DNA of 64,000 nt from assembly GCA_903825465.1 (NCBI GenBank), contig CAIKAR010000017.1, positions 1 to 64,000 on the forward strand. Reading direction: 5' to 3'. This DNA comes from an uncultured Hyphomicrobiales bacterium. GTDB lineage: Bacteria > Pseudomonadota > Alphaproteobacteria > Rhizobiales > Beijerinckiaceae. Under the pieces are notes generated by a model. The model made no database searches and had not been told where the DNA came from. It worked only from the letters and a program-made list of their open reading frames with translations. Made by a program: the position numbers and the translations under genes. Shown in pieces: positions 1 through 64,000 of the stretch (its first letter is position 1; each line of letters opens with the position of its first letter).

Positions 1-453
1 GTTGCGGAACAGGTTGAGCACGGCGGGCAGGTTGCACGACATGGCGACCCGCGCGCGCGCGCGGCCCGAGCCGTTGAAGAGCTGGTGGCGCGCGTTGAGC
101 GGGGGCGAGAAGACGCTGCGCGGCCCCCACTCGAAGCGCCTGGCCTCGCCGTCGTGTCCTTCGACGCTCGCGCCGCCGTCGCCGGACAGCACATAGAAGG
201 CCGATTCAAACAGGTGTTTCATCGGCTTGGTGCGCGCCCCCGGCGGCATGTCGAGCAGGAACACCGTCATCGCGTCGCCGCGGCCCTTGACGTGGACGAT
301 GGCGCCATCGACGCCGAAAAGCGGCCAGGGGCGCGTTTCAAGCGACATCAAATCAAGGCCAAGCCCCTCGTGGACGGGCACGCCCTGGGCGGCGCTCCAG
401 TCGAGGTAGGAGTCGACCATGAATTTGCCGGCCGGCGCTTCAACGTCCGCCAT
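1..453 (-). CDS. Cupin-domain protein, C-terminus outside window
   Basis: The frame runs from an ATG at 453 for 151 codons to the window edge without a stop, so the protein is truncated here only because the window ends. A GGGGAG ribosome site lies about 8 nt upstream. The translation begins MADVEAPAGKF and carries cupin-like motifs: PGARTKPMKHLFE (residues 71-83, His80 and Glu83) and a second strand set GPRSVFSPPLNARHQLFNG (110-128, His123). This is a beta-barrel of the small-molecule dioxygenase or isomerase type; the substrate is unknown. It is the last visible gene of a three-gene minus-strand run after the alpha/beta hydrolase (30 nt gap) and the BNR propeller. Confidence 0.75.
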   Translation of the reverse strand, partial: MADVEAPAGKFMVDSYLDWSAAQGVPVHEGLGLDLMSLETRPWPLFGVDGAIVHVKGRGDAMTVFLLDMPPGARTKPMKHLFESAFYVLSGDGGASVEGHDGEARRFEWGPRSVFSPPLNARHQLFNGSGRARARVAMSCNLPAVLNLFRN

Positions 454-483
454 GCGAAAACTCCCCGCGATCGTGTCCGGATG

Positions 484-1344
484 TCAGCGCGCCCGGCGCC
501 GGAGAAAATCCACCGCGACATCGTTGAACAGGCTCGGCCGCTCCCAATAGGCGGAATGCCCGGTTTCGGCGAGGATGACAAATTCGCTGTCGGGCACCCG
601 CGCGGCGACCTGCCGCAGCAACGCCGGCGGCGCGTAGAGGTCGGCGGCGCCGGCGACGAAGAGGCTTGGCGCGGAAACGCCCGCGACGCTTTTCCAGTCG
701 AGCCTGTTGGCGCGCCGCATCAACGGACGCGGGCCAAGGCAGGCCTTGCGTTCAAGGGCGATCCAGGCCTCCGCGCCGGCGGGATTGGCGGCGCGGTAGG
801 AGGGGCCGAGTTCCTTGAATTCGGACGGCATCTCTTCGAAGCCGGGCAGGGCGACGCGCTTAATCGCCGCTTCGTGTTCGGGCTCGGCGAGGCCGCTGAA
901 AGAGCCGCCGGAAAAAATCGCCGCGCTCAATCGGCTGGAACGGGACGCGGCGAAGTCGAGCAACACCGAGCAACCGGCGGCCGAGGCGACGCAGGCGAAG
1001 GTTTCCAGTTCGAGATGATCGGCCAACGCTTCGAGATCGTCGGAGGCGACGCCCGCGCCGGCCACATCCAGCGGGCTGGAACCGCTGTAGCCGCGCCGCG
1101 AATAGGCGATGACGCGGAAGCCGGCCGCGGCGAAGGCGGGCAGCTGGTAGGGCCACATATGCGCGCTGCCGGTCGCGGGATGCGACAGGATCACAGCGGG
1201 GCCGCCGCCGCCGGTGTCGATGAAAAACAGGTTCGCGCCGCCGGCCACGGGCGCGAGGCCCTGTCTCGTCGGAGGCGGCCGCGGAATGGGCTCCGACCGC
1301 GCGAAAAAATCCTCGGGGAAGTCAACGCGAAGGGGGGCGGTCAT
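484..1344 (-). CDS. Alpha/beta hydrolase with altered nucleophile elbow
   Basis: 286-residue alpha/beta-hydrolase fold protein starting MTAPLRVDFPEDFF; a longer open frame upstream overlaps the next gene and was not used. The oxyanion region ILSHPATGS (52-60), the acid Asp235 in VAGAADLYAPP and the base His263 in TGHSAYWERP are where the family has them. The nucleophile elbow reads VASAAGCS (119-126): the position normally occupied by Ser in G-x-S-x-G is Ala122, with Ser one residue earlier. Either the nucleophile is shifted or the protein is not a classical esterase. It lies between a BNR propeller (65 nt gap) and a cupin, probably cotranscribed. Substrate unknown; cytoplasmic, no signal peptide. 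Confidence 0.85.
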   Translation of the reverse strand: MTAPLRVDFPEDFFARSEPIPRPPPTRQGLAPVAGGANLFFIDTGGGGPAVILSHPATGSAHMWPYQLPAFAAAGFRVIAYSRRGYSGSSPLDVAGAGVASDDLEALADHLELETFACVASAAGCSVLLDFAASRSSRLSAAIFSGGSFSGLAEPEHEAAIKRVALPGFEEMPSEFKELGPSYRAANPAGAEAWIALERKACLGPRPLMRRANRLDWKSVAGVSAPSLFVAGAADLYAPPALLRQVAARVPDSEFVILAETGHSAYWERPSLFNDVAVDFLRRRAR

Positions 1345-1409
1345 CTTGGGGGCTCGCCCACCGGAAATCGCATTTTCGACATGGTTCAAAACCGCGCGGC
1401 GACGCGCCG

Positions 1410-2492
1410 TCAGGCGGCCGCGGTTTGCAGGTTGCGGAAATGGCCGCCCTTCGACACCGGCTTCAACCCGCTGACGACGAGTTGCCACGACTCCGCGCCG
1501 TCCTCGCTCGCGTAGATTTCGCCGTCGGTGTTGCCGGCGAACATCGTGAATCCGCCCGGATAAACGGCGATATTGAACGCCTCGATGTTGGCGCGGCCCT
1601 CGTTTGGCAGCCCTTTGTTGGCGCTCTCCCACGTGCGGCCGCGGTCGCGCGAGCGCAACACCGTCCCATGCGCCTGCCGCGACGTGCGCCACGTGCGGGG
1701 ATCGCGCTCGGCCCCCGAGGCGTAAATAGCGCCGTCGCCCGCCGGCGAAACGATCATCTGATCGGGATATCCGATGCGGAAGTCCATGTCGGTGAGCCGC
1801 GTCCATTTCTCGCCGCCGTCGTCGCTGGCGAACATGCCGTTGCCGGTCGCGATGTAGAGGCGGTCGTCGCGGGAGTCGCGCGCGACGCGGTGAATGTCCT
1901 TCGGCCAGACATCGTCGGGCCGGTAAAAGTCGTCGAGCTCGCGCCATGTCTGGCCGCCGTCGCGGGTCAGCAACAACGCGCCTTGTTCGATGGCGGCGAA
2001 GAACACGTTGGGATCGCGCCTGTCGAAAAGGAATGCCTTGGTGTGCGCGAGGTGGGGCGGCGGCGGAAAGGACCAGGTCTCGTGGCCGGGCACCGCGCCG
2101 ATCGAGGGCAGCTCGCGCCAGTGCGCGCCGTTGTCGTCGCTGCGGAACAGCGACACCGGCTCGGTGCCCGCGTAAAGCGCCGCGCCGTTGTAGTCGAGGC
2201 TGAAGACATGGCCGCTCGTCACGCCGTTGTCGCGGCTTGTCCATGTCGCGCCGTCGTCGCCGCTATGAAAGATGCCGCCGTTGTGGACACTGGCGAAGAC
2301 GCCTTTGCCCGGCGGGCGCATCAACGCGCTGACATGCTTGCCGTCGAGCGTGTGCGCCGTTTTTTTCCACGGCGCGGAAGCGTCGGCGCGCTCGATGACA
2401 TCGACGCCGCTCAGCGTCGCGACCAGAAGCCGCGTCGGCGTCGCGCCGGCTTCGCAGACACTGGGGCCGTTGGTGGAGAGGCAGGCTGTCAT
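1410..2492 (-). CDS. BNR/VPS10-type beta-propeller protein
   Basis: 360 residues, ATG at 2492 with a GAGGAG site 6 nt upstream. The protein is built of repeated Asp-box (BNR) turns spaced evenly through the chain: SGDDGATW, SDDNGAHW, TRDGGQTW, SDDGGEKW, SRDRGRTW and SEDGAESW. These mark a six- or seven-bladed propeller of the sialidase/sortilin type. The sialidase arginine triad is not evident, so glycosidase activity should not be assumed. No signal peptide is seen. It is the first gene of a minus-strand run with an alpha/beta hydrolase and a cupin; the upstream gap (2493-2666) is shared with the divergent VOC gene and probably holds both promoters. Confidence 0.85.
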   Translation of the reverse strand: MTACLSTNGPSVCEAGATPTRLLVATLSGVDVIERADASAPWKKTAHTLDGKHVSALMRPPGKGVFASVHNGGIFHSGDDGATWTSRDNGVTSGHVFSLDYNGAALYAGTEPVSLFRSDDNGAHWRELPSIGAVPGHETWSFPPPPHLAHTKAFLFDRRDPNVFFAAIEQGALLLTRDGGQTWRELDDFYRPDDVWPKDIHRVARDSRDDRLYIATGNGMFASDDGGEKWTRLTDMDFRIGYPDQMIVSPAGDGAIYASGAERDPRTWRTSRQAHGTVLRSRDRGRTWESANKGLPNEGRANIEAFNIAVYPGGFTMFAGNTDGEIYASEDGAESWQLVVSGLKPVSKGGHFRNLQTAAA

Positions 2493-2666
2493 GGCGGTCT
2501 CCTCGTGTCGCGCCGGCCTCTTTCGGGCCAGTCCGCTGGATGAAATCTAGGGCCGAAGAAACGCGCGAGTCAAATGAGCGCGCGAAACGCCGTCTTGCCG
2601 GTCCCGCCGAATTCGGACACATTGACCGCAACGCGGCCGATGCCGCGAAAAAATCGAAAGGGAGCC

Positions 2667-3461
2667 ATGCCGCGCATTCGCCATATCTCCATCATGTCGC
2701 CGGACCCCGCGCCGCTGGCGGCGTTTTACACGGCGAATTTCGACATGCGGGAAGTCGCGCGCGGCGCGGAGGGCGATATCGACCTGACCGACGGCGGCTA
2801 CGCGGTCGCCATCGTCAAGCGGCGGCCGGGCCTGCGGGAATTGCGGCTGGAGGACGGGCTTCACCACATCGGAATCGCCGTGGAAAACATCGACGAGACC
2901 GTCGCCCGTTATCTCGCGCGCTATCCCCGCGGCGCCGTCGTTCCCGAGACCGGCGGCGCGCGGCGCGGCGAGGTTCGCGTCCACGATCCGGAATGCAATC
3001 CGGTCGCGCTCTCGCAAGCCAATTTCGGCTTGCCGGACGCGCCGCCGGGACTTCCCCGCGTCGCGCACATGGCGCTCAACGCGCTCGACACCGAGGCGAT
3101 CCGGGATTTCTACGCGTCGGTCTTCGGGTTTCGCGAGGTGTTCGAGGCGCACAAGGAGGCGCGCAAGCGGCCGGGCTATCGCAACAAGCATGTTGGCGAC
3201 GGCTTCACCAATGTCGCGATCCAGGCTTTTTTCAGCGGCGAGGAAGGCCACGAGGCGCGCTTCGGCGTCGCGCATGTCGGTTTTCTCACGCCGGACTCCA
3301 AGGCGATGGCGGAGAAAGTCGCCCGCGGCGGCGCGAGCGTGCAAGCGCGGCCCGCGCATCGCACGCAATCGGAGATCCGCATGCGCGACCCGCAGGGCAA
3401 CGGCGCGGATCTCTCGCAGCGCGGCTGGGAAGTCGACACCGACACGTGGGCGCGGCCCTGA
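2667..3461 (+). CDS. Two-domain VOC (glyoxalase/extradiol fold) protein
   Basis: 264 residues from ATG 2667, chosen because AAAGGGA precedes it and MPRIRHISIMSPD is a typical first VOC strand; an in-frame ATG at 2574 has no such support. Two vicinal-oxygen-chelate modules follow one another: residues 1-117 (contains LHHIGIAVENI) and about 125-255 (contains VAHMALNALD and FGVAHVGFLTPDS, ending MRDPQGNG). The repeated H-x-A/G pattern fits metal binding by paired betaalphabetabetabeta units, as in catechol dioxygenases or lactoylglutathione lyase relatives; the reaction is not predictable. The stop codon overlaps the start of the following TctC-like gene (TGATG), so the two are translationally coupled. 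Confidence 0.85.
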   Translation: MPRIRHISIMSPDPAPLAAFYTANFDMREVARGAEGDIDLTDGGYAVAIVKRRPGLRELRLEDGLHHIGIAVENIDETVARYLARYPRGAVVPETGGARRGEVRVHDPECNPVALSQANFGLPDAPPGLPRVAHMALNALDTEAIRDFYASVFGFREVFEAHKEARKRPGYRNKHVGDGFTNVAIQAFFSGEEGHEARFGVAHVGFLTPDSKAMAEKVARGGASVQARPAHRTQSEIRMRDPQGNGADLSQRGWEVDTDTWARP

Positions 3462-4525
3462 TGGCGGGCGCGCGGCGCGGCGCGCTCGCGGCTGTCGCGG
3501 CCTGCGCTTCGTGCTTCGCGGCGGCGCGCGCCGATCCGGTCGCCGACTTCTACCGCGGCAAGCAGATATCGATGTACATCCGCGCCGCGCCCGGCGGCAA
3601 TTACGACGTCTATTCGCGCGTGCTCGGCCGCCACATGACGCGGCATATTCCGGGCAATCCGCTTGTCGTGCCGATCAACATGCCCGGCGGCGGCGGCCTC
3701 GTCGCGCTCTCCTATGTCGTCAACGCCGCGCCGCGCGACGGCGACGCGCTGACGATCATCACGCAATCGTTTCCGATGGATCAGGCGCTCGGCCTCGCGA
3801 AGAACCGCCGCGTCGACATGCGCGCGCTCAAGTGGATCGGCAACATGAGCGACACCAACGAGTTCGTCTTCACGGCGAAATCCTCGCCGACCCGGACGCT
3901 CGACGACGCGCGCCGGCGCGAGACCGTCATCGCGGCCACGGGCGTCGGCTCGATCATGACGCAGCTGGCGGGCGTCTACAACAACCTGCTGGGCACGCGG
4001 TTCCGCGTCGTCTACGGCTATCCCAGCGGGCCCGAGATGTCGCTGGCGATGGAGCGCGGCGAGGTCGAGGCGCGCAGCACGAGCAATCCGCAGGTTTTGG
4101 GCGCGACAAAGGCCGAGGTGCTGGCGAAGTACAACTTCCTGATTCAGGCGGGCGTTCGCAAAATTCCCGATTTTTCGGAAACGCCGCTGCTGCGCGACCT
4201 CGCGACATCGGACCGCGACCGCCGCGTGTTCGATTTCATTTCGAAGGCGGCGGTCATCGCGCGTCCGCTGGTCGCCGGTCCGGCGACGCCGCCCGATCGC
4301 GTCCAGGCCTTGCGGCGGGCCTTCGACGAAACGCTCGTCGATCCCCAATTTCTGGCGGAGGCGGCGAGCCTCAATCTCGAAATCGGCGCGACCAGCGGCG
4401 AGGAGCTGCAAAAGCTCGTTTTCGACCTGCTCGACACGCCGCCCGAGGCGCTGGGCGAAGTCGCCGCCGCGATCACGCTGCGGGATGTGACGGCGCGTCC
4501 CGGCGGCGCGCGCGGCGAGCCATAG
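3461..4525 (+). CDS. TctC/Bug-like periplasmic solute-binding protein
   Basis: 354 residues; start ATG 3461 overlaps the stop of the VOC gene. Residues 1-25 form a Sec-type signal (hydrophobic alanine-rich core ending FAAARADP). The mature part begins VADFYRGKQISMYI and shows the family landmarks PGGNYD (about 45), IPGNPLVVPINMPGGGG and a C-terminal DRVQALRRAFDETL helix. Bug proteins bind carboxylates such as tricarboxylates or aromatic acids in the periplasm and normally serve TctAB permeases. No tctA or tctB is nearby, so it is an orphan, presumably linked to the coupled VOC enzyme. One of six such proteins in the window. Confidence 0.85.
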   Translation: MAGARRGALAAVAACASCFAAARADPVADFYRGKQISMYIRAAPGGNYDVYSRVLGRHMTRHIPGNPLVVPINMPGGGGLVALSYVVNAAPRDGDALTIITQSFPMDQALGLAKNRRVDMRALKWIGNMSDTNEFVFTAKSSPTRTLDDARRRETVIAATGVGSIMTQLAGVYNNLLGTRFRVVYGYPSGPEMSLAMERGEVEARSTSNPQVLGATKAEVLAKYNFLIQAGVRKIPDFSETPLLRDLATSDRDRRVFDFISKAAVIARPLVAGPATPPDRVQALRRAFDETLVDPQFLAEAASLNLEIGATSGEELQKLVFDLLDTPPEALGEVAAAITLRDVTARPGGARGEP

Positions 4526-4537
4526 GCGGGCGAGAGG

Positions 4538-5641
4538 TCAGAGCTTCAGACTGAAAAGATTGATCGCGTTGTCGCGCGTCAATCGCCGCCGCTTCTCTTC
4601 GGGCAAGCCGTGCAAATGATGTTCGACGACCTGCCGCGAATTGGGGAACGTCATGTTGAAATGCGGATAGTCGTTGGACCACATGCAGTTCTTCTCGCCC
4701 CACCAGGGGAAATGCCGCGTGCCGACGTAGTCCTCGAGGAACGTGCCGTAGACATGCTCCTCGAAAATCTCGCTCGGCTTGCGCTTGATCGGCAGCGTCG
4801 TCGTGCGCCTGGTGCGCTCGAAGTAGTAATCCCATTGCTGAAGGAGGAATGGCAGCCAGCCAATCTCGCTCTCGGCCATCAGCAGCTTCAGCTTCGGATG
4901 CCGGTCGAAGGCGCCGGAGAAGATGAAGTCGAAGAGCGTGTTGGCGGAATCGTTCGTCTTCGCGTTGACGGCGTCCTTGATGCCCTGAACGCCGCCCTTC
5001 TGGCCGGTCTTGATGTAGGAATGGCCGGTCAGGATATGGCAGACGACGGGCTGGCCGGCCTCGGCGCAGGCCGCCCACAGGGGATCGTAGTGATCCGACG
5101 TGAAGGGCAGCCGCGGGTCCGGCACCTGCCACAGCATCGCGCCCTTGAGGCCCATGTCATGGCCTCTGCGCATCTCCTTGACGCCGCCAGCGATGTCGTA
5201 GGCCGACACAAGCGGCACGCCGTAAAGCCGCTTCGAGTCCGTCTTGCAAAAGTTCGACATCCAGTCGTTGTAGAGCTTGAACGATTGCTCCTGCGTCTCG
5301 ACGTCGTCGATGCCGAAGAGCGCCATCCCGTAATTCGGGAACAGGATTTCGGCCTCGACGCCGTCGGTGTCGAGGTCCTTGAGGCGCAAATGCGGATCGG
5401 TCGCGCCGGGAGGCGAATTGCGGAACGGCACCTTCGGCAATTGTTCCCGCAGCCGCGTCGGCAGTTCCCGCCACAGTTCGTCCGGCTCCATCACATGGGA
5501 GTCGGTTGAAATCATCCTCGGCATGGCGGCGATTTCCGCGTCCGTGAGGTCGGCGCCGACAACGGCGCGGCGCGGAAACGTCGCCGCCTGTTCGGCCGAC
5601 ATGCCGGCGAATTTAGTGGCGTCTACTGCTATTTGCGGCAT
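4538..5641 (-). CDS. Amidohydrolase family 2 (ACMSD-like) protein
   Basis: 367 residues of the PF04909 TIM-barrel family, which holds metal-dependent hydrolases and decarboxylases. The N-terminal metal motif is a variant, ISTDSHVMEP (44-53: Asp47, His49, Glu52), replacing the usual H-x-H. A central His occurs in VVCHILTGHS and the C-terminal Asp in WSNDYPHFN. Start ATG 5641 has GAGG upstream. The gene ends 12 nt from the convergent TctC-like gene and starts 53 nt after the cupin gene on the same strand, so cupin plus amidohydrolase probably form a pair acting on one substrate. Reaction unknown; the D-x-H-x-x-E subgroup is common in proteobacterial catabolic loci. Confidence 0.85.
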   Translation of the reverse strand: MPQIAVDATKFAGMSAEQAATFPRRAVVGADLTDAEIAAMPRMISTDSHVMEPDELWRELPTRLREQLPKVPFRNSPPGATDPHLRLKDLDTDGVEAEILFPNYGMALFGIDDVETQEQSFKLYNDWMSNFCKTDSKRLYGVPLVSAYDIAGGVKEMRRGHDMGLKGAMLWQVPDPRLPFTSDHYDPLWAACAEAGQPVVCHILTGHSYIKTGQKGGVQGIKDAVNAKTNDSANTLFDFIFSGAFDRHPKLKLLMAESEIGWLPFLLQQWDYYFERTRRTTTLPIKRKPSEIFEEHVYGTFLEDYVGTRHFPWWGEKNCMWSNDYPHFNMTFPNSRQVVEHHLHGLPEEKRRRLTRDNAINLFSLKL

Positions 5642-5694
5642 GTCCGGCCTCTATGTCTGGCTTGCGTCGGGGCGCCCGGCGCGCGCGAAAAATG

Positions 5695-6225
5695 TCAATC
5701 GGGCGAGAAATACTTGCCCCGGGCGTAAACCCGCTTCTTCGAGGATTCGCCGTTCTTCGGCGCGTTGCCGATCTTGGTCGATCCATCGGCGAAGGAGGTT
5801 TGCCTGCCGACATCCTTCGGCGTGCCGAACGAGGTGAGATCGTCAAGGCCCTTTTCGGTGCGCACGCCGCCGCCGACGCGCAGCATCACGAGGTTCTCCG
5901 CTTCGTCGGCCTCGAACTTGTATTGCACGTTTTTGGGGATCATCACGCCCTCGTGCAGGCCCACGACGCGTTCGCCGCCGTCGCCGAAGGAGAATGTCGC
6001 CTTGCCCTGCATCACGATGAAGGCGTGGTCCTCGCCGCCATGCGCGTGCAGCGCGTTCTCGCCGCCGCTGGCGTAGCACTTGATGTTGACCCAGAGGTTT
6101 TCCGCCGTCGCAAGCGGGTCGTAGGAGGTGCCTTGTTCGAGCAGCGGCAGATTGCGCATTGAAAATACGGCGGCTTTGTCGATGGCGACGGCGGGGCGGC
6201 GCTCGATGATTTTGACATCGTCCAT
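5695..6225 (-). CDS. Cupin-domain protein
   Basis: 176 residues, ATG 6225 with GGGAG site. Single cupin barrel: motif 1 is GGENALHAHGGEDHAF (54-69, metal-type His60, His62, Glu65 and the His67 pattern) followed by VMQGKATFSFGDG; motif 2 covers HEGVMIPKNVQYKF. The C-terminal about 45 residues are polar and Lys/Gly-rich, ending RGKYFSPD, and look unstructured. An unusually good sigma70-type promoter with a 19-nt spacer and a dyad lies directly upstream (6253-6283). Role unknown; position before the amidohydrolase gene suggests a common pathway. Confidence 0.85.
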   Translation of the reverse strand: MDDVKIIERRPAVAIDKAAVFSMRNLPLLEQGTSYDPLATAENLWVNIKCYASGGENALHAHGGEDHAFIVMQGKATFSFGDGGERVVGLHEGVMIPKNVQYKFEADEAENLVMLRVGGGVRTEKGLDDLTSFGTPKDVGRQTSFADGSTKIGNAPKNGESSKKRVYARGKYFSPD

Positions 6226-6252
6226 GGACGGCTCTCCCTTGATTTCAGCGCG

Positions 6253-6283
6253 ATTATAAGCGGCGGGGAGACGCCGCTGTCAA
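6253..6283 (-). promoter_or_regulatory. Near-consensus sigma70 promoter with dyad in a 19-nt spacer
   Basis: Read on the minus strand the sequence gives TTGACA (6283-6278), a 19-nt spacer, then TATAAT (6258-6253), 28 nt before the cupin ATG at 6225. The spacer holds an inverted repeat AGCGGCG/CGCCGCT (6259-6265 and 6272-6278). A 19-nt spacer filled by a dyad is the layout of promoters controlled by MerR-family regulators. Perfect hexamers are unusual in GC-rich alphaproteobacteria. No merR gene is in the window, so the regulator is inference. Confidence 0.6.
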
Positions 6284-6316
6284 GGCGAAACGCGCCGCCG
6301 CGTCAATCGCCACAGG

Positions 6317-7609
6317 TCAATCGCCCCATGTCGCGAACATGCCGACGGCGGCGGCCGCCATGACGCCTGTCGCCAGCCATCCGAGCGTCTTCAACACGGG
6401 CTTCAGCGTGAATTCGCCCATGACTTTCCGCCGCGACGCCATGATCATGATCATGATCATGATGGGGATCGCGGCGACGCCGTTGACAACAGCGCTCCAG
6501 AACAGCGCCTTGACGGGATCGAGCGGGGAAAAATTCAAAACCGCGCCAATCGCCGTCGAAATGGCGATGGTCGCGTAGAACGCCAGCGCCCGGCCCGGCT
6601 GTTGAGCGAGCCCGACGCGCCATTTCAGCGCCTCGCCCAGAGCGTAGGCGGCGCTGCCGGCGAGCACAGGCAGCGCCAGCAGCCCCGTGCCCACGATGCC
6701 GAGCGCGAAAATCACGAACGCGAACTTGCCGGCGATGGGGCGCAAGGCCTCGGCGGCTTGCGCGGAAGTCTGGATGTCGGTGGGGCCGTGCGCGTTCAGG
6801 GTGGCGGCGGTGGTGAGCATGATGAACAGCGCGATGACGTTGGAAAAACCCATCCCCACCATTGTGTCGAGCCGCATGCGCTCCATCTGAAGCGGCGCTT
6901 GCGCCGGCGCGTCCTTCAAAGGCTGGCATGCCGGGTCTTCCCGCTCGTTCTCGACTTCCTCGCCGGCCTGCCAGAAAAACAAATAGGGGCTGATGGTCGT
7001 GCCGAACACGGCGACGACGACGGTGAGGTAGTCCCCCGACAGGGAGATATCCGGGAGGACGAGGCTGCGCGCGACGGTCGCCCAGGGAACCCCCACCACA
7101 AAGACCGTCCCGACATAGGCGAAAAGCGACAGCGTCAGCCAGCGCAACACAACGGCGTAGCGGGAATAGCGGACGAAGACTTCGAGCACGACGGAAAGCG
7201 TCGCGAAAGCCACGATGTACAGGGCCGAGGGGCCGCCGATCAACAGCTTCAGCGCGGCCGCCATGGCGCCAAGATCAGCTCCGATATTGATGGTGTTGGC
7301 CACGAGCAGAAGTCCAACAAGCGGATACAGCAACGCGGGGGAGAAATGCTTCCGCATGTTGCCGGCGAGTCCGAGCCCGGTGACGCGGCCAACTTGCGCG
7401 CTGATCAATTGGATCGCGCACATCAACGGATAGGTGAGCAGCAGGGTCCAGCCGAGGTTGTAGCCAAACTGCGCGCCGGCCTGCGAATAGGTGGCGATGC
7501 CGCTGGGGTCGTCGTCGGAGGCCCCGGTGATGAGGCCGGGGCCCATCACGTCGCGCAGCCGCGGTCTTTCCGGTTGCTTGACGAGGGGTTCAACGGCTGC
7601 GTCGTCCAT
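6317..7609 (-). CDS. Divergent Nramp-family metal transporter
   Basis: 430 residues, about eleven hydrophobic helices. Start ATG 7609 was preferred over ATG 7618 because GGAG sits 9 nt before it but touches the earlier one. The N-terminal GPGLITGASDDDPSGIATY (23-41) matches Nramp helix 1, but the canonical DPGN metal motif is D-P-S-G, and helix 6 has ISPYLFF (206-212) where Nramps have M-P-H. Metal choice is therefore unlikely to be classical Mn/Fe; such variants form Nramp-related groups, for some of which I recall other cations being reported. Near the C-terminus a run of alternating Ile-Met is coded by a hexanucleotide repeat. Inner membrane. Monocistronic or leading the cupin gene 91 nt downstream. 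Confidence 0.85.
   Translation of the reverse strand: MDDAAVEPLVKQPERPRLRDVMGPGLITGASDDDPSGIATYSQAGAQFGYNLGWTLLLTYPLMCAIQLISAQVGRVTGLGLAGNMRKHFSPALLYPLVGLLLVANTINIGADLGAMAAALKLLIGGPSALYIVAFATLSVVLEVFVRYSRYAVVLRWLTLSLFAYVGTVFVVGVPWATVARSLVLPDISLSGDYLTVVVAVFGTTISPYLFFWQAGEEVENEREDPACQPLKDAPAQAPLQMERMRLDTMVGMGFSNVIALFIMLTTAATLNAHGPTDIQTSAQAAEALRPIAGKFAFVIFALGIVGTGLLALPVLAGSAAYALGEALKWRVGLAQQPGRALAFYATIAISTAIGAVLNFSPLDPVKALFWSAVVNGVAAIPIMIMIMIMASRRKVMGEFTLKPVLKTLGWLATGVMAAAAVGMFATWGD
6441..6464. repeat. Hexanucleotide repeat inside the Nramp gene
   Basis: Three copies of ATGATC followed by ATGATG, in frame with the minus-strand Nramp gene, coding alternating Ile and Met in a late transmembrane helix. 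Change by one unit would add or remove two residues without a frameshift. Confidence 0.8.
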
Positions 7610-7856
7610 CGGGCCCATCTCCGCCGAACAAGAATAGTTTGGTTTAAACAAGGATAGTCCAAAGCTGAAGCGCTGGGGGGCGGGATTGGTTCCGTTCAAG
7701 CCCGCGTGCGCGGGGGAGGGCACGGGTTTTGGGGGAATGGGGTTGTTTTGAGGGCGCTTCCCCCGCCGGACCGGGACCGCCTTAAAACGGTCGCGGATTT
7801 TCCACCCTGTGGTAGTTTCCCTATCGGCGGCGACTCGTGGCCGCGATGGATTGTCT

Positions 7857-8804
7857 ATGGCGACCGCGTCTCCAACACCCCCCTTGACGTCGCCGCGCGT
7901 CTTCATCTTGCGGATGACGGTGTTTTTGCTTCTGGCGGGCTTTCTAGCCCTCATCCTTTACCGCCAGATCATGGTCGCCTTCATGGCCAACCCCGGCCTG
8001 AACGGCTTGATATTGTTTGTGCTGGCGACAGGGATCGCGATCGCCTTGCGCCAGGTCGTTCGTCTTTTCCCCGAGATCCGCTGGGTCAACGCGCCGGAAG
8101 CGGGCGCGCCGGCGAAACCGCCTGTTTTGCTCGCGCCCGTCGCCGCCATTCTCGGCGCGGGCGGCAACGGCCGCGGCATCTCCCCCGCGACTTTGCGGGT
8201 GGTGCTGGATTCGATCGGCTCGCGGCTCGACGAGTCCCGCGAAATCGCGCGCTATATCACGGGCCTGCTGGTGTTTCTTGGCTTGCTCGGCACCTTCTGG
8301 GGCCTCTTGGAAACGGTGGGTTCGATCGGCGCCGTCATCAAATCCATGCAGACGGGCGGGGACGCCGCGGTCATGTTCGACGATTTGAAGAACGGCCTCG
8401 CCGCGCCCATCGCGGGCATGTCGATTTCCTTCACATCGTCGCTGTTCGGCCTCGCCGGCTCCCTGATTGTGGGCTTTCTCGATCTGCAAGCGGGGCAGGC
8501 GCAGAACCGCTTCTTCACCGAGCTTGAGGACAACCTGTCGATGCGCGTCGTCGATCCGGCTGGAGTCGTGGCGGCGATCGGCGGTTTCCCGAACGCCACC
8601 GCGGCCGCGCCGGCCTCGGCGGGCGACGCGAACCGGGCGACGACCGCCGCCATGGCCAACCTCGCCGAAGGCATTCAGGGCCTTGTGCAGCACATGCGCA
8701 AAGAGCAGCAAATGATCCGCGACTGGGTTGAGGCGCAGGCGGGCCAGCAGGAGGCCGTCAAGAAACTGCTCGAACGGCTGGCGTCCGAAACGGAAAAGAA
8801 CTGA
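7857..8804 (+). CDS. MotA/TolQ/ExbB-like proton-channel protein
   Basis: 315 residues from ATG 7857. The two N-terminal membrane helices (about 18-37 and 48-65) and the later pair (about 149-175 with GLLVFLGLLGTFWGLL, and 204-228 with IAGMSISFTSSLFGLAGSL) give the MotA/TolQ/ExbB topology. The GLLGTFWGL and AGMSISFTSS motifs are the conserved channel-lining segments. The C-terminal tail is cytoplasmic and charged. Its stop overlaps the start of the OmpA/MotB-like gene by one base (TGATG), the usual arrangement of the stator-type partner. Role: energised inner-membrane complex acting on the envelope; the precise process is not known. Confidence 0.85.
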   Translation: MATASPTPPLTSPRVFILRMTVFLLLAGFLALILYRQIMVAFMANPGLNGLILFVLATGIAIALRQVVRLFPEIRWVNAPEAGAPAKPPVLLAPVAAILGAGGNGRGISPATLRVVLDSIGSRLDESREIARYITGLLVFLGLLGTFWGLLETVGSIGAVIKSMQTGGDAAVMFDDLKNGLAAPIAGMSISFTSSLFGLAGSLIVGFLDLQAGQAQNRFFTELEDNLSMRVVDPAGVVAAIGGFPNATAAAPASAGDANRATTAAMANLAEGIQGLVQHMRKEQQMIRDWVEAQAGQQEAVKKLLERLASETEKN

Positions 8805-9835
8805 TGGCGCTCGGCCGCGCCCGGCGCGCCACCAAGGGGTTCGACTATTGGCCGGGCTTCGTCGACGCGCTGTCGACGATGCTGCTCGCCATGACGTTTC
8901 TGTTGTCGGTTTTCATGCTGGGGCAGTTCTACCTGTCGCGCGAGGTCTCCGGCAAGGACACCGCGCTCGTCAAGTTGAACAAGCAGATCGAAGACCTCAC
9001 CGCTTTGCTGGCGTTGGAGCGCGCGCAAAAATCCGACGCGCAGACAAACCTCGCCGCGATTTCCTCAACGCTCGACACCGCGAACGCGGAAAAAGCTCGG
9101 CTCGCCGGGCTGCTGGCGCGCGGCGCCGACGCCGCCGCGGACGCGGGCGGGCAGGCGGACGCCGCGGCGCAGTCGCTCGACGCGGAAAAACAGATTTCCG
9201 CCCGCGCCCAGGCGCAAGTCGAAATCCTCAACCAGCAGATCGCCGCGTTGCGCCGGCAACTCGCCGCGCTCGAGGACGCGCTCAACGCCAGCGAGACGCG
9301 CGACAAGGAAAGCCAGGCGCAGATCGCCGATCTGGGTTCGCGGCTGAACCTGGCGCTGGCGCGCACGGTGCAGGAATTGCAGCGCTATCGCTCGGACTTT
9401 TTCGGGCGCTTGCGCGAGATCCTGGGCCAGCGGCCGGGGGTGCGCGTCGTTGGCGACCGCTTTGTCTTCGAGAGCGAGGTTTTGTTTGATTCCGGCAAGG
9501 CGGAACTCAAGCCCGCCGCGCGCGCCGGCATGGACCAACTCGCCAGCGCGGTGCAGGATTTGGAGCGCGAGATACCGCCCGAGATACCCTGGGTGATGCG
9601 AGTCGATGGCCACACCGACAAGCGTCCACCCTCCGCCGGCTCGCCCTACAAATCCAACTGGGAGTTGTCGAGCGACCGGGCGATCGCGGTGGTGCAATAC
9701 CTCGTCTCCAAGGGGGTGCAGCCCCAGCACCTCGTCGCCGCGGGGTTTGGCGAGTTTCAGCCAATCGACCCCGGCGACGGCGACGACGCCTTGCGCAAAA
9801 ACCGCAGGATCGAGCTGAAGCTGACCGAGCGTTGA
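8804..9835 (+). CDS. MotB/OmpA-like peptidoglycan-binding protein
   Basis: 343 residues. A single membrane helix (about 21-43) begins with Asp21 in FVDALSTMLLAM, matching the proton-carrying Asp of MotB. Residues about 50-190 are a long Ala/Gln/Glu-rich coiled coil in the periplasm, and 225-343 form an OmpA C-terminal domain (FESEVLFDSGKAELKP, VDGHTDKRPP, LSSDRAIAVVQYL, NRRIELKL) that binds peptidoglycan. Overlap with the TolQ-like gene indicates a stator-like complex. No flagellar or tol genes are near, so this is a stand-alone envelope motor pair, as found next to dnaJ-like genes in some rhizobia. Confidence 0.88.
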   Translation: MALGRARRATKGFDYWPGFVDALSTMLLAMTFLLSVFMLGQFYLSREVSGKDTALVKLNKQIEDLTALLALERAQKSDAQTNLAAISSTLDTANAEKARLAGLLARGADAAADAGGQADAAAQSLDAEKQISARAQAQVEILNQQIAALRRQLAALEDALNASETRDKESQAQIADLGSRLNLALARTVQELQRYRSDFFGRLREILGQRPGVRVVGDRFVFESEVLFDSGKAELKPAARAGMDQLASAVQDLEREIPPEIPWVMRVDGHTDKRPPSAGSPYKSNWELSSDRAIAVVQYLVSKGVQPQHLVAAGFGEFQPIDPGDGDDALRKNRRIELKLTER

Positions 9836-9967
9836 CGCGCGGCGCGCGCGCTTCCGGGCAAAGCTTTGGCTCAGGGCGGCTTGCGTCCGCGATCCCCGCG
9901 CCCATATACCGGGCGAGACATTGCGTCCGCGCCAATCGGGCGGGCGCGGGAATGGGCTTAAACGTTT

Positions 9968-10906
9968 ATGCGCGACCCCTACACCATCCTTGGCGTGCCA
10001 AAAGCGGCCGCTGGCGACGAGATCAAGAAAGCCTATCGCAAACTGGCGAAACGCTTTCATCCCGACCACAACAAGGACGATCCCAAGGCCAAGGAGAAAT
10101 TCGCCGAGGCCAATTCCGCCTATGAAATCCTTGGCGACGAGAAAAAGAAGGGCCAGTTCGACCGCGGCGAAATCGACGCGGAAGGCAAGCCCCGGGGGTT
10201 CGATCCCTTTGGCGGCGCGGCGCCGGGCGGCTTCCGAAGGCCGGGCGGCGGCGCTTCGCCCGGCGCCGAGCATTTCAATTTCGGCGGCGGCGCGCCCGGT
10301 GGCGGAGCCGGATTCGACCCTTCGGATCTTTTCGAGGGCTTGTTTGGCGGCGGCAGCCGCCGCGCCCCGCGCGCCGCGCCCCGTGGCGAGGATGTCGCGG
10401 CGACGGCGCATGTTTCGCTTGAACAGGCCGCGTTGGGTGGCGAGAGCCGAGTTGTGCTGCCCACAGGGCGCACAATGGAAGTTAAAATCCCGGCCGGCAT
10501 CGAGGATGGCAAAACCATCCGCCTCAAGGGGCAGGGCGGCGGCAGTCCGCTCGGCGGGCCCGCCGGCGACGCGCTGGTCACGGTGAGGATCGCCCGCCAT
10601 CCCCTCTTCCGCGTCGAGGGCCGCGACCTCCGGGAGGATGTGTCGATCCCGCTCTACGACGCGGTGCTGGGCGGCAAGGTCGAGGCGCGCACGCTGACGG
10701 GCGTCGTGGAACTGACGGTGCCGCCCAACAGCAGCTCCGGCCGCACGCTGCGGCTGCGGGGAAAGGGACTGCCGGCGAGCGGCGCGGGCGCGGCGGGAGA
10801 TCTGCTGGTGACGCTGCGGATCGCGCTGCCCGAGGCGGCGGACGCGGAGCTCGACGCCTTGATGAAACGCTGGCGCGACACGAAGCCGTACAAGCCGCGG
10901 GATTGA
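9968..10906 (+). CDS. Type II DnaJ (CbpA-like) co-chaperone
   Basis: 312 residues. J domain at 1-68 with the HPD motif at 31-33, a Gly/Phe-rich linker about 69-130 ([24 protein letters not shown]), and DnaJ C-terminal beta domains about 140-300 ([38 protein letters not shown]). There is no CxxCxGxG zinc finger, which makes it type II like CbpA and not DnaJ proper. It would stimulate DnaK ATPase in the cytoplasm. It ends 7 nt from the convergent TctC-like gene with no hairpin between. Confidence 0.92.
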
Positions 10907-10913
10907 CCCCGGC

Positions 10914-11927
10914 CTATTTCGCGGCGGGCGTGATCAGCTTCTTGGCGCGTTCCACGACATCCTTGGATGTCGCGTAAACCTTGGCGATCATCGCTTGCGT
11001 GTCCTCGCCGCTTGTCGGCGAAATCTCGGCCGCCATCGTCTTTCCGTCTTCCAGAAACGCGGGGTCCTTCATCGTCGCGTCGAAGGCGCGGCGAAGGATT
11101 TCGACCTTGCCCGCCGGCGTTCCCGGCGGCGCGGCGAAGGGCCGGCCCAGCGCCGTGCCGGTGAGGAACAGGGTGAAAAGCTGCTTGTCGGCGTCGTTTT
11201 TCAACAAATCGAAAATCAGCGGGGCGTCGCCCGCCTTCGGGCTTTTGGCGAAACCGAGTTGCAGGATCATGTTGACCTTGTGGTCGTTAATCCAGTCGGG
11301 CTTCGAGGCTTCCAGAGACGACATGGTGAGGCCGCACCGCCCGTTCACCTCGCCGCCTTCGATCGCCATGAAGGTTTCCTTGGTGCCGAGATAGCCGGTG
11401 ACGAGGCGGAATTTCGTGCCGATGGTGTCGTTGAGGATCAGCGGATAGGTGTCGGTTTCCGAGCCCGCGCCAGTGCCCGCGAGAACCATTTCCCTTTTCT
11501 TCGCGTCGTCGATGGTTTTGAAATCGCCCGCGCCCCACGAGACGCACAGGCTCACGTCGCGGCTGACCGCGCCGATCCAATTGAACTTGCTCATGTCGTA
11601 GCCGGGGTTGCGCGCGCCGATCAGCGGCTCGATCAGCGGGCCGCCGGGAAACGTCGTCAGCGCCGTGCCGTCCTTCGGCGCGGTGTCGGCGAGAAAGTTC
11701 GCGGCGCGGATGCCGCCCGCGCCCGGCATGTCCTGCACGTTGACCGAGGGGTTGCCGGGAATGTGGCGGCCGAGATGGCGCCCCAGCAGCCGCGCGTAAA
11801 GATCGATGCCGCCGCCCGCCGTGCCGGCGACATAGAGGGTGATCGGCTTGGTGATCGTCTCCTGCGCCAAGACGGGCATGACGGGCGTGGCGGCGACAAC
11901 GAGCGCGAGCGCGGGGAAACGGGGCAT
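10914..11927 (-). CDS. TctC/Bug-like solute-binding protein
   Basis: 337 residues, signal peptide 1-21 ending MPVLAQ. Mature protein has VAGTAGGGIDLYARLLGRHL, IPGNPSVNVQDMPGAGG and the C-terminal KVEILRRAFDATMKDPAF helix, which place it in the same orphan binding-protein subgroup as those at 3461, 38040, 40175 and 45380; it is especially like 45380 (GGGID core, TGAGSETDT/TGASSDTDT loop). Start ATG 11927, 9 nt after the stop of the upstream cupin gene. Substrate probably an organic acid; no TctAB partner seen. Confidence 0.85.
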   Translation of the reverse strand: MPRFPALALVVAATPVMPVLAQETITKPITLYVAGTAGGGIDLYARLLGRHLGRHIPGNPSVNVQDMPGAGGIRAANFLADTAPKDGTALTTFPGGPLIEPLIGARNPGYDMSKFNWIGAVSRDVSLCVSWGAGDFKTIDDAKKREMVLAGTGAGSETDTYPLILNDTIGTKFRLVTGYLGTKETFMAIEGGEVNGRCGLTMSSLEASKPDWINDHKVNMILQLGFAKSPKAGDAPLIFDLLKNDADKQLFTLFLTGTALGRPFAAPPGTPAGKVEILRRAFDATMKDPAFLEDGKTMAAEISPTSGEDTQAMIAKVYATSKDVVERAKKLITPAAK

Positions 11928-11936
11928 GGCGGAATC

Positions 11937-12491
11937 CTAAACGGGTTTGGCGTCGATCAACACGAAGGCGACGACGCAGGGCGCGCTGGAGCGGTTGCTC
12001 CACGCGTGGTTGGTGCCGCGCTGGACGAGGACGTCGCCCTGCCTGAGCAGGGTTTCGCCCTCTTCCATCAGCGCCCAGATTTCGCCGCTCAGAATGATCG
12101 CGTAGTCGATCGACGCGGTTTTGTGGAAGCCGGGATGCCGCGCGTTGGAGCGGTCGAGCGCGCCGGCGCGGCCCGAGCCGTCGTCGTGGCTCGACGCGCG
12201 TTCGGCCTCGAGCGAGGCCAGGCGCTCGCTGTCAGGCGGATAGGAGATCACTCGGAAGACGCTGCCGTTCGCCGGTGGCGGCAGGCGGTACGCGTGTCGC
12301 GTCGGGTCTTTCGCGCCCGAATTGTCGGCGGGCGTTTCCGCCGTTTCCCACAGTTCGCTCACGCGCGAGGAACCCGCGGCGCGCTGACGAACCTGCGGGG
12401 GCGGACCGTCGGAAATGAACACCGACCTGCCTTGCGCGTCGTGCCCGGTGACGACGCGGCGAATTTCGTTGGTCCGATTTTCGTTGGTCAT
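11937..12491 (-). CDS. Cupin-domain protein, copy 2 of a tandem pair
   Basis: 184 residues. N-terminal EIRRVVTGHDAQGRSVFISDGPPP is nearly the same as in the upstream neighbour (RRIVTGHDAAGKAVVLMDGPAP), so the two arose by tandem duplication. Cupin motifs: HPGFHKTASIDYAIILSGEI (118-137) and RQGDVLVQRGTNHAWSNRS. The first motif has fewer His ligands than metal cupins usually show. Gap to the neighbour is 4 nt, implying coupling and possibly a heteromer. Members of this VTGHDA group occur beside catabolic enzymes; function unknown. Confidence 0.83.
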   Translation of the reverse strand: MTNENRTNEIRRVVTGHDAQGRSVFISDGPPPQVRQRAAGSSRVSELWETAETPADNSGAKDPTRHAYRLPPPANGSVFRVISYPPDSERLASLEAERASSHDDGSGRAGALDRSNARHPGFHKTASIDYAIILSGEIWALMEEGETLLRQGDVLVQRGTNHAWSNRSSAPCVVAFVLIDAKPV

Positions 12492-12495
12492 GGAG

Positions 12496-13035
12496 TCAGC
12501 CTTTCTTCCACGCCGGCGGCTCCTCGCCGTCGATCAGCGCGAAGCAGACGCGGCAATTCGCCTGCGAGTTGTTGACCCAGGCGTGATAGGTCGCCTGCTG
12601 CACCATGATGTCGCCGGCGCGCATCGTGACTTCGGAATCGTCAAGCAGCATGTCGATCTCGCCTTCGAGGCAGATCGCGTAATCCACGCTGCGGGTGCGG
12701 TGCATGTGGGGATGGCGCAGCGCTCCGCCCTCGTGGCTCAGCCCCATCTCCTTCAACACCTGCTCGTGGCTGACGCCGCCGCCGTCGCCCGCCGGCGGAA
12801 AATCGACGACGCGCAGGATCGATCCGCGGCGTGGCGGCGCGACGGGGGATTCGCGGTCGGCGCGGTCGGCGTTGAAGGAAGCGTCGGCGGGCGCCTCTTC
12901 AGTCACCCACAGCAAGGTCGATGTGAGGCCCGTCGCCTGCCGGACGCGCTGGTTCGGCGCCGGCCCGTCCATCAGGACGACCGCCTTGCCGGCCGCGTCG
13001 TGGCCGGTGACGATGCGGCGAACTGGCTTGGGCAT
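12496..13035 (-). CDS. Cupin-domain protein, copy 1 of a tandem pair
   Basis: 179 residues with start at ATG 13035, preceded by GGGAG; a longer frame reaching 13209 lacks a ribosome site and runs into the promoter region of the operon. Same VTGHDA N-terminus as the next gene. Cupin motif 1 is RHPHMHRTRSVDYAICLEGEIDM and motif 2 RAGDIMVQQATYHAWVNNS. The HPHMHRTRS segment supplies more possible metal ligands than copy 2, so copy 1 may be the active subunit. It is followed by copy 2 and a TctC-like gene, and preceded 88 nt upstream by a class II aldolase on the same strand. Confidence 0.85.
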   Translation of the reverse strand: MPKPVRRIVTGHDAAGKAVVLMDGPAPNQRVRQATGLTSTLLWVTEEAPADASFNADRADRESPVAPPRRGSILRVVDFPPAGDGGGVSHEQVLKEMGLSHEGGALRHPHMHRTRSVDYAICLEGEIDMLLDDSEVTMRAGDIMVQQATYHAWVNNSQANCRVCFALIDGEEPPAWKKG

Positions 13036-13123
13036 CTCAAACTCCCTTGGAGCCCGCGGGGCTATGGTTTCCAGCCCGTGATAGGATATTTCGCATCCCC
13101 GCGAAAGAACCGAAACGAAGCTC

Positions 13124-13873
13124 TCACGACCCCGTCGCTTCGCAATAAAAACGCCAGGTCGCGGCTTCGCCTCCCTTCGGCGGCGCGCCCTTCTCGGGCA
13201 TCGACTCAAGCCCTTTGGTCGCGGCGATTTCGACCTGATCCTCTTGCGAGATCGGCTCCGCGCCGCCGAGCAGCGCCGCGCGGTAGTTGATGTCGGCGAG
13301 CTGGTTCAACTGGATCATGTAGAGCGCCGCCTGCTCGACGCTGCGTCCCGCCGTTGTGACGCCGTGTCCGCGCATCAGACAGACCTTCTTGTTGGCGATG
13401 GCGCGCGCGAGCTCGACGCCGCGCTCCTTCGTGTCGATGAGAACGCTGCGTTCGTAGGTCGGGATGCCGTCCAGCGCGAGTTTCGCGCTCGAAGGGTCGT
13501 AGGCGCCGTAAAGCGGCAGCAGGGGCTTGCAGCAGATGGTGAACAGCATCGGCGCCGGCGGATGGATGTGAATGACGGAATGGATTTCCGGCCGCGCCCG
13601 ATAGATTTCCGAATGAATGAAAATCTCGCGGGGCACGGCGAGGCCCTCGTCGTTGGGCTTGACGAGCTTGCCGTCGAAATCGACCTCGATCACCTGTTCG
13701 GCGCCGGTGTAGCGCACGCCCAGTTCGCCCGGGCCGCGCGCGCGGATGAGCATCTTGTTCTCGCCCGGCAGGCGCGCGCTGACATGGCCGAGCGCCGCGT
13801 GCGTCAGTTCAAGCCGCCCCAGCACGCGGCAGGCGCGGGCCACGCGCTCGGCGAGTTCGTTCGAATTCGGCAT
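13124..13873 (-). CDS. Class II aldolase/adducin family protein
   Basis: 249 residues from ATG 13873 (GAGGAA upstream); an extended frame to 13966 would cover a direct repeat and was rejected. Fold markers: THAALGHVSARLPG (about 24-37), IHSEIYRARPEIHSVIHIHPP (metal His residues in HIHPP) and a C-terminal MRGHGVTTAGRSVEQA with another His. This is the Zn-dependent aldolase/epimerase/decarboxylase family (fuculose-phosphate aldolase, ribulose-phosphate epimerase, gallate or hydroxybenzoate decarboxylase-like members). In this context a non-sugar carbon-carbon lyase or decarboxylase is plausible. First gene of the minus run aldolase, cupin, cupin, TctC-like. Confidence 0.87.
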   Translation of the reverse strand: MPNSNELAERVARACRVLGRLELTHAALGHVSARLPGENKMLIRARGPGELGVRYTGAEQVIEVDFDGKLVKPNDEGLAVPREIFIHSEIYRARPEIHSVIHIHPPAPMLFTICCKPLLPLYGAYDPSSAKLALDGIPTYERSVLIDTKERGVELARAIANKKVCLMRGHGVTTAGRSVEQAALYMIQLNQLADINYRAALLGGAEPISQEDQVEIAATKGLESMPEKGAPPKGGEAATWRFYCEATGS

Positions 13874-13938
13874 GGCCGGTTCCTCGTTGGCGCCCAGGCG
13901 CGTGATCGCGCGAAGAAGTAACCCTTCGCCGGCGCCGG

Positions 13939-13979
13939 ACACAAGCCGGAGCGGCGCGTTACACAAGCCGGAGCGGCGC
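13939..13979. repeat. 19-bp tandem direct repeat in a divergent promoter region
   Basis: ACACAAGCCGGAGCGGCGC occurs at 13939-13957 and again at 13961-13979 with a 3-nt gap (22-nt period, two helical turns). It lies between the divergent aldolase (start 13873) and TctC-like (start 14081) genes and could bind a regulator. Confidence 0.6.
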
Positions 13980-14080
13980 TTGGCCGGCCGCCGTGTTGCG
14001 CGCGGCCTTCAACAAGCGCAAATTGCGCCCACCGCCGCGCGGCCTTTTTTCAGGCCGCGATGGCGTTGGGGGGAAACGTC

Positions 14081-15052
14081 ATGCCGCAACGCCGAGAGTT
14101 CGTCGGGCTCGCCGCCGCCGCGGGGCTCGCGCCGCTGCTGCCGCGCGCCGCGTTCGCGCTCGACTACCCGACGAAGCCCGTCCACGTCCTGATCACCACC
14201 GCGCCCGGCGGCTCGTCCGACATCACGACGCGGCTGGTGACAACGGTCTTGTCCGACCGGCTCGGTCAGCCTTTCATCATCGACAACAGGCCCGGGGCCG
14301 GCGGCAATATCGCGACCGAACTCGTGTTGCGCGCGCCGGTCGACGGATACACGTTGCTCGCGATGACGAAGGGCAATCTCGTCGTCAACATGCTGTACGA
14401 CAATCTCCCGTTCGACATGGCGCGCGATTTCGAGCCGGTGGCGGGCGTCGGCAATGGCCCGCTCGTCATGCTGGTCAATCCGTCCGTGCCGACGAAGACG
14501 CTGCCGGAGTTCATCGCTTGGGCGAAGGCGAATCCGGGCAAAATCAACTACGGGTCCGCGGGCAACGCCACCGATCCCCACATGGCGGGCGAATTGTTCA
14601 AGAAGCTGGCCGGCGTCGAGATGACGCATGTGCCTTATCGCGGCGGAGCGTTGGCGCTGACCGACCTTCTCGGCGGCGGATTGCAACTGATGTTCAGCAA
14701 TTTGCCGGCGGCCGACTATGTCGCCTCCGGCAAGCTGCGCGCCCTCGCGGTGACAACGGCGAAGCGCTCGCCGCAATTCGCCGATTTGCCGGCGGTCGCC
14801 GAGGTTTTGCCCGGCTACGAGATCGGCGTGTGGTACGCCTTCGTGGCGCGCAAGGGCGCGCCCGCTGAAATAATCGACAAGCTCAACAAGGCGGCGACCG
14901 ACGCGCTGCGCGAAAAATCCGTCGTCGATGGCCTGGCGGTGCTGACCGCGGCGCCGATGCCCATGACGCCAGCGGAACTCGCGGGGCTCTTCGCCTCCGA
15001 GACGGAGAAATGGGGCGGCTTGATCAAGTCGGCCGGCATCAAAGCGGGATGA
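14081..15052 (+). CDS. Bug-family solute-binding protein with Tat-type signal
   Basis: 323 residues. ATG 14081 is preceded by GGGGGA; an earlier in-frame ATG (14060) would bury the signal peptide. The N-terminus QRREFVGLAAAAGLAPLLP has a twin-arginine motif (Arg4-Arg5) and ends at AFA-LDYP. This is the canonical Bug type: YPTKPVHVLITTAPGGSSD, IDNRPGAGGNIATE and VPYRGGALALTDLLGGGLQ are the carboxylate-binding loops. Distinct from the FYRGK-type paralogues elsewhere in the window. The amidohydrolase gene follows after 24 nt, so uptake or sensing of its substrate is likely. Confidence 0.9.
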   Translation: MPQRREFVGLAAAAGLAPLLPRAAFALDYPTKPVHVLITTAPGGSSDITTRLVTTVLSDRLGQPFIIDNRPGAGGNIATELVLRAPVDGYTLLAMTKGNLVVNMLYDNLPFDMARDFEPVAGVGNGPLVMLVNPSVPTKTLPEFIAWAKANPGKINYGSAGNATDPHMAGELFKKLAGVEMTHVPYRGGALALTDLLGGGLQLMFSNLPAADYVASGKLRALAVTTAKRSPQFADLPAVAEVLPGYEIGVWYAFVARKGAPAEIIDKLNKAATDALREKSVVDGLAVLTAAPMPMTPAELAGLFASETEKWGGLIKSAGIKAG

Positions 15053-15076
15053 TTCCGCCAAACAAGAGGAAATGAA

Positions 15077-16042
15077 ATGACTGCGTCGAAAACCGGACGG
15101 ATCGACATCCACCATCACTTCTGGCCGCGCGCCTACATGGCCGAAGAGCAGGAGCGCAACGCCGGCTACAAACACGGCGGCGCCGGCCCCGACCGGCTTT
15201 TGGGCTGGAGCCCGGAACAGGCCATCGAGGCGATGGACGCGCACGGCATCGATATCGCCATCGGCTCGGTGTCGACGCCGGGCGCCTGGTTCGGCGATGT
15301 CGCGGCGGCGCGGCGGCTGTCGCGCCTCTGGAACGAGGCGGGCGCGAAAACAGTGGCCGCGCATCCCAAACGGTTCGGGTTCTTCGCGCTTGTCGCGCCG
15401 CCGGATGTCGAGGGCGCGCTGCGGGAAATCGAATACGCGCTCGACACGCTGAAGGCCGACGGCGTCGGCCTGTTGTCGAACTACGCCGGCAAGTCGCTCG
15501 GCGATCCCGCCTTCGCGCCGGTCTTCGACGAACTCAACCGGCGCAAGGCGGTGGTGTTCATCCACCCGGCGGCGCATCCCGCGACCGCGGGGCTCATCCC
15601 CGGCCTGTTGCCGCAGGGAATCGAATTTCCCATGGACACCACGCGCACCGTGACCAGCCTCGTGCTGAGCGGAACGATGGCGCGGTGCCCAAACCTGCGG
15701 ATCGTGCTGTCGCACGGCGGCGGCGTGTTGCCCTTCCTCGCCGCGCGCATCGACCACGTCGCGGGACGCGTCGAGGCTTTCAAGGCGAACAATCCCAATG
15801 GCATCGAACATGAATTGAAGCGGTTCTATTGCGACACCGCCGGCTCGGCCAGCGCGCCGCAGCTCGACGCCATGCTGCGCTTCTATCCGCCGGGGCATGT
15901 GTTGTATGGCAGCGACTACCCCTTTGTGGCGATGGCGGAGGGCATCGAGGAAATGAACCACTATCACCCGCCCGCCGACACGCGCGCCGCGATCGACCGC
16001 GGCAACGCGATGGAGCTGTTGCCGCGTTTGAAGAGCGTTTAA
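15077..16042 (+). CDS. Amidohydrolase family 2, ACMSD-like metal hydrolase or decarboxylase
   Basis: 321 residues, ATG 15077 with AGAGGAAA site. Full ACMSD-type metal set is visible: IDIHHHFWP (H-x-H at 12/14), a central His in VFIHPAAHP, HGGG in VLSHGGGVLPFL and Asp in LYGSDYPFV. ACMSD and relatives decarboxylate aromatic or muconate acids such as gamma-resorcylate or 6-methylsalicylate using one Zn ion. Because the usual ligands are all present, this member is more likely to be an active non-oxidative decarboxylase than the D-x-H variants at 25-32 kb. It is coupled to the Bug binding protein and ends 9 nt from the convergent folC. Confidence 0.88.
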   Translation: MTASKTGRIDIHHHFWPRAYMAEEQERNAGYKHGGAGPDRLLGWSPEQAIEAMDAHGIDIAIGSVSTPGAWFGDVAAARRLSRLWNEAGAKTVAAHPKRFGFFALVAPPDVEGALREIEYALDTLKADGVGLLSNYAGKSLGDPAFAPVFDELNRRKAVVFIHPAAHPATAGLIPGLLPQGIEFPMDTTRTVTSLVLSGTMARCPNLRIVLSHGGGVLPFLAARIDHVAGRVEAFKANNPNGIEHELKRFYCDTAGSASAPQLDAMLRFYPPGHVLYGSDYPFVAMAEGIEEMNHYHPPADTRAAIDRGNAMELLPRLKSV

Positions 16043-16051
16043 GCGCGGCGC

Positions 16052-17356
16052 CTATGTCGGCGGCGTGCCGTTGTCCGCGAGAACGGCGCCGGCGAGATAA
16101 AGAGAGCCCGTGATCAAGACGCGCGGCGGCGCGGGCCATGCGCGCCGCGCGAGCGAGGCCAGCGCCTCGCCAACCCCAGCGGCTTGCGACGCGGTCACGC
16201 CCATCTCGCCGGCGATTTCCGCCAGTTCCACCGGCGCGCGGCCCGCGTGGTCGGCGGCCACCGGCACCGCGACGATTTCGCTCGCGAGCGCTTTGAACGG
16301 CGCCAGGAACGCGCGCGAGTCCTTGGTCGTGAGCATTCCGACAATCATGATCAACGGCCGCGGCGCGCGCTTGCCCATGTAGGCGAGGGCCGCGGCGAGG
16401 GCCTTGCCGCCGGCTTCGTTGTGTCCGCCGTCGAGCCAGAGTTCCGAGGGTTTCGGCGCCATGTCCACCAACGCGCCATGGCTCAGCCGCTGCAAGCGCG
16501 CCGGCCATTGAACATTCACCATGCCGGCGGCGAAAGCGCTCTCCGGCAAATCGGGAAATGTCGCGCGCAGCGTCGCGATGGCGAGACCGGCGTTGCCGAT
16601 CTGGTGATCGCCGGGCAGCGCGGGCGGGGGCAGGTCGAGCAGGCCGTCGCCATCCTCGAACACCAGCCGTCCGCGCTCCTCGCGGGCCTGGAAATCCTGC
16701 GCGCCAATCAGCAGCGGCGCGCGCACTTGTTCGGCGCGTTTCTCGATGACTTCGCGCGCTTCCGGCTCTTGATCCGCGATCACGGCGCGGACGCCGGCTT
16801 TCAAAATGCCCGCCTTCTCGAAGGCGATTTTCGCCAGCGTGTCGCCGAGGAACTCGACATGATCGATGGACACCGGCGTGATGACGCAGGCGAGTGGGCG
16901 CTCCACCACGTTCGTCGTGTCGAAACGGCCACCGAGCCCGACCTCCAGCAACAGCACATCGGCTGGATGTTCGGAGAAAAGCTTCAGCGCCGCGACGGTG
17001 ACGATCTCGAACAGCGTGATGGCCGCGCCGGCGTTGACCGCTTCGCATTCTTCCAGCGCGCGCGACAGCGCGTCTTCGTCGACAAGTTTTCCCGCCAGCC
17101 GAATCCGCTCGTGAAAGCGCGCGAGGTGCGGCGAGGTGTAGACATGGACACGCTTGCCGGCCGCTTCCAGAATCGCGCGAATGAAGGCGATCGTCGATCC
17201 CTTGCCGTTGGTTCCCGCGACATGAACGACGGGCGGCAGGCGGTCTTGCGGCCGGCCCAATTTCTCCAGCAGGTCGAGCGTGCGGCCCAGCGACAGGTCG
17301 ATTTTCTTCGGATGCAGCCGCGTCAGCCGATCCAGGACAACGTCGGAACGCGCCAT
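16052..17356 (-). CDS. folC: Folylpolyglutamate/dihydrofolate synthase
   Basis: 434 residues. P-loop HVAGTNGKGST (45-55), the omega-loop region TSPHLARFHERI, LLLEVGLGGRFDTTN, SIDHVEFLG, and LWLDGGHNEAGG in the C-terminal ligase domain identify FolC. It adds glutamate to dihydropteroate and folates in the cytoplasm (two-domain Mur-ligase fold). It starts 1 nt after the accD stop, the third gene of the trpA-accD-folC operon, an order conserved in alphaproteobacteria. Confidence 0.96.
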   Translation of the reverse strand: MARSDVVLDRLTRLHPKKIDLSLGRTLDLLEKLGRPQDRLPPVVHVAGTNGKGSTIAFIRAILEAAGKRVHVYTSPHLARFHERIRLAGKLVDEDALSRALEECEAVNAGAAITLFEIVTVAALKLFSEHPADVLLLEVGLGGRFDTTNVVERPLACVITPVSIDHVEFLGDTLAKIAFEKAGILKAGVRAVIADQEPEAREVIEKRAEQVRAPLLIGAQDFQAREERGRLVFEDGDGLLDLPPPALPGDHQIGNAGLAIATLRATFPDLPESAFAAGMVNVQWPARLQRLSHGALVDMAPKPSELWLDGGHNEAGGKALAAALAYMGKRAPRPLIMIVGMLTTKDSRAFLAPFKALASEIVAVPVAADHAGRAPVELAEIAGEMGVTASQAAGVGEALASLARRAWPAPPRVLITGSLYLAGAVLADNGTPPT

Positions 17357-17357
17357 C

Positions 17358-18230
17358 TCACGCGGCTTTCCCGGCCTCGCGCGCGGGCCGCTTGGTCAGG
17401 ATCGCGCACAGCCGCGCCAGCGTCGCGCGCATGTCCTTGCGCTCCACCACCATGTCGATCATCCCGTGCGCCTTGAGGTATTCGGCGCGCTGGAAGCCGT
17501 CGGGCAGGCGCTCGCGGATGGTTTGCTCGATGACGCGCGCGCCGGCGAAGCCGATCATCGCGCCGGGCTCGGCGATATGGATGTCGCCGAGCATCGCGAA
17601 GGACGCGGTGACGCCGCCCGTGGTCGGGTTGGTCATCACGACGATGTAGGGCAGCCTCGCGGCCTTGAGGCGCCGGACGGCGACCGTTGTGCGCGGCATC
17701 TGCATGAGCGAGAACATTCCCTCCTGCATGCGCGCGCCGCCCGAAGCCGTGAACATGACGAAGGGCGTCTTGCGCGAAACGGCTTCCATCATGCCCGAAA
17801 CGATCGCTTCGCCGGCCGCCATGCCGAGCGAGCCCGCGATGAACTCGAAATCCTGGACGCCGACAACGACTTCCTGCCCTTCAAGGCCGCCGATGGCGAT
17901 TCTCACCGCGTCGTTCGAGCCGGTTTTCGTCCGGAAATCCTTGAGCCGTTCGGTGTAGCGCTTGACGTCGCGGAATTTCAGCGGGTCGGCGGGCACGTCC
18001 GGGGTCGGCAGGTCGATGTATTTGCCCTCGTCGAACAACGACGCGAGCCGCGCCTTCACCGGCATGCGCATGTGATAGCCGGAGTTCGGCACCACGAACA
18101 TATTGGATTCGAGATCCTTGTGGAACACGAGTTCGCCGCTGTCGGGGCATTTCACCCACAGGTTCTCCGGCGTTTCGCGCTTCAGAAACGAGCGGATCTT
18201 CGGCGGAACGACGTTCGACATCCAGTTCAT
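17358..18230 (-). CDS. accD: Acetyl-CoA carboxylase carboxyltransferase subunit beta
   Basis: 290 residues. Carboxyltransferase motifs: [47 protein letters not shown]. AccD pairs with AccA to transfer CO2 from biotin to acetyl-CoA, the first step of fatty-acid synthesis. The N-terminal zinc ribbon is degenerate: of the four Cys expected only Cys28 remains, with Ser31, Val47 and Ser50 in the other places (KCPDSG...VVPNSG). I recall the same loss in rhizobial AccD, so it is a lineage mark and not damage. The start overlaps the trpA stop (ATGA). Confidence 0.97.
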
Positions 18231-19090
18231 GGCTGTGCCTTTCCGCCGGCGCGCGCGCCGTTGGCGATTTCGGAAACAAGCGCCGTCACGGCGGCGATTG
18301 TGCCCGATGTCGCGCGCCCTTGGTCATCGAGCGAACAGCGCAGCGCGTCGATCAACGCGGTGCCGACGACGACGCCGTCCGCGTGCGCCGCGATCGCGGC
18401 CGCGGACGCGGCCGTCTTCACGCCGAAACCGACCGCGACCGGCAACGGCGTGTGGCGCTTGATCCGTTCGACGGCGGCGCCCACCTTCGAATAATCGGGG
18501 ATCGCCGCGCCGGTCACGCCGTTGAGCGAGACGTAATAGACAAAGCCCGAGGTGTTCGTCAGCACCTTCGGCAAGCGCTTGTCGTCGGTCGTGGGGGTGG
18601 CGAGACGGATGAAGTTGATCCCGGCCTTCATCGCCGGCTCGCAGAGTTCGCAATCCTCCTCCGGCGGCAGATCGACGACGATCAGCCCGTCGACGCCGGC
18701 GGCCTTGGCCTCGGCGAGAAACGTGTCGACGCCGTGGACATAGATCGGGTTGTAGTAGCCCATCAGCACGATGGGCGTGGCGTTGTCGCGAGCGCGAAAG
18801 TCCGCCACCATGGCGAGCGTCTTCTTCAGCGTGGTTCCCGCCTTCAACGCGCGCAGGCCAGCGGCCTGAATGCTTGGCCCATCCGCCATCGGGTCGGTGA
18901 ACGGCATGCCCACCTCGATCACGTCCGCGCCCGCGGCCGGCAGGGCGCGCAGCAGCGCCAGCGACGTTGGGATGTCGGGATCGCCCGCCATGACAAACGT
19001 CACAAGAGCCGCCCGGCGCTCGGCGCGGCATTGGGCGAAGCGGGCGGTTATGCGGTTGGGCGTTGGGTTGGTGGCGGCTTGAGCGGTCAT
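18227..19090 (-). CDS. trpA: Tryptophan synthase alpha subunit
   Basis: 287 residues from ATG 19090; a longer frame reaching 19213 would run into the divergent PrpD promoter region. Catalytic Glu59 (VIEVGMPF) and Asp70 (DPMADGPS) are present, with [33 protein letters not shown] and VGFGVKTAA loops. TrpA cleaves indoleglycerol phosphate and channels indole to TrpB. trpF and trpB, often just upstream in this order, are absent here: the next gene is divergent, so trpA heads its own transcript. Confidence 0.97.
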
Positions 19091-19205
19091 GGGGGCGGGG
19101 GTTAGCACGGCTCGGCGGCGGGGGAAACCGCCCGCGTTTCCTCCCGGCGCGATCCGCGGCATAGTCCCGCGACCGGCGCCAGTCCGGGAACACGGGAGGC
19201 CCGCC

Positions 19206-20663
19206 ATGCGCACTATCGATCACGCCGCTTGCTGGAGCCGGCGGTTGTTCATGGCCGCGGGCGCTTCCAGCTTCGCCGCCCCGGCGATCGCGCAGACGGT
19301 GGCCCGGAAACGCCCGCTGGCGGAGATGATCGCCGATTACGCGGTTTCATACGACTTTTCCAACGCGCCGGCCGCGGTCGTCGAGGCCGCGCGGGTCGCC
19401 TTCATCGACACCTTGGGGGTGATGCTGGCTGGCAGCCACGAGGAAGTCGCGCATATCGCCGCGGAGATGGCGAGGGACGAGCAAAGCGCGCCCCTCGCCG
19501 GCGTCGTGGGACGCGACTTCAGGGCGTCGCCGCAACTCGCCGCGCTCGCCAACGGCGTCGCCGCGCACGCGATGGACTATGATTTCAGCTACGCCAGCGG
19601 GCAGGCGGTCTCGGCCGTCATTCCAGCGCTTTTGCCGCTCGCCGAAGCCAGGGGATCGTCGCCGCGCGACGTGTTGGCGGCCTTCGTCGTCGGCTGCGAG
19701 GTCGCGGCGCGGCTGGTGCGCGCGAGCCCGCAAATCTCGGCGAAGGGCGGCTGGCACGCCACCGGCATGGTCGGCAATATCGCCGCCGGCGTCGCCTGCG
19801 CGCGGCTGCTCAAACTGCCGGCGGCGCAAATCGTCGATGTGGTCGGCATCGGCGCGTCGCTGGCGAGCGGCGTCTCCGCCAATTTCGGCACCATGACCAA
19901 GCCGCTGCATTCCGGCAACGCGGCGCGCAATGGCGTCACCGCGGCGCAGCTCGCCGCGCGGGGCTTCACGTCGAGCGCCACCGCGCTCGAAGGCGGCAGC
20001 GGCTATTACGCGACGTTCAGCCGGGGCCTGCCGGTCGATTTTTCCGCCTTCGACGATCTCGGAACGGTCAACAACATCGTCGCTCCCGGCTATTCGCTGA
20101 AGCGCTACCCCTGCGGCGGGCTGGGGCACGCCGCCATCGACGCCGCGCTCGCTCTGCGCGAACAATTGGGGGGCCGCGCCGGCGACATCGCGAAGATCGA
20201 GGTGGGCGTGACCAAAAACGCGTTTCAACGCATTGGCGGCGCCTATCCTCATTCCATCGAGAGCGCGAAATTCTCCATGCCCTATCTCGGCGCCTGGACG
20301 GTGCTGCGCGGCGCGCCCGCCCTCGCGACGTTCACCGAGAAATCCATCGCGGACCCGGAGGTCAAGGCGTTTTCGGCGAAGATCACGCACCACGTGGACG
20401 CCGAATTCGCCGACGACATCGCGCAGGCGCCGGGTCGCGTGGTCGTCACGATGAACAACGGCGAAACCTTCGAGAAAATGGTCCGCTTCGCCAGCGGTTC
20501 GCCGCAAAACCCGATGAGCGCCGCGCAAATCGAGGCGAAGTTCCTCGACTGCGCCGGGCGGGCGCTGGATCCCGCGCGAGCGAAGGAAGCGTTCGCGTGG
20601 GCGAGCGGCGTGACGACGCGATCGTCGTTCGCCGGACTGTGGGGCGCGTTGAAGGCGGGCTGA
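19206..20663 (+). CDS. MmgE/PrpD-family protein with twin-arginine signal
   Basis: 485 residues from ATG 19206 (GGGAGG 6 nt upstream). Residues 9-30 are [22 protein letters not shown]: an SRRLFM Tat motif, hydrophobic core and AIA-Q cleavage site. The rest is MmgE/Prp[11 protein letters not shown] (D-x-D active-site region near 120-129), [40 protein letters not shown]. Family members are 2-methylcitrate, cis-aconitate or itaconate-type dehydratases/decarboxylases/isomerases and usually lack export signals. A periplasmic location would be unusual. No prpC is adjacent; the divergent trpA shares its promoter gap. Confidence 0.88.
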
Positions 20664-20727
20664 AAGCGCGCCGCTTGATCCGGGCGCGTGGCGCGAACCC
20701 GCTCGTCCGCGCCACGCTTGCCGGCGT

Positions 20728-21819
20728 CTACATCTTCTCCGGATGCAGGATCAGCTTCTGCACGCGCCAGTTCAGGATTTCGGCGACGTAGATTTCGTTC
20801 TCCGACGGGCAGGCGATTTCGTGGATCCAGCCGAATTGCTTCAACTGCTTGCCTGATTTGCCGAACACGCCGAGCAACTTGCCGTCGAGCGTGAACTTGT
20901 AGACGCGGCCAGGAAACGAATCCGACGTGTAGAGATATTGCGTTGGCCCCGGCGTGATGCACACCGTCCACGGCGCGCCGGGCATCTGGGTCATGTTGCC
21001 CTGATAGCCCTGCAACGTCGGTGGCTGGTTGCCGATGGCGGGATGCGCGTCGGGCGGCAGCGGCAGGTCGATGGAGATTGCCCGCAGGAACTTGCCTTCG
21101 CCGTCGAAAACCTGAATGCGGCGGTTGCCGCGGTCGGCGACGTAGATGTTGCCCTGGGCGTCGGCCGCGATGGCGTGCGGCGTGTCGAATTGGCCGGGCT
21201 CCTTGCCGGGCGAACCCCACGATTTCACCCAGTCGCCGTTCTTGTCCACCTTGCCGACGCGCGAATTCCAGTAGCCGTCGGAGAAATAAGCGTTGCCCTG
21301 CGGATCCCACGTCACGTCGGTGGGCTGGCGGAAGCGGCCGTTCTCGAAGTTGGTGGGCTTGGGCTGGCCGGCGCGCTTGTAGGGCTCGGACTCCTCGTCG
21401 GCGGCCTCGGCCTTGCGGCCGAACACCATGACGACGCGGCCCTTGGGATTGAATTTGACGAACATGTCCGAGCCCTTGTCGACGGCCCAGATGTTGTCGT
21501 CCTTGTCGATTTTGACGGTGTGGGCGAAGGCCCAGGCGTAAAGGTTCTTGCCGATCTCGCGGACGTAGTTGCCATCGGCGTCGAATTCGAGCAGCTGCGT
21601 CGCCTGCGCCTTGTAGGCCGCGCCCGTGACGTTGCCGCGATGCAGGATGAAGATGTGGCCCTGCGAGTTCACCGCGACGCCGGAGGCCTCGCCCAGATAC
21701 ATGTTCTCCGGCAGCTTGAAGAAATCCGGCGCCGATTCAAACGGGATTTCCGGGATGGCGGTCTGCGCCACCGCGGGCGCGCAAGCAAGCATCAACAATC
21801 CGGCCAGCGCGAATTTCAT
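20728..21819 (-). CDS. Secreted NHL-repeat beta-propeller protein
   Basis: 363 residues, ATG 21819 with GGGAGGAA. Signal peptide 1-19 (ACAPAVAQ). Six NHL-type blades follow: GEASGVAVNSQGHIFILHRG, VKIDKDDNIWAVDKG, TDVTWDPQGNAYFSDGYWNSRVGKV (shortened here), HAIAADAQGNIYVADRGNRRIQVFD, and a final WIHEIACPSENEIYVAE blade. Relatives are annotated as peptidylglycine alpha-amidating lyase-like or 6-bladed periplasmic propellers. Catalytic residues cannot be assigned. It may act with the neighbouring haem propeller and cytochrome c genes, which lie on the same strand upstream with a luciferase-like gene between. Confidence 0.85.
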   Translation of the reverse strand: MKFALAGLLMLACAPAVAQTAIPEIPFESAPDFFKLPENMYLGEASGVAVNSQGHIFILHRGNVTGAAYKAQATQLLEFDADGNYVREIGKNLYAWAFAHTVKIDKDDNIWAVDKGSDMFVKFNPKGRVVMVFGRKAEAADEESEPYKRAGQPKPTNFENGRFRQPTDVTWDPQGNAYFSDGYWNSRVGKVDKNGDWVKSWGSPGKEPGQFDTPHAIAADAQGNIYVADRGNRRIQVFDGEGKFLRAISIDLPLPPDAHPAIGNQPPTLQGYQGNMTQMPGAPWTVCITPGPTQYLYTSDSFPGRVYKFTLDGKLLGVFGKSGKQLKQFGWIHEIACPSENEIYVAEILNWRVQKLILHPEKM

Positions 21820-21909
21820 CTATTCCTCCCGTGTTGGGGCGACGTGCGCGCCCCGTGGGCAATCTGGCACGGCGCGCGCGAATAGGAAAGGGACCGCGGC
21901 GGGGCGTTG

Positions 21910-22923
21910 CTACGTGTTCGCCATGCGCGGCATGACCTCCGCGATGAACAGCTTCGCGGAGCGCTCCATCTCCGCGTAGCTCATGTCGCCGAAGGCGAGG
22001 CGCATGACGCAGTAATCGGCGCCCGCGGCGCGCATGTCGGCGGCGAGCGCGCGCCCGACAGTGTCCGGCGATCCCGCGGTTCCGCGGCCGGAAGCGATCA
22101 GCTCGTCGAACGTGGCCTCGCGGCCGCTCAGTCGCGGCGCCACCCCGTGCTTGTTATGCAGCCAGCGGAAGCTGGCGTTGAACCGCAGATGCGCGCGCCG
22201 GGCGATCGCCAGGCCCTCGTCGTCGGTGGGCGCGACAAAGACCGAGCGCGCCAGGCCGACGATAGGCGTCGGCGCCTCGCCGTTCCGCTCGCGCCACGTT
22301 TCCTTGAAGCGGCCGATGTAGGCGCCGGAATCCGCGGCCGTTTCGTTGCAGACGATGTGATAGCCGCGCCGCGCCGCCGTCTCCGCGCTTTCAAGCGAAT
22401 GAACGCCGTACCAGATGGGGGGATGCGGCGTTTGCAGCGGCCTCTGATGGATGGGAGCGTCCTTGATCCGATAGTGCGCGCCCTCGAAGTCGATGCGCCC
22501 CGTCGCCATGCCCTGCAACACGCAGGCGAGGGCCTCCTCGTGGATCTCGCGCGCCTGTTTGGGGTCGACGCCGAAATAGGCGAGCTCCATCGGCACGGAG
22601 CCCCGGCCGAAGCCGAGATCGACGCGGCCGCCGCTCATCTGGTCGATCATGCCGATCTCTTCGGCGAGGCGGATGGGATGATGCAGCGGCAGCGCGTAAA
22701 CCAGCGTGCCCAGGCGCAGGCGCCTGGTGCGTTGCGCGGCCGCGGCGAGAAACACGCTCGGCGACGCGCCGCCGCCCAGCGGCGTGCAGTGGTGCTCGGT
22801 GACGTGACAGCCGCGAAATCCGCCGCGGTCGCACAGTTCGAGCAACTTCAGCCGGTTTTCGTAGTGCGCTTGAACGGGACCGTCGCCGCTGAGGTCGAGG
22901 TGGTCCATTACGCCGAATTGCAT
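21910..22923 (-). CDS. LLM-class flavin-dependent oxidoreductase
   Basis: 337 residues. Bacterial luciferase-like TIM barrel: FRGCHVTEHHCTPLG (conserved EHH), LRLGTLVYALPLHHPIRLAEEIGMIDQMSGGRVDLGFGRG split across residues 68-108, then TPHPPIWYGVHS and a C-terminal GSPDTVGRAL. Uses FMNH2 or F420 for monooxygenation or hydride transfer; cofactor cannot be told apart by eye. Starts 22 nt after the stop of the Vgb-like gene and probably cotranscribed with it. One of four LLM proteins in the window. Confidence 0.88.
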   Translation of the reverse strand: MQFGVMDHLDLSGDGPVQAHYENRLKLLELCDRGGFRGCHVTEHHCTPLGGGASPSVFLAAAAQRTRRLRLGTLVYALPLHHPIRLAEEIGMIDQMSGGRVDLGFGRGSVPMELAYFGVDPKQAREIHEEALACVLQGMATGRIDFEGAHYRIKDAPIHQRPLQTPHPPIWYGVHSLESAETAARRGYHIVCNETAADSGAYIGRFKETWRERNGEAPTPIVGLARSVFVAPTDDEGLAIARRAHLRFNASFRWLHNKHGVAPRLSGREATFDELIASGRGTAGSPDTVGRALAADMRAAGADYCVMRLAFGDMSYAEMERSAKLFIAEVMPRMANT

Positions 22924-22945
22924 GTGTTGTCCTAAAGATAAACGC

Positions 22946-24781
22946 CTACTTCGCCGCTTCCTTCGCCGCGGCCATGTCGGCCTCGCTTCTCACCGTCATC
23001 ACCGAGATCTGACTCGTGCGGTAAAGCGGCGTCACCACCTTCAGCTGGCCGCCGGTTTCGTCGAGCGAGATGAACCGCACCTCCGTGCCCCGCCGCGGCA
23101 GTTCGAAAAACGTCCAGTCCTTCGTCGATGGATTGTATCGGTAGATCTCGTCGGCGCTCCACAGGTTGCCCCAGGCGTTGTGCGCGCTGTCGACGGCGAT
23201 GTGGTAGGGCTGCTGGCTGAATGGATCGGGCAGCGGCACGATGCTGGTCTCGTTGGTTCTCGTGTCGACGCGCGCCAACGAGCCGCCCCACGAGTCGCCG
23301 ACCCAGAGCACATCGCCGTTCTTGTCGGCGCCCATGCGGCGCGGCCCTTGCTGCCACGGCAGGGGGTGGTTGAAGCTCAACTGGTCGTAGGCGGCGTAAA
23401 CCTTCATCGCCTCCGGCGTTTGCGCGGCCTTGACATCGGGCACTTCCGGCAGCGGCACCTCGCTCGCTTTCAGGGTGGCCATGTCGCCTTTGCCGATGGT
23501 GTCGGTGGGCATCTGCGCCCACCAGCCGTTGCCGTCGCGGTCGCCGGCCGCGCCATAGGTCGCGCCCTCGCCGCCCGGCGTCTTGAAGTTCACGGATTTG
23601 AATTCGGTGAACTTCTCCGTCTCCGGATCGAAGCGCAGCGCGCCGTCGGGCGCGGACGCCCATATCTTTCCCTTACCGTCGACATCGACCGTCACGGCGC
23701 CGCCAAGCGGCGACATCGACGCCGGCGTCGCGAATATCTTGAGGTCGCCGGTGCGCGGATCGAGCCGTCCCAGGCTGCGCCGCCCGGGATTGATGTCGAA
23801 CCACAGGATGCCGTTCTTGTCGCGCGACATGCCGTGCGACGTGGCGGCGAGGCCGTTCCGCGCCGTCACCTTGACGAAGCTGACCTCGCCCGTTTTGCCG
23901 TTGACATGGCCAATCGACACGAGGCGGTTGGGGTTGTTGCAGGTGAACCAGAGATCGCCCCGAAGGTCGAGCCACGCGTCGTGCACGAGGCCGCCCTGCT
24001 TCGACGGCGCGCCGTTCGACCAATCCGAGCCGTCGTTCGTGATGGCGGGCAGTCCGATGCCCGCGTCGGGATTTTGCGGCAGGTCGTATTGTTTGAACAC
24101 GGCGCGCGCGGCCTCGCCGGACACAGGCGGACGGACGCGGGGCTTCGCTTCGCTCTCGCCGGGGCCGCGCACGCGCGCGAGATAGGCGGCGAGCTCCTTC
24201 TGGTTGAATTCGATGAGCGCGTTCGCCTTCAGCTTGTCCGAATAGACGCCGGTGCCGGGGATTTTCTTCATCAGATCGATGATATGCGACCAGCCCGTCT
24301 CGTCGAAGCGGTTCTGCAACAGGTAGTTCGCCGTGTGGCAGCCGGTGCAGTTGTTGCGGAAAATCCGCTTGATGTTGGCGTCCGCCTGGGTGTCGCCGGG
24401 CAGCGCGGCGAGCATTTCCTCGCCCGGCAACTGCTTCCACAGCGCTTCCTTGTCTGTGATGGCGGCCAGCTTGAAATCCTGGCGGGCGGTCGCCGCTTCG
24501 ACGCTCGTCTCGCCTGTGGCCTGTTCGAATCCGAGCGCGTTGGTCCAGACCTTGTACTTGCCGGCGGGCAGGGCGGGAAAATAATAGGCGCCGCCGTCGT
24601 CGGTGAAGACCGACCAGCTGATCGACGAGCCCTCCGCTTTCGCCGACACGGAGACGCCGCCCAAAGGCGCGCCGTCGGAAGCCGCGACCGCGCCCGCGAG
24701 CACGGCGTCGGCGCGCGCGCCGGAGGCTGCCAGGCATAACGCGACGGCGCTGGCGGAAACGAGAAGCCTTGTGGAGATCAT
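22946..24781 (-). CDS. Secreted Vgb-like propeller with Peg/CarboxypepD and c-type haem domains
   Basis: 611 residues. Signal peptide 1-24 (LAASGARA). A carboxypeptidase-regulatory-like beta sandwich follows at about 26-107 (GAVAASDGAPLGGVSV, YYFPALPAGKYKV). Then comes a c-haem site NNCTGCHTANY with Cys145, Cys148 and His149. The large C-terminal part (about 250-590) is a virginiamycin-B-lyase type propeller (HDAWLDLRGDLWFT, HGMSRDKNGILWFDIN, RMGADKNGDVLWVGDSWGG, HIAVDSAHNAWGNLW). The haem plus the adjoining cytochrome c gene (25 nt upstream) suggest a periplasmic redox enzyme rather than a lyase. A Met axial ligand is not obvious. Confidence 0.87.
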   Translation of the reverse strand: MISTRLLVSASAVALCLAASGARADAVLAGAVAASDGAPLGGVSVSAKAEGSSISWSVFTDDGGAYYFPALPAGKYKVWTNALGFEQATGETSVEAATARQDFKLAAITDKEALWKQLPGEEMLAALPGDTQADANIKRIFRNNCTGCHTANYLLQNRFDETGWSHIIDLMKKIPGTGVYSDKLKANALIEFNQKELAAYLARVRGPGESEAKPRVRPPVSGEAARAVFKQYDLPQNPDAGIGLPAITNDGSDWSNGAPSKQGGLVHDAWLDLRGDLWFTCNNPNRLVSIGHVNGKTGEVSFVKVTARNGLAATSHGMSRDKNGILWFDINPGRRSLGRLDPRTGDLKIFATPASMSPLGGAVTVDVDGKGKIWASAPDGALRFDPETEKFTEFKSVNFKTPGGEGATYGAAGDRDGNGWWAQMPTDTIGKGDMATLKASEVPLPEVPDVKAAQTPEAMKVYAAYDQLSFNHPLPWQQGPRRMGADKNGDVLWVGDSWGGSLARVDTRTNETSIVPLPDPFSQQPYHIAVDSAHNAWGNLWSADEIYRYNPSTKDWTFFELPRRGTEVRFISLDETGGQLKVVTPLYRTSQISVMTVRSEADMAAAKEAAK

Positions 24782-24806
24782 GGTGTCTTCCCCGATTATC
24801 GCCCGA

Positions 24807-25151
24807 TTATTGTTTCGCCGGCGCCGGCGGCGCGGCCACGGTCTTGATGTAGGCGACGATGGCGTCGATGCCCGCCGCGTCGAACTTGTATTTGAAGCCC
24901 GGCATGCGCTGGGTTCCCTCGCCGATCACCTGCCGCATGGCGGCCTCGTCGCCGCCGAGGCTTTCCACGCCGAGCGGGGGCCCGTATGTCGTCGCGCCAA
25001 GCTGCGGCTTGAGGTGGCAGATCGCGCAGTGCTGGTTGAGAAGCTGGCGTCCCAGCGTCTGCTGGGCGTCGAGCGCCGGCGCGGCGTTTTGGGCCAGCGC
25101 GGCCGACGCCACGGGTGTCAAAAACAAAGACGCCAAAATCGAATGCCGCAC
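24807..25151 (-). CDS. Small periplasmic cytochrome c
   Basis: 114 residues; start is GTG at 25151, supported by GGGAGG 7-8 nt upstream. Signal peptide 1-20 (ASAALA-Q). Haem site CAICH at 42-46 and a likely Met83 ligand in QRMPGFKYKF; ends with an AAPPAPAKQ tail after the last helix (IDAIVAYIKTV). Class I cytochrome c of about 9 kDa mature size. It sits directly before the haem propeller gene on the same strand and is its most likely electron acceptor. Confidence 0.9.
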   Translation of the reverse strand: MRHSILASLFLTPVASAALAQNAAPALDAQQTLGRQLLNQHCAICHLKPQLGATTYGPPLGVESLGGDEAAMRQVIGEGTQRMPGFKYKFDAAGIDAIVAYIKTVAAPPAPAKQ

Positions 25152-25260
25152 GCCAAATCCTCCCGGGCAATGGCCCGCAGGTTAGGCGAAAAGCGGCGGT
25201 GGGGAAAGCATGGCCCGCGCGGATGGATTTCGCGCGGCCAACGAAGATGGCCCAGACACG

Positions 25261-25289
25261 AAAACGCCGGGCGTACATCCGGCCCGGCG
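25261..25289 (-). terminator. Rho-independent terminator of the Rieske/amidohydrolase operon
   Basis: On the minus strand an 8-bp perfect stem CGCCGGGC/GCCCGGCG (25289-25282 and 25272-25265, 9-nt loop) is followed by TTTT (25264-25261). It lies about 100 nt beyond the stop of the last Rieske gene and before the cytochrome c gene, separating the two minus-strand transcripts. Confidence 0.55.
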
Positions 25290-25391
25290 CATCCATCGCG
25301 ATCAGCGTCATACTTTTACGCGCGCCAATCGCGACGCTATTTTTTAGGTGGCAATGGTGAATATTTTGTGACCGTTTCCGGGCCGCCGCGC

Positions 25392-25805
25392 CTAAATGTC
25401 GACGACCACGTAGTCCTTCTCGCGCGCGACTTCGAAGCGTTCCGCGACATAGGGTCCCTTCGCCAGTTCCTCGCCGTGTTCGACGCCGACGTTGAACTTG
25501 CGCGCCCGCGTCGATTTCGGATCGCAGTAGGATTGGCCCGAACGGAGCTCGAATTCCCAGCCGTGATAGGGGCAGCGCAGGAACTCGTCCTTGCGCGCCA
25601 GCCTGTATTCGCCGGGCCGGTCGGACAGCGCGAGGCCGGTGACGAAGCCTTCGACCATCGGGCCGCCGCCGTGCGGGCAGCGGTTGGCGAAGGCGAAATA
25701 TTCGCCGCCGACGTTGAAGACGGCGATTTCGCGGCCCGCGACATTCGCCAGCTTGCGCTGGCCGGGCGCGAGTTCGTCGGCCGCGGCGACAATATGTTTC
25801 GTCAT
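25392..25805 (-). CDS. Rieske [2Fe-2S] ferredoxin, module B
   Basis: 137 residues from ATG 25805. Rieske cluster ligands: Cys43-x-His45 (NRCPHGGG) and Cys78-x2-His81 (RCPYHGWEF). Single-domain soluble ferredoxin with no oxygenase catalytic domain. Its start overlaps the stop of the frameshifted amidohydrolase gene (ATGA). Sequence closely parallels the Rieske protein at 29767-30186 (KGPYVAE/KGPYVAD, YVVVDI/YIVIDL endings), so it belongs to the second copy of a duplicated amidohydrolase-amidohydrolase-Rieske module. Electron donor role inferred; no oxygenase alpha subunit is nearby. Confidence 0.9.
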   Translation of the reverse strand: MTKHIVAAADELAPGQRKLANVAGREIAVFNVGGEYFAFANRCPHGGGPMVEGFVTGLALSDRPGEYRLARKDEFLRCPYHGWEFELRSGQSYCDPKSTRARKFNVGVEHGEELAKGPYVAERFEVAREKDYVVVDI

Positions 25806-26898
25806 AGATTGTAAAGCGCCCGCGCGTTGTCGCGAAGCAACATCGCGCGCTGGGCGTCCGTCATCTTGAACTTCAGGCAATAGCGGGGGTCGTCGTAGTC
25901 CCAATGGGGATAGTCGGTCGAGAACAGCAGCCTGTCCCAGCCGATCCAGTCGATAATATCGACAAGGTCCGCGGGGTTCTCGGGCTCTTCCATCGGCTGT
26001 GTCGCGAACCAGAAGTGCTCGCGAACGTATTCGGACGGCGGCCGCTTGAGGTGCGGCACCTCGTGGCGCATGCGCTCCCAGTGGCGGTCCATGCGCCAGC
26101 AAATCGCGGGTATCCAGGTGAAGCCGCTTTCGATCAACGCCACCTTCAGCTTCGGGAACCGCTCGAACACGCCCTCGAAGACCATGCTGACGACGTTGCC
26201 CTGCATGTTGGCGCCGAAGGCGTAGTGCTCCTGCATGTAATAAGTCGGCCAGCCCGCGCCCGTGGAGGGATGCGCGCCGTTGCCGGCGGGATGCAGGCCC
26301 ATCGGCAGGCCGCACTCTTCCGCCGCTTCGTAGATCGGCCAGTAGCGCTGGCGCCCCAACGGCTCGATCGAGCGCGGCGAGATGATCACTTGCCGGAAGG
26401 AGGGATCGCCCGCGCGCGCGCGCGGATTTCCTTCGCCGCGAATTCCGGATCTTCTTGCGGCACGACGATTCCCGCGCGCAGCCGCGGCTCGGGCCGCACC
26501 CAGGCCTCGATCTGCCAGTCGTTGACAGCGTGCGACAAGACCCGCGCGTATTCGGTGTTGCGCTCCTCCATGCCGCCCTTGCTCAGCGACACAAGCATGC
26601 CGATCTCGACGCCGGCGTTGTCGAGGTGCTGGCGTTGCATCAGCGCGAGGTCGGAGCCGGGTGGGCCGCCGCGCTCGGGATAGGCGTCGGCGCGCTGTCC
26701 CGCCGCCATCATCCGGGGATGCGCCTGCATCGCGCTCAGCCCCTGCCGGATGTGCGGGCCGATGGACTTCGCGTGCGCGACCCAGCGCGCGCTCATGTAA
26801 GGAAACAAGTCCGCCAGCGAGCGCTGGATCGGGTGGATGTCGCAATCGACGAAGGCGAGGCGCTGGCTCGCCGTGGTGTCAACGAGGGGCGCGTTCAT
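25802..26898 (-). pseudogene. Amidohydrolase family 2, module B, frameshifted at a (CG)7 tract
   Basis: Coding starts at ATG 26898 (FVDCDIHPIQRS, Asp18/Asp20/His22) and reads in one frame to about 26424. There it slips: the first frame ends at a stop at 26386, while the rest of the protein (DPSFRQVIISPRSIEPLGRQ to SRAL-type end at 25802, including LHPAGNG and STDYPHWDYDD) continues in another frame. The paralogue at 30183-31304 shows the expected continuous sequence EIEKRAGDGRFSQ. With six instead of seven CG units the gene would read EIRARAGDPSFRQ in frame. Either a recent inactivation, slippage-type variation, or an assembly error. Stop and start overlap both neighbours (ATGA). Confidence 0.85.
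26411..26424. repeat. (CG)7 dinucleotide tract at the frameshift
   Basis: Seven CG units in a row. Removing one unit restores the amidohydrolase frame. Such tracts are prone to strand slippage and also to sequencing error in GC-rich DNA. Confidence 0.85.
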
Positions 26899-27980
26899 GG
26901 GCGGCCTCCTTTTTTCTCCGCGACGAGGCGCGGATAGCTGGCCATTGGATTGTCGATCAATATTTTGCGGATCAAATCATCCGGCAGGCCGTCGGGCAAG
27001 GCCTCCTCGCCGGCGAACTGGGCGTGGGGATAGTCCGTCGAAAACAGGATCATGTCGTCGCAGGCGATCTGAGCGAGGGTCTTGCGCAGTTGGACGCCGT
27101 CGGGAGGCGCGTCGACTGGTTGCAACGTCAGCCGCACGCGCTCGCGCACGACCTCCGAGGGAAGCCGGTCGAGCCACGGCACCTCCTGCCGCACGCCGCG
27201 CCACTCCTTGTTGAGCCGCCACAGCAGCGTCGGCAGCCAGGTGAAGCCGCTTTCGAGACAGACGACGCGGAGATCGGGGAATTCGTTGAACACGCCTTCC
27301 GCGAGCAGCGCGACGATGGCGTTCTCGAAGGCCGTGCTTTGGCCGACATAGTCCTCGACGTGGAACGACGGCCAGCCGGAGCCTGTCGGCGCCTGGCGAT
27401 AGAGCGAGCCCGCGTGGATGGCGAGCGCCAGCCCGCGCTTCTCGCAAGCGCGGTAGATCGGCCACAAGGCGCGCTTGCCGGGCAGGGTGTCGCCCATGAC
27501 GAGCGTCAGCGCTTGCACGAAGCGCTCGTCGGGCGCGACGCGCTCGATTTCGCGCACCGCGTGTTCGGGGCTCGACGCCACGACGAGGATCGAACCGCGC
27601 AAGCGCGGCTCGTGATCGAGCCAGTCGCGGGCCATGTGTTCGTTGACAGCCGAGCACAGAACCGCGGCCATGTCGTCGTTGTAGAGGCCGATGGCGCCGT
27701 GGAGGATCGACGCCACGGCGATCCGCGTTCCATGGGGATCGAGCGCCTCGCGCCGCAGCTTGTCCAGCGGCGTCTCGCCCTCGCGCGTGGCTTGCCAATC
27801 CTCGCGCGCGCCGAGCGGGGTGCGCGCGGGAAAGCTTGTGAGCGCGAAATCCATTCGGTCGATGCGGCGCGTGAGGAACTGCTCGCGCCAGAAGGCGTCG
27901 ATGAAGGGCGCGAGTTGCGCCATGCCCGGAAGCGGCAGGTGCAGGTCGCAGTCTATGGCGCCGGGATAGGGGACTTTCAT
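26895..27980 (-). CDS. Amidohydrolase family 2, module B first subunit
   Basis: 361 residues. N-terminal motif AIDCDLHLPLPG (Asp10, Asp12, His14) with Asp in place of the first His of H-x-H; central His in LAIHAGSLY; CLESGFTWLP where canonical members have H-x-G-G; C-terminal Asp in FSTDYPHAQF. Same architecture as the 31301-32422 protein (DAYWRQQFLNRGIDK versus DAFWREQFLTRRIDR). Its stop overlaps the start of the next amidohydrolase (ATGA), and it begins 6 nt after the permease stop. Metal hydrolase or decarboxylase; probably forms a complex with its neighbour. Confidence 0.87.
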   Translation of the reverse strand: MKVPYPGAIDCDLHLPLPGMAQLAPFIDAFWREQFLTRRIDRMDFALTSFPARTPLGAREDWQATREGETPLDKLRREALDPHGTRIAVASILHGAIGLYNDDMAAVLCSAVNEHMARDWLDHEPRLRGSILVVASSPEHAVREIERVAPDERFVQALTLVMGDTLPGKRALWPIYRACEKRGLALAIHAGSLYRQAPTGSGWPSFHVEDYVGQSTAFENAIVALLAEGVFNEFPDLRVVCLESGFTWLPTLLWRLNKEWRGVRQEVPWLDRLPSEVVRERVRLTLQPVDAPPDGVQLRKTLAQIACDDMILFSTDYPHAQFAGEEALPDGLPDDLIRKILIDNPMASYPRLVAEKKGGRP

Positions 27981-27986
27981 GAGCCG

Positions 27987-29747
27987 TCACAATCGATTTG
28001 TGTAGTGCTTCAACACCCGGATTTGAAGCCAGCGGAAGACGAACACCAGCAGCATCATCAGCAGCCCGATGACGCTGACCTGTTCGGCGAGGCCGTTGGC
28101 CCAAAGCTTCATCAGCGTCACCGACAGCACCTCGGAGCCGACGGAATACAGCAGCACCGAGGCCGAAAGCTCGCGCAGGATGCCGAAGAAGGTCAACACC
28201 CAGCCCACGGCGAACGACGGCCACGCCAGCGCCACGAGAATGCGCCACAGCGTTTGGAAAAACGACGCGCCGGCGGAGCGCGCGCTCTCCTCGAGGTCGG
28301 CGGACATTTGCGCGTAGGCGGCGCTCATCACGCGCGTCGCCACCGGCGTGCCGAGCGAGAGATAGGCGAGCAACAGCGCCCAGATCGTGCCGTAGATGGG
28401 GATCGGCCCCGGCAGCATGGCGAAGGCCCAGAGAAAGCCGAGGCCGAGCACCATGCCGGGCATCATCCACGGCATCCACGCGAGGCCGTCGACGATCGCC
28501 CGCCCGCGCCAGCGCGTGCGCGTGACGACATAGGCGACAATCGAGCCAAGAAGCATGGTCAATGTCGCGCCGCCGAGGCCAAGCAGCATCGTGTTCGACA
28601 CCGCGCGCCAGATTTCTCCCGACGAGAACACGGCCTGATAATGTTCCAGCGTCAGCATGTCCCACTGGTAGAATCCGAAGAAGCGGAAGAACGAGCCGAT
28701 GAACAACTGGCTCACCGGCAGAACCACCGTGACGAAGAAGAAAAGCGCGCAGAACGCGAATGTCGCCCAGCGCCACCCGCCGAGCTGCGTCACATGCGGC
28801 GAATAGCCCTTGCCGCTGACGGTGACGAAGTTCTTTCCGCGCAACAGGCGCCATTGGATGAACACCAGCGAAAACATCAGCGCCATGACGCCGAAGCCGA
28901 TGGCCGTCGCGTATTGGTAGTCCGGCGTCGCGTGGTGGTTGATCGAGTTGTACATCTCCGTCGTGATGACGGAGATCTTCGCCGGAGTGCCGAAGAAGAG
29001 CGGCGATTCGAAGTTCTCCATGCCGCGGATGAAGCTGAGGATGAAGGCGTTGGTGAGCGCCGGCAGCATCAGCGCCAGCGTGATCGAGCGGAAGGTGCGC
29101 AGGCGGGAGGCGCCGCTCATGCGGCTCGATTCCTCGAGCGCCGGGTCCATGGCGCGGAAGACGTCGACGATGAACAGGAAGAGGAACGGCGTCGAATACT
29201 GGATCATGTGCCAGACCACGCCGCCCCACGAATAGACGTTGATCGGCGAGTAGTTGGTCCCTGTCGCCCATTTGAACAGCTGGTTCAGCAGGCCCACTTG
29301 CGGATTGCCGAGCATCGCCCAGGCCATCGCGGTCAGGATCGGAGGAATGAAGAACGGCAGCGTGATCAGGATTTCGAGCTTGTCGCGATAGGGCGTGTCG
29401 GTGCGCGCGATGATCCACGCGAGGAACACCGCGAGGATCAGCGAGGGGATCGTCTTGCCGAGCGAAATGCCGATGGTGTTGAGCAGAACGCCGAGCGCCT
29501 CGGGGCTCATCAACTGGCGGTAGCCGTCGAGGTTGAATTCGCCCGCCATGCCCGGCGGCGTCGAATGCAGGCTGCCGTACATCAGCATGCCGAACGGATA
29601 GATCGTGAGGAACGACAGAAGGACGATCAGCGCCGCGACGCCCACGCCGCGCCCGGGCGCGTGGCGCGACCAAAAGCCGTCGTCGGCGCGGGGCGCCGCG
29701 CGAACGCCCATCTGGCCGGCCGGCGAAGGCGCCGGTATCTCGGTCAT
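27987..29747 (-). CDS. Fused two-domain ABC permease of the iron/polyamine type
   Basis: 586 residues with ATG 29747; GGAAGGGG lies 7-11 nt upstream, better than a TTG two codons earlier. About twelve membrane helices form two binding-protein-dependent transport domains, each with an EAA loop: LEESSRMSGASRLRTFRSI (first half, about 208-226) and LEESARSAGASFFQTLWRI (second half). This is the FbpB/AfuB-like fused permease that works as a single membrane unit. The matching binding protein may be the one divergently coded at 32555; no ATPase gene of this type is in the window. It sits between the two amidohydrolase-Rieske modules. Confidence 0.9.
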   Translation of the reverse strand: MTEIPAPSPAGQMGVRAAPRADDGFWSRHAPGRGVGVAALIVLLSFLTIYPFGMLMYGSLHSTPPGMAGEFNLDGYRQLMSPEALGVLLNTIGISLGKTIPSLILAVFLAWIIARTDTPYRDKLEILITLPFFIPPILTAMAWAMLGNPQVGLLNQLFKWATGTNYSPINVYSWGGVVWHMIQYSTPFLFLFIVDVFRAMDPALEESSRMSGASRLRTFRSITLALMLPALTNAFILSFIRGMENFESPLFFGTPAKISVITTEMYNSINHHATPDYQYATAIGFGVMALMFSLVFIQWRLLRGKNFVTVSGKGYSPHVTQLGGWRWATFAFCALFFFVTVVLPVSQLFIGSFFRFFGFYQWDMLTLEHYQAVFSSGEIWRAVSNTMLLGLGGATLTMLLGSIVAYVVTRTRWRGRAIVDGLAWMPWMMPGMVLGLGFLWAFAMLPGPIPIYGTIWALLLAYLSLGTPVATRVMSAAYAQMSADLEESARSAGASFFQTLWRILVALAWPSFAVGWVLTFFGILRELSASVLLYSVGSEVLSVTLMKLWANGLAEQVSVIGLLMMLLVFVFRWLQIRVLKHYTNRL

Positions 29748-29766
29748 CGCCAAACCCCTTCCGCGG

Positions 29767-30186
29767 TCAAAGGTCGATCACGATGTAGTCTTGCTCGACG
29801 GCCACCGGAAAGGTGTCCGCGACATAAGGCCCCTTGACCAGCGCCGCGCCGCGCTCGACCCCCGCCTCGTAGGCGCGCGCGCGCGTGTTGGCGGGGTCGC
29901 ACCACGACTGTCCCGTGCGAATGCCGAATTCCCAGCCGTGCCATGAACACTTCACGAATTCGCCGTCGCGCGAAAGCCGGTATCTGCCGGGCTCGTCGGC
30001 TTCGGCGAGGCCGACGACCTTGCCCGCGCACAGCGAGCCGCTCTCGTGCGGGCATTTGTCGCCGAGCGCGAAGAACGCGCCGCCGAGGTTGAACAGCGCG
30101 ATGTCGCGTCCCGCGACCGCGATCTTCTTGCGCGTTCCCGGCGGCACGTCGTCGACGCGCGCCACAACGTGTCGTGTCTTGCTCAT
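29767..30186 (-). CDS. Rieske [2Fe-2S] ferredoxin, module A
   Basis: 139 residues. Cluster ligands Cys45-x-His47 (DKCPHESG) and Cys80-x2-His83 (KCSWHGWEF). Small soluble ferredoxin. Start overlaps the stop of the preceding amidohydrolase (ATGA). Paralogue of 25392-25805. A Rieske protein tightly linked with amidohydrolases and without an oxygenase or reductase gene is unexpected; it could feed electrons to a distant oxygenase or serve a redox step on the hydrolase product. Confidence 0.9.
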   Translation of the reverse strand: MSKTRHVVARVDDVPPGTRKKIAVAGRDIALFNLGGAFFALGDKCPHESGSLCAGKVVGLAEADEPGRYRLSRDGEFVKCSWHGWEFGIRTGQSWCDPANTRARAYEAGVERGAALVKGPYVADTFPVAVEQDYIVIDL

Positions 30187-31304
30187 GGCAGGCCGTACAA
30201 CTCCCTCGCGTTGCCCGACAGCACGCGCTTCAAATCGTCGTCGCCGATGCGCAGCTTGCCGACCACGAACTTCGGCTCGTCGAAATCCCAGTGGGGATAG
30301 TCGGTCGAGAACATGATGCGGTCGAAGCCGACCAGGCCGAACATTTCGGCCAAATCACCGTCGTTGTCGGGCTCGTCGAGCGGCTGCGTCGTCATCCAGA
30401 AATGGTCGTGGATATATTCCGACGGGAGGCGCTTGAGGTGCGGCGCCTCGCTTTTCAGCCGCTTCCAGTGCTTGTCGAGCCGCCATTTCAGCGACGGCTG
30501 CCAGGCGACGCCGCCTTCGACCAGGACGACTTTCAACCCCGGGAATTGCGCGAACACGCCTTCCACCACCATGCTGGTGATGAGGCTCAGCATGCCGGTG
30601 ACGTTGGTGTGCTGCTCCTCGATGTAATAGGAGGGCCTGCCGCTCGCCGTCGGCGAATAGCCGTTGACGCCGCCAACATGCAGCGCCAGCGGCAGACCCA
30701 GCGCGCTCGCCGCTTCGTAGATCGGCCAGTATTTTCGCCGCCCCAGCGGTTCGAGGCTTTTGGGCGGCAGCATGATCTGGGAGAAGCGCCCGTCGCCGGC
30801 GCGCTTCTCTATTTCGGCGACGGCGAAAGACGGGTGCTCCTGCGTCACGACGATCGAGGCCTTGAGGCGCGGATCGCGCTCGACCCAATGAGCGAGTTGC
30901 CAGTCGTTGACCGCGCCCGCCAGCGCCGCGCCATATTCGAGGTTGCGCTGGTTGCCCGGCCCGCGGTTGAGCGGCATCAGCATGCCGTATTCGACGTTGT
31001 TGGCGTCGAGATGCTGCTTTTGCATGAAGGCGAGGTCGGAGCCCGGCAGGCCACCCGTCGGTGGCCAGGCGTCCGCGCGCGCGACATCCGGCGCCATGCG
31101 CGGATGCGACAGCGTGTCGGCCAGCGCTTGACGATAAAGCCCGCCATAGGTCTTCGCGTAGTCGCGCCAGCGCTCGGGCAGAAAGCCAAGGACGTCGGCG
31201 GGGCTCGCCGCCTGCGGATGGATATCGCAGTCGATCACGCCGAGCTTCGCCTCCTTTGGGCCGACTCGCGGCGCGCGCGGAAGTTCAAGCGTTTGAGCGC
31301 TCAT
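30183..31304 (-). CDS. Amidohydrolase family 2, module A second subunit
   Basis: 373 residues from ATG 31304, which overlaps the stop of the upstream amidohydrolase. N-terminal motif GVIDCDIHPQAAS (Asp25, Asp27, His29), central His in LALHVGGVNG, LVEGGVAWQPSL, and Asp in FSTDYPHWDFDE. Intact counterpart of the frameshifted gene at 25802-26898 and useful as the reference for its frame. Substrate unknown. The first His of the usual H-x-H is Asp, and the usual HGGG is EGGV, so metal coordination must differ from ACMSD. Confidence 0.87.
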   Translation of the reverse strand: MSAQTLELPRAPRVGPKEAKLGVIDCDIHPQAASPADVLGFLPERWRDYAKTYGGLYRQALADTLSHPRMAPDVARADAWPPTGGLPGSDLAFMQKQHLDANNVEYGMLMPLNRGPGNQRNLEYGAALAGAVNDWQLAHWVERDPRLKASIVVTQEHPSFAVAEIEKRAGDGRFSQIMLPPKSLEPLGRRKYWPIYEAASALGLPLALHVGGVNGYSPTASGRPSYYIEEQHTNVTGMLSLITSMVVEGVFAQFPGLKVVLVEGGVAWQPSLKWRLDKHWKRLKSEAPHLKRLPSEYIHDHFWMTTQPLDEPDNDGDLAEMFGLVGFDRIMFSTDYPHWDFDEPKFVVGKLRIGDDDLKRVLSGNARELYGLP

Positions 31305-32422
31305 GGCGTCGCCTCCGTCAGGCGGGGATAGGTTTCCATCGCGTTGTCGCGCAGCACGCGGCGCGCCAGCGGGCTCGCGGGGTCGAGCGGCAGCGCGTCC
31401 GTCCCCTCGTAGTGCCAATGCGGATAGTCGGTCGAAAACAGCAGCATCCTGTCGCTGTCGAGCATCTCGCAGAAGCGCTCGAGGCGGCGCGCGCCGTCGG
31501 GTTCGTCGAAGGGCTGGGTCGTCAGGCGGATGTGGTCGCGAACGATATCCTTCGGCGGACGCTTCACCCAGGGAACTTCCGCGCGCACGCCGCGCCACGT
31601 CTTGTTGAAGCGCCACAGGCAAGCGGGCAGCCATGTGACGCCGGATTCCTGAAACACGATTTTCAAATTCGGGAATTTGGCGAACACGCCCTCGCTGACG
31701 AGGCTGAGCGTCGCGCTTTCGAAGGCGAAGGCCTGCGCCACGTAGTCTTCGAGAAAGTACGAACCATAGCCGTTCGCCATCATCGGGTGGTGGTAGGCGC
31801 TTCCAGCGTGCACCGCGACGGGCATGCCGTGCTTTTCGGCGGCGCGGAAAATGGGCCAGTTGTGGCGCTTGCCGAGCGGCGTCTCGCCCGCCACCAGCAT
31901 CGTCGCCGACACAAAGCGGCGATCGCCGGCGCGCCGCTCGATCTCCTCGGCCGCCAGGTCGGGATTGCCGAGCGGCAGCACGATGGAGGCGCGCAGGCGC
32001 GGCTCCTTGTCGAGCCATTCCGCCGCGATCCAGTCGTTGACCGCCGCGCAGACCACCGCCGACATGTCCTCGCTGTGCAACACGGCGCCGCCCCACAGGC
32101 ATGTGGCGATGGCGGTTTGAACGCCAAATCCATCGAGCACGGCGGCGCGCAGCATCGCGAGGTCGGTCCCGGGCTTGCCCTGCGCCGGACGCCAGTCGGG
32201 GCGCCCCGAAATCGGCGCGTTGGGAGCCTCGCTGGTCAGACTCCAGCTCAGCTTGTCGATGCCGCGGTTCAAAAACTGCTGACGCCAGTAGGCGTCCAGA
32301 TAAGGCATGATGGCCTTGATCGACGGAACCACGATATGCGCGTCGCAATCAACGGCGGGGGAGCCGAAGACGCTCGCGCCATCCCCGGCTCTCACGACCG
32401 TCGTTTCAGCCCCCTGGGCCAT
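31301..32422 (-). CDS. Amidohydrolase family 2, module A first subunit
   Basis: 373 residues. ATG 32422 chosen because GAGGGA lies 7 nt upstream and the frame further up enters the divergent gene. Motifs: AVDCDAHIVVPS (Asp25, Asp27, His29), VAVHAGSAYHH, FQESGVTWLP, FSTDYPHWHYEG. Paralogue of 26895-27980. It is the first gene of a seven-gene operon reaching 25392; the promoter must lie in the 132-nt gap shared with the divergent binding-protein gene, which contains a TGGTCAA direct repeat. Confidence 0.87.
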   Translation of the reverse strand: MAQGAETTVVRAGDGASVFGSPAVDCDAHIVVPSIKAIMPYLDAYWRQQFLNRGIDKLSWSLTSEAPNAPISGRPDWRPAQGKPGTDLAMLRAAVLDGFGVQTAIATCLWGGAVLHSEDMSAVVCAAVNDWIAAEWLDKEPRLRASIVLPLGNPDLAAEEIERRAGDRRFVSATMLVAGETPLGKRHNWPIFRAAEKHGMPVAVHAGSAYHHPMMANGYGSYFLEDYVAQAFAFESATLSLVSEGVFAKFPNLKIVFQESGVTWLPACLWRFNKTWRGVRAEVPWVKRPPKDIVRDHIRLTTQPFDEPDGARRLERFCEMLDSDRMLLFSTDYPHWHYEGTDALPLDPASPLARRVLRDNAMETYPRLTEATP

Positions 32423-32483
32423 TTCCACATCCCTCGACCACGCTTTCGGCGCGGGGCTAGAACTACCACACGGAGCCCTGTAT

Positions 32484-32508
32484 TGGTCAAGAAATCCCGC
32501 GTGGTCAA
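32484..32508. promoter_or_regulatory. Direct repeat TGGTCAA in the divergent control region
   Basis: TGGTCAA at 32484-32490 and 32502-32508, 18-nt period, between the seven-gene amidohydrolase operon and the divergent binding-protein gene. On the minus strand the units read TTGACCA, so one may double as a -35 box. Regulator unknown. Confidence 0.3.
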
Positions 32509-32554
32509 CGCCGCGCGCCCAAAGCGGCGCCTTGGACGGGAAGCGGAGCGAAGC

Positions 32555-33571
32555 ATGAAAAACATGGCCTTGCGAACGTTTGTCGCGATGGGATGCGCCG
32601 TGGGCGCCGGCCTCGCGGCCCGCGCGGACGAGTGGGACGCCGTCGTCGCCGCGGCGAAGAAGGAAGGCGCCGTCACCGTCTACCACGCCCAGCTCGGCGC
32701 GCCGCACTGGAAGAAAGTGGTTCAGGACTTCGAAGCCAAATACGGCGTCAAGGTGGGCGAGTTCGACGCCCGCGCCAGCGAGATGAACGAGCGCATCCGC
32801 GTCGAGCAGACCTCGGATCATTTTGTCGCCGACGCCGAGTTCCACGGCGACTCCTCGATCATTCAGCAACGCCAGACGAATTTCGTCGACAAGCTCGGCG
32901 ACATTCCATACGCCGCGCGGCTTCGCCCGCCGTTCGAGCGCAACGACTACTCGATTCCAGCGTGGAACCAGGTTGTTTGCATGCTCGTCAACACCAACAT
33001 GGTGAAGCCGGACGACGAGCCCAGGCAATGGAAGGATTTGCTCGACCCCAAATGGAAAGGCGGCAAAATCCTCACCGACGACATGCGCGCGGTTGGCAGC
33101 GGGCAAACGGTCTACGCCGTGCTGACCAAGACCTACGGCGAGGACTTCACCCAAAAGCTCGCGGCGCAGAACATGGGCGTCGGCCGCGATCTCCAGGACG
33201 ATTCCCGCCGGATCGCGCGCGGCGAATACGCGTTGTTCATCAATCAGATCATCGCCTTCGCCTCGCCCTTGAAGGGCTTGCCGGTCAAGGTTGTCCTGCC
33301 CTCGGACGGCTGTCCCTTCACGCCGATCCAAGGCGCCGTGTTGCGCGGCGCGCCACATCCCAACGCCGCGCGCCTGTTCATCAACCACCTGCTCGACCTG
33401 AAATCGCAAACGACGTACGCCGAGGCGTGGATGGGCACCGTGACACAGGGCGTTGTGGAGGCTTTGAGCGACCCCGAAGCGAAGCGCTTCGCGCAGGTCA
33501 AGACGATGGGCTCCATCGCCTTCGACGACCGCGAGGCGATGCTCAAGCGCGCCACCGACCTTTTCAAATGA
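32555..33571 (+). CDS. Periplasmic iron/polyamine-type ABC binding protein
   Basis: 338 residues, ATG 32555 with GGAG 7 nt upstream. Signal peptide 1-24 (VGAGLAARA). Family-1 extracellular solute-binding fold: EGAVTVYHAQ, FEAKYGVKVGEF, WNQVVCMLVNTNMV, WKDLLDPKWKGGKI, PHPNAARLFINHLL. Resembles AfuA/FbpA-type proteins, several of which in catabolic loci bind organic acids, not iron; the Tyr pair that binds iron in FbpA is not evident. Probably serves the fused permease at 27987. Stop overlaps the glutathione-transferase start (ATGA). Confidence 0.88.
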   Translation: MKNMALRTFVAMGCAVGAGLAARADEWDAVVAAAKKEGAVTVYHAQLGAPHWKKVVQDFEAKYGVKVGEFDARASEMNERIRVEQTSDHFVADAEFHGDSSIIQQRQTNFVDKLGDIPYAARLRPPFERNDYSIPAWNQVVCMLVNTNMVKPDDEPRQWKDLLDPKWKGGKILTDDMRAVGSGQTVYAVLTKTYGEDFTQKLAAQNMGVGRDLQDDSRRIARGEYALFINQIIAFASPLKGLPVKVVLPSDGCPFTPIQGAVLRGAPHPNAARLFINHLLDLKSQTTYAEAWMGTVTQGVVEALSDPEAKRFAQVKTMGSIAFDDREAMLKRATDLFK

Positions 33572-34203
33572 ACGGGGAATACATTCTGCACGGCGCGGTC
33601 CGCTCGTCGGCCGCGTGGCGGGCGCGCGTCGCTCTTGAATTGAAGGGATTGCCCTACCGCGAAATCCGCCGCGATTTGAACAAGGGCGAGCAGAACGCGC
33701 CGGACTATCGAGCCGTCAATCCTCAAATGCTCGTGCCGAGCCTCGTGTGCCCGAACGGCGCGGTGTTGTGGCAATCCCTGGCGATCATCGACTATCTCGA
33801 CGAGGTTCATCCGACGCCGGCGTTGTTGCCGCCGACGCCGGAGGGACGCGCCCGCGCGAGAGCGTTGGCGCAGATGATCGCTTGCGACATCCACCCGATC
33901 AACAATCTGCGTGTGCGCGAACATGTGCGCGCGCTGCTGCCCGGAGACCCCGGCGCCATGGCGAAATGGCAGGCGAAATGGAACAACGCCGGCTTCGACG
34001 CGATCGAGGCGATCCTCGCCGGAAGCCCGGATCTGGGGGCGTTTTCGTTCGGCGACAGGCCGGGCTACGTCGAATGCTTTCTGGTTCCCCAGGTTGGCAA
34101 CGCCAAATCCGCGGGACGGAGCATGGAGCCTTATCCCGTCATCGCGCGGATCGCCGACGCGTGCGCCGAACTCGGACCTTTCCAACGCGCCCGTCCGGCC
34201 TAG
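33568..34203 (+). CDS. maiA: Zeta-class glutathione transferase, maleylacetoacetate isomerase-like
   Basis: 211 residues. The zeta-class N-terminal signature appears as RSSAAWRARVALELKG (12-27, Ser13-Ser14), followed by NPQMLVPSL and WQSLAIIDYLDE, then a helical C-terminal domain with ACDIHPINNLRV. MaiA isomerises maleylacetoacetate or maleylpyruvate with glutathione in tyrosine, homogentisate or gentisate breakdown. No homogentisate genes are adjacent, though a fumarylacetoacetase-like gene lies at 50279. Start overlaps the binding-protein stop. The symbol rests on the zeta motif; other isomerase substrates are possible. Confidence 0.75.
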   Translation: MNGEYILHGAVRSSAAWRARVALELKGLPYREIRRDLNKGEQNAPDYRAVNPQMLVPSLVCPNGAVLWQSLAIIDYLDEVHPTPALLPPTPEGRARARALAQMIACDIHPINNLRVREHVRALLPGDPGAMAKWQAKWNNAGFDAIEAILAGSPDLGAFSFGDRPGYVECFLVPQVGNAKSAGRSMEPYPVIARIADACAELGPFQRARPA

Positions 34204-34282
34204 CGGCGGCGGACCATTCGCGCTAACAGAAATCCGGAACCGCGGGGCCAGGGGTCCGGCGGACGCTTCGACGGAGGAAAGC

Positions 34283-35014
34283 ATGAGCGGCGAACTGATC
34301 TCGGGCTACAAGGGCGAGGTCCTCGAAATCACCATCAACCGCCCCGACGCGGGCAATGGCATGACCGACCCGATGATCGGCGAACTCGGCGACATCGTCG
34401 AGCGCGAGCAGCGCAAGGCGCGGTTGATCGTCATTCGCGGCGCGGGCGCGGACTTTTGCGTGGGCCGTTCGTCCATGGGCACGCCGCGTCCCGCCGGCAT
34501 GGACGCCTTCCAGAGCCGCGACATGAGCGATGTCGTGTTTCGCGCCTACGGGTTGATGCGCCAGTCGCACGCGCCGGTCCTCGTCGTCGTGCAGGGCAAG
34601 GCGCTCGGTTTCGGCTTCGCGCTCGCCGCCGCCGCGGACATCACCATCGCGTCCGACCAGGCGCAATTCCAGATTCCGGAATTCGGCCACAACATCATGC
34701 CGACCATGGTGATGTCGTCGATGATCGACCGCGTCCCGATGAAGGCGCTGATGTACCATGTGTGGACCTGCGAGACGATTTCCGCGCACAAGGCGATGGA
34801 GATCGGGACCGTAAGCAAGGTCGTCGCGCACGCCGACCTCGACAAGGAAGTCGAGAAGTTCACCGCCGGCCTTCTCGCCGCGCCGCGCCCGGCCGTTCAC
34901 GCGGTGAAGGAATACGGCGTCAACGCGCAGGGCATCGACATGAACAAGGCTGTCCACTACGCCCGCAACATCCACGCGCTGATCAACACGGCGGCGGAGA
35001 TGAAGCGCCGCTAG
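34283..35014 (+). CDS. Crotonase-fold protein lacking one catalytic Glu
   Basis: 243 residues, ATG 34283 after GGAGG. Crotonase fold: ITINRPDAGNGMTDPM, oxyanion region ALGFGFALAAAAD (107-119) and FQIPEFGHNIMP (129-140). In enoyl-CoA hydratase two Glu residues act; here the first is Ala113 and the second is kept as Glu133. Hydration as in the classic enzyme is therefore doubtful, and isomerase, hydrolase or decarboxylase chemistry is more likely. Acts on a CoA thioester in the cytoplasm. Followed by a strong hairpin and then an LLM gene. Confidence 0.85.
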   Translation: MSGELISGYKGEVLEITINRPDAGNGMTDPMIGELGDIVEREQRKARLIVIRGAGADFCVGRSSMGTPRPAGMDAFQSRDMSDVVFRAYGLMRQSHAPVLVVVQGKALGFGFALAAAADITIASDQAQFQIPEFGHNIMPTMVMSSMIDRVPMKALMYHVWTCETISAHKAMEIGTVSKVVAHADLDKEVEKFTAGLLAAPRPAVHAVKEYGVNAQGIDMNKAVHYARNIHALINTAAEMKRR

Positions 35015-35023
35015 CGAAAGCCT

Positions 35024-35055
35024 CCTTCCCCCTCGGTTTTTCGCGAGGGGGAAGG
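35024..35055. terminator. 12-bp perfect hairpin between crotonase and LLM genes
   Basis: CCTTCCCCCTCG (35024-35035) pairs perfectly with CGAGGGGGAAGG (35044-35055) across an 8-nt loop. There is no T-run after it on either strand. It may end transcription or protect the upstream message; it may also be one copy of a dispersed palindrome. Confidence 0.45.
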
Positions 35056-35079
35056 GTTCACTCCCGTCGGAACCCCGCG

Positions 35080-36204
35080 ATGCTCTTCAATTTCTTTCAT
35101 CTCATGCCGTGGCCCTATTGCGAGGAGCCGCCGACGAGCTGGCCCGTGCCGAACAAGACGTTCGACGCGCGCAAGGCCTGCGAACTCTATGAAACCTACA
35201 CCGCGGACATGGCCTACGCCGAAGACTGCGGCTTCGACTGGGTTGGCTGCAACGAACATCATTTCAGCCCCTACGGACTGATGTCGAACTGCAATCTCAT
35301 AGGCGCGGCGCTGGTGGCGCGGACGAAGAAGATCAAGCTCGGCATGCTCGGCAACCTCGTGCCGCTGCTCAACCCGGTGCGCGTGGCCGAGGAATACGCC
35401 ATGCTCGACACGATGAGCGGCGGCCGCCTTATCGCCGGCTTCATGCGCGGCATTCCGCACGAGTACCGCGCCTACAACGTCAACCCCGACGAGTCGCACG
35501 CGCGCCTCGACGAGGCCGCGCGGCTGATCGTGAAGTGCTGGACCTCCGACGAGCCCTTCCGCTGGGAGGGCGAATACTACAATTACCCGTCGGTTTCGAT
35601 CTGGCCGAAGCCAATGCAAAGGCCGCATCCGCCGTTGCTGATGTCGGCCTCGAACGCGGAGGCCGCCGAATTCGCCGCGCGGCACAAGGCGATCATGGGC
35701 ATGACTTTGATCGCGGACCTTGACCTCGCGCGAAAGAACATCGAAATCTACAAGGCCGCGGCGCGGGCCAATGGCTACGAAGCCACGCCGGCGCACGTCC
35801 TCACCGGGCATCAAACGGTGATCGCCGACACGGACGCCGAGGCGCGCGAGATCATGCGCAAGGGGTTGGAGTATTTTCACCAGGTGCTGATGCGGCCGCA
35901 GCGCGAGGCGCAGAGCGAGGTTCTGCAAAAGACCAGCTACTACGCCGACGCCGGCCAGAAACAATATTTCGACGCGCGTCTGAAAACACTTCGCGAACGC
36001 ACGCTGGAAGAGCAGATCGAGGCCGGCACCGTGCTCTGCGGCTCGCCCGAAAGCGTCGTCAAGCAAATGAAGCGCGTGCACAAGGCGCTCGGCCACGGCG
36101 TTTTCAACATGACGATGAAGATCGGGAACATGCCGGACGCGGCGGTGCGCCGGGGCATGGAGCTGTTCCGCGACCGCGTCGCGCCGGAAACGCGGGGGCT
36201 GTAG
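35080..36204 (+). CDS. LLM-class flavin-dependent oxidoreductase
   Basis: 374 residues from ATG 35080, which lies 25 nt after the hairpin; GAAGGG is about 22 nt upstream, so the ribosome site is weak. Barrel motifs: GFDWVGCNEHHFSPYG, GMLGNLVPLLNPVRVAEEYAMLD, SGGRLIAGFMRG, PHPPLLMSASN, and CGSPESVVKQMKR near the end. Luciferase-like monooxygenase or F420-dependent enzyme. Longer than the 21910 protein by an N-terminal FHLMPWPYCEE segment seen in alkanal/sulfonate-type relatives. Neighbours are two crotonases, suggesting a ring- or chain-opening role before CoA-linked steps. Confidence 0.87.
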   Translation: MLFNFFHLMPWPYCEEPPTSWPVPNKTFDARKACELYETYTADMAYAEDCGFDWVGCNEHHFSPYGLMSNCNLIGAALVARTKKIKLGMLGNLVPLLNPVRVAEEYAMLDTMSGGRLIAGFMRGIPHEYRAYNVNPDESHARLDEAARLIVKCWTSDEPFRWEGEYYNYPSVSIWPKPMQRPHPPLLMSASNAEAAEFAARHKAIMGMTLIADLDLARKNIEIYKAAARANGYEATPAHVLTGHQTVIADTDAEAREIMRKGLEYFHQVLMRPQREAQSEVLQKTSYYADAGQKQYFDARLKTLRERTLEEQIEAGTVLCGSPESVVKQMKRVHKALGHGVFNMTMKIGNMPDAAVRRGMELFRDRVAPETRGL

Positions 36205-36320
36205 CCCAGGCGCCGCCGGCGAGGAGCGGGCCTAAACGCGCCGCGGATGATCGACTCCGGCCCATTCCGTCCGGGCGCGAACTGGTTTAGCAATGCGCTC
36301 CAGCGTCTGGAGCCCGCGCC

Positions 36321-37091
36321 ATGCCAAACACCATCATCGTCGAAACCCACGACAAGGTCGGCCTTATCCGGCTCAATCGTCCACAGGCGCTCAACGCGCT
36401 CAACAGCGAGTTGATGGCGGAGCTGAACGCGGCGCTCGACGGCTTCGAGGCCGACGATTCCATCGGCTGCGTCGTCGTCACCGGCTCCGAAAAGGCCTTC
36501 GCGGCCGGCGCCGACATCAAGGAAATGCAGAACAAGACCTTCATCGAGGCCTATCTCGGCGACTTCATCTCGAAGTGGGACCCCGCCGGCCAGCGCCGCA
36601 AGCCCGTGATCGCCGCGGTCGCCGGCTTCGCGCTCGGCGGTGGCTGCGAGCTCGCGATGATGTGCGACTTCATCATCGCCGCCGACAACGCGAAATTCGG
36701 CCAGCCGGAAATCAGGCTCGGCGTCATTCCCGGCTCCGGCGGCACGCAGCGCCTGACCCGCTTCGTCGGCAAATCGAAAGCCATGGACCTCTGCCTCACC
36801 GGCCGCATGATGGACGCCGCCGAGGCCGAGCGCTGCGGCCTCGTTTCGCGCGTCGTGCCGGTGGCTGACGTCGTCGCGGAAGCGATGAAAGCCGCGGCGA
36901 CGATCGCCTCCATGTCCCGCGCCTCCGCGCTGATGGCGAAGGAATGCGTCAACCGCGCCTTCGAGACGACGCTGGCCGAAGGCGTCCGCTTTGAACGGCG
37001 CATGTTCCACGCCCTGTTCGCGACCAACGACCAGAAGGAGGGCATGGCCGCCTTCGTCGAGAAGCGCCCCGCCAAATTCACCAATAGCTGA
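36321..37091 (+). CDS. Enoyl-CoA hydratase
   Basis: 256 residues, ATG 36321 with GGAG 10 nt upstream. Complete crotonase catalytic set: Glu110 in [13 protein letters not shown] and Glu130 in FGQPEIRLG, with [10 protein letters not shown] after it. Closely resembles standard short-chain enoyl-CoA hydratases (FadB/EchA type) that hydrate crotonyl-CoA in fatty-acid or amino-acid breakdown. C-terminal [11 protein letters not shown] is the usual end. The DapA-like gene begins 7 nt later. Confidence 0.92.
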
Positions 37092-37097
37092 GGCCTT

Positions 37098-37979
37098 ATG
37101 CGCGCTCCCATCCGCGGCGTCGTCGCCGCCATCGCCACGCCCGTCACAGCCGAGCGCAAGCCGGACATATCGAGGTTTCTGAAACTCGCCAATCATCTGC
37201 TCGAGAACGGTTGCGACGGATTGAACGTGCTCGGCACCACGGGCGAGGCGACGTCGTTTTCGCGCGCGCAGCGCATGGAGGTCATGTTGGCCGCGGCGAA
37301 ATCGCTCGACGCGTCGCGCCTGATGGCGGGCACGGGCGCGGCGTCGCTCGACGACGCCTGCGCGTTGACGCGGCACGCGGGCGAGTTGGGCTTTGGCGCC
37401 GCGCTGGTGTTGCCGCCCTTCTACTACAAAGGCGTGAGCGACGACGGCGTGATCGACTATATCGGCGCGCTGGCCGCCGCGAGCGCGCCGACGGCGACAC
37501 CCATCTTCCTTTACAATTATCCCGCCCTGTCCGGCGTGCCCTACACGCTGGATCTTGTCGGCGAGTTGATCCGGCGCTTTCCCGACCGGGTGCTTGGCCT
37601 CAAGGATTCCTCCGGCGACCTCGCCTACGAGCGCGCCCTCGCCGCGCGGCACCCGGGCTTTTCGGTGTTTCCCGCCAACGAGGCGACGCTGCTCGAAGGC
37701 CGCGGCGCGGGCTTCGCGGGATGCGTCTCCGCGACCGCGAATCTCAATTCCGACCTCTGCGGAAAAGCCTGGCGCGACGGCGACGCAGCCGCGCTCGACA
37801 CGGCGATGCGCGTCCGCAAGCTGTTCGACGGCAAGCCGCTGGTCGCGGGCGTGAAGGCGGGGCTTGCCGCGATTCACGGCGATCCCGCGTTATCGGTTCC
37901 GATGCCGCCGTTGACCGCGTGGGGCGAGGCCGACGCCGCGGCGCTCGCGCGCGACATGGCGGCGGCGCGGCTGGCGTAG
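37098..37979 (+). CDS. DapA-family class I aldolase/dehydratase
   Basis: 293 residues. NAL/DHDPS-fold landmarks: GLNVLGTTGE (42-50), the Tyr in FLYNYPALSG (Tyr139/Tyr141) and the Schiff-base Lys169 in LGLKDSSGD. Family members make or split alpha-keto acids (dihydrodipicolinate, N-acetylneuraminate, keto-deoxy sugar acids, trans-o-hydroxybenzylidenepyruvate). Real lysine-pathway DapA is less likely in this accessory cluster, although dapB lies 5 kb away. Coupled to the enoyl-CoA hydratase gene; TctC-like gene follows after 60 nt. Confidence 0.85.
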   Translation: MRAPIRGVVAAIATPVTAERKPDISRFLKLANHLLENGCDGLNVLGTTGEATSFSRAQRMEVMLAAAKSLDASRLMAGTGAASLDDACALTRHAGELGFGAALVLPPFYYKGVSDDGVIDYIGALAAASAPTATPIFLYNYPALSGVPYTLDLVGELIRRFPDRVLGLKDSSGDLAYERALAARHPGFSVFPANEATLLEGRGAGFAGCVSATANLNSDLCGKAWRDGDAAALDTAMRVRKLFDGKPLVAGVKAGLAAIHGDPALSVPMPPLTAWGEADAAALARDMAAARLA

Positions 37980-38039
37980 GACCGCTGGTGACTGGCGGCG
38001 CCGATCTGGTAAGGTCGCGCCGTTTCGGGAGGAAACCCT

Positions 38040-39050
38040 ATGCGCCTGTTCCGCGTTCCGCTTGCCGCGCTTGCGATTCTGGCTGTCCCAGCCAGCGGCC
38101 ACGCCCAGACCCCGGCGGAATTCTACCGCGGCAAGACGCTCACGGTTCTCATTGGCGTCAGCCCGGGCGGCGAATACGATTTTCTCGCGCGGCTCGTCGC
38201 CCGCTTCATCGGCAAGCACATTCCAGGCAACCCGACGGTGACGCCGCAGAACATGGTCGGCGCGGGCGGCATCACCGAGGCCAACTACCTCTACAATGTC
38301 GCGCCGAAGGACGGCACCTTCATCGGCATGATCCAGAACGCGCTGCCGTCGATGCAGGCGGTCGGCGTCGCGGGTCCGCAGTTTGATCCCGCGAAGTTCA
38401 ACTGGATCGGCTCGATCGCGCCGACCGTCGAAACCATGGCGCTCTGGCACACCGCCGGCGTCGCGAACATCGAACAGGCCCGTGCCAAGGAGATCGTTGT
38501 CGGCGCCGTCGGGCGCGGCGGAATCACATTCACCTTTCCGACCATGATGAACGAATTCGCCGGCACGAAACTCAAGATCGTCGTCGGCTATCCCGGCGGC
38601 AACGACGTCAACCTCGCGATGGAGCGCGGCGAGGTTTTCGGGCGCAACAACACCTGGTCGAGTTGGAAAACCACGAAGAAGGAATGGCTTGAGAAAAAGC
38701 TGATCTCGATTCTCGCCTACGCCGGCCCCAAGCCCGCCGACCTCAACGGCGTTCCCGCTCTCGAAGATCTCGCGAGCGGGGAGGCCGACAAGCAGGCGAT
38801 CCGCCTCATCGCCGCCGGCACGCGCTATGGGCGTCCGCTCGCCGCCGCGCCGGGCGTGCCCGCCGACCGCGTCGCCGCGTTGCGGCAGGCGTTCATGGAC
38901 ACGATGAAAGACCCGGAGTTCCTAAAAGAGACGGAGGCGAACGTCATCGACGTGGACCCCGTCGATGGCGAAACCATGCGCAAGGTGTCGGAGGAATTGG
39001 CCGCGACGCCGCAAGCGGTCAAGGACCGCGCGCGTCCGATGGTGGAGTAG
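38040..39050 (+). CDS. TctC/Bug-like solute-binding protein
   Basis: 336 residues, ATG 38040 with GGGAGGAAA. Signal peptide 1-23 (PASGHAQ). FYRGKTLTVLIGVSPGGEYDF, IPGNPTVTPQNMVGAGGIT, VGYPGGNDVNLAMERGE and RVAALRQAFMDTMKDPEF fit the FYRGK subgroup found six times here in different forms. Its stop is 4 nt before the GTG of the next LLM gene, so binding protein and oxidoreductase are coupled. No transporter membrane subunit is linked. Confidence 0.87.
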   Translation: MRLFRVPLAALAILAVPASGHAQTPAEFYRGKTLTVLIGVSPGGEYDFLARLVARFIGKHIPGNPTVTPQNMVGAGGITEANYLYNVAPKDGTFIGMIQNALPSMQAVGVAGPQFDPAKFNWIGSIAPTVETMALWHTAGVANIEQARAKEIVVGAVGRGGITFTFPTMMNEFAGTKLKIVVGYPGGNDVNLAMERGEVFGRNNTWSSWKTTKKEWLEKKLISILAYAGPKPADLNGVPALEDLASGEADKQAIRLIAAGTRYGRPLAAAPGVPADRVAALRQAFMDTMKDPEFLKETEANVIDVDPVDGETMRKVSEELAATPQAVKDRARPMVE

Positions 39051-39054
39051 GCGC

Positions 39055-40167
39055 GTGTTCGCGAACCGCGGCGAGACGCGGATCTTCAACGGCAACCGCT
39101 TCAAGCTCGGCCTGTTCGGCTTCAATTGCTCGGGCGGCCTGAGCCTGACGAAGGCGCCCGAACGCTGGGACGCGAGCTGGGAGCATTGCGTCCGCGCGGC
39201 GCGGCTCGCCGACGACGCGGGCCTCGAATTCCTGCTGCCGATCGGCCGCTGGCACGGCTACAAGGGCGAGGCGGACACGCAGGGCACGACGTTCGAAACG
39301 CTGACGTGGGCGTGCGGCCTTCTCGCCTTGACGCGCGGGATATCGGTGTTCGGCACGTTGCACGTCGCGTTCGTCAACCCGGTTTTCGCGGCGAAGCAAA
39401 TCGTCACCGCGGATCATATCGGACAGGGCCGCTTCGGTCTCAACGTCGTGTCGGGATGGAACCCGCTCGAGTTCGACAGCTTCGGCGCCGACCTGCGCGA
39501 TCACGACGACCGCTACGCCTATTCCGCGGAATGGCTCGATGTCGCGCGCAAAATCTGGACGGAAACGGAGCCCTTCGACCACGACGGCGCGTTCTTCAAG
39601 TTGAAGGGCGTGCTCGGAAAGCCCAAGCCGTGGTGGGGCTCGCATCCCGTCATCGTCAGCGCCGGCAATTCGGAGACGGGCAAGGCCTTCGCCTCCAACA
39701 ACGCGGATTGCCTCTTCACCACCATTCCGTCGGTCGAGGCGGTGGGGCCGAAACTCGCGGCGTTTCGCGCGTTGGCGACGGGCGCGCGCAAGAACATGTT
39801 CGCGAGCTGCCACATGATGGTGCGGCCGACGACGAAGGAGGCGCGCGACTACCACCACTACATCGTCCACGAACAGGGCGATTGGGCGGCCGCTGAATTC
39901 GCGGAAAAACTGCGCGGCGCGCGCATTTCGGCGCAATTCGAAAAGAACATGTCGCTGAAGGAGCGGCTGATCACGGGCGCTGGCTTCCCCATCATCGCCG
40001 GCTACGACGAGGCGGTGGAAACCATGACGAAGCTCGCGGACGCCGGCGTTGATGGGCTCGCCTGCGGTATGATCAACTACATCGACGATTTCAAACACAT
40101 CGAAGAAGGGCTCTTGCCGCGCATGGAGCGCGCCGGCCTGCGCCGGCCGCGCGTGAAGAGCCATTGA
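39055..40167 (+). CDS. LLM-class flavin-dependent monooxygenase
   Basis: 370 residues. Start is GTG 39055, 7 nt after GGTGGAG; the open frame further upstream lies inside the binding-protein gene. Motifs: LGLFGFNCSGGLS, GLEFLLPIGRWHGYKG, TLHVAFVNPVFAAKQIVTADHIGQGRFGLNVVSGW (residues about 101-136), HPVIVSAGNSETG. This matches the NtaA/SnaA/DszA branch of two-component FMNH2 monooxygenases that act on sulfur- or nitrogen-containing or pyrimidine compounds (RutA-like region NVVSGWN). A flavin reductase partner is not nearby. Followed after 7 nt by another TctC-like gene. Confidence 0.88.
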   Translation: MFANRGETRIFNGNRFKLGLFGFNCSGGLSLTKAPERWDASWEHCVRAARLADDAGLEFLLPIGRWHGYKGEADTQGTTFETLTWACGLLALTRGISVFGTLHVAFVNPVFAAKQIVTADHIGQGRFGLNVVSGWNPLEFDSFGADLRDHDDRYAYSAEWLDVARKIWTETEPFDHDGAFFKLKGVLGKPKPWWGSHPVIVSAGNSETGKAFASNNADCLFTTIPSVEAVGPKLAAFRALATGARKNMFASCHMMVRPTTKEARDYHHYIVHEQGDWAAAEFAEKLRGARISAQFEKNMSLKERLITGAGFPIIAGYDEAVETMTKLADAGVDGLACGMINYIDDFKHIEEGLLPRMERAGLRRPRVKSH

Positions 40168-40174
40168 GGACGCG

Positions 40175-41200
40175 ATGCGAAGCCTAGCGGGCGCGATCTT
40201 GTTCATGGCGGGCCTCGCCGCCTTTCCGTCGGCGTCGCGCGCGCAAGACGCGGTCGCCGCCTTCTACCGCGGCAAAACGCTGCGTGTCATCAATCCCTTC
40301 GCTGAAACGGGCATTTATGGCGCGCTCACGCGCGCGCTCGCCGACATCCTGCCGCGCCATTTGCCGGGCGAGCCGAGGGGGCGGGGCGAAGCCATGCCCG
40401 GCGGCGGCGGCCTGCAGGGAGCCAACTACCTTTACGCGGGCGCGCCGCGCGACGGCACGGCGCTTGGAGTTCTGTACGACAACATGCCGACCGCGCAGGC
40501 CCTCGCGCTCGATGGCCTCGCGCGTTTCGACGCGCGCGGGTTCACCGTCCTCGGCTCGGTGAACCGCGGCGTCACCGGCGTCGTCGGCGTGATGAAGCGC
40601 GCGGGGATCAAGAGCGTCGACGACGCGCGCGCGAAGATCGCCGTGCTGGGCGCGACGGGCGCGGGGGCCGCGCAGTATGTCGTGCCGCTGGCGATGAACC
40701 GGCTGTTGGGCACGAGGTTCAACATCATCCCCGGCTACCGCACGGTGAGCGACACATTCCTCGCGATGGACGCGGGCGAGGCGGATGGGCTCTTCAGCAA
40801 CTACGTCACCATCGCCGAGGCGCGCCCGCAGTGGATTCGCGACAAAAGCGTCGTGTGGATCGCGCAATCTCTCGATCACGCGGATCCCGATTTTCCCGAC
40901 GTTCCCCTGTTGCAGGACTTGACCGACGATCCCGCCAAGAAAGGCGCGTTCCAATTTCTTTCGATGAGCCGCGCGCCCGGCAAAATCGTCGTCGCGCCGC
41001 CTGGCGTGCCCGCCGACCGCGCGGAGGCGCTGCGCAAGGCGCTCGCCGACACGTTCCGCGATCCCGAATTCGTCGCGATTGTCACATCGATGGGAGAGAA
41101 GGTCGACCCGCGTTCCGCCACCGAGGCGGCCGATATCGTTCGCGCCACGGTGGAATTCGATCCCGCCGCGCTCGCGGGCGTGCGCGACCTTATGCGCTGA
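40175..41200 (+). CDS. TctC/Bug-like solute-binding protein
   Basis: 341 residues, ATG 40175 with GAGGA. Signal peptide 1-23 (SASRAQ). FYRGKTLRVINPFAETGIYG replaces the usual PGGxxD loop with AETGIYG, so the ligand pocket differs from its paralogues. PGEPRGRGEAMPGGGGLQG and RAEALRKALADTFRDPEF complete the fold. Between an LLM monooxygenase and an amidohydrolase in a closely packed run, hence probably devoted to that pathway's substrate. Confidence 0.85.
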   Translation: MRSLAGAILFMAGLAAFPSASRAQDAVAAFYRGKTLRVINPFAETGIYGALTRALADILPRHLPGEPRGRGEAMPGGGGLQGANYLYAGAPRDGTALGVLYDNMPTAQALALDGLARFDARGFTVLGSVNRGVTGVVGVMKRAGIKSVDDARAKIAVLGATGAGAAQYVVPLAMNRLLGTRFNIIPGYRTVSDTFLAMDAGEADGLFSNYVTIAEARPQWIRDKSVVWIAQSLDHADPDFPDVPLLQDLTDDPAKKGAFQFLSMSRAPGKIVVAPPGVPADRAEALRKALADTFRDPEFVAIVTSMGEKVDPRSATEAADIVRATVEFDPAALAGVRDLMR

Positions 41201-41212
41201 CAGAAACAGGAG

Positions 41213-42103
41213 ATGAAATTGACCGCCAAGGAACGCGTGATCCTGCCGCCGGACCCCAATCCGCATCCGCTGAAATTCAAGTTGCCGCCGCTCGCGTGCG
41301 ACACGCATTTCCACATCTACGGGCCGCCGCACCGCTTTCCCTTCGTGGACGAGCGCCGCTACACGCCGCCCGCCGCGCCCATCGAGCACTACTGGTCGTT
41401 GGCGCGGCATCTCGGCCTCGGCCGCGGCGTGCTCGTGCATCCCGCCGTCCACGGCGCCGACAATTGGGCGACGCTCGACGCGTTGCGGCGTTCGGAAGGA
41501 CGGCTGCGCGGCATGGTGCGCGCGTCGACGGCGCTCGAGGATTCCGACCTCAGGAGCTTGCACGAGGCGGGCGTGCGAGGCGTGCGTTTCGCGCTGGTGG
41601 AGGACGGCGGCGCGGAGTTCGACTCGAAAGCGTTCGACATTGTCGTCAACCGCGTGGCGAAACTGGGCTGGCCGGTGTGCCTGCACGTCGACGGCCATCA
41701 GATCGCGGCGCTCGCCAACCATCTGCGCAAGGCGCCGGTCAACATTGTCTTCGACCACTTTGGCCGCGTCGACGCGCGCCAGGGCGTTGACGGCGCCGAT
41801 TTCAAAACGCTGCTCGACCTCATGGGCGAGAAGAACATGTGGTGCAAAATCAGCGGCGTCGATCGCCTGACGCAGCGCGGCGCGCGCCCCGAGGACGCGC
41901 CGCCGCTGGCGCGGGCGCTGGTCGCGCGCGCGCCCGACCGTATCGTCTGGGGGCTCGACTGGCCGCATTCCAACGTTTTCGAGCACGGCAAGATGGCCAA
42001 CGACGGCGACCTCGTGAACGCGCTGCTGAACCTCGTGCCCGACGAGGCCGCCCGCGACAAGGTGCTCGTGGACAATCCGGCGAAACTGTTCGATTTCAGC
42101 TAG
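41213..42103 (+). CDS. Amidohydrolase family 2, LigI-like lactonase
   Basis: 296 residues. Canonical metal ligands: ACDTHFHIYGPP (His32, His34), a His in VCLHVDGHQI, VFDHFGRVDA and an Asp in WGLDWPHSN. The closest known relatives by motif are 2-pyrone-4,6-dicarboxylate hydrolase (LigI) and similar lactonases of aromatic-acid breakdown. Start ambiguity: GGAG abuts the ATG at 41213 but is well spaced for a TTG at 41219, so translation may begin there. Ends with an 8-nt convergent overlap with the PrpB-like gene. Confidence 0.87.
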   Translation: MKLTAKERVILPPDPNPHPLKFKLPPLACDTHFHIYGPPHRFPFVDERRYTPPAAPIEHYWSLARHLGLGRGVLVHPAVHGADNWATLDALRRSEGRLRGMVRASTALEDSDLRSLHEAGVRGVRFALVEDGGAEFDSKAFDIVVNRVAKLGWPVCLHVDGHQIAALANHLRKAPVNIVFDHFGRVDARQGVDGADFKTLLDLMGEKNMWCKISGVDRLTQRGARPEDAPPLARALVARAPDRIVWGLDWPHSNVFEHGKMANDGDLVNALLNLVPDEAARDKVLVDNPAKLFDFS

Positions 42104-42998
42104 GCGCGATGGACGCCGCGATGGAGCCATCCAAAGCCTCGAACTCCGCGTAGCCGATTGTCCCGTACAATTCGGCGCGCGTTTGCATGCGCGGCAGCAT
42201 CGCTTGCGTCGAGCCATCCCGGCGCAGCGCGGCGTAAAGCTCCTCCTGCGCCTTCGCCGCGACGCGCAGCGAACTCACGGGCCAGATCACCATGCGGTAG
42301 CCCATCGCCTGGAACTCCGGCGCGGTGAAAAACGGCGTGCGGCCGAACTCCGTCATGTTGGCGAGCAGAGGCGCTTTCACCCGCGCGGCGAATTCGCGGA
42401 ACATCTCCGCGCTGGTCAGGGCCTCGGGAAATATCGCGTCCGCGCCCGCCGCCAGATATTTTTTCGCGCGGAAAACCGCGCCGTCCAGGCCCTCGCTCGC
42501 CGCCGCGTCGGTGCGCGCGACGATGTAAAGATGCCGCCGCGCCCGCGCCGCCGCGGAAATCTTGGCCGCCATGTCGTCGGCGGTGGCGAGTTTCTTGTCG
42601 TTGAGATGTCCACACTTCTTGGGCAGAATCTGATCCTCGATATGGACCGCGGCCGCGCCCGCGTCCTCGAAGGCGCGGACCATGTGCATGACGTTCAGCG
42701 CCTCGCCATAGCCGGTGTCGCCGTCGACAAGCACGGGCAAACCGGACGCGCGCGCAATCTGGCGGATGAAGAAACACACGTCCTCAATGGTGATGATTCC
42801 GAGGTCGGGCAGGCCCATCGACGCCGACATCGCCGCGCCGGAGAGATAGAGCGCGTCGAAACCGGCGGCTTTCGCCTGCAACGCCGCGAGCCCATTGTGC
42901 GCGCCCGGCAGGCGCAGGATTTCGTCGCGCCGCAGCAGCGCGGAAAAACGCGCGCCCGCTGGATCGGAGGGAAGCGTGGCGCCGACAAGATAGGTCAT
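42096..42998 (-). CDS. Isocitrate lyase/PEP mutase family lyase (PrpB-like)
   Basis: 300 residues from ATG 42998. Family motifs DGDTGYG (92-98) and KKCGH (127-131, catalytic Cys129), HIEDQ and ARTDA. The KKCGH loop is that of methylisocitrate lyase and not of PEP mutase. The enzyme would split 2-methylisocitrate or a related substituted malate to pyruvate plus an acid. No prpC or prpD-like gene is adjacent, although a MmgE/PrpD protein is at 19206. A 140-nt gap separates it from divergent dapB. Confidence 0.87.
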   Translation of the reverse strand: MTYLVGATLPSDPAGARFSALLRRDEILRLPGAHNGLAALQAKAAGFDALYLSGAAMSASMGLPDLGIITIEDVCFFIRQIARASGLPVLVDGDTGYGEALNVMHMVRAFEDAGAAAVHIEDQILPKKCGHLNDKKLATADDMAAKISAAARARRHLYIVARTDAAASEGLDGAVFRAKKYLAAGADAIFPEALTSAEMFREFAARVKAPLLANMTEFGRTPFFTAPEFQAMGYRMVIWPVSSLRVAAKAQEELYAALRRDGSTQAMLPRMQTRAELYGTIGYAEFEALDGSIAASIAPS

Positions 42999-43138
42999 GA
43001 ATGGATCGCCCCGGATCAATCCGCGGACGACGCCGTAGCCGCCAGGCGCGCCCCGTGTTGCGGGATTGGATGAAAAGATTATACGGAAACCTCCTTTTCC
43101 GGCAATCCGGCGCCGCGGCCAAACTCGGGAATTCCAGC

Positions 43139-43948
43139 ATGAGCGATCTGCGCGTTGTCATCGCCGGCGCCGCGGGGCGCATGGGTCGCACGCTGGTGGG
43201 CCTCGTCAAGGCGGCGCCGGGCATGACGTTGTCGGGCGCCCTGGAGCGCGCGGGTTCGGACGCCCTCGGCCGCGACGCGGGCGAACTCGCGGGCGTCGGC
43301 AATATTGGCGTGCCTGTGTCGGGCGATCCCCTGCAAGCGGTTCTCCACGCCGACGCGCTGATCGATTTCACCACGCCCGCCAGCACGGTCGAATTGGCCG
43401 CGCTCGCCGCGCAGGCGCGCATCACGCATGTCATCGGCACCACGGGGCTCTCGGCGGAGGACATCGCCAAAATAGACGCCGCCGCGCGCCACGCGGTCGT
43501 GGTTCGCTCGGGCAACATGAGCCTTGGCGTCAACCTTCTCGCCGCGCTCGTGCGCAAGGTCGCCGCGACGCTGGGGCCGGAATATGACATCGAGGTCGTC
43601 GAAACCCATCACCGGATGAAGATCGACGCGCCCTCCGGCACGGCGTTGATGCTCGGCGAGGCCGCCGCGAAAGGACGGGGCGTCGAACTCGCGACGCATT
43701 CGCAGCGAGGCCGCGATGGGATCACCGGGGCGCGCAAATCAGGCGACATCGGCTTCGCCAGTTTGCGGGGCGGCACGGTGATTGGCGAGCACACGGTGCT
43801 TTTCGCCGGCCCAAGCGAGCGCATCGAACTGATCCACAAGGCGGAGGACCGCTCGCTGTTCGCCCACGGCGCCATCCGCGCGGCGGCGTGGGGCAGGGGC
43901 AAGAAGCCCGGCCACTATTCGATGGCGGATGTGTTGGGAATGGAGTGA
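43139..43948 (+). CDS. dapB: 4-hydroxy-tetrahydrodipicolinate reductase
   Basis: 269 residues. Rossmann GAAGRMGR (10-17), IGTTGLS, catalytic His157-His158 with Lys161 in [16 protein letters not shown], and the C-terminal [11 protein letters not shown]. DapB reduces HTPA to tetrahydrodipicolinate with NAD(P)H for lysine and meso-DAP. Start ATG 43139 with CGGGA upstream; longer frame upstream rejected because it extends into the promoter gap. Ends 37 nt before the bidirectional terminator. Confidence 0.96.
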
Positions 43949-43984
43949 GCCCGGCGCGCTGTCCGCGTTTAGCGGGGCGCGCGC

Positions 43985-44013
43985 AAAAAAAACCGCCCGG
44001 AGCCGGGCGGTTT
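43985..44013. terminator. Bidirectional intrinsic terminator between dapB and icd
   Basis: AAACCGCCC/GGGCGGTTT stem (43990-43998 and 44005-44013) with a GGAGCC loop. On the minus strand it is followed by eight T (43992-43985), ideal for ending icd; on the plus strand TTTGTGT follows, a weaker end for dapB. Confidence 0.85.
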
Positions 44014-44036
44014 GTGTCAGCGGGCGGCCGAAGCCT

Positions 44037-45248
44037 TCAGGCCATGGCCTTCTTCAGGTTTTCGTCGATCTTGTCGAGGAACGCCGTCGTCGACAGCCAC
44101 TTCTGATCGGCGCCTACGAGGATCGCGAGATCCTTGGTCATGGAGCCGGCTTCGACCGTGTCGACGCACACTTTCTCAAGCGTGTGGGCGAATTTGTCGA
44201 GCGCGGCGTTGCCGTCGAGTTTGGCGCGGTGCATGAGGCCGCGGGTCCAGGCGAAAATCGACGCCATGGAGTTTGTCGACGTCTCCTTGCCCAGCTGGTG
44301 CTGGCGATAATGGCGCGTCACCGTGCCATGCGCCGCTTCCGCCTCGACAGTCTTGCCGTCGGGCGTCATCAACACCGACGTCATCAAGCCGAGCGATCCA
44401 TAACCCTGCGCCACGGTGTCGGACTGCACGTCGCCATCGTAGTTTTTACAGGCCCAGACATAGCCGCCGGACCACTTGAGGCAGGCCGCGACCATGTCGT
44501 CGATCAGGCGGTGCTCGTAGGTGAGGCCGCGCTTTTTGAATTCGGCGGCGAATTCGGCGTCGAACGTCTGCTGGAACAGGTCCATGAACCGGCCGTCATA
44601 GACTTTCAAAATCGTGTTCTTGGTCGAGAGGTACACCGGGTAGTTCCGCTGCAAGCCGTAGTTGAACGAGGCCCGGGCGAAATCGATGATCGATTGGTCG
44701 AGGTTGTACATCGACATGGCGATGCCGGCCTCGGGGAATTTGAACACTTCGCGCTCGACGGTCTTGCCGTCCTCGCCGACGAACTTCAGGCTCAGCGTGC
44801 CCTTGCCTGGAATCAGCATGTCGGTGGCGCGGTACTGGTCGCCGTAGGCGTGGCGGCCGACGATGATCGGCAGGGTCCAACCGGGAACCAGCTTGGGAAT
44901 GTTCTTGCAGATGATCGGCTCGCGAAAAATCGTGCCGCCGAGAATGTTGCGGATCGTGCCGTTGGGCGATTTCCACATGTCCTTGAGACCGAATTCCTTC
45001 ACGCGGCCGGCGTCGGGCGTGATCGTGGCGCACTTGACGGCGACGCCGTATTTCTTGGTCGCCTCGGCGCTGTCGATGGTGATCTGGTCGTTGGTCTCGT
45101 CGCGCTTCTGGACCGAAAGGTCGTAGTACTTCAGGTCGATGTCGAGGTAGGGGTGGATCAGCTTGTCCTTGATCAACTGCCAGATGATGCGGGTCATTTC
45201 GTCGCCATCCATTTCGACGACGGGATTGGCGACCTTGATCTTTTGCAT
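44037..45248 (-). CDS. icd: NADP-dependent isocitrate dehydrogenase
   Basis: 403 residues, the length of the eukaryote-like (subfamily II) enzyme common in alphaproteobacteria. Motifs: [34 protein letters not shown], the substrate loop [20 protein letters not shown], and [22 protein letters not shown] with the metal Asp residues. Oxidises isocitrate to 2-oxoglutarate, making NADPH in the TCA cycle. Single gene with its own promoter (45324-45351) and a strong terminator. Confidence 0.97.
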
Positions 45249-45323
45249 CAGCCCTAAACCTCGATTGGAGAAATGTGCGCGGCGTCTTCCGGGCGCGCGA
45301 GCCCCCGACGCCGTGAAGCGAAA

Positions 45324-45351
45324 CTCATACCAGAGTCGCGGGCGCCGTCAA
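45324..45351 (-). promoter_or_regulatory. Candidate icd promoter
   Basis: On the minus strand TTGACG (45351-45346), a 16-nt spacer and TATGAG (45329-45324), about 75 nt before the icd start. The hexamers fit alphaproteobacterial vegetative promoters. Confidence 0.4.
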
Positions 45352-45379
45352 TCCAATCGACGCGCGCCGGAGGCGCCGC

Positions 45380-46405
45380 TCAAGGGTTCAATATCGTGCG
45401 CAGCCGGTCGCGCACGGGAACGGGTGTCGCCTGCATCGAGACGAGGATTTTCTGCATCGCCTCGCCGTCCGTGGGGCCGGGTTCATCGCCGCTCGATTTG
45501 ACGAATTCGGCCCGCAACTCCGGATCCGCGAAGGCCTGCATGAAGGCCTTGCGCACGTCCGCCGCGCGCTCGGGCGGCAGGCCCGGCGGAGCGAGGTAGG
45601 GCCGGCTAAGCGTCAGCGGCGCGGACATCAAGCGGATCATGGCCTTGTGGTCCTCGGTTTGCGCGAGATCCAGGGCGAGCGGCACATCGGGCGCCAGCGG
45701 GTGCTTTTGCAATCCCAATTGGACGAGGAAATTGAGCTTGTGCTCGGTCAGCCAGGCGGGTTTCGACGCCCGAATGCTGGCGAAGCCGAATCCGCAGCGG
45801 CCATCGACCTCGCCGCGCTCAAGCGCCAACGCCGTTTCCTGCGTGCCGGGATAACCTGTGATCACCTTGAATTTCGTGCCGAGCACCTCGTTGAGCACCA
45901 CGGGCTCCGTGTCGGTGTCGGAACTGGCGCCCGTCCCCGCGACCGTGACCACCCGCTGGCGCGCGTCCTCAAGCGTCTTGATGGGGCTCGATACCCAGGT
46001 CGTGCAGAACGCCCCGTCCTTCTCGGTCGCGCCGACGGCGGTGAAACTGTCGATGCCATAAGCGGGTTTGCGCGGCCCGATGACCGGGTCGAGAAGCGGG
46101 CCCGACGCGAAGGCGCCAATCCATGTGCCATCCTTCGGGGCTTGCGCGGCGAGATATTCCAGCACGCGGATGCCGCCCGCGCCGGGCATGTCCTGCGCGA
46201 CCACCGTTGGATTGCCGGGAAGGTATTTGCCAATAAAGCGCGCGAGAATGCGCGCGCCGACATCGATGCCGCCGCCGGCCGAGCCCGCGACGTTGATCTG
46301 GACCGTCTTGTTTTTGAAATAGCCGTCGGGCGATTGCGCGAAGGCCGGCGAAGCGAGGAAGAGCGCGGCGAATGCGGCGCGCGGCGCCAGCTTGTGCGGT
46401 TTCAT
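45380..46405 (-). CDS. TctC/Bug-like solute-binding protein
   Basis: 341 residues, ATG 46405 after GGGGGAGG. Signal peptide 1-23 (ASPAFAQ). GYFKNKTVQINVAGSAGGGID, LPGNPTVVAQDMPGAGGIR, TGASSDTDTEPVVLNEVLGTKFKVITGYPG (shortened) and PGLPPERAADVRKAF. Nearest in-window relative is the protein at 10914. It stands alone between icd and divergent oxyR, with no enzyme or TctAB partner, so its ligand cannot be guessed. Confidence 0.87.
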   Translation of the reverse strand: MKPHKLAPRAAFAALFLASPAFAQSPDGYFKNKTVQINVAGSAGGGIDVGARILARFIGKYLPGNPTVVAQDMPGAGGIRVLEYLAAQAPKDGTWIGAFASGPLLDPVIGPRKPAYGIDSFTAVGATEKDGAFCTTWVSSPIKTLEDARQRVVTVAGTGASSDTDTEPVVLNEVLGTKFKVITGYPGTQETALALERGEVDGRCGFGFASIRASKPAWLTEHKLNFLVQLGLQKHPLAPDVPLALDLAQTEDHKAMIRLMSAPLTLSRPYLAPPGLPPERAADVRKAFMQAFADPELRAEFVKSSGDEPGPTDGEAMQKILVSMQATPVPVRDRLRTILNP

Positions 46406-46513
46406 GTTGTCCTCCCCCGGCGGGCCATGGCCGCGCGTCGGGCGATGATGCCGTATTTCTCACGAAAGGGAAGGGTGTTCAGGGCACGCGCGTTCTCATG
46501 CAGCCGCGTCGCG

Positions 46514-46567
46514 ATAAATCGTCGCGCCCGATTGTAGCGCATTGAATCATCGTTCCACGCGATTTAT
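46514..46567. promoter_or_regulatory. Inverted repeat upstream of oxyR
   Basis: ATAAATCG (46514-46521) and CGATTTAT (46560-46567) are perfect inverted arms 38 nt apart, AT-rich against the GC-rich background and ending 9 nt before the oxyR start. Could be two half sites for OxyR autoregulation. Confidence 0.35.
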
Positions 46568-46576
46568 ATGCCAGCC

Positions 46577-47518
46577 ATGAACCTCCGCGACCTCCGCTAC
46601 ATCATTTCAGTCGCCGAACTCGGGCATTTTGGCCAGGCGGCGCAGGCTTGCAATGTGTCGCAACCGACTTTGTCGGGCCAAATCCTCAAACTTGAGGAGG
46701 AGCTCGGCGTGGCTGTTTTCGAGCGGGTGGGCAAAAAGGTTCGGCTGACCCCGGTGGGCGAGCAGATCGTCGCTCACGCGCGCCGATCGGTGGCGGCGTC
46801 GGCCGACATTGTCGCGGCGGCGCGGGCTTCGCGCGACCCGCTGTCGGGAGCGATACGTCTGGGCGTTATTCCGACCATCGCGCCTTACCTGATGCCCTAT
46901 GCCTTGCCGGCGGCGACGAAGGCCATGCCGCGCGCGCCGCTGACGCTGATCGAGGACATGACGGGACGGTTGACGCCGATGCTCGCCGGCGGCGATCTCG
47001 ACGCGGCGATTCTGGCGACCGACGTGGAGGGCGACAGGCTCGATGAAATCGTTCTCTACGAGGAGCCGTTTCTGCTCGTCATGTCCCGCGACCATCCGTT
47101 GGCTGGACGCGCGAGCGTCGATGTCGCGTCGATCGATCCGGCGAGCCTGTTGCTGCTGACGGATGGTCATTGTTTGCGCGACCAGGCGCTCGACCTTTGC
47201 GACCAGACCCGAACCGGGGCGGCCGCGGACGTACGCGGGGCGAGCCTCGAAACGCTGATGCAACTGGCCGCCGCGAACTATGGCCTGACACTGGCTCCAA
47301 GCCTCGCGGTGGCGGGATTGGGCGGGGAATCCCGCTTTGTCGCCAAGCCGATTGTCGGCGGCAAGGCGTCGCGACGCGTGCGGCTCGCCTATCGGCGCGA
47401 CATGCCGCGCAAGATTGCTCTCGAAACGCTTGCCTCGGCGATCAAATCGGGCGTCGCGGCCGCGGTTGGCCGACATCGCATTGTTATCGGGCAAGCCGAT
47501 TGTCGCGGACGGAACTAA
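46577..47518 (+). CDS. oxyR: Hydrogen peroxide sensor, LysR-family regulator
   Basis: 313 residues from ATG 46577 (MNLRDLRYIISVAE). A winged helix-turn-helix (1-60, FGQAAQACNVSQPTLSGQI) is followed by a LysR effector domain. The redox cysteines fall at 199 and 208 (DGHCLRDQALDLC), the same numbering as E. coli OxyR, which supports this start over the ATG three codons earlier. Peroxide oxidation of this pair would switch the protein to activate defence genes. It lies 104 nt before the rubrerythrin gene on the same strand and likely controls it. Confidence 0.9.
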   Translation: MNLRDLRYIISVAELGHFGQAAQACNVSQPTLSGQILKLEEELGVAVFERVGKKVRLTPVGEQIVAHARRSVAASADIVAAARASRDPLSGAIRLGVIPTIAPYLMPYALPAATKAMPRAPLTLIEDMTGRLTPMLAGGDLDAAILATDVEGDRLDEIVLYEEPFLLVMSRDHPLAGRASVDVASIDPASLLLLTDGHCLRDQALDLCDQTRTGAAADVRGASLETLMQLAAANYGLTLAPSLAVAGLGGESRFVAKPIVGGKASRRVRLAYRRDMPRKIALETLASAIKSGVAAAVGRHRIVIGQADCRGRN

Positions 47519-47622
47519 CGATTGGCGTCTGGGCGCCGGTTGGTTCTATAAGGCGCCGTCTTCCCCGGAGAAGCGCTCCCGGCGCCCTGGGAGGCGCGGG
47601 CAATTCAAACGAGGTGTGAAAC

Positions 47623-48039
47623 ATGGCTCTTAAGGGCAGCAAGACCGAAAACAACCTGAAAGACGCGTTCGCGGGCGAGTCTCAGGCCAACCGCCGCTAT
47701 CTCTATTTCGCCCAGAAGGCCGACGTGGAAGGTTACAACGATGTCGCCGCTGTGTTCCGCTCGACGGCGGAAGGCGAGACCGGCCACGCGCACGGCCATC
47801 TTGAGTTTCTCGAAGCTGTCGGCGACCCCGCCACTGGCCTGCCAATTGGCGGCACGGCCTTGAACCTCGCCGCCGCTGTCGCGGGCGAGACCCACGAATA
47901 CACCGACATGTATCCGGGCATGGCCCGCACGGCCCGCGAGGAAGGCTTTGGCGAGATCGCCGACTGGTTCGAGACGCTGGCCAAGGCCGAGCGCTCGCAC
48001 GCCGGCCGCTTCCAGCGCGCCCTGAACGAAGTGAAGTGA
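47623..48039 (+). CDS. Rubrerythrin (diiron domain only)
   Basis: 138 residues, ATG 47623 with GAGGTG. Four-helix diiron fold with ligands Glu19, Glu52-x2-His55, Glu89/Glu92 and Glu123-x2-His126 ([11 protein letters not shown]). The C-terminal rubredoxin-like FeS4 domain of classical rubrerythrin is missing. It would reduce hydrogen peroxide to water, needing an outside electron donor; the Fe-S protein coded next is the obvious candidate. Downstream of oxyR. Confidence 0.93.
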
Positions 48040-48170
48040 TTTCGAACTGAAATCCGGAATGGCCGCGCGCGGTGGAAGCCGCGCGCGCGCCCGGAGCCAT
48101 CGGCTTCAAGTTCCCGCCGGAACCATCTTCCTCATCCGACATCGCAACCCGACATTCGACTGGACGCGCC

Positions 48171-49505
48171 ATGAAAGAAGGCAGCCTGGACGCGCCGACA
48201 CGCCACAATATCGAATGGCGGAATCCGGATTTTTACGACGAGGCGAAGCTCGACGCGGAGCTGCGGCGCGTGTTCGACATCTGCCACGGCTGCCGTCGCT
48301 GCTTCAATCTTTGCGACAGCTTCCCGCGGCTGTTCGACCTGATCGACGATTCGAAGACCGGCGAGCTTGATTCCGTCGCCAGCGCGTCGTTCGGCCCCGT
48401 CGTCGACGCCTGCACGCTATGCGACCTCTGCTTCATGACGAAGTGCCCCTATGTGCCGCCGCACGCCTTCGACCTCGACTTTCCGCATTTGATGCTGCGC
48501 GCCCGCGCCATCGAGCATAAGAAAGGCGAAGTGAGTTTCGCGGACAGGCAATTGGCGAAGACGGATTTGAACGGCGCCATCGCGACCAAAATCGCGCCTC
48601 TGGCGAACTGGGCGACGGACATCGACAACAAGCTGACCCGCGGGCTCCTCGAACGGGTCGCCAACATCGATCCCGCGGCCGAGCTGCCGAAGTACGCGTC
48701 GAAAACCCTTGTGGCGCAGGCGAAGTCGGCGCCGCCCGTCAATCTCGCCGCGCCTGCGCATGGCCGCAAGGCCGTCATCTACGCGACGTGCTTCGACAAC
48801 TACAATGGCACCGATGTCGGCGTCGCGGCCCGGGCCGTGCTGGCGCGCAACGGCGTCGAGACCGAGGTCGTCCATCCCCATTGCTGCGGCATGCCGATGC
48901 TGGAGCAGGGCGACCTCGCGGCGGTCGCGAAATCCGCCGGGATTGTCGCCGCCGCGCTAAGGCCGTGGATCGAAAAGGGCTACGACGTGATCGCGCTGGT
49001 TCCGTCCTGCGCGCTGATGATGAAATTCGAATGGCCGTTGATCGTCCCCGAAAACGAGGACGTGAAGCTGCTGTCGCGCGCGACGTTCGACCTTTCGGAA
49101 TTCGTCGTGGACATCGCGAAAAAGCAGGGCGTGGCCGAGGGAATGCGAGCGGTGCCCGGCGGCGTCTCGCTGCACATGTCGTGTCACTCGCGCGCGCAGA
49201 ACATGGGCCAGAAGGCCGCCGAAATGCTGCGTCTGATACCGGAGGCCGACGTCAGCGTGATCGAGCGCTGTTCCGGCCACGGCGGGGCGTGGGGCGTAAA
49301 AAAAGGAAATTTCGACACCGCGCTGAAGGTCGGCAAACCCGTCGCGCAGGCCGTGAAGACGGCCAACAAAGGCTTCGTCACCTCGGAATGCCCGCTTGCG
49401 GGGGCGCACATCGCACAAGGCGTGGAAAGGCTGGGCGGCGAGAGCGGCAAGCCCGAGCTTGTGCGTCACCCCATCCAGATCATCGCCCGCGCCTATGGAC
49501 TGTGA
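48171..49505 (+). CDS. Two-cluster Fe-S protein with CCG domains (GlpC/HdrD-like)
   Basis: 444 residues from ATG 48171. Two cubane-type sites near the N-terminus: Cys38, 41, 44, 48 (DICHGCRRCFNLC) and Cys81, 84, 87, 92 (CTLCDLCFMTKCP). Two cysteine-rich CCG-type modules follow: ATCFDNYN with HPHCCGMPML, and HMSCHSRAQN with ERCSGHGGAWG. This is the electron-transfer subunit architecture of GlpC, LutA and heterodisulfide reductase subunits. No flavoprotein subunit is adjacent. Placed between rubrerythrin and a DUF3501 gene, it probably passes electrons to rubrerythrin. Ribosome site is weak. Confidence 0.9.
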   Translation: MKEGSLDAPTRHNIEWRNPDFYDEAKLDAELRRVFDICHGCRRCFNLCDSFPRLFDLIDDSKTGELDSVASASFGPVVDACTLCDLCFMTKCPYVPPHAFDLDFPHLMLRARAIEHKKGEVSFADRQLAKTDLNGAIATKIAPLANWATDIDNKLTRGLLERVANIDPAAELPKYASKTLVAQAKSAPPVNLAAPAHGRKAVIYATCFDNYNGTDVGVAARAVLARNGVETEVVHPHCCGMPMLEQGDLAAVAKSAGIVAAALRPWIEKGYDVIALVPSCALMMKFEWPLIVPENEDVKLLSRATFDLSEFVVDIAKKQGVAEGMRAVPGGVSLHMSCHSRAQNMGQKAAEMLRLIPEADVSVIERCSGHGGAWGVKKGNFDTALKVGKPVAQAVKTANKGFVTSECPLAGAHIAQGVERLGGESGKPELVRHPIQIIARAYGL

Positions 49506-49515
49506 GGAGGCCGCC

Positions 49516-50106
49516 ATGACCAGCACGCACGCCCTGACCCCGGCCGACATCATGCCGTACGCCGAATACGCCAAGGTGCGCGTTGAGACGCGCCGGAAAA
49601 TTTCGGAGCGCAAGAAGAACCGGCGCCTCGAAGTCGGGCCGAATTGCGCGTTCTACTTCGAATGCCGCGACACCATGTGGCTCCAGGTGCAGGAAATGCT
49701 GCACATCGAAAAAGGCGGCGCCGAGCAGTTGAAGGACGAACTGGAGGCTTACAATCCGCTGATTCCCACCGGGTCCGAACTCGTCGCGACCTTCATGATC
49801 GAGATCGACGATCCCGTGCGCCGCAAACATGTGCTGTCGCGGCTGGGCGGCGTCGAGGAAAAGGTGTTTTTGCAAATCGGCGAGCGCGTCGTGCGCGCGA
49901 TTCCGGAAGCCGACCAGGACCGGACAACGGCCGATGGCAAGGCCTCTTCGGTGCAGTTCGTGCACTTCCGGTTTTCTCCGGACGATATCAAGGCGTTCAA
50001 GGCGCCGGGCGCGCGCGTGGTCGTCGGCCTCGACCACGAGAACTACGCGCACATGGCGATCATGCCGGAGGCCACGCGCGCCGAACTCGCCGGCGATTTC
50101 GACTGA
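49516..50106 (+). CDS. DUF3501 family protein
   Basis: 196 residues, ATG 49516 after GAGGAGG. Matches DUF3501 by its PADIMPYAEYAKVR start, LEVGPNCAFYFECRDTMWLQVQEML block and AYNPLIPTGSELVATFMIEIDD block. No known catalytic motif; soluble. Starts 10 nt after the Fe-S gene, the third gene of the rubrerythrin-FeS-DUF3501 unit, which I recall as a recurring trio in proteobacteria without a proven function. Confidence 0.88.
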   Translation: MTSTHALTPADIMPYAEYAKVRVETRRKISERKKNRRLEVGPNCAFYFECRDTMWLQVQEMLHIEKGGAEQLKDELEAYNPLIPTGSELVATFMIEIDDPVRRKHVLSRLGGVEEKVFLQIGERVVRAIPEADQDRTTADGKASSVQFVHFRFSPDDIKAFKAPGARVVVGLDHENYAHMAIMPEATRAELAGDFD

Positions 50107-50278
50107 TCGCCGCGGTCGCGATATCGCGGTTCGGCGGGCGGTGGCCCATGCGGCTTCGTTCCAGCCGTCGAATTCCGGGTTGCGACGAACGCCCGCCCGC
50201 GTCTAAGGTGCCGGGATGCCGATTGTCGGAGCGGCGATGAACGCCGCCGCCGACGGCAACCGCGAGGGAGGAGTTTTC

Positions 50279-51193
50279 ATGAGTTTCAAGCTGGCTTCGA
50301 TTGAGACATCCAAAGGGCCGCGCGCGGCGTTGATCGTCGGCGACCACGTCGTCGAAGTCGCCGCGGTCAGCGGACGCGAGGAAGACCGCTCGACGCGCGA
50401 TATCCTCGCCGACTGGGCCGCGAACCTGCCGCGCCTGGACGCGATCGCCAAGGAAGCGGCGTCGAAAGGCAAGCCGCTCTCCTCCGTCAATCTCGCCGCG
50501 CCGATCGGCAATCCCGGCGCGATCTATTGCGCCGGCGCGAATTACGGCGACCACGCCGCCGAAATGGCCGCGAAATCCGGCCAGCCCGCGCCGCCCGACC
50601 CGCACACGCTCGGCCTGCGCTCGTGGCACTTTCTGAAATCGATGAACACTCTCGCCAATCCCGGCGCGACCGTCGCGTTGCAGGGCCACTCCAAGAAAGT
50701 CGATTGGGAGGCCGAGCTCGCGGTCGTCATCGGCAAGAAGGGCCGGCACATCAAGGAAGCCGACGCGCTCGATTATGTCGCCGGCTACACCATCGCCAAC
50801 GACCTCTCCTGCCGCGATCTCGGCACGCGCGAGGCGATGCCGCCGACCTCCGGCTTCCGCCACGACTGGGTGGCCCACAAGAACTGGGAGGGCTCTTGCC
50901 CGCTCGGCCCGTGGATCACGCTCAAGCGCGACGTGCCCAAAGAGCGCGACCTGAAGATCATCCTCGACATCAACGGGGTCGTGAAGCAGGATTCGAACTC
51001 CGGCAACATGATCTTCAACATCAACGAGCAGATCGCCGACATCTCGAAGAACATCACGCTTCACCCTGGCGACGTCATCCTCACCGGCACGCCGGCGGGC
51101 GTCGGCGCCGGCCGCGGCGAATTCCTCAAGAAGGGCGATGTTGTGAAAATCCGCATCGACGGGCTTGGCGAACTCGTCACGACAATGGGCTAA
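50279..51193 (+). CDS. Fumarylacetoacetate hydrolase family protein
   Basis: 304 residues, ATG 50279 after GAGGGAGGAG. FAH C-terminal fold: IYCAGANYGDHAAEM, VDWEAELAVVIGKKGRHI (metal Glu pair), TIANDLSCRDLG and ILTGTPAGVGAG. Such enzymes cleave beta-diketo acids or decarboxylate oxaloacetate-type acids; in meta-cleavage routes they act as hydratase/decarboxylase after ring opening. A hairpin follows, then an extradiol-type dioxygenase gene, which points to aromatic breakdown. Confidence 0.9.
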   Translation: MSFKLASIETSKGPRAALIVGDHVVEVAAVSGREEDRSTRDILADWAANLPRLDAIAKEAASKGKPLSSVNLAAPIGNPGAIYCAGANYGDHAAEMAAKSGQPAPPDPHTLGLRSWHFLKSMNTLANPGATVALQGHSKKVDWEAELAVVIGKKGRHIKEADALDYVAGYTIANDLSCRDLGTREAMPPTSGFRHDWVAHKNWEGSCPLGPWITLKRDVPKERDLKIILDINGVVKQDSNSGNMIFNINEQIADISKNITLHPGDVILTGTPAGVGAGRGEFLKKGDVVKIRIDGLGELVTTMG

Positions 51194-51204
51194 TGGATCG
51201 GGAA

Positions 51205-51231
51205 CGCGCGGCGGTTTTTGGCCGCCGCGCG
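51205..51231 (+). terminator. 10-bp hairpin after the FAH-family gene
   Basis: CGCGCGGCGG (51205-51214) pairs perfectly with CCGCCGCGCG (51222-51231) around a TTTTTGG loop, followed by a short pyrimidine-rich stretch (GCTTCCTTT). Probable transcription end or attenuation point 12 nt after the stop codon. Confidence 0.55.
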
Positions 51232-51307
51232 GCTTCCTTTGACCAACCCCTTGTCCAGAACTAAAATTTCGCGTTTGATCCCTCGTCCATTGTTTTTGGA
51301 GGTCGAT

Positions 51308-52201
51308 ATGATTCAGGCGCAGAGACTGGCCCACGCCACCATCGAGACGACCGATCTCCAGCGTTCGCTGGATTATTTCGTTGGCGTCAACGGCTTCGTG
51401 GAAGCCGCGCGCGAGGGTGGCACGGTTTGGCTGGCGAGCAAGCTCGGCCAGTTGAACATCGCGCTGGTCAAATCGGACAAATGCGATTGCACCCGCGTCG
51501 CCTTCGAAATTTCGCCGCGTGAGAAGCTGTCGGACGTGGTCAAGGCGTTGGGCGCGCATGGCTTCGCCGCCGAAATCCGGTCAGATCCGTTTCCCGGCAC
51601 GCCGTCGGCCGTCGTGTTCAAAGATCCGAAGGGCACCACGATTGAATTGTTCCAGGAGTGGAAATTCCTCGCGCCGAACCAGAATGTCGCCGGAATTGGT
51701 CCGCTCAAAGTCGGGCATATCGCGTTCTTCACGCCCGATGTTCAAGGGTTGGTGGACTTTTATCGCGACGTGCTCGGCTTCCACGTGTCCGATTGGATCG
51801 GCGATTTTTTCGTGTTCATGCGCTGTAATCCCGACCATCACAGCGTCAATTTCTTCCGCGGCGAAGCCCCGAAGTTGCATCACATCGCGTTCGAACTGAA
51901 GGATTTCATCCACGTCACCAACGCCTGCGAGACGCTGGCGATGCACAAAATTCCGCTGGGCTGGGGGCCGTTGCGGCATGGGCCGGGCCACAATATCGCC
52001 GCCTATCACCGCAGTCCCGACGACCACGTCGTGGAATACTACTGTGAACTCGACCAGATGAAGAACGAGGCGCTCGGCTATTTCGAGCCGCGTCCGTGGC
52101 ATGTCGATCGTCCGCAACGGCCCAAGACATGGGTTCCGCGCGAGTGGACGTCGGGTTGGGGAACGCCTCCGGCGCCGGATTATCTGCGCGGTCGGGGGTG
52201 A
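51308..52201 (+). CDS. Extradiol (catechol 2,3-) dioxygenase-type VOC protein
   Basis: 297 residues, ATG 51308 after TGGAGG. Two VOC modules; the second carries the iron triad candidates His137 (VGHIAFFTPD), His191/192 (LHHIAFEL) and Glu243 (VVEYYCEL), plus HGPGHNIAAYHRSPDDH near the active site. This arrangement matches type I extradiol dioxygenases (BphC/HpaD-like), which open catechol rings next to the diol using Fe(II) and oxygen. With the FAH-family gene upstream it suggests a meta-cleavage segment, but no ferredoxin or hydroxylase is adjacent. Confidence 0.87.
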   Translation: MIQAQRLAHATIETTDLQRSLDYFVGVNGFVEAAREGGTVWLASKLGQLNIALVKSDKCDCTRVAFEISPREKLSDVVKALGAHGFAAEIRSDPFPGTPSAVVFKDPKGTTIELFQEWKFLAPNQNVAGIGPLKVGHIAFFTPDVQGLVDFYRDVLGFHVSDWIGDFFVFMRCNPDHHSVNFFRGEAPKLHHIAFELKDFIHVTNACETLAMHKIPLGWGPLRHGPGHNIAAYHRSPDDHVVEYYCELDQMKNEALGYFEPRPWHVDRPQRPKTWVPREWTSGWGTPPAPDYLRGRG

Positions 52202-52260
52202 CGCCGCCCGCCGCCGGCCCGGCTCGCGCGCCCGCCGGATTCGCGGCCCGGGCGCGCTAG

Positions 52261-53088
52261 ATGTTCGGGTCCGGCCACCTTCGTTTTTTGCTGTTGCTGA
52301 TCGCCCTGTCGCTGGCGAGCGCGATGGGCTGGGCTCTTTTTCAAGGCGATCCCCGCCTCGTCGGCGAGAGCGGCGCGCCGATGTTCAGACGCGCGATCGC
52401 GCCGTCGCCCGGGGAGGCGATCGCCGCCGAGCGCGACCGTCTCAAGGCCAGCGTCGACGCGTCGCCCGAGTTGGCGGGCTTTGTTGGACGGGCGGCGAAG
52501 GCGTTTCCCGCGGATTGGAACAGGCAGGCCGACGCATTCGCCCTGCGGGCGGCGTCGGCCCACGAACTCGAAAAGCCCGAAGCTTTTGTCGGCGACTTGC
52601 TGCGCGTCCTTCGCCGCGACCGCGGCGTCGTCGCCGCGAAAGCGGGCGACGCCGCGCTGGCGCGGGTGTTTGACGCTCAATCCACGTTGACCGGCAAACT
52701 CGCCAATATCGACAAGCGGCTCTGCGCTGATTTCATCCTGGGCCAAACGAGTCCCGCGTTTTACGACGCCTTGCGGAGCGCCCGCCCCGCCTTCGCGGAA
52801 CTCGCCTCGGCGACACTCGCGGCGATTGTCGAGGGCGCGAAAGCCGAGGTCGAGCGCGGCGCGCCGAACGACGGCGATTTCAGCGCGCTTGAAGCCGAAC
52901 TGCGTCGAAGGGGCCTCGGCGACGCCGAAATCGCGGTGTTGCTGGACGGCAAGATGCCCGATCCACCCATGGAGGACGCGGTGCTGTGCGACGCCGGGCT
53001 CGTCTATTACGACGCCGCCAAATCGATCCCGACAGACGCGCGCATGCGGTTATACGCCTTGGCGATGTCGGCTTCCTCCGGGCGGTGA
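52261..53088 (+). CDS. Unrecognised membrane-anchored or secreted protein
   Basis: 275 residues. One hydrophobic N-terminal helix (about 8-26, LRFLLLLIALSLASAMGWALF) acts as anchor or uncleaved signal. The rest is an Ala/Glu/Arg-rich, mainly helical domain with two Cys (Cys154 in KRLCADF, Cys248 in AVLCDAG) that might form a disulfide in the periplasm. I recognise no family. Start ATG 52261 lacks a clear ribosome site. It ends 7 nt from the convergent yidD. Confidence 0.65.
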   Translation: MFGSGHLRFLLLLIALSLASAMGWALFQGDPRLVGESGAPMFRRAIAPSPGEAIAAERDRLKASVDASPELAGFVGRAAKAFPADWNRQADAFALRAASAHELEKPEAFVGDLLRVLRRDRGVVAAKAGDAALARVFDAQSTLTGKLANIDKRLCADFILGQTSPAFYDALRSARPAFAELASATLAAIVEGAKAEVERGAPNDGDFSALEAELRRRGLGDAEIAVLLDGKMPDPPMEDAVLCDAGLVYYDAAKSIPTDARMRLYALAMSASSGR

Positions 53089-53095
53089 AGGCTGT

Positions 53096-53365
53096 CTATC
53101 GCCATTTTCCATACCGCCAGGGCGTCAATTCCGTCGCGTCGGCGGGCGGGGCGTCTGGCACCGGGTCGTAGCCGCTGGTGCCCCCGGGGCGGCAGCGGCA
53201 TATCCGCGCCAAGCCCATCCAGCCGCCTGTCCACAGTCCGTGTTTTTGTATGGCTTCGTCGGTGAAATCCGAGCATGTCGGCAAATGCCGGCATTGCCGC
53301 CCAACCAGCGAGGACAGCGTGAGCTGGTAGAAGCGGATAAGATAGTGCGTCGCCTTGCGGATCAC
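53096..53365 (-). CDS. yidD: Membrane protein insertion efficiency factor
   Basis: 89 residues; the start is a GTG at 53365. YidD landmarks: IRFYQLTLSSLVGRQCRHLPTCSDF and ARICRCRPGG with the three-cysteine pattern CRHxPTCS. YidD helps YidC in inner-membrane insertion and is usually near rpmH-rnpA-yidC; here it stands alone between an unknown protein and a binding protein, as in some alphaproteobacteria. Confidence 0.92.
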   Translation of the reverse strand: MIRKATHYLIRFYQLTLSSLVGRQCRHLPTCSDFTDEAIQKHGLWTGGWMGLARICRCRPGGTSGYDPVPDAPPADATELTPWRYGKWR

Positions 53366-53463
53366 GGGTTTTCGCCGGGGTTGCCAGCTTCCGCGCCGGC
53401 GAAGCCGGCCCTATAGTGCGGTGGCGCGTCGTGCTTAGCATGGGCGGCGATCGGGGAGGAGTC

Positions 53464-54498
53464 ATGGCACGGATTTCGACACGGGGCGCCGCCGCGCTCA
53501 TTTCGCTGGCGCTTTGCGCGTCCGCGAGCGTGGCCCGCGCTTTGGAAAGCGTGACCGTCGGCGCCACGTCCTCGATCACCGATCTGCCGTTCTTCATCGC
53601 GGAGAAAAGGGGCTACTTCACCGCCGAAGGGTTGGACGTGAAATTCGTCAACTTCGATTCCGCCGCGCGCATGATCGCGCCGTTGGCGTCGGGAGACCTG
53701 GATGTCGCTTCCGGCGGTCCATCGGCGGCGCTCTACAACGCCATCGCGCGGGGCGTCGGCGTGCGCATCGTCGCCGACCGCACCACCGCCGCGCCAGGCC
53801 GCTACAGCCAGATTTTGCTGGTCCGCAAGGCGCTCGTCGACAGCGGCCGCGTCAAGACGATCGCCGATCTCAAGGGCCTCAGGCTCGCCAACGCCGCGCC
53901 GGGCTCTTCGGCCATGGGCACGCTCAACCGGCTCTATAAAATGGCGGGCTTGAAGGAGGGCGACATCGAAAAGGTCTATATGAGCTTCCCGCAGCAGATC
54001 ATCGCGCTGGAAAATGGCGCGACCGACCTCGCCATGCCGACCGAGCCCTACGCCAGCGAGGCCACGCGGCGCGGTTTCGCGGTTCCGCTGATCACCGACG
54101 ACAAGATTTATCCCGGGCATCAGATTGCGGTGATGATTTTTTCGGACGCGTTCCGCGCCAAACACGGGAATGTCGGCGTCGCCTTCATCCGCGCCTACAT
54201 TCGCGCCGTGCGCGACCAGAACGCGGCGCTCGTCAATGGCAGGCTGGCGGGGCCGGGGGCCGAGGAGTTCATTTCCCTGATCGCGGAAAACACTTCGGTG
54301 AAGGACAAGGCGTTCCTGCGCACGCTGACGTTGAGCAACGCCGACAACGATGGCAAACTCAATATGGACAGTTTGAAGGAAGACTTCGAGGTGTTCCGCG
54401 CGGCAGGGCTGATCGAGGGAAAAATCTCGGTCGACGAGGCGGTGGACTCAAGCTTCACCACAAGGGCCAGCGCGGCATTGGCGGCCGGCGCGAAGTAG
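53464..54498 (+). CDS. NitT/TauT-type periplasmic binding protein
   Basis: 344 residues, ATG 53464 after GGGAGGAG. Signal peptide 1-26 (SASVARA). NMT1/TauA-like fold: TSSITDLPFFIAEKRGYFTAEGLDVKF (split), ASGDLDVASGGPSAALYNAI, LKGLRLANAAPGSSAMGTL. Family members bind sulfonates, nitrate, pyrimidine precursors or aromatic acids for ABC uptake. Distinct from the three paralogues at 56-60 kb, and closer to classical SsuA/TauA. Its transporter may be the ATPase/permease set at 60926-63269. Confidence 0.88.
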   Translation: MARISTRGAAALISLALCASASVARALESVTVGATSSITDLPFFIAEKRGYFTAEGLDVKFVNFDSAARMIAPLASGDLDVASGGPSAALYNAIARGVGVRIVADRTTAAPGRYSQILLVRKALVDSGRVKTIADLKGLRLANAAPGSSAMGTLNRLYKMAGLKEGDIEKVYMSFPQQIIALENGATDLAMPTEPYASEATRRGFAVPLITDDKIYPGHQIAVMIFSDAFRAKHGNVGVAFIRAYIRAVRDQNAALVNGRLAGPGAEEFISLIAENTSVKDKAFLRTLTLSNADNDGKLNMDSLKEDFEVFRAAGLIEGKISVDEAVDSSFTTRASAALAAGAK

Positions 54499-54535
54499 CC
54501 CCGGACTCGGGCGCGAAGCCGCACGCGTCGCCGCG

Positions 54536-54553
54536 GGAACCCAAAAGGGTTCC
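54536..54553. other. 7-bp hairpin with AAAA loop
   Basis: GGAACCC (54536-54542) and GGGTTCC (54547-54553) around AAAA, 38 nt after the binding-protein stop. No T-run follows. Possible weak terminator or operator before the proline-rich gene. Confidence 0.3.
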
Positions 54554-54605
54554 AAAAGGTTGATTCTTCGCGCGCGTCGATTGTCGCGTGGCTGGAGAAC
54601 GGCGA

Positions 54606-54878
54606 ATGTTGAAATCCACGCAACCGATTAGCGGCGACGGCATGGTCGATCCGATGTCGGCGGATCCGTCGGGGCCCCGAATTGATCCGCCGGTCGTGGT
54701 GCCGCCTGTCCCCGCGCCAGGTCCGGATATTCCACCTCAGCCGGCGCCTGAACCGGTGGGCATTCCGCCCGTGCGCGACCCGCCGCTCGCGCCGGCGCCA
54801 GGACCGGACATCGATCCCGCGCCGATGCCCATCGATGTGCCGCCGATATTCGATCCGCCGGCGCCGCTGCCGATTTAA
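54606..54878 (+). CDS. Small proline-rich protein
   Basis: 90 residues from ATG 54606 (GGAG about 10 nt upstream). About a third of the residues are proline, in P-x-P-x-D-I-P/D-P-P-V type repeats to the end of the chain. No hydrophobic signal, no cysteine, acidic. Likely disordered. No family recognised; the regular P/D/I/V pattern and absence of rare codons suggest it is really translated, but evidence is compositional only. Confidence 0.5.
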   Translation: MLKSTQPISGDGMVDPMSADPSGPRIDPPVVVPPVPAPGPDIPPQPAPEPVGIPPVRDPPLAPAPGPDIDPAPMPIDVPPIFDPPAPLPI

Positions 54879-54888
54879 GTCGGCCGCC

Positions 54889-55959
54889 TCAGCCTCGGGC
54901 GCGGTGCTTGCCGTCGAAGTGGGGCGCGACCTCCGACATGAAGCGGGCCATCTCGTCCTTCACCATGGCGTGGTCTTTCATGCCCACGTTGAAATAGAGA
55001 ATGACCTCTTCGACGCCCGCGGCCTCGACCCGTTTCAGGACATCCGTGATCTGCTCGGAATTGCCGATCAGCACGGCGTTTGAATTGAGGTCTTGCGGCC
55101 GCGCCTTTTGCAGCTTCTCAACTATGTCGACCATGTACAGGTAGCTTTTCGGCGCCGTCGCGCGATCTCCCGGCAGCGCCGGAATCACACATTCCCTGTA
55201 GTAGCGGATCTGGCGTTCGCGCGCGGCCGCCTCGCTCGCCGCGTCGTCGGCGAAATGGATGAAATAGCTGCACATCAGCTTTTTCCTCGCCTTGCCGTAT
55301 TTTCCGCAGGTGTCCTCGTAGTGTTTGTTGACGTCGGCCAGCCCGCCGAACGTCATCACGGCGGCGAAAGGCGCGACGATCAAGCCGCAGCCAAGACGGC
55401 CGGCGAGTTCTATCGACGGCTTCGAGAACGACGCCACATACGCCGACATCGGTTTTTGCACGGGCGCGGGCGTGATGGTGAGGTTGTCGAATTGATAATG
55501 CTTGCCCTTGTGGGTGACGGGGCCGTCCGTGTTCCAGAACTTGCAGACGACCTCCATGCCCTCTTCGAAGATTTCCTGATTGTTGGCGAAGTCGCCGCCG
55601 AAGGGAATGTATTCGCGCTCGTCGTAGCCGCGGCCGGCGGCGAAATCGACGCGGCCGCCGCTGATGAGGTCGAGCGTCGCCCAGGCCTCGGCGACGCGGA
55701 TGGGGTGGTGGATCGGCAGCACGCTCACCGCCGGCGCGAGACGGATCGTTTTGCTGCGCGCGGCGAGATAGGACAGCAGCAGGTCCGGACAGGAGTTCAC
55801 GCCCAGCGTCGAAAAATGATGTTCGCCAATCCAGGCGGAATGATAGCCAAGCTGGTCGGCGTAAAGCGCTTCGGCGAGAATGTCGGCGACGAACTGGTTC
55901 GGCGTGCGCCGATTGCCCTCGTAGTGATTGTCGCTGAGCGTGAAGTAGCCGAAATCCAT
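54889..55959 (-). CDS. LLM-class flavin-dependent oxidoreductase
   Basis: 356 residues from ATG 55959 with GGAGAG; the frame extends four codons upstream only through a TTG. Motifs: HSAWIGEHHFSTLG, SVLPIHHPIRVAEAWATLD, SGGRVDFAAGRGYDEREY, MSAYVASFS, GNSEQITDVLKRVEAAGVEEVILYF (shortened). FMNH2- or F420-dependent. It follows the SBP/MetE-like operon by 92 nt on the same strand and ends 10 nt from the convergent proline-rich gene. Confidence 0.88.
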   Translation of the reverse strand: MDFGYFTLSDNHYEGNRRTPNQFVADILAEALYADQLGYHSAWIGEHHFSTLGVNSCPDLLLSYLAARSKTIRLAPAVSVLPIHHPIRVAEAWATLDLISGGRVDFAAGRGYDEREYIPFGGDFANNQEIFEEGMEVVCKFWNTDGPVTHKGKHYQFDNLTITPAPVQKPMSAYVASFSKPSIELAGRLGCGLIVAPFAAVMTFGGLADVNKHYEDTCGKYGKARKKLMCSYFIHFADDAASEAAARERQIRYYRECVIPALPGDRATAPKSYLYMVDIVEKLQKARPQDLNSNAVLIGNSEQITDVLKRVEAAGVEEVILYFNVGMKDHAMVKDEMARFMSEVAPHFDGKHRARG

Positions 55960-56051
55960 GCGTCTCTCCAACTTTGGCGGGCATCGCCCGCGCTATGTGA
56001 TTTGGCGTCTAATTCGCCATGTCAAATCGTTCGCCTATCACGCGAACGCGG

Positions 56052-57059
56052 CTACTTGAGGCGCGCGCGCGCTTCTTCGAGGTAGCTCAGATCGACGTAT
56101 TTCTTAACGTCGAAGCTTTGCTTGATGAAGCCGAACTCCTTGGCGAAATCGACGGTGCGCTGCGTGCCGGCGATGTCGGGCTGGAGGTTGGGGTCGCGGT
56201 AGTAGTCCTGGTTGGTGAACAGCCAGTCCTGAAACAGCGCCGGCGGCGCCTTGGCGAAATCGGCGGCGATTTTCACCGCCTCGTCGTGGTTTTTTGGATC
56301 GAGATACCAGCGCGTCGCGCGCAGCGTGTCTTCGAGCATGTCGACGACCGCGGCCTTGTTCTTCTTCGCGAAATCGTCGCGCATGACCCAGAAGCCCAAC
56401 TCGTTCGGCCCCAGCGCGTCGCCTTCGGTGAACAGGGTGTTCGCCTTCTCGCGCAATTCCTTGTCGAGCGAGAACGGCGCGCCATCGGCGACCAGGTCGG
56501 CCTTCTTGTCGAGCAGCAGCGCCTTCATGGTCGGGAAGGGCGCTTCGATGATGGAGTAGTCGCGGTTTTCCTCCAGCCCGGACTTGCGAAGCTGAACGCG
56601 CATCGCGAGGTCGATCGCCGCGCCCTTCAGGTTCACCGCGATCACCTTGCCCTTGAGATCGGCGACCGTTTTGATGCCGCTGTCCTTGCGCACGAAATAC
56701 TCGTTGGACAAATGGCCGGGCACGCCGTCCTGGAATTCGTCGGCGACGATGCGAAGGTCCTGCATGTCGGCGTTGACGACGCCAAGGCCCAGCGACGTGA
56801 AGTTCAAAAGGCCGACTTCCACTTCGCCGACCGCCATCGCGGTGACCATCGCGGGCGTGCCCTGATAGCGCACGGGCTCGAACGTGTAGGATTTGCCCAG
56901 ATGCGGCGCGAGCTCCTTTTTGGCGAACAGAATCGAGGCGATGTTCGACGCGGGAACAATCCACGCCGCGCGGATTTTTACGGGATCGGCGCTGGCGGCG
57001 GAGGCCGACGCCAGCAACGCCGCGGCGAGGTTTCGGGACATAAGCTTGATCATGCGCAT
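56052..57059 (-). CDS. NitT/TauT-type binding protein, paralogue 1
   Basis: 335 residues, ATG 57059 after GGGGAGAA. Signal peptide 1-24 (SASAASA-DPVKI). Shares with the proteins at 57090 and 59167 the blocks PVKIRAAW, MAVGEVEVGLLNFTSLGLGV, LKGKVIAVNLKGAAIDLAMR and a C-terminal DPKNHDEAVKIAADF...DYYRDP. The three clearly arose by duplication. Ligand unknown. Last of the four-gene operon starting at 60171. Confidence 0.87.
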   Translation of the reverse strand: MRMIKLMSRNLAAALLASASAASADPVKIRAAWIVPASNIASILFAKKELAPHLGKSYTFEPVRYQGTPAMVTAMAVGEVEVGLLNFTSLGLGVVNADMQDLRIVADEFQDGVPGHLSNEYFVRKDSGIKTVADLKGKVIAVNLKGAAIDLAMRVQLRKSGLEENRDYSIIEAPFPTMKALLLDKKADLVADGAPFSLDKELREKANTLFTEGDALGPNELGFWVMRDDFAKKNKAAVVDMLEDTLRATRWYLDPKNHDEAVKIAADFAKAPPALFQDWLFTNQDYYRDPNLQPDIAGTQRTVDFAKEFGFIKQSFDVKKYVDLSYLEEARARLK

Positions 57060-57089
57060 GGTGTTCTCCCCTTGAAAAATGGCTTTAAG

Positions 57090-58091
57090 TCAGCGCGCCC
57101 GCTTGGCGGCTTCGTCGAGATATTCCGTGTCAGCGAGTTTTTTCACGTCGAATTTCCTCGGCAGAAAGCCGAGGTCGGCGGTGACGTCGATATTGGATTG
57201 CAGCGCGTCGAGATTGGGCTTGAGGTCGGGGTCGCGGTAGTAGTCCCTGTCGGTGAACAGCCAGTCGGCGAAGAAGTCCGGCTTTGTCTTGGAGAAGCCG
57301 GCGGCGATGGCGACGGCCTCGTCGTGGTTCTTGGGGTCGATGTACCAGCGGGTCAGCCGCAGCGTGTCCTCCATGAAGTCCACGAACGCGTCGTGGTTCT
57401 TCTTGAGAAAGCCCTCGCGCGCGGCCCAGAAGCCCATCGACGAAACGCCCATGATGTCCTTTTGCGTGAACAGCGTTCTGCCTTTGGCGCGCAATTCGGG
57501 ATCGTAGGAAAACGGCAGGGGCAGCGAGACGAGATCGACTTTTTTCGAGAGCAAGGCGGCCTTCTTGGCGCTGCCGGGCACTTCCACCACGGTGTAGTCG
57601 CGCTTGTCCTCCAGCCCGTGCTTGCGCAACATGGCGCGCATGGCGGTGTCGACGGCGCCGCCGATGGAGCTCGTGCCGATGACTTTGCCCTTGAGGTCCT
57701 CGACCGTGTTGATCGTCCCGTCGTCGCGAACCATGAATTCGTTGGAATAACCCTTCGCCGCGCCGTCCTGGAATTCGTCGGCGACAATGCGCAGGTCGTC
57801 CATGTTGGCGTTGAGCACGCCGAGGCCGAGCGAGGCCGCGCCAAGGACGCCGACATCTATCTCGCCGACCGCGAGGCCGGTGACCATCAGAGGCGTGCCG
57901 TCGAAATGCACGGGCTCCATGATGTAGGACTGGCCGAAGCGCCTGGCGATCCCTTTCTTGGCGAAGAGGATCGACGAAATATTCGACACGGGCTGCATCC
58001 AGGCGACGCGGATTTTAACCGGGTCGGCGGACGCGGGGGCGGCGAAGGCGGCTGAGATCAGGGCCGATATTCCGAAAAAGATTCGGCGCAT
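57090..58091 (-). CDS. NitT/TauT-type binding protein, paralogue 2
   Basis: 333 residues, ATG 58091 after GGAGGC. Signal peptide 1-22 (AFAAPASA-DPVKI). Same blocks as paralogue 1: VAWMQPVSNISSILFAKKG, LAVGEIDVGVLGAASLGLGVLN, DPKNHDEAVAIAAGF and DRDYYRDPDLKP. The pocket-lining segments differ (GAASLG versus NFTSLG, SIGGAVD versus LKGAAID), so the ligand may differ too. It lies 9 nt after the MetE-like gene. Confidence 0.87.
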   Translation of the reverse strand: MRRIFFGISALISAAFAAPASADPVKIRVAWMQPVSNISSILFAKKGIARRFGQSYIMEPVHFDGTPLMVTGLAVGEIDVGVLGAASLGLGVLNANMDDLRIVADEFQDGAAKGYSNEFMVRDDGTINTVEDLKGKVIGTSSIGGAVDTAMRAMLRKHGLEDKRDYTVVEVPGSAKKAALLSKKVDLVSLPLPFSYDPELRAKGRTLFTQKDIMGVSSMGFWAAREGFLKKNHDAFVDFMEDTLRLTRWYIDPKNHDEAVAIAAGFSKTKPDFFADWLFTDRDYYRDPDLKPNLDALQSNIDVTADLGFLPRKFDVKKLADTEYLDEAAKRAR

Positions 58092-58100
58092 TTCCGCCTC

Positions 58101-59144
58101 CTATGGCGCGCTCGCCGCCGCGGCGTGAATTTTCAGCAGGCGCGGGATGGTGTCCGGCGGGCGCCGGCCAAAACCGCATTCCGTCCCCACGAGAAAATCC
58201 CTCGCGTGCCGCCGCGCCGTCGCCATGCGGCGCAACGCGCCTTCTTCGCCGTCCGTGTGATGCACCAGGCCCAGGCACAATTCCGTTTCCGGGCGAACCT
58301 TCAATCCGGCCAGCGGCGCGAAATAAGCGTCGTCGTCGCGGTCGCGTGGCACCGGCATATGGTAAAGCTGGGCCGGGCGCTTCAAGCCCGCGTCGATGCG
58401 GTTCGCCATCGCGACCATGTCGGACATGTCCGTCGGTTCGACGACGTGGCGATGGTTCGAGTCGCCGTAGCAGAAGTGATAGAGCAGATCGACGCCTTCG
58501 GGCACTTCGTTCCCGAGGTCGATCAGGATGCGCGCGAACCTTTCCGTCGCCTCGCGCTTGTTCGCGCCATAGGCGCTGTTTTCGTCGCGTTCCAAGCGCG
58601 CGAAGACCGCCGAGGCGACGTCGTACTGAATGGCGAGCTTGTCGCGCGGAATTGCCGAGACGATCTCCGCCAGTTCGCGCTTCACAGCGTTGTTGTAGGG
58701 AGCGTCGAGGGCCGCGTGCCATTCGTCCTCGACGAACAGCCACAACACGGAATGCGCGGGCACGAGATCGACCTGGAATTTGACGCGTGGCGGAATGACG
58801 CCCGCCGCCTGAAGTTTCGCGAATTCGGCGTAGGAGGCGATGGCGCCCCGCGCGTAGCCAAGGTCGCCGAAATCCACGTCTTCCGGCTTGATTCCCGGCC
58901 TCAGATTGCTGCGCATCTTGGCGACGGAGGTGGGGTGGATTTTGAAAACCCGCCCCGACGGCTCGAAGGCTGGATTGTTCTTGAAGACGAATTCGAGCCC
59001 CGCGACCCAGTCCTGACGGTCGCCGGTCTCCCCGTCTGGCAGCCAGCGCAGACGCGGCCCCACCGCCGCGCAGACCTCGCGAAAGACGTCGCTCGCCGAA
59101 GCCATCGGCACGCTTCCCACAAGATAAACGTCGTGCCCGCTCAT
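58101..59144 (-). CDS. MetE-like zinc methyltransferase-fold protein
   Basis: 347 residues from ATG 59144 (AAGG upstream). Resembles the C-terminal half of cobalamin-independent methionine synthase: a (beta/alpha)8 barrel with zinc-ligand candidates His223-x-Cys225 (LYHFCYGDS) and Cys323 (GTECGFGRR), and WLPDGETGDRQDW near the start. In MetE such a His-x-Cys, Glu, Cys set activates a thiol for methyl transfer. The folate-binding N-terminal half is absent. Located between three paralogous uptake proteins, so it may demethylate or thiol-activate an imported compound rather than make methionine. Confidence 0.75.
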   Translation of the reverse strand: MSGHDVYLVGSVPMASASDVFREVCAAVGPRLRWLPDGETGDRQDWVAGLEFVFKNNPAFEPSGRVFKIHPTSVAKMRSNLRPGIKPEDVDFGDLGYARGAIASYAEFAKLQAAGVIPPRVKFQVDLVPAHSVLWLFVEDEWHAALDAPYNNAVKRELAEIVSAIPRDKLAIQYDVASAVFARLERDENSAYGANKREATERFARILIDLGNEVPEGVDLLYHFCYGDSNHRHVVEPTDMSDMVAMANRIDAGLKRPAQLYHMPVPRDRDDDAYFAPLAGLKVRPETELCLGLVHHTDGEEGALRRMATARRHARDFLVGTECGFGRRPPDTIPRLLKIHAAAASAP

Positions 59145-59166
59145 GCTTCGCCTTTGGGGTTCGGGA

Positions 59167-60171
59167 TCAGTTTCCGCGCTTTTTGGCTTCCTCGACATAG
59201 GAGATATCGACGAACTTCGACGCGTCGAGTTTGCCCTTGACGAAGCCAAGCTGCGATTGCGCCTCGATGTTCGCCTTGATCGCCGCGACATCGGGGAGCA
59301 GCGAGGGATCGCGGTAGTAGTCGAGTTTCGAAAACATCCAGTCTTGGAACAGCGCGGCCGGCGCCTTTGTCGTGTCGGCGATGATTTTCATCGCCTCGTC
59401 GTGGTTCTTGGGGTCGGTGTACCAGCGCGTCACCCGCATGGTGTCGTCGAGCATATCGACCATCGCCGCGCGGTTTTTCTTCAGGAACGAATCCTTCGCG
59501 CCCCAGAGACCGAGTTCTCCGGGCCCCATCGCCTCGCGTGTTGTGAACAACGGCCTGGCGTTGGCGACAAGCTCTGGATCGAACAGGAACGGCGGCACCA
59601 CGGAGATCAAATCGGCCTTGCCGCCCAGCAGCAAGGCCTTCATCGCCGGCAGGGGCGCCTCGATGACGGTGTAGTCGCGCTTGTCTTCGAGTCCCTGCTT
59701 GCGCAGCCCGAGGCGCGCGGCGATATCGACCATGCTGCCGATGGCGTTCGTGGCGACGACCTTGCCTTTCAGGTCGGCGGCGGTTTTCGCGCCGTCCTTG
59801 CGCACCATGAAGGCGTTGGTCCCGTAGCCATCGACCGCGTCGCGAAATTCGTCGGCGAACACACGCAGATCATCCATGCCGGCGTTTTCGACGCCGAGGC
59901 TGAGCGCCGTCGAGTTGATGAGCGCGATATCGAGGTCGCCCACCGCCATGGCGGTGATCATGTTGGGCGTCGCCTGATAGCGAACGGGTTCGAGAATATA
60001 GGATTTGCCGCTGTGGGGGATCAGCTCGGGCTTCGCGTTGAAAATCGAAAACAGGTTCGTGCCGGGAACGATATAGGCGGCGCGAATCTTCACAGGGTCC
60101 GCCCAAGCCGCGCCAGCGGCGAAGGCCAGCGCGGCGGCGAGCCCCCAGATCGCTCTGTTCACGATCCCCAT
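59167..60171 (-). CDS. NitT/TauT-type binding protein, paralogue 3
   Basis: 334 residues, ATG 60171 after GGGAAGA. Signal peptide 1-24 (AGAAWA-DPVKI). Blocks RAAYIVPGTNLFSIFNAKPE, MAVGDLDIALINSTALSLGV, LKGKVVATNAIGSMVDIAAR and DPKNHDEAMKIIADT tie it to paralogues 1 and 2. First gene of the minus-strand operon 60171-56052, followed 22 nt later by the MetE-like gene. Confidence 0.87.
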   Translation of the reverse strand: MGIVNRAIWGLAAALAFAAGAAWADPVKIRAAYIVPGTNLFSIFNAKPELIPHSGKSYILEPVRYQATPNMITAMAVGDLDIALINSTALSLGVENAGMDDLRVFADEFRDAVDGYGTNAFMVRKDGAKTAADLKGKVVATNAIGSMVDIAARLGLRKQGLEDKRDYTVIEAPLPAMKALLLGGKADLISVVPPFLFDPELVANARPLFTTREAMGPGELGLWGAKDSFLKKNRAAMVDMLDDTMRVTRWYTDPKNHDEAMKIIADTTKAPAALFQDWMFSKLDYYRDPSLLPDVAAIKANIEAQSQLGFVKGKLDASKFVDISYVEEAKKRGN

Positions 60172-60293
60172 GACGTCTTCCCTCGATGTTCTTTGTTCGC
60201 CTTGAGCCGATTAGAGCGTTTTCCGCCGGCGAAATCAATGCGGATGCGGAACCAAACTGGCCCGCGGCTTGCTTAATGACATATTCGCTAATT

Positions 60294-60329
60294 GATGGAA
60301 TGATCTATCGTCGGAGTCGTGATTCCATC
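60294..60329. other. 8-bp inverted repeat in divergent control region
   Basis: GATGGAAT (60294-60301) and ATTCCATC (60322-60329) flank 20 nt, inside the 218-nt gap between the divergent binding-protein and secreted-protein genes. The surroundings (60275-60312) are AT-rich for this genome. Could be an operator or cruciform. Confidence 0.35.
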
Positions 60330-60389
60330 GGAACAGGTCGAGCGGGGAAAACAAGGGGCATTTGGCGAAGCGCTGAACAGGAGAAGCAC

Positions 60390-60770
60390 ATGCGGACCCG
60401 GTTTTTACTCACGGCGTTTTTGTTGTTTGCGGCGAGCGGCGCGCGCGCCGAGTTTTCCCTGGTGTGCGACGAGCAGGCTGAACTTGAGGACGTGCTGCGC
60501 ACCGATCAGGCGCGCGGCTTTCAGGACGCCTCGCTCAAGCTGCGCGCCTACACCGAGCTTCTCGATGAACGTCACGAGGGCGCTTGCGAGGTGTCTCGGG
60601 TGCCGCGTCCATCGAGGGTCGGCCAGGTGGTGGGGCGCTACGAGGGCATCGAGTTCCTGCCGGGCGAATTGCACGACGTGGTGATCGTCGAAGTTCACAC
60701 AGGCGGCAGGGTCCTGTTCGGCACGATCAACCGCTACGTATCCGAGAAGAAGCCCGAGACCCCGACCTGA
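60390..60770 (+). CDS. Small secreted protein of unknown function
   Basis: 126 residues; ATG 60390 chosen for the GGAGA site and a clean signal peptide 1-20 (FAASGARA). The mature part has two Cys (Cys26, Cys66), likely one disulfide, and a C-terminal beta-rich part (VVIVEVHTGGRVLFGTINRYV). No family recognised. Precedes the ABC ATPase gene by 155 nt on the same strand, but need not be part of that operon. Confidence 0.7.
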   Translation: MRTRFLLTAFLLFAASGARAEFSLVCDEQAELEDVLRTDQARGFQDASLKLRAYTELLDERHEGACEVSRVPRPSRVGQVVGRYEGIEFLPGELHDVVIVEVHTGGRVLFGTINRYVSEKKPETPT

Positions 60771-60925
60771 CGCGCGTTTCCTGAGCTTGGACCGCGCCGC
60801 GAACATGGCGCCTGCCGTCTTGACCGCGCCGCCGCGTCATGTTCTCCAATTCAGCGGGATCGGGGACGCGGGGAGAGCATGTCGCTTCGCACAAGCGCTC
60901 GCGCCGGCAACGGGCGCGGGCGGCC

Positions 60926-61711
60926 ATGACGAAAATTGTCATCGACAAGGTCAGGCACAAGTACCGGCCGGCGCGGGGGAAGCCCGTGCTCGCGCTCGAG
61001 GATGTGTCGCTCGAAGTGCGCGACAAGGAGTTTCTCGCGCTGCTCGGGCCTTCCGGCTGCGGGAAATCGACGCTGCTGTATTTGATGGGTGGATTCCTGC
61101 CTGTTGAAAGCGGGACGATTTCAATCGACGGCAAGCCAATCGCCGGACCCGGCCCCGACCGTGGCGTTGTGTTCCAGCATTTCGCGTTGTTTCCCTGGAA
61201 AACAGTGCGGCAGAATGTGCTTTACGGACTGGAACGCCAAGGCCTGGCGCGGGAAAAACGCGAGGCGGTCGCGAAGAAGTTCATCGATCTTGTCGGGCTC
61301 TCGGGTTTCGAGGACAACTACCCTTCGCAGCTCTCTGGCGGCATGAAGCAGCGCGCCGCGATCGCGCGCACACTCGCCGTAGACCCCTCTGTGCTGCTGA
61401 TGGACGAGCCCTTCGGCGCGCTCGACGCCCAGACACGGGCGCTGATGCAGAGCGAACTGCTCGGCATCTGGCGCGCCTCGCCGAAGACGGTGGTGTTTGT
61501 AACGCATGACGTGCAGGAAGCCGTTTATCTCGCTGGGCGCGTGGTGGTGATGTCGGCGCGGCCGGGCCGGGTGAAGGCGATCATCGACACTAATTTCGAC
61601 AAGACCGCGCCAGACGTGCTGCGTAGCGCGAAGTTCGGCGACATGGTCGATCAAATCTGGGGCCTCGTTAAGGAGGAGGCCATCAAGGCGCAGATGGGGC
61701 GGGGGACGTGA
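60926..61711 (+). CDS. NitT/TauT-type ABC transporter ATPase
   Basis: 261 residues from ATG 60926. Walker A GPSGCGKST (41-49), Q-loop VVFQHFALFPW, signature LSGGMKQR (136-143), Walker B VLLMDEPFGALD and H-loop His194. Resembles SsuB/TauB. GPGPDRGVVFQ is typical of that group. GTG of the first permease overlaps its stop (GTGA), so ATPase and permeases form one operon. Binding-protein partner likely one of the four coded at 53-60 kb. Confidence 0.93.
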   Translation: MTKIVIDKVRHKYRPARGKPVLALEDVSLEVRDKEFLALLGPSGCGKSTLLYLMGGFLPVESGTISIDGKPIAGPGPDRGVVFQHFALFPWKTVRQNVLYGLERQGLAREKREAVAKKFIDLVGLSGFEDNYPSQLSGGMKQRAAIARTLAVDPSVLLMDEPFGALDAQTRALMQSELLGIWRASPKTVVFVTHDVQEAVYLAGRVVVMSARPGRVKAIIDTNFDKTAPDVLRSAKFGDMVDQIWGLVKEEAIKAQMGRGT

Positions 61712-62466
61712 CCAAAAACCCGCTTGTCCAGGGCGCCGTCCGCTATTTGCCACTGCTGTTTCTGGCGCTGGTCTGGGAAGCCGCGTCGCGCTTCGAACTG
61801 GTGTCGAGTTCGGCGCTGCCGTCGTTGACAAAGATCGCCGCGGCCTGGTGGGACCTGGCGAAGTCGGGCGACCTCCTCGACAATGGCGCGTCGTCTCTTT
61901 GGCGGCTGGGGGCGGGGCTTGCCATCGCCGTCGTCGTCGGCGCGGCGCTGGGCATAGGCATGGCGTGGTGGCGGCCGTTGGACATGGCGCTGGGGCCGCT
62001 GGTCGAGATGTTTTATCCCTTGCCGAAATCCGCGCTTATTCCGGTGACGGCGCTTTGGCTTGGCTTTGGCGACGGCTCGAAAATCCTGCTCATTGCCATG
62101 GGCTGCGTGTTGCCGGTCGCGATTGGCGCGTACAACGGCGCCCGCTCCAGCGATAAGGCGCTTGTTTGGTCCGCGCGCAGCCTTGGCGCCTCCAGATTGC
62201 GCGTCCTGCGCGATGTCGTGGCGCCGAGCGCGTTGCCCGAAACGCTGAGCGGAATCCGCACCGCCCTGGCGATTTCGTTTGTGCTTCTCGTCGCGTCTGA
62301 ACTCATCGTCGCCCGTTCCGGCCTCGGTTATCTCATCGGTTTCCTTGGTTCGAACGGCACCTACGATTCCATGTTCGCGGTCGTGCTCACCGTCGCCGGC
62401 ATGGGCTTCGTCGCCGACCGGCTCTATTTGCTTGTCATGCGGAGGGCGCTGGCGTGGCGGGAATAG
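61708..62466 (+). CDS. NitT/TauT-type ABC permease 1
   Basis: 252 residues starting at GTG 61708, which overlaps the ATPase stop. Six membrane helices and a permease loop SARSLGASRLRVLRDVVAPSALPE with the EAA-like motif. SsuC/TauC family. Overlaps the start of permease 2 by 13 nt. Two different permeases in one operon imply a heterodimeric channel. Confidence 0.9.
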   Translation: MTKNPLVQGAVRYLPLLFLALVWEAASRFELVSSSALPSLTKIAAAWWDLAKSGDLLDNGASSLWRLGAGLAIAVVVGAALGIGMAWWRPLDMALGPLVEMFYPLPKSALIPVTALWLGFGDGSKILLIAMGCVLPVAIGAYNGARSSDKALVWSARSLGASRLRVLRDVVAPSALPETLSGIRTALAISFVLLVASELIVARSGLGYLIGFLGSNGTYDSMFAVVLTVAGMGFVADRLYLLVMRRALAWRE

Positions 62467-63269
62467 ACGAGACCATCGCTGGTCCCGGCCTCGGCTCGCG
62501 CGCGCTGACCATGCTGGCGCGCTGGGCCCTCGTGATAGCGCTCGTGATCGCGTGGGAGTTGACGACGCGGGCGCGCGTGTTCACGCCGTTCATGCTGCCT
62601 TCGCCCGAGCGCGTGCTGGCGCGTATTTGGGACGATGGCCAGGCGGGCGACCTCTTCATCAATATCGGCCTGACGCTCTACCGCGCGCTGACTGGGTTTT
62701 TCATCGCCGCGACGCTGGGGCTGCTGATCGGCGTGGCGATCGCGCGCGGCGGCGCGCTGGGCTGGTTTTTCGACCCCGTTGTCTCCGTCGGATTTCCCAT
62801 GCCGAAGATCACGTTTTTGCCTGTGATTGTGTTGTGGCTGGGGCTCTACGACACCGCCAAGATTTCGATGGTGGTGTTCGACGCCGTCTTTCCGGTCATT
62901 ACCGGCACGGTCTTGGGCATCAAGAGCGTCGAGAAGGAGTTGATCTGGTCGGCGCGCAGCCTGGGTTCGCGCGAGCGCGACATCTGGCCGCGAATCGTGT
63001 TGCCCGCGGCCATGCCGCAGATTTTCACGGGGCTGCAAGTGTCGCTGCCGATCGCGATGATCGTCGCCGTTGTCGCCGAGATGTTGATGGGCGGCTACGG
63101 CATGGGTGGAGCGATGGTGCAGGCCTCGCGCATGGCTGATTCGCCGGGGATTTTCGCGGGGATCGTCGAAATCGCCGTGGTGGGCTGGTTTTTAGTGAAG
63201 GGAATGGCGACGTTGCGAAGACGCCTGCTGGCCTGGCATCCCGAGGCGGAAACGCCGACGGGGGTGTGA
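62454..63269 (+). CDS. NitT/TauT-type ABC permease 2
   Basis: 271 residues; start is GTG 62454, supported by GGAGG 7-8 nt upstream. Six helices, loop SARSLGSRERDIWPRIVLPAAMP and VGFPMPKITFLPVIVLWLGLYD (shortened), typical of the family. Sequence differs well from permease 1, so the pair did not arise recently. Last gene of the ABC operon. Confidence 0.9.
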   Translation: MAGIDETIAGPGLGSRALTMLARWALVIALVIAWELTTRARVFTPFMLPSPERVLARIWDDGQAGDLFINIGLTLYRALTGFFIAATLGLLIGVAIARGGALGWFFDPVVSVGFPMPKITFLPVIVLWLGLYDTAKISMVVFDAVFPVITGTVLGIKSVEKELIWSARSLGSRERDIWPRIVLPAAMPQIFTGLQVSLPIAMIVAVVAEMLMGGYGMGGAMVQASRMADSPGIFAGIVEIAVVGWFLVKGMATLRRRLLAWHPEAETPTGV

Positions 63270-63270
63270 G

Positions 63271-63387
63271 CTAGCGCGCGGTCTGCGACACGCCGGGCCT
63301 CGTCGCGGCGGGCCCCGAGGTCGCGACATTTTCGAACATGAGAGTGGTCCCCACAAGAGCGACCACGCCGATCAGCCACCAACGCAT
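63271..63387 (-). CDS. Possible 38-residue single-span membrane protein
   Basis: Short frame MRWWLIGVVALVGTTLMFEN... with a hydrophobic segment at residues 3-18 followed by a polar tail ending QTAR. GGAG lies 8 nt before this ATG; an ATG four codons earlier (63399) lacks such a site. It sits in the 278-nt gap between the ABC operon and the peptidase gene, abutting the permease stop. Real only by start, ribosome site and hydrophobicity. Confidence 0.35.
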   Translation of the reverse strand: MRWWLIGVVALVGTTLMFENVATSGPAATRPGVSQTAR

Positions 63388-63547
63388 TTCCAGCTCCATG
63401 TCTGCGCGGACGATCCAACGCGAAACAAGCGGCGTCCGCTATGCGCCAGCGCACGCCCCGTCAAGTGGGGACCGGCAAGCGCCGAGCCACCATTAGCCCC
63501 GGTGGATGTCGATTTTATTGCTAATGTAGAATCATGGACGCTGTTGG

Positions 63548-64000
63548 TTAACGCTGTGTTACCGACAGCCGTGACACGAGCCGATACAGGAATTCCTTGG
63601 CGTCGAAGAGCTGCTTGACGCCGACCTGTTCATTCAGGCCGTGGACGCCGCTTTTGCCCTCCTCGGAGAAAATTCCCGAGACGCCATAGGCGGGCACGCC
63701 GTATTTGCGCAGCCAGCGACTATCCGTGTAGCCGCCCGATTGCGTGGGAATGACCGGCACGCCCGGCCAGATGTCGGCGCTGATTTCCTCGACCGCGCGC
63801 AACACTTCCGGCGACATCGGCGAGGCCGGGCTGTCCACCACCGTGCCCAGCGGGGCGACGGCGACCCTGGGATCATGGATGGCCTCGTTGAGGGCACGCT
63901 CGACATTGGCGGGGTTTTCGTCCGGCAGCAGGCGGCAATTGACGATGGCGCGCGCGGTCTGCGCCATGGCGTTTTCCGCGTGGCCGGCCTCAAGCATCGT
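63548..64000 (-). CDS. M20-family peptidase/amidohydrolase, N-terminus outside window
   Basis: C-terminal 150 codons only; the frame is open through the right window edge. NAMAQTARAIVNCRLLPDENPANVE is the dimerisation-domain strand of M20 enzymes (shortened here), and YTDSRWLRKYGVPAYGVSGIF, HGLNEQVGVKQLFDAKEFL match the final catalytic-domain part with its last metal His. M20 members are di-zinc carboxypeptidases and aminoacylases. Substrate cannot be told from this part. Confidence 0.85.
   Translation of the reverse strand, partial: TMLEAGHAENAMAQTARAIVNCRLLPDENPANVERALNEAIHDPRVAVAPLGTVVDSPASPMSPEVLRAVEEISADIWPGVPVIPTQSGGYTDSRWLRKYGVPAYGVSGIFSEEGKSGVHGLNEQVGVKQLFDAKEFLYRLVSRLSVTQR

Follow-up and report, generated by a model that had tools for sequence, protein, structure and literature searches.

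Two putative AibH1H2G-like oxygenase modules flanking an ABC permease gene in an uncultured Hyphomicrobiales bacterium

Introduction

Why should a Rieske ferredoxin gene lie behind two amidohydrolase genes not once but twice, on either side of an ABC permease gene? The question is raised by positions 25392-32422 of the window, the 64,000-nucleotide stretch of DNA analysed here. The initial annotation saw in this run no pathway that it recognised, and suggested a redox-linked hydrolase or decarboxylase with its own uptake system. The association of Rieske proteins with amidohydrolases had however already been published (PMC7782822, PMC10401708, PMC10811679). A literature search under the family name used in PDB titles gave only unrelated papers among the matches listed, and no paper was found linking Rieske, amidohydrolase, operon and Bradyrhizobium. 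Amidohydrolase-related dinuclear oxygenases (AROs) break strong C-H bonds with iron or manganese-iron sites, and in the cited ARO literature only the Aib system, among catabolic members, has been assigned its natural substrate. We propose, with a probability of roughly 0.9, that the product of each module is an ARO-type multicomponent monooxygenase.

Results

The features of the locus are as follows.

31301..32422, minus strand: H1 of module A (AibH1-like, predicted mononuclear-type alpha' subunit, P0001), 373 aa
30183..31304, minus strand: H2 of module A (AibH2-like, predicted dinuclear catalytic-type subunit, P0002), 373 aa
29767..30186, minus strand: Rieske ferredoxin of module A (AibG-like, P0003), 139 aa; PF00355, 54.2 bits
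27987..29747, minus strand: fused two-domain ABC permease (P0004), 586 aa; two BPD_transp_1 stretches
26895..27980, minus strand: H1 of module B (AibH1-like, P0005), 361 aa; PF04909
26386..26898, minus strand: H2 of module B, 5' piece ahead of the frameshift (P0006), 170 aa; PF04909 positions 1-102
25802..26410 (upper end approximate), minus strand: H2 of module B, 3' piece past the frameshift (P0007); PF04909 positions 119-289
25392..25805, minus strand: Rieske ferredoxin of module B (AibG-like, P0008), 137 aa; PF00355, 59.1 bits
32555..33571, plus strand: divergently oriented gene for an ABC substrate-binding protein that probably serves the same importer; SBP_bac_6/11/8
33568..34203, plus strand: maleylacetoacetate-isomerase-like GST; TIGR01262 maiA, 214.2 bits against a cut-off of 171

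Order, strand and coordinates were as first annotated for six of the seven genes at 25392-32422, and the fused permease call also held. Every amidohydrolase piece has Amidohydro_2 and each of the two small proteins a Rieske domain, in agreement with the initial annotation. All four intramodule junctions are 4-nt ATGA overlaps (31301-31304, 30183-30186, 26895-26898 and 25802-25805), and the GST and binding-protein genes likewise overlap by 4 nt. Each position has its paralogue in the other module, with identities of 47.0% for H1, 55% for the Rieske pair and 49% between H2 A and the 3' piece of H2 B. The exception is 25802-26898, which had been called as one gene; its 1097 nt are not a multiple of three and split into two reading frames that meet in a CG repeat, one at 26386-26898 (170 aa) and the other from 25802 to about 26410 (translated as 202 aa).

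Since H2 B is frameshifted in the assembly, module B is either dead here or wrongly assembled. We consider it quite possible, at somewhat under even odds, that module B is a decaying remnant and that module A alone works in this organism. The frameshift itself would fit decay, as would the absence here of the ATPase gene that precedes module B in three related loci (L022, L039 and L128). However, both pieces diverge from relatives mainly at third codon positions, much like intact neighbouring genes, and retain all the metal ligands between them (P0006 has the first two and P0007 the other four, as read from the sequences); an error is also plausible, given that the frameshift lies in a CG repeat and that the assembly has 142 contigs. 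Both pieces still score as H2 rather than H1, with 208 against 88 bits for P0006 and 340 against 195 bits for P0007.

In PDB sequence searches, the best match of H2 A was AibH2 (6m1w_B, E 2.4e-82) and that of H1 A was AibH1 (8ful_A, E 1.9e-78). The Rieske protein occupies the position of AibG in the three-gene set and has the expected C-x-H and C-x2-H motifs, C45-x-H47 and C80-x2-H83 of P0003 being invariant in a 10-row alignment. A predicted model of H2 A (mean pLDDT 81.5, built with 14 sequences) has the PF04909 fold, with Foldseek TM-scores by query length of 0.80-0.86 against AibH2 chains; ranks 1-11 were all AibH1H2, 8sm7 or SfbO chains (E 1.7e-30 to 3.7e-28), compared with about 1e-13 for decarboxylases. 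Position by position, the modules thus very probably correspond to the three-component Aib monooxygenase of Rhodococcus.

This bears on the alternative that the locus encodes a hydrolase or decarboxylase (of the gamma-resorcylate or 5-carboxyvanillate decarboxylase type) and that the Rieske protein next to it belongs to a different system. These enzymes share the Pfam family PF04909 and were among the next PDB matches of H2 A after the AROs and PtmU3 (E 1.2e-13), but in the same search the E value for AibH2 was lower by some 69 orders of magnitude. Together with the residue at position 265 and the recurrent gene order described below, this leaves the alternative very improbable. A redox-linked enzyme of two amidohydrolases and a Rieske protein with an uptake system, as the initial annotation had it, stands, while its suggestion of a hydrolase or decarboxylase gives way to a grouping with the AibH1H2-AibG monooxygenases. 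Membership of an ordinary Rieske dioxygenase was not supported, the Rieske proteins scoring far below the HcaC, AndAb and NirD cut-offs; a Pfam scan of the 28 window proteins or pieces found no Rieske-oxygenase alpha subunit.

The metal ligands were compared with those of AibH2 (D25, H27, H211, E265, D337 and H340; PMC7782822), counting only rows of more than 200 bits and more than 900 nt, with H1 and H2 named by profile score. In the alignment, all six were present in 80/80 H1 sequences; in H2 the first four were present in 90/90 and the last two in all 89 that were readable. At position 342 (AibH2 numbering), Asp was found in all 89 readable H2 sequences, one being cut by a contig end, and in none of the 80 H1 sequences. 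H2 A has the DHHEDH set plus Asp at 342, while H1 A and H1 B have the six ligands with His and Gln, respectively, at that position. The same split at 342 distinguishes the dinuclear AibH2 from the mononuclear AibH1 (PMC7782822), and SfbO and 8sm7 retain the six ligands and Asp342. As a control, 30 of the 48 Amidohydro_2 matches in the window's genome were aligned. Nine carried all six ligands, and exactly these nine exceeded 250 bits against a profile of H1 or H2; the remaining 21 had His, not Glu, at 265. The amidohydrolases are thus non-canonical, as first described, only relative to hydrolases; they carry the AibH2 ligands. H1 and H2 are not told apart by these six residues alone, and Asp versus His or Gln at 342 may serve as a simple marker of dinuclear-type versus auxiliary subunits among proteins labelled "amidohydrolase". 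The numbering of the AibH1-AibH2 contact residues in PMC12141560 did not fit directly and was read with an assumed offset of 12; on that reading the contact Lys column holds Lys in 78/80 H1 but also in 64/90 H2, and the AibH1 interface Tyr is mostly Val here.

The three-gene order was sought in the 80 loci with the closest Rieske proteins. H1-H2-Rieske recurred in 60, while nine had no amidohydrolase within the sequence covered; in L047 and L059 it is H1, not H2, that adjoins the Rieske gene, and L128 has no Rieske gene between module A and the permease. H1 and H2 distances were correlated (r 0.962 over 80 pairs, and 0.721 over the 34 pairs with H1 less than 75% identical), with 0/2000 shuffles as high in either case. 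AibH2 homologues are reported not always to be accompanied by AibH1-like proteins (PMC12141560). Next to module A, the binding-protein gene keeps its place in L022, L128, L129 and L132, and a GST homologue adjoins it in L129, L024 and L131. Neighbour clusters, named from a representative or from the reference set, that occurred in at least 4 of 43 non-redundant H2 loci were transporter-like only: ATPase (14), binding proteins (12), fused permease (8), SBP_bac_5 (7), and sugar-type parts and TctC-like proteins (4-5 each). There is therefore no common pathway enzyme among them.

The published Aib system also requires a fourth protein, the reductase AibF (PMC7782822, PMC10401708). No reductase gene was found beside the two modules or in the flanks of the 80 loci (up to 6 kb, often ended by contig ends), so the locus is AibH1H2G-like without being a complete aibH1H2GF operon. 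The PDR/VanB reductase of S. fredii has three homologues in the window's genome, at 38-41% identity and all on other contigs (C28, C1 and C19), and six of 12 annotated plasmid loci have a PDR/VanB reductase, or a ferredoxin and an FAD reductase, within 8 kb.

Discussion

The enzyme kind predicted here is already known, from recent descriptions; what is unusual is the double module. By homology to the Aib system, H1 and H2 would form a heteromer in which H1 is the one-metal partner and H2 holds a two-metal site (Fe/Fe or Mn/Fe) activating O2. The adjacent ABC importer would take up a small molecule, and H2 would hydroxylate one of its C-H bonds with electrons passed to it by the Rieske protein, which would receive them from an NADH reductase whose gene lies elsewhere in the genome. 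Module B would be a further system of this kind, long separate from the first. What was observed directly is homology, ligand residues, gene order and co-inheritance; by analogy, the likely function is to hydroxylate, with O2, a C-H bond in an imported small molecule, the reductase being supplied from elsewhere. With H2 A and AibH2 sharing only 41.7% identity, the substrate does not carry over. Aib was not supported as substrate because no aib pathway genes occur among the neighbours scanned, nor was 2-aminoethylphosphonate, because a PhnU2-like permease and PhnS-like binding protein score far under the cut-offs (PhnU2, the nearest NCBIfam model to P0004, 143 bits against 593).

A recent tandem duplication of one module is rejected, since H1 A and H1 B are 47% identical and are grouped with different relatives, H1 B falling with the H1 of L039 and of the second copies in L022 and L128. 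Judged by sequence, A and B are old, separate lineages. It is possible, though we hold this only tentatively, that they carry out successive steps on the same imported compound or its product. Their placement in different clades and their joint occurrence in L022 (A-permease-ATPase-B), in nearly the same order in L128 and partly in L039, are consistent with this, as are L176 and L178, where two H1-H2 pairs lie in another arrangement near the same permease family, and L029, which has two pairs in tandem. On the other hand, H2 B is frameshifted here, the sequence covered in L024, L130 and L131 shows an A-type module only, and co-location may reflect shared import alone. Somewhat more doubtful still is a type of catabolic locus, apparently assembled at least twice, whose two AibH1H2-like dinuclear oxygenases, of ancient divergence, would share one importer and catalyse two successive C-H oxidations of the same imported molecule. 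The proposed separate assemblies are the window with L022 and L128, and L029 with L176 and L178 (Rhizobiaceae). The window's genome encodes at least five H1-type and at least five H2-type proteins (one H2 split), which makes it, or a cultured relative, a good place to seek new substrates.

Among known systems, PtmU3 is a diiron hydroxylase that also puts the PF04909 fold to O2 chemistry, but it is distant from H2 A (E 2.1e-15 in the PDB search), acts in diterpenoid biosynthesis, where it accepts substrates ligated to CoA (PMC7782822), and lacks a partner of the AibH1 type (PMC10401708). SfbO, 8sm7, 8sm8 and 8sm9 are PF04909 dinuclear oxygenases found via a small Rieske neighbour (PMC10811679); H2 A is 33.9% identical to SfbO and 38.1% to 8sm7. 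Those enzymes were expressed and studied without an H1 partner (PMC10811679), whereas the H2 of the window is paired with H1. The closest likeness is to AibH1H2-AibG-AibF, the alpha-aminoisobutyric acid monooxygenase of Rhodococcus wratislaviensis (PMC7782822, PMC10401708), which has the same H1-H2-Rieske gene order, position-matched best matches, the same metal ligands and Asp342 split, and a transporter gene nearby. Identities to the H1 and H2 proteins of the window's genome are 31.5-41.7%. The Aib system has its AibF reductase, which the window operon lacks, and an amino-acid permease where the window has an ABC importer; none of the window neighbours scanned resembles aibD1/E/C/A. Unlike the Aib system, the window brings together two modules.

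Gene content and family assignment

Modules A and B, two minus-strand gene sets on either side of a fused ABC permease, each encode a Rieske protein and two amidohydrolase-fold proteins, designated H1 (like the mononuclear-type subunit AibH1) and H2 (like the dinuclear, catalytic-type AibH2).

Genes of the two modules, with the profile matched
31301-32422, minus strand: H1 A, Amidohydro_2
30183-31304, minus strand: H2 A, Amidohydro_2
29767-30186, minus strand: Rieske A, Rieske
27987-29747, minus strand: fused permease, BPD_transp_1
26895-27980, minus strand: H1 B, Amidohydro_2
26386-26898 and 25802 to about 26410, minus strand: H2 B in two pieces, Amidohydro_2
25392-25805, minus strand: Rieske B, Rieske

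The ATGA overlaps noted in the initial annotation are present at all four intramodule junctions. H2 B had been taken as a single gene (25802-26898); the 1097 nt between these ends are not one open frame, and the two frames join in a CG run. On the plus strand past H1 A lie genes for a binding protein, a MaiA-like GST (above the curated cut-off of the maiA model, which was run on the window copy only), and enoyl-CoA hydratase-like and luciferase-like proteins.

The top PDB matches of H2 A and H1 A are AibH2 (6m1w_B, E 2.4e-82) and AibH1 (8ful_A, E 1.9e-78), respectively. A structure model of H2 A made with 14 sequences (mean pLDDT 81.5; weak stretches 1-19, 62-70 and 212-231) matched chains of AibH1H2, 8sm7 and SfbO best, followed by AibH1 chains (~1e-23) and PtmU3 (1.4e-14). 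The AibH2 metal ligands are given in PMC7782822 as D25, H27, H211, E265, D337 and H340, and mononuclear AibH1 is described there as being without an acidic residue at 342. Across 80 H1 and 90 H2 aligned together (rows >200 bits and >900 nt, so that shorter pieces including H2 B were left out), all six ligands were found in every sequence except one H2 truncated at a contig end. All 89 of the 89 H2 readable at position 342 have Asp there; the 80 H1 carry His (23) or Gln (57). The H1 and H2 labels are not independent of sequence, since subtype was assigned by the better-scoring profile. As a control, 30 of the 48 Amidohydro_2 matches in the window's genome were added, the 18 left out being lower-scoring and including the two H2 B pieces. 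Exactly those nine of the 30 that scored >250 bits with the H1 or H2 profile had all six ligands; the remaining 21, all with His at 265, did not.

Recurrence of the gene order

The three-gene order recurs in other genomes: H1-H2-Rieske was found in 60 of 80 loci, these being the best of at least 562 Rieske-protein relatives, chosen by Rieske similarity and not by their amidohydrolases, with a query alignment itself built from amidohydrolase-linked Rieske genes. The 80 are not independent, because many are from Bradyrhizobium or other alphaproteobacteria. H1 or H2 was present in 71 of these best 80. In six, H2 adjoined Rieske with no full H1-H2 pair counted; four of these (L076, L080, L089, L091) sit at contig starts, L045 has H2 in two frames and L030 has no visible H1. 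Five had other orders, namely Rieske-transporter-H1-H2 (L040, L083), Rieske-H1-H2 (L095) and H1 beside Rieske (L047, L059). No amidohydrolase was seen in the locus sequence of the other nine (L026, L033, L034, L037, L042, L081, L082, L090, L100). A scan of one neighbour in each of seven of these nine gave a kinase-phosphatase fusion (two), an MFS transporter, an AAA protein, Peripla_BP_6, an NHL protein and one without a family.

Among 13 plasmids examined from the 20 matches listed, of 201 matching records, two amidohydrolases are directly followed by Rieske in two Roseomonas, Mesorhizobium, Rhodococcus and Sinorhizobium fredii, the last with weak H1/H2 subtype scores. Transporter genes intervene, or Rieske comes first, in L013, L016 and L182, and a single amidohydrolase accompanies Rieske in Sulfitobacter and three haloarchaea. 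One record was without gene annotation; of the other 12, six (L013-L017, L020) carry reductase genes at a distance of no more than 8 kb, and none was detected in the 80 named loci chosen by Rieske similarity. The 48-kb Sulfitobacter plasmid, typed conjugative, showed no H1 gene, and its H2 is directly preceded by one for an IS5-type transposase (L014 6106-8804).

Double-module loci and the state of module B

The window order, with an added ATPase, is found in a Beijerinckiaceae MAG (L022: binding protein, H1, H2, Rieske, permease, ATPase, H1, H2, Rieske). In L128 (1-9510), from another genome of the genus, H1 and H2 are followed by the permease, a second binding protein and the ATPase, and then by a further H1 and H2, after which the contig ends; its module A and permease have no Rieske gene between them, and for module B none is visible. 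In L039 the end of the permease gene is followed by ATPase, H1, H2 and Rieske. The ATPase gene that these three carry between permease and module B is missing from the window at 27980-27990. In both the H1 and H2 trees (quick trees with SH-aLRT support only), H1 B and the 3' piece of H2 B cluster with the second copies of L022 and L128 and with L039, the pair on contig C134 of the window's own genome coming next, and module A clusters with the first copies.

With only three candidates scored in each of 397 genomes from the order, six genomes, among them the window's own, yielded a close permease homologue (E <=1e-150); the stretch around it holds H1-H2 in five and not in the sixth (L180). Two tandem H1-H2 pairs with one Rieske gene occur in L029, L031 (on a contig as long as that of L176) and L178. 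Coordinates of such tandem pairs are L029 1590-6420, L176 12488-17304 and L178 5364-10000; L176 and L178, of the same genus, have a homologue of the window's permease nearby with binding protein and ATPase genes.

The H2 B frameshift lies at 26380-26440, inside a CG repeat, and relatives carry intact copies of this gene. Differences between its pieces and L022, L035 and L039 fall mostly at third codon positions (0.42-0.48 vs 0.10-0.25 elsewhere), and H1 B and H2 A, both intact, show a like excess against relatives. Since both halves still look constrained, the frameshift is either recent damage or an artefact of assembly; a loss of H2 B, if real, would be recent because the differences concentrate at third positions.

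Paralogues and pathway

Among the 48 Amidohydro_2 matches of the window's genome, those identified as AibH-type are five H1 (A, B and those on contigs C18, C134 and C5) and five H2 (A, B in pieces, C18, C134, C28). C18 holds a third complete H1-H2-Rieske module, close to LigB and TauD proteins, and on C134 an H1-H2 pair (L011 7431-9610) is beside, and convergent with, an FAD aromatic hydroxylase gene; no Rieske match was found on that contig. C5 has a lone H1 (L134 6891-7931) near genes for a PhnU2-like fused permease, an enolase-superfamily protein and a PdxA-like protein, and C28 a lone H2 (L133 7847-8950); the two may be partners encoded apart. L129, L024 and L131 each have a homologue of the MaiA-like neighbour next to the binding protein. 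This neighbour, LigB by the C18 module and the FAD hydroxylase by the C134 pair may together be a sign of some connection with the degradation of aromatic compounds.

Comparison with known systems

The initial annotation regarded the association of a Rieske protein with amidohydrolases as unrecognised. It was already in print, since papers report AibH1H2 with AibG, and amidohydrolase-related dinuclear oxygenases (AROs) with Rieske neighbours: PMC10401708 gives Rieske co-occurrence of 90% and permease co-occurrence of 40% for AibH2-like proteins (n=555), and the ARO name, and ARO discovery through such neighbourhoods, come from PMC10811679. AibH1H2 is an alpha2alpha'2 hydroxylase with the partners AibG (Rieske) and AibF (FMN reductase), and none of the four incomplete component combinations listed in PMC7782822 gave product. 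The AibH2 site is Mn/Fe, and activity was diminished in D342A (PMC10401708). By analogy with the Aib system, from which all steps beyond gene content are drawn, substrate would be imported via the ABC system and electrons would pass from an NADH reductase, for which three PDR/VanB proteins and weaker FAD-type ones elsewhere in the window's genome are candidates, through Rieske to the dinuclear site of H2, where, with H1 as the partner of H2, O2 would be activated and a C-H bond then hydroxylated.
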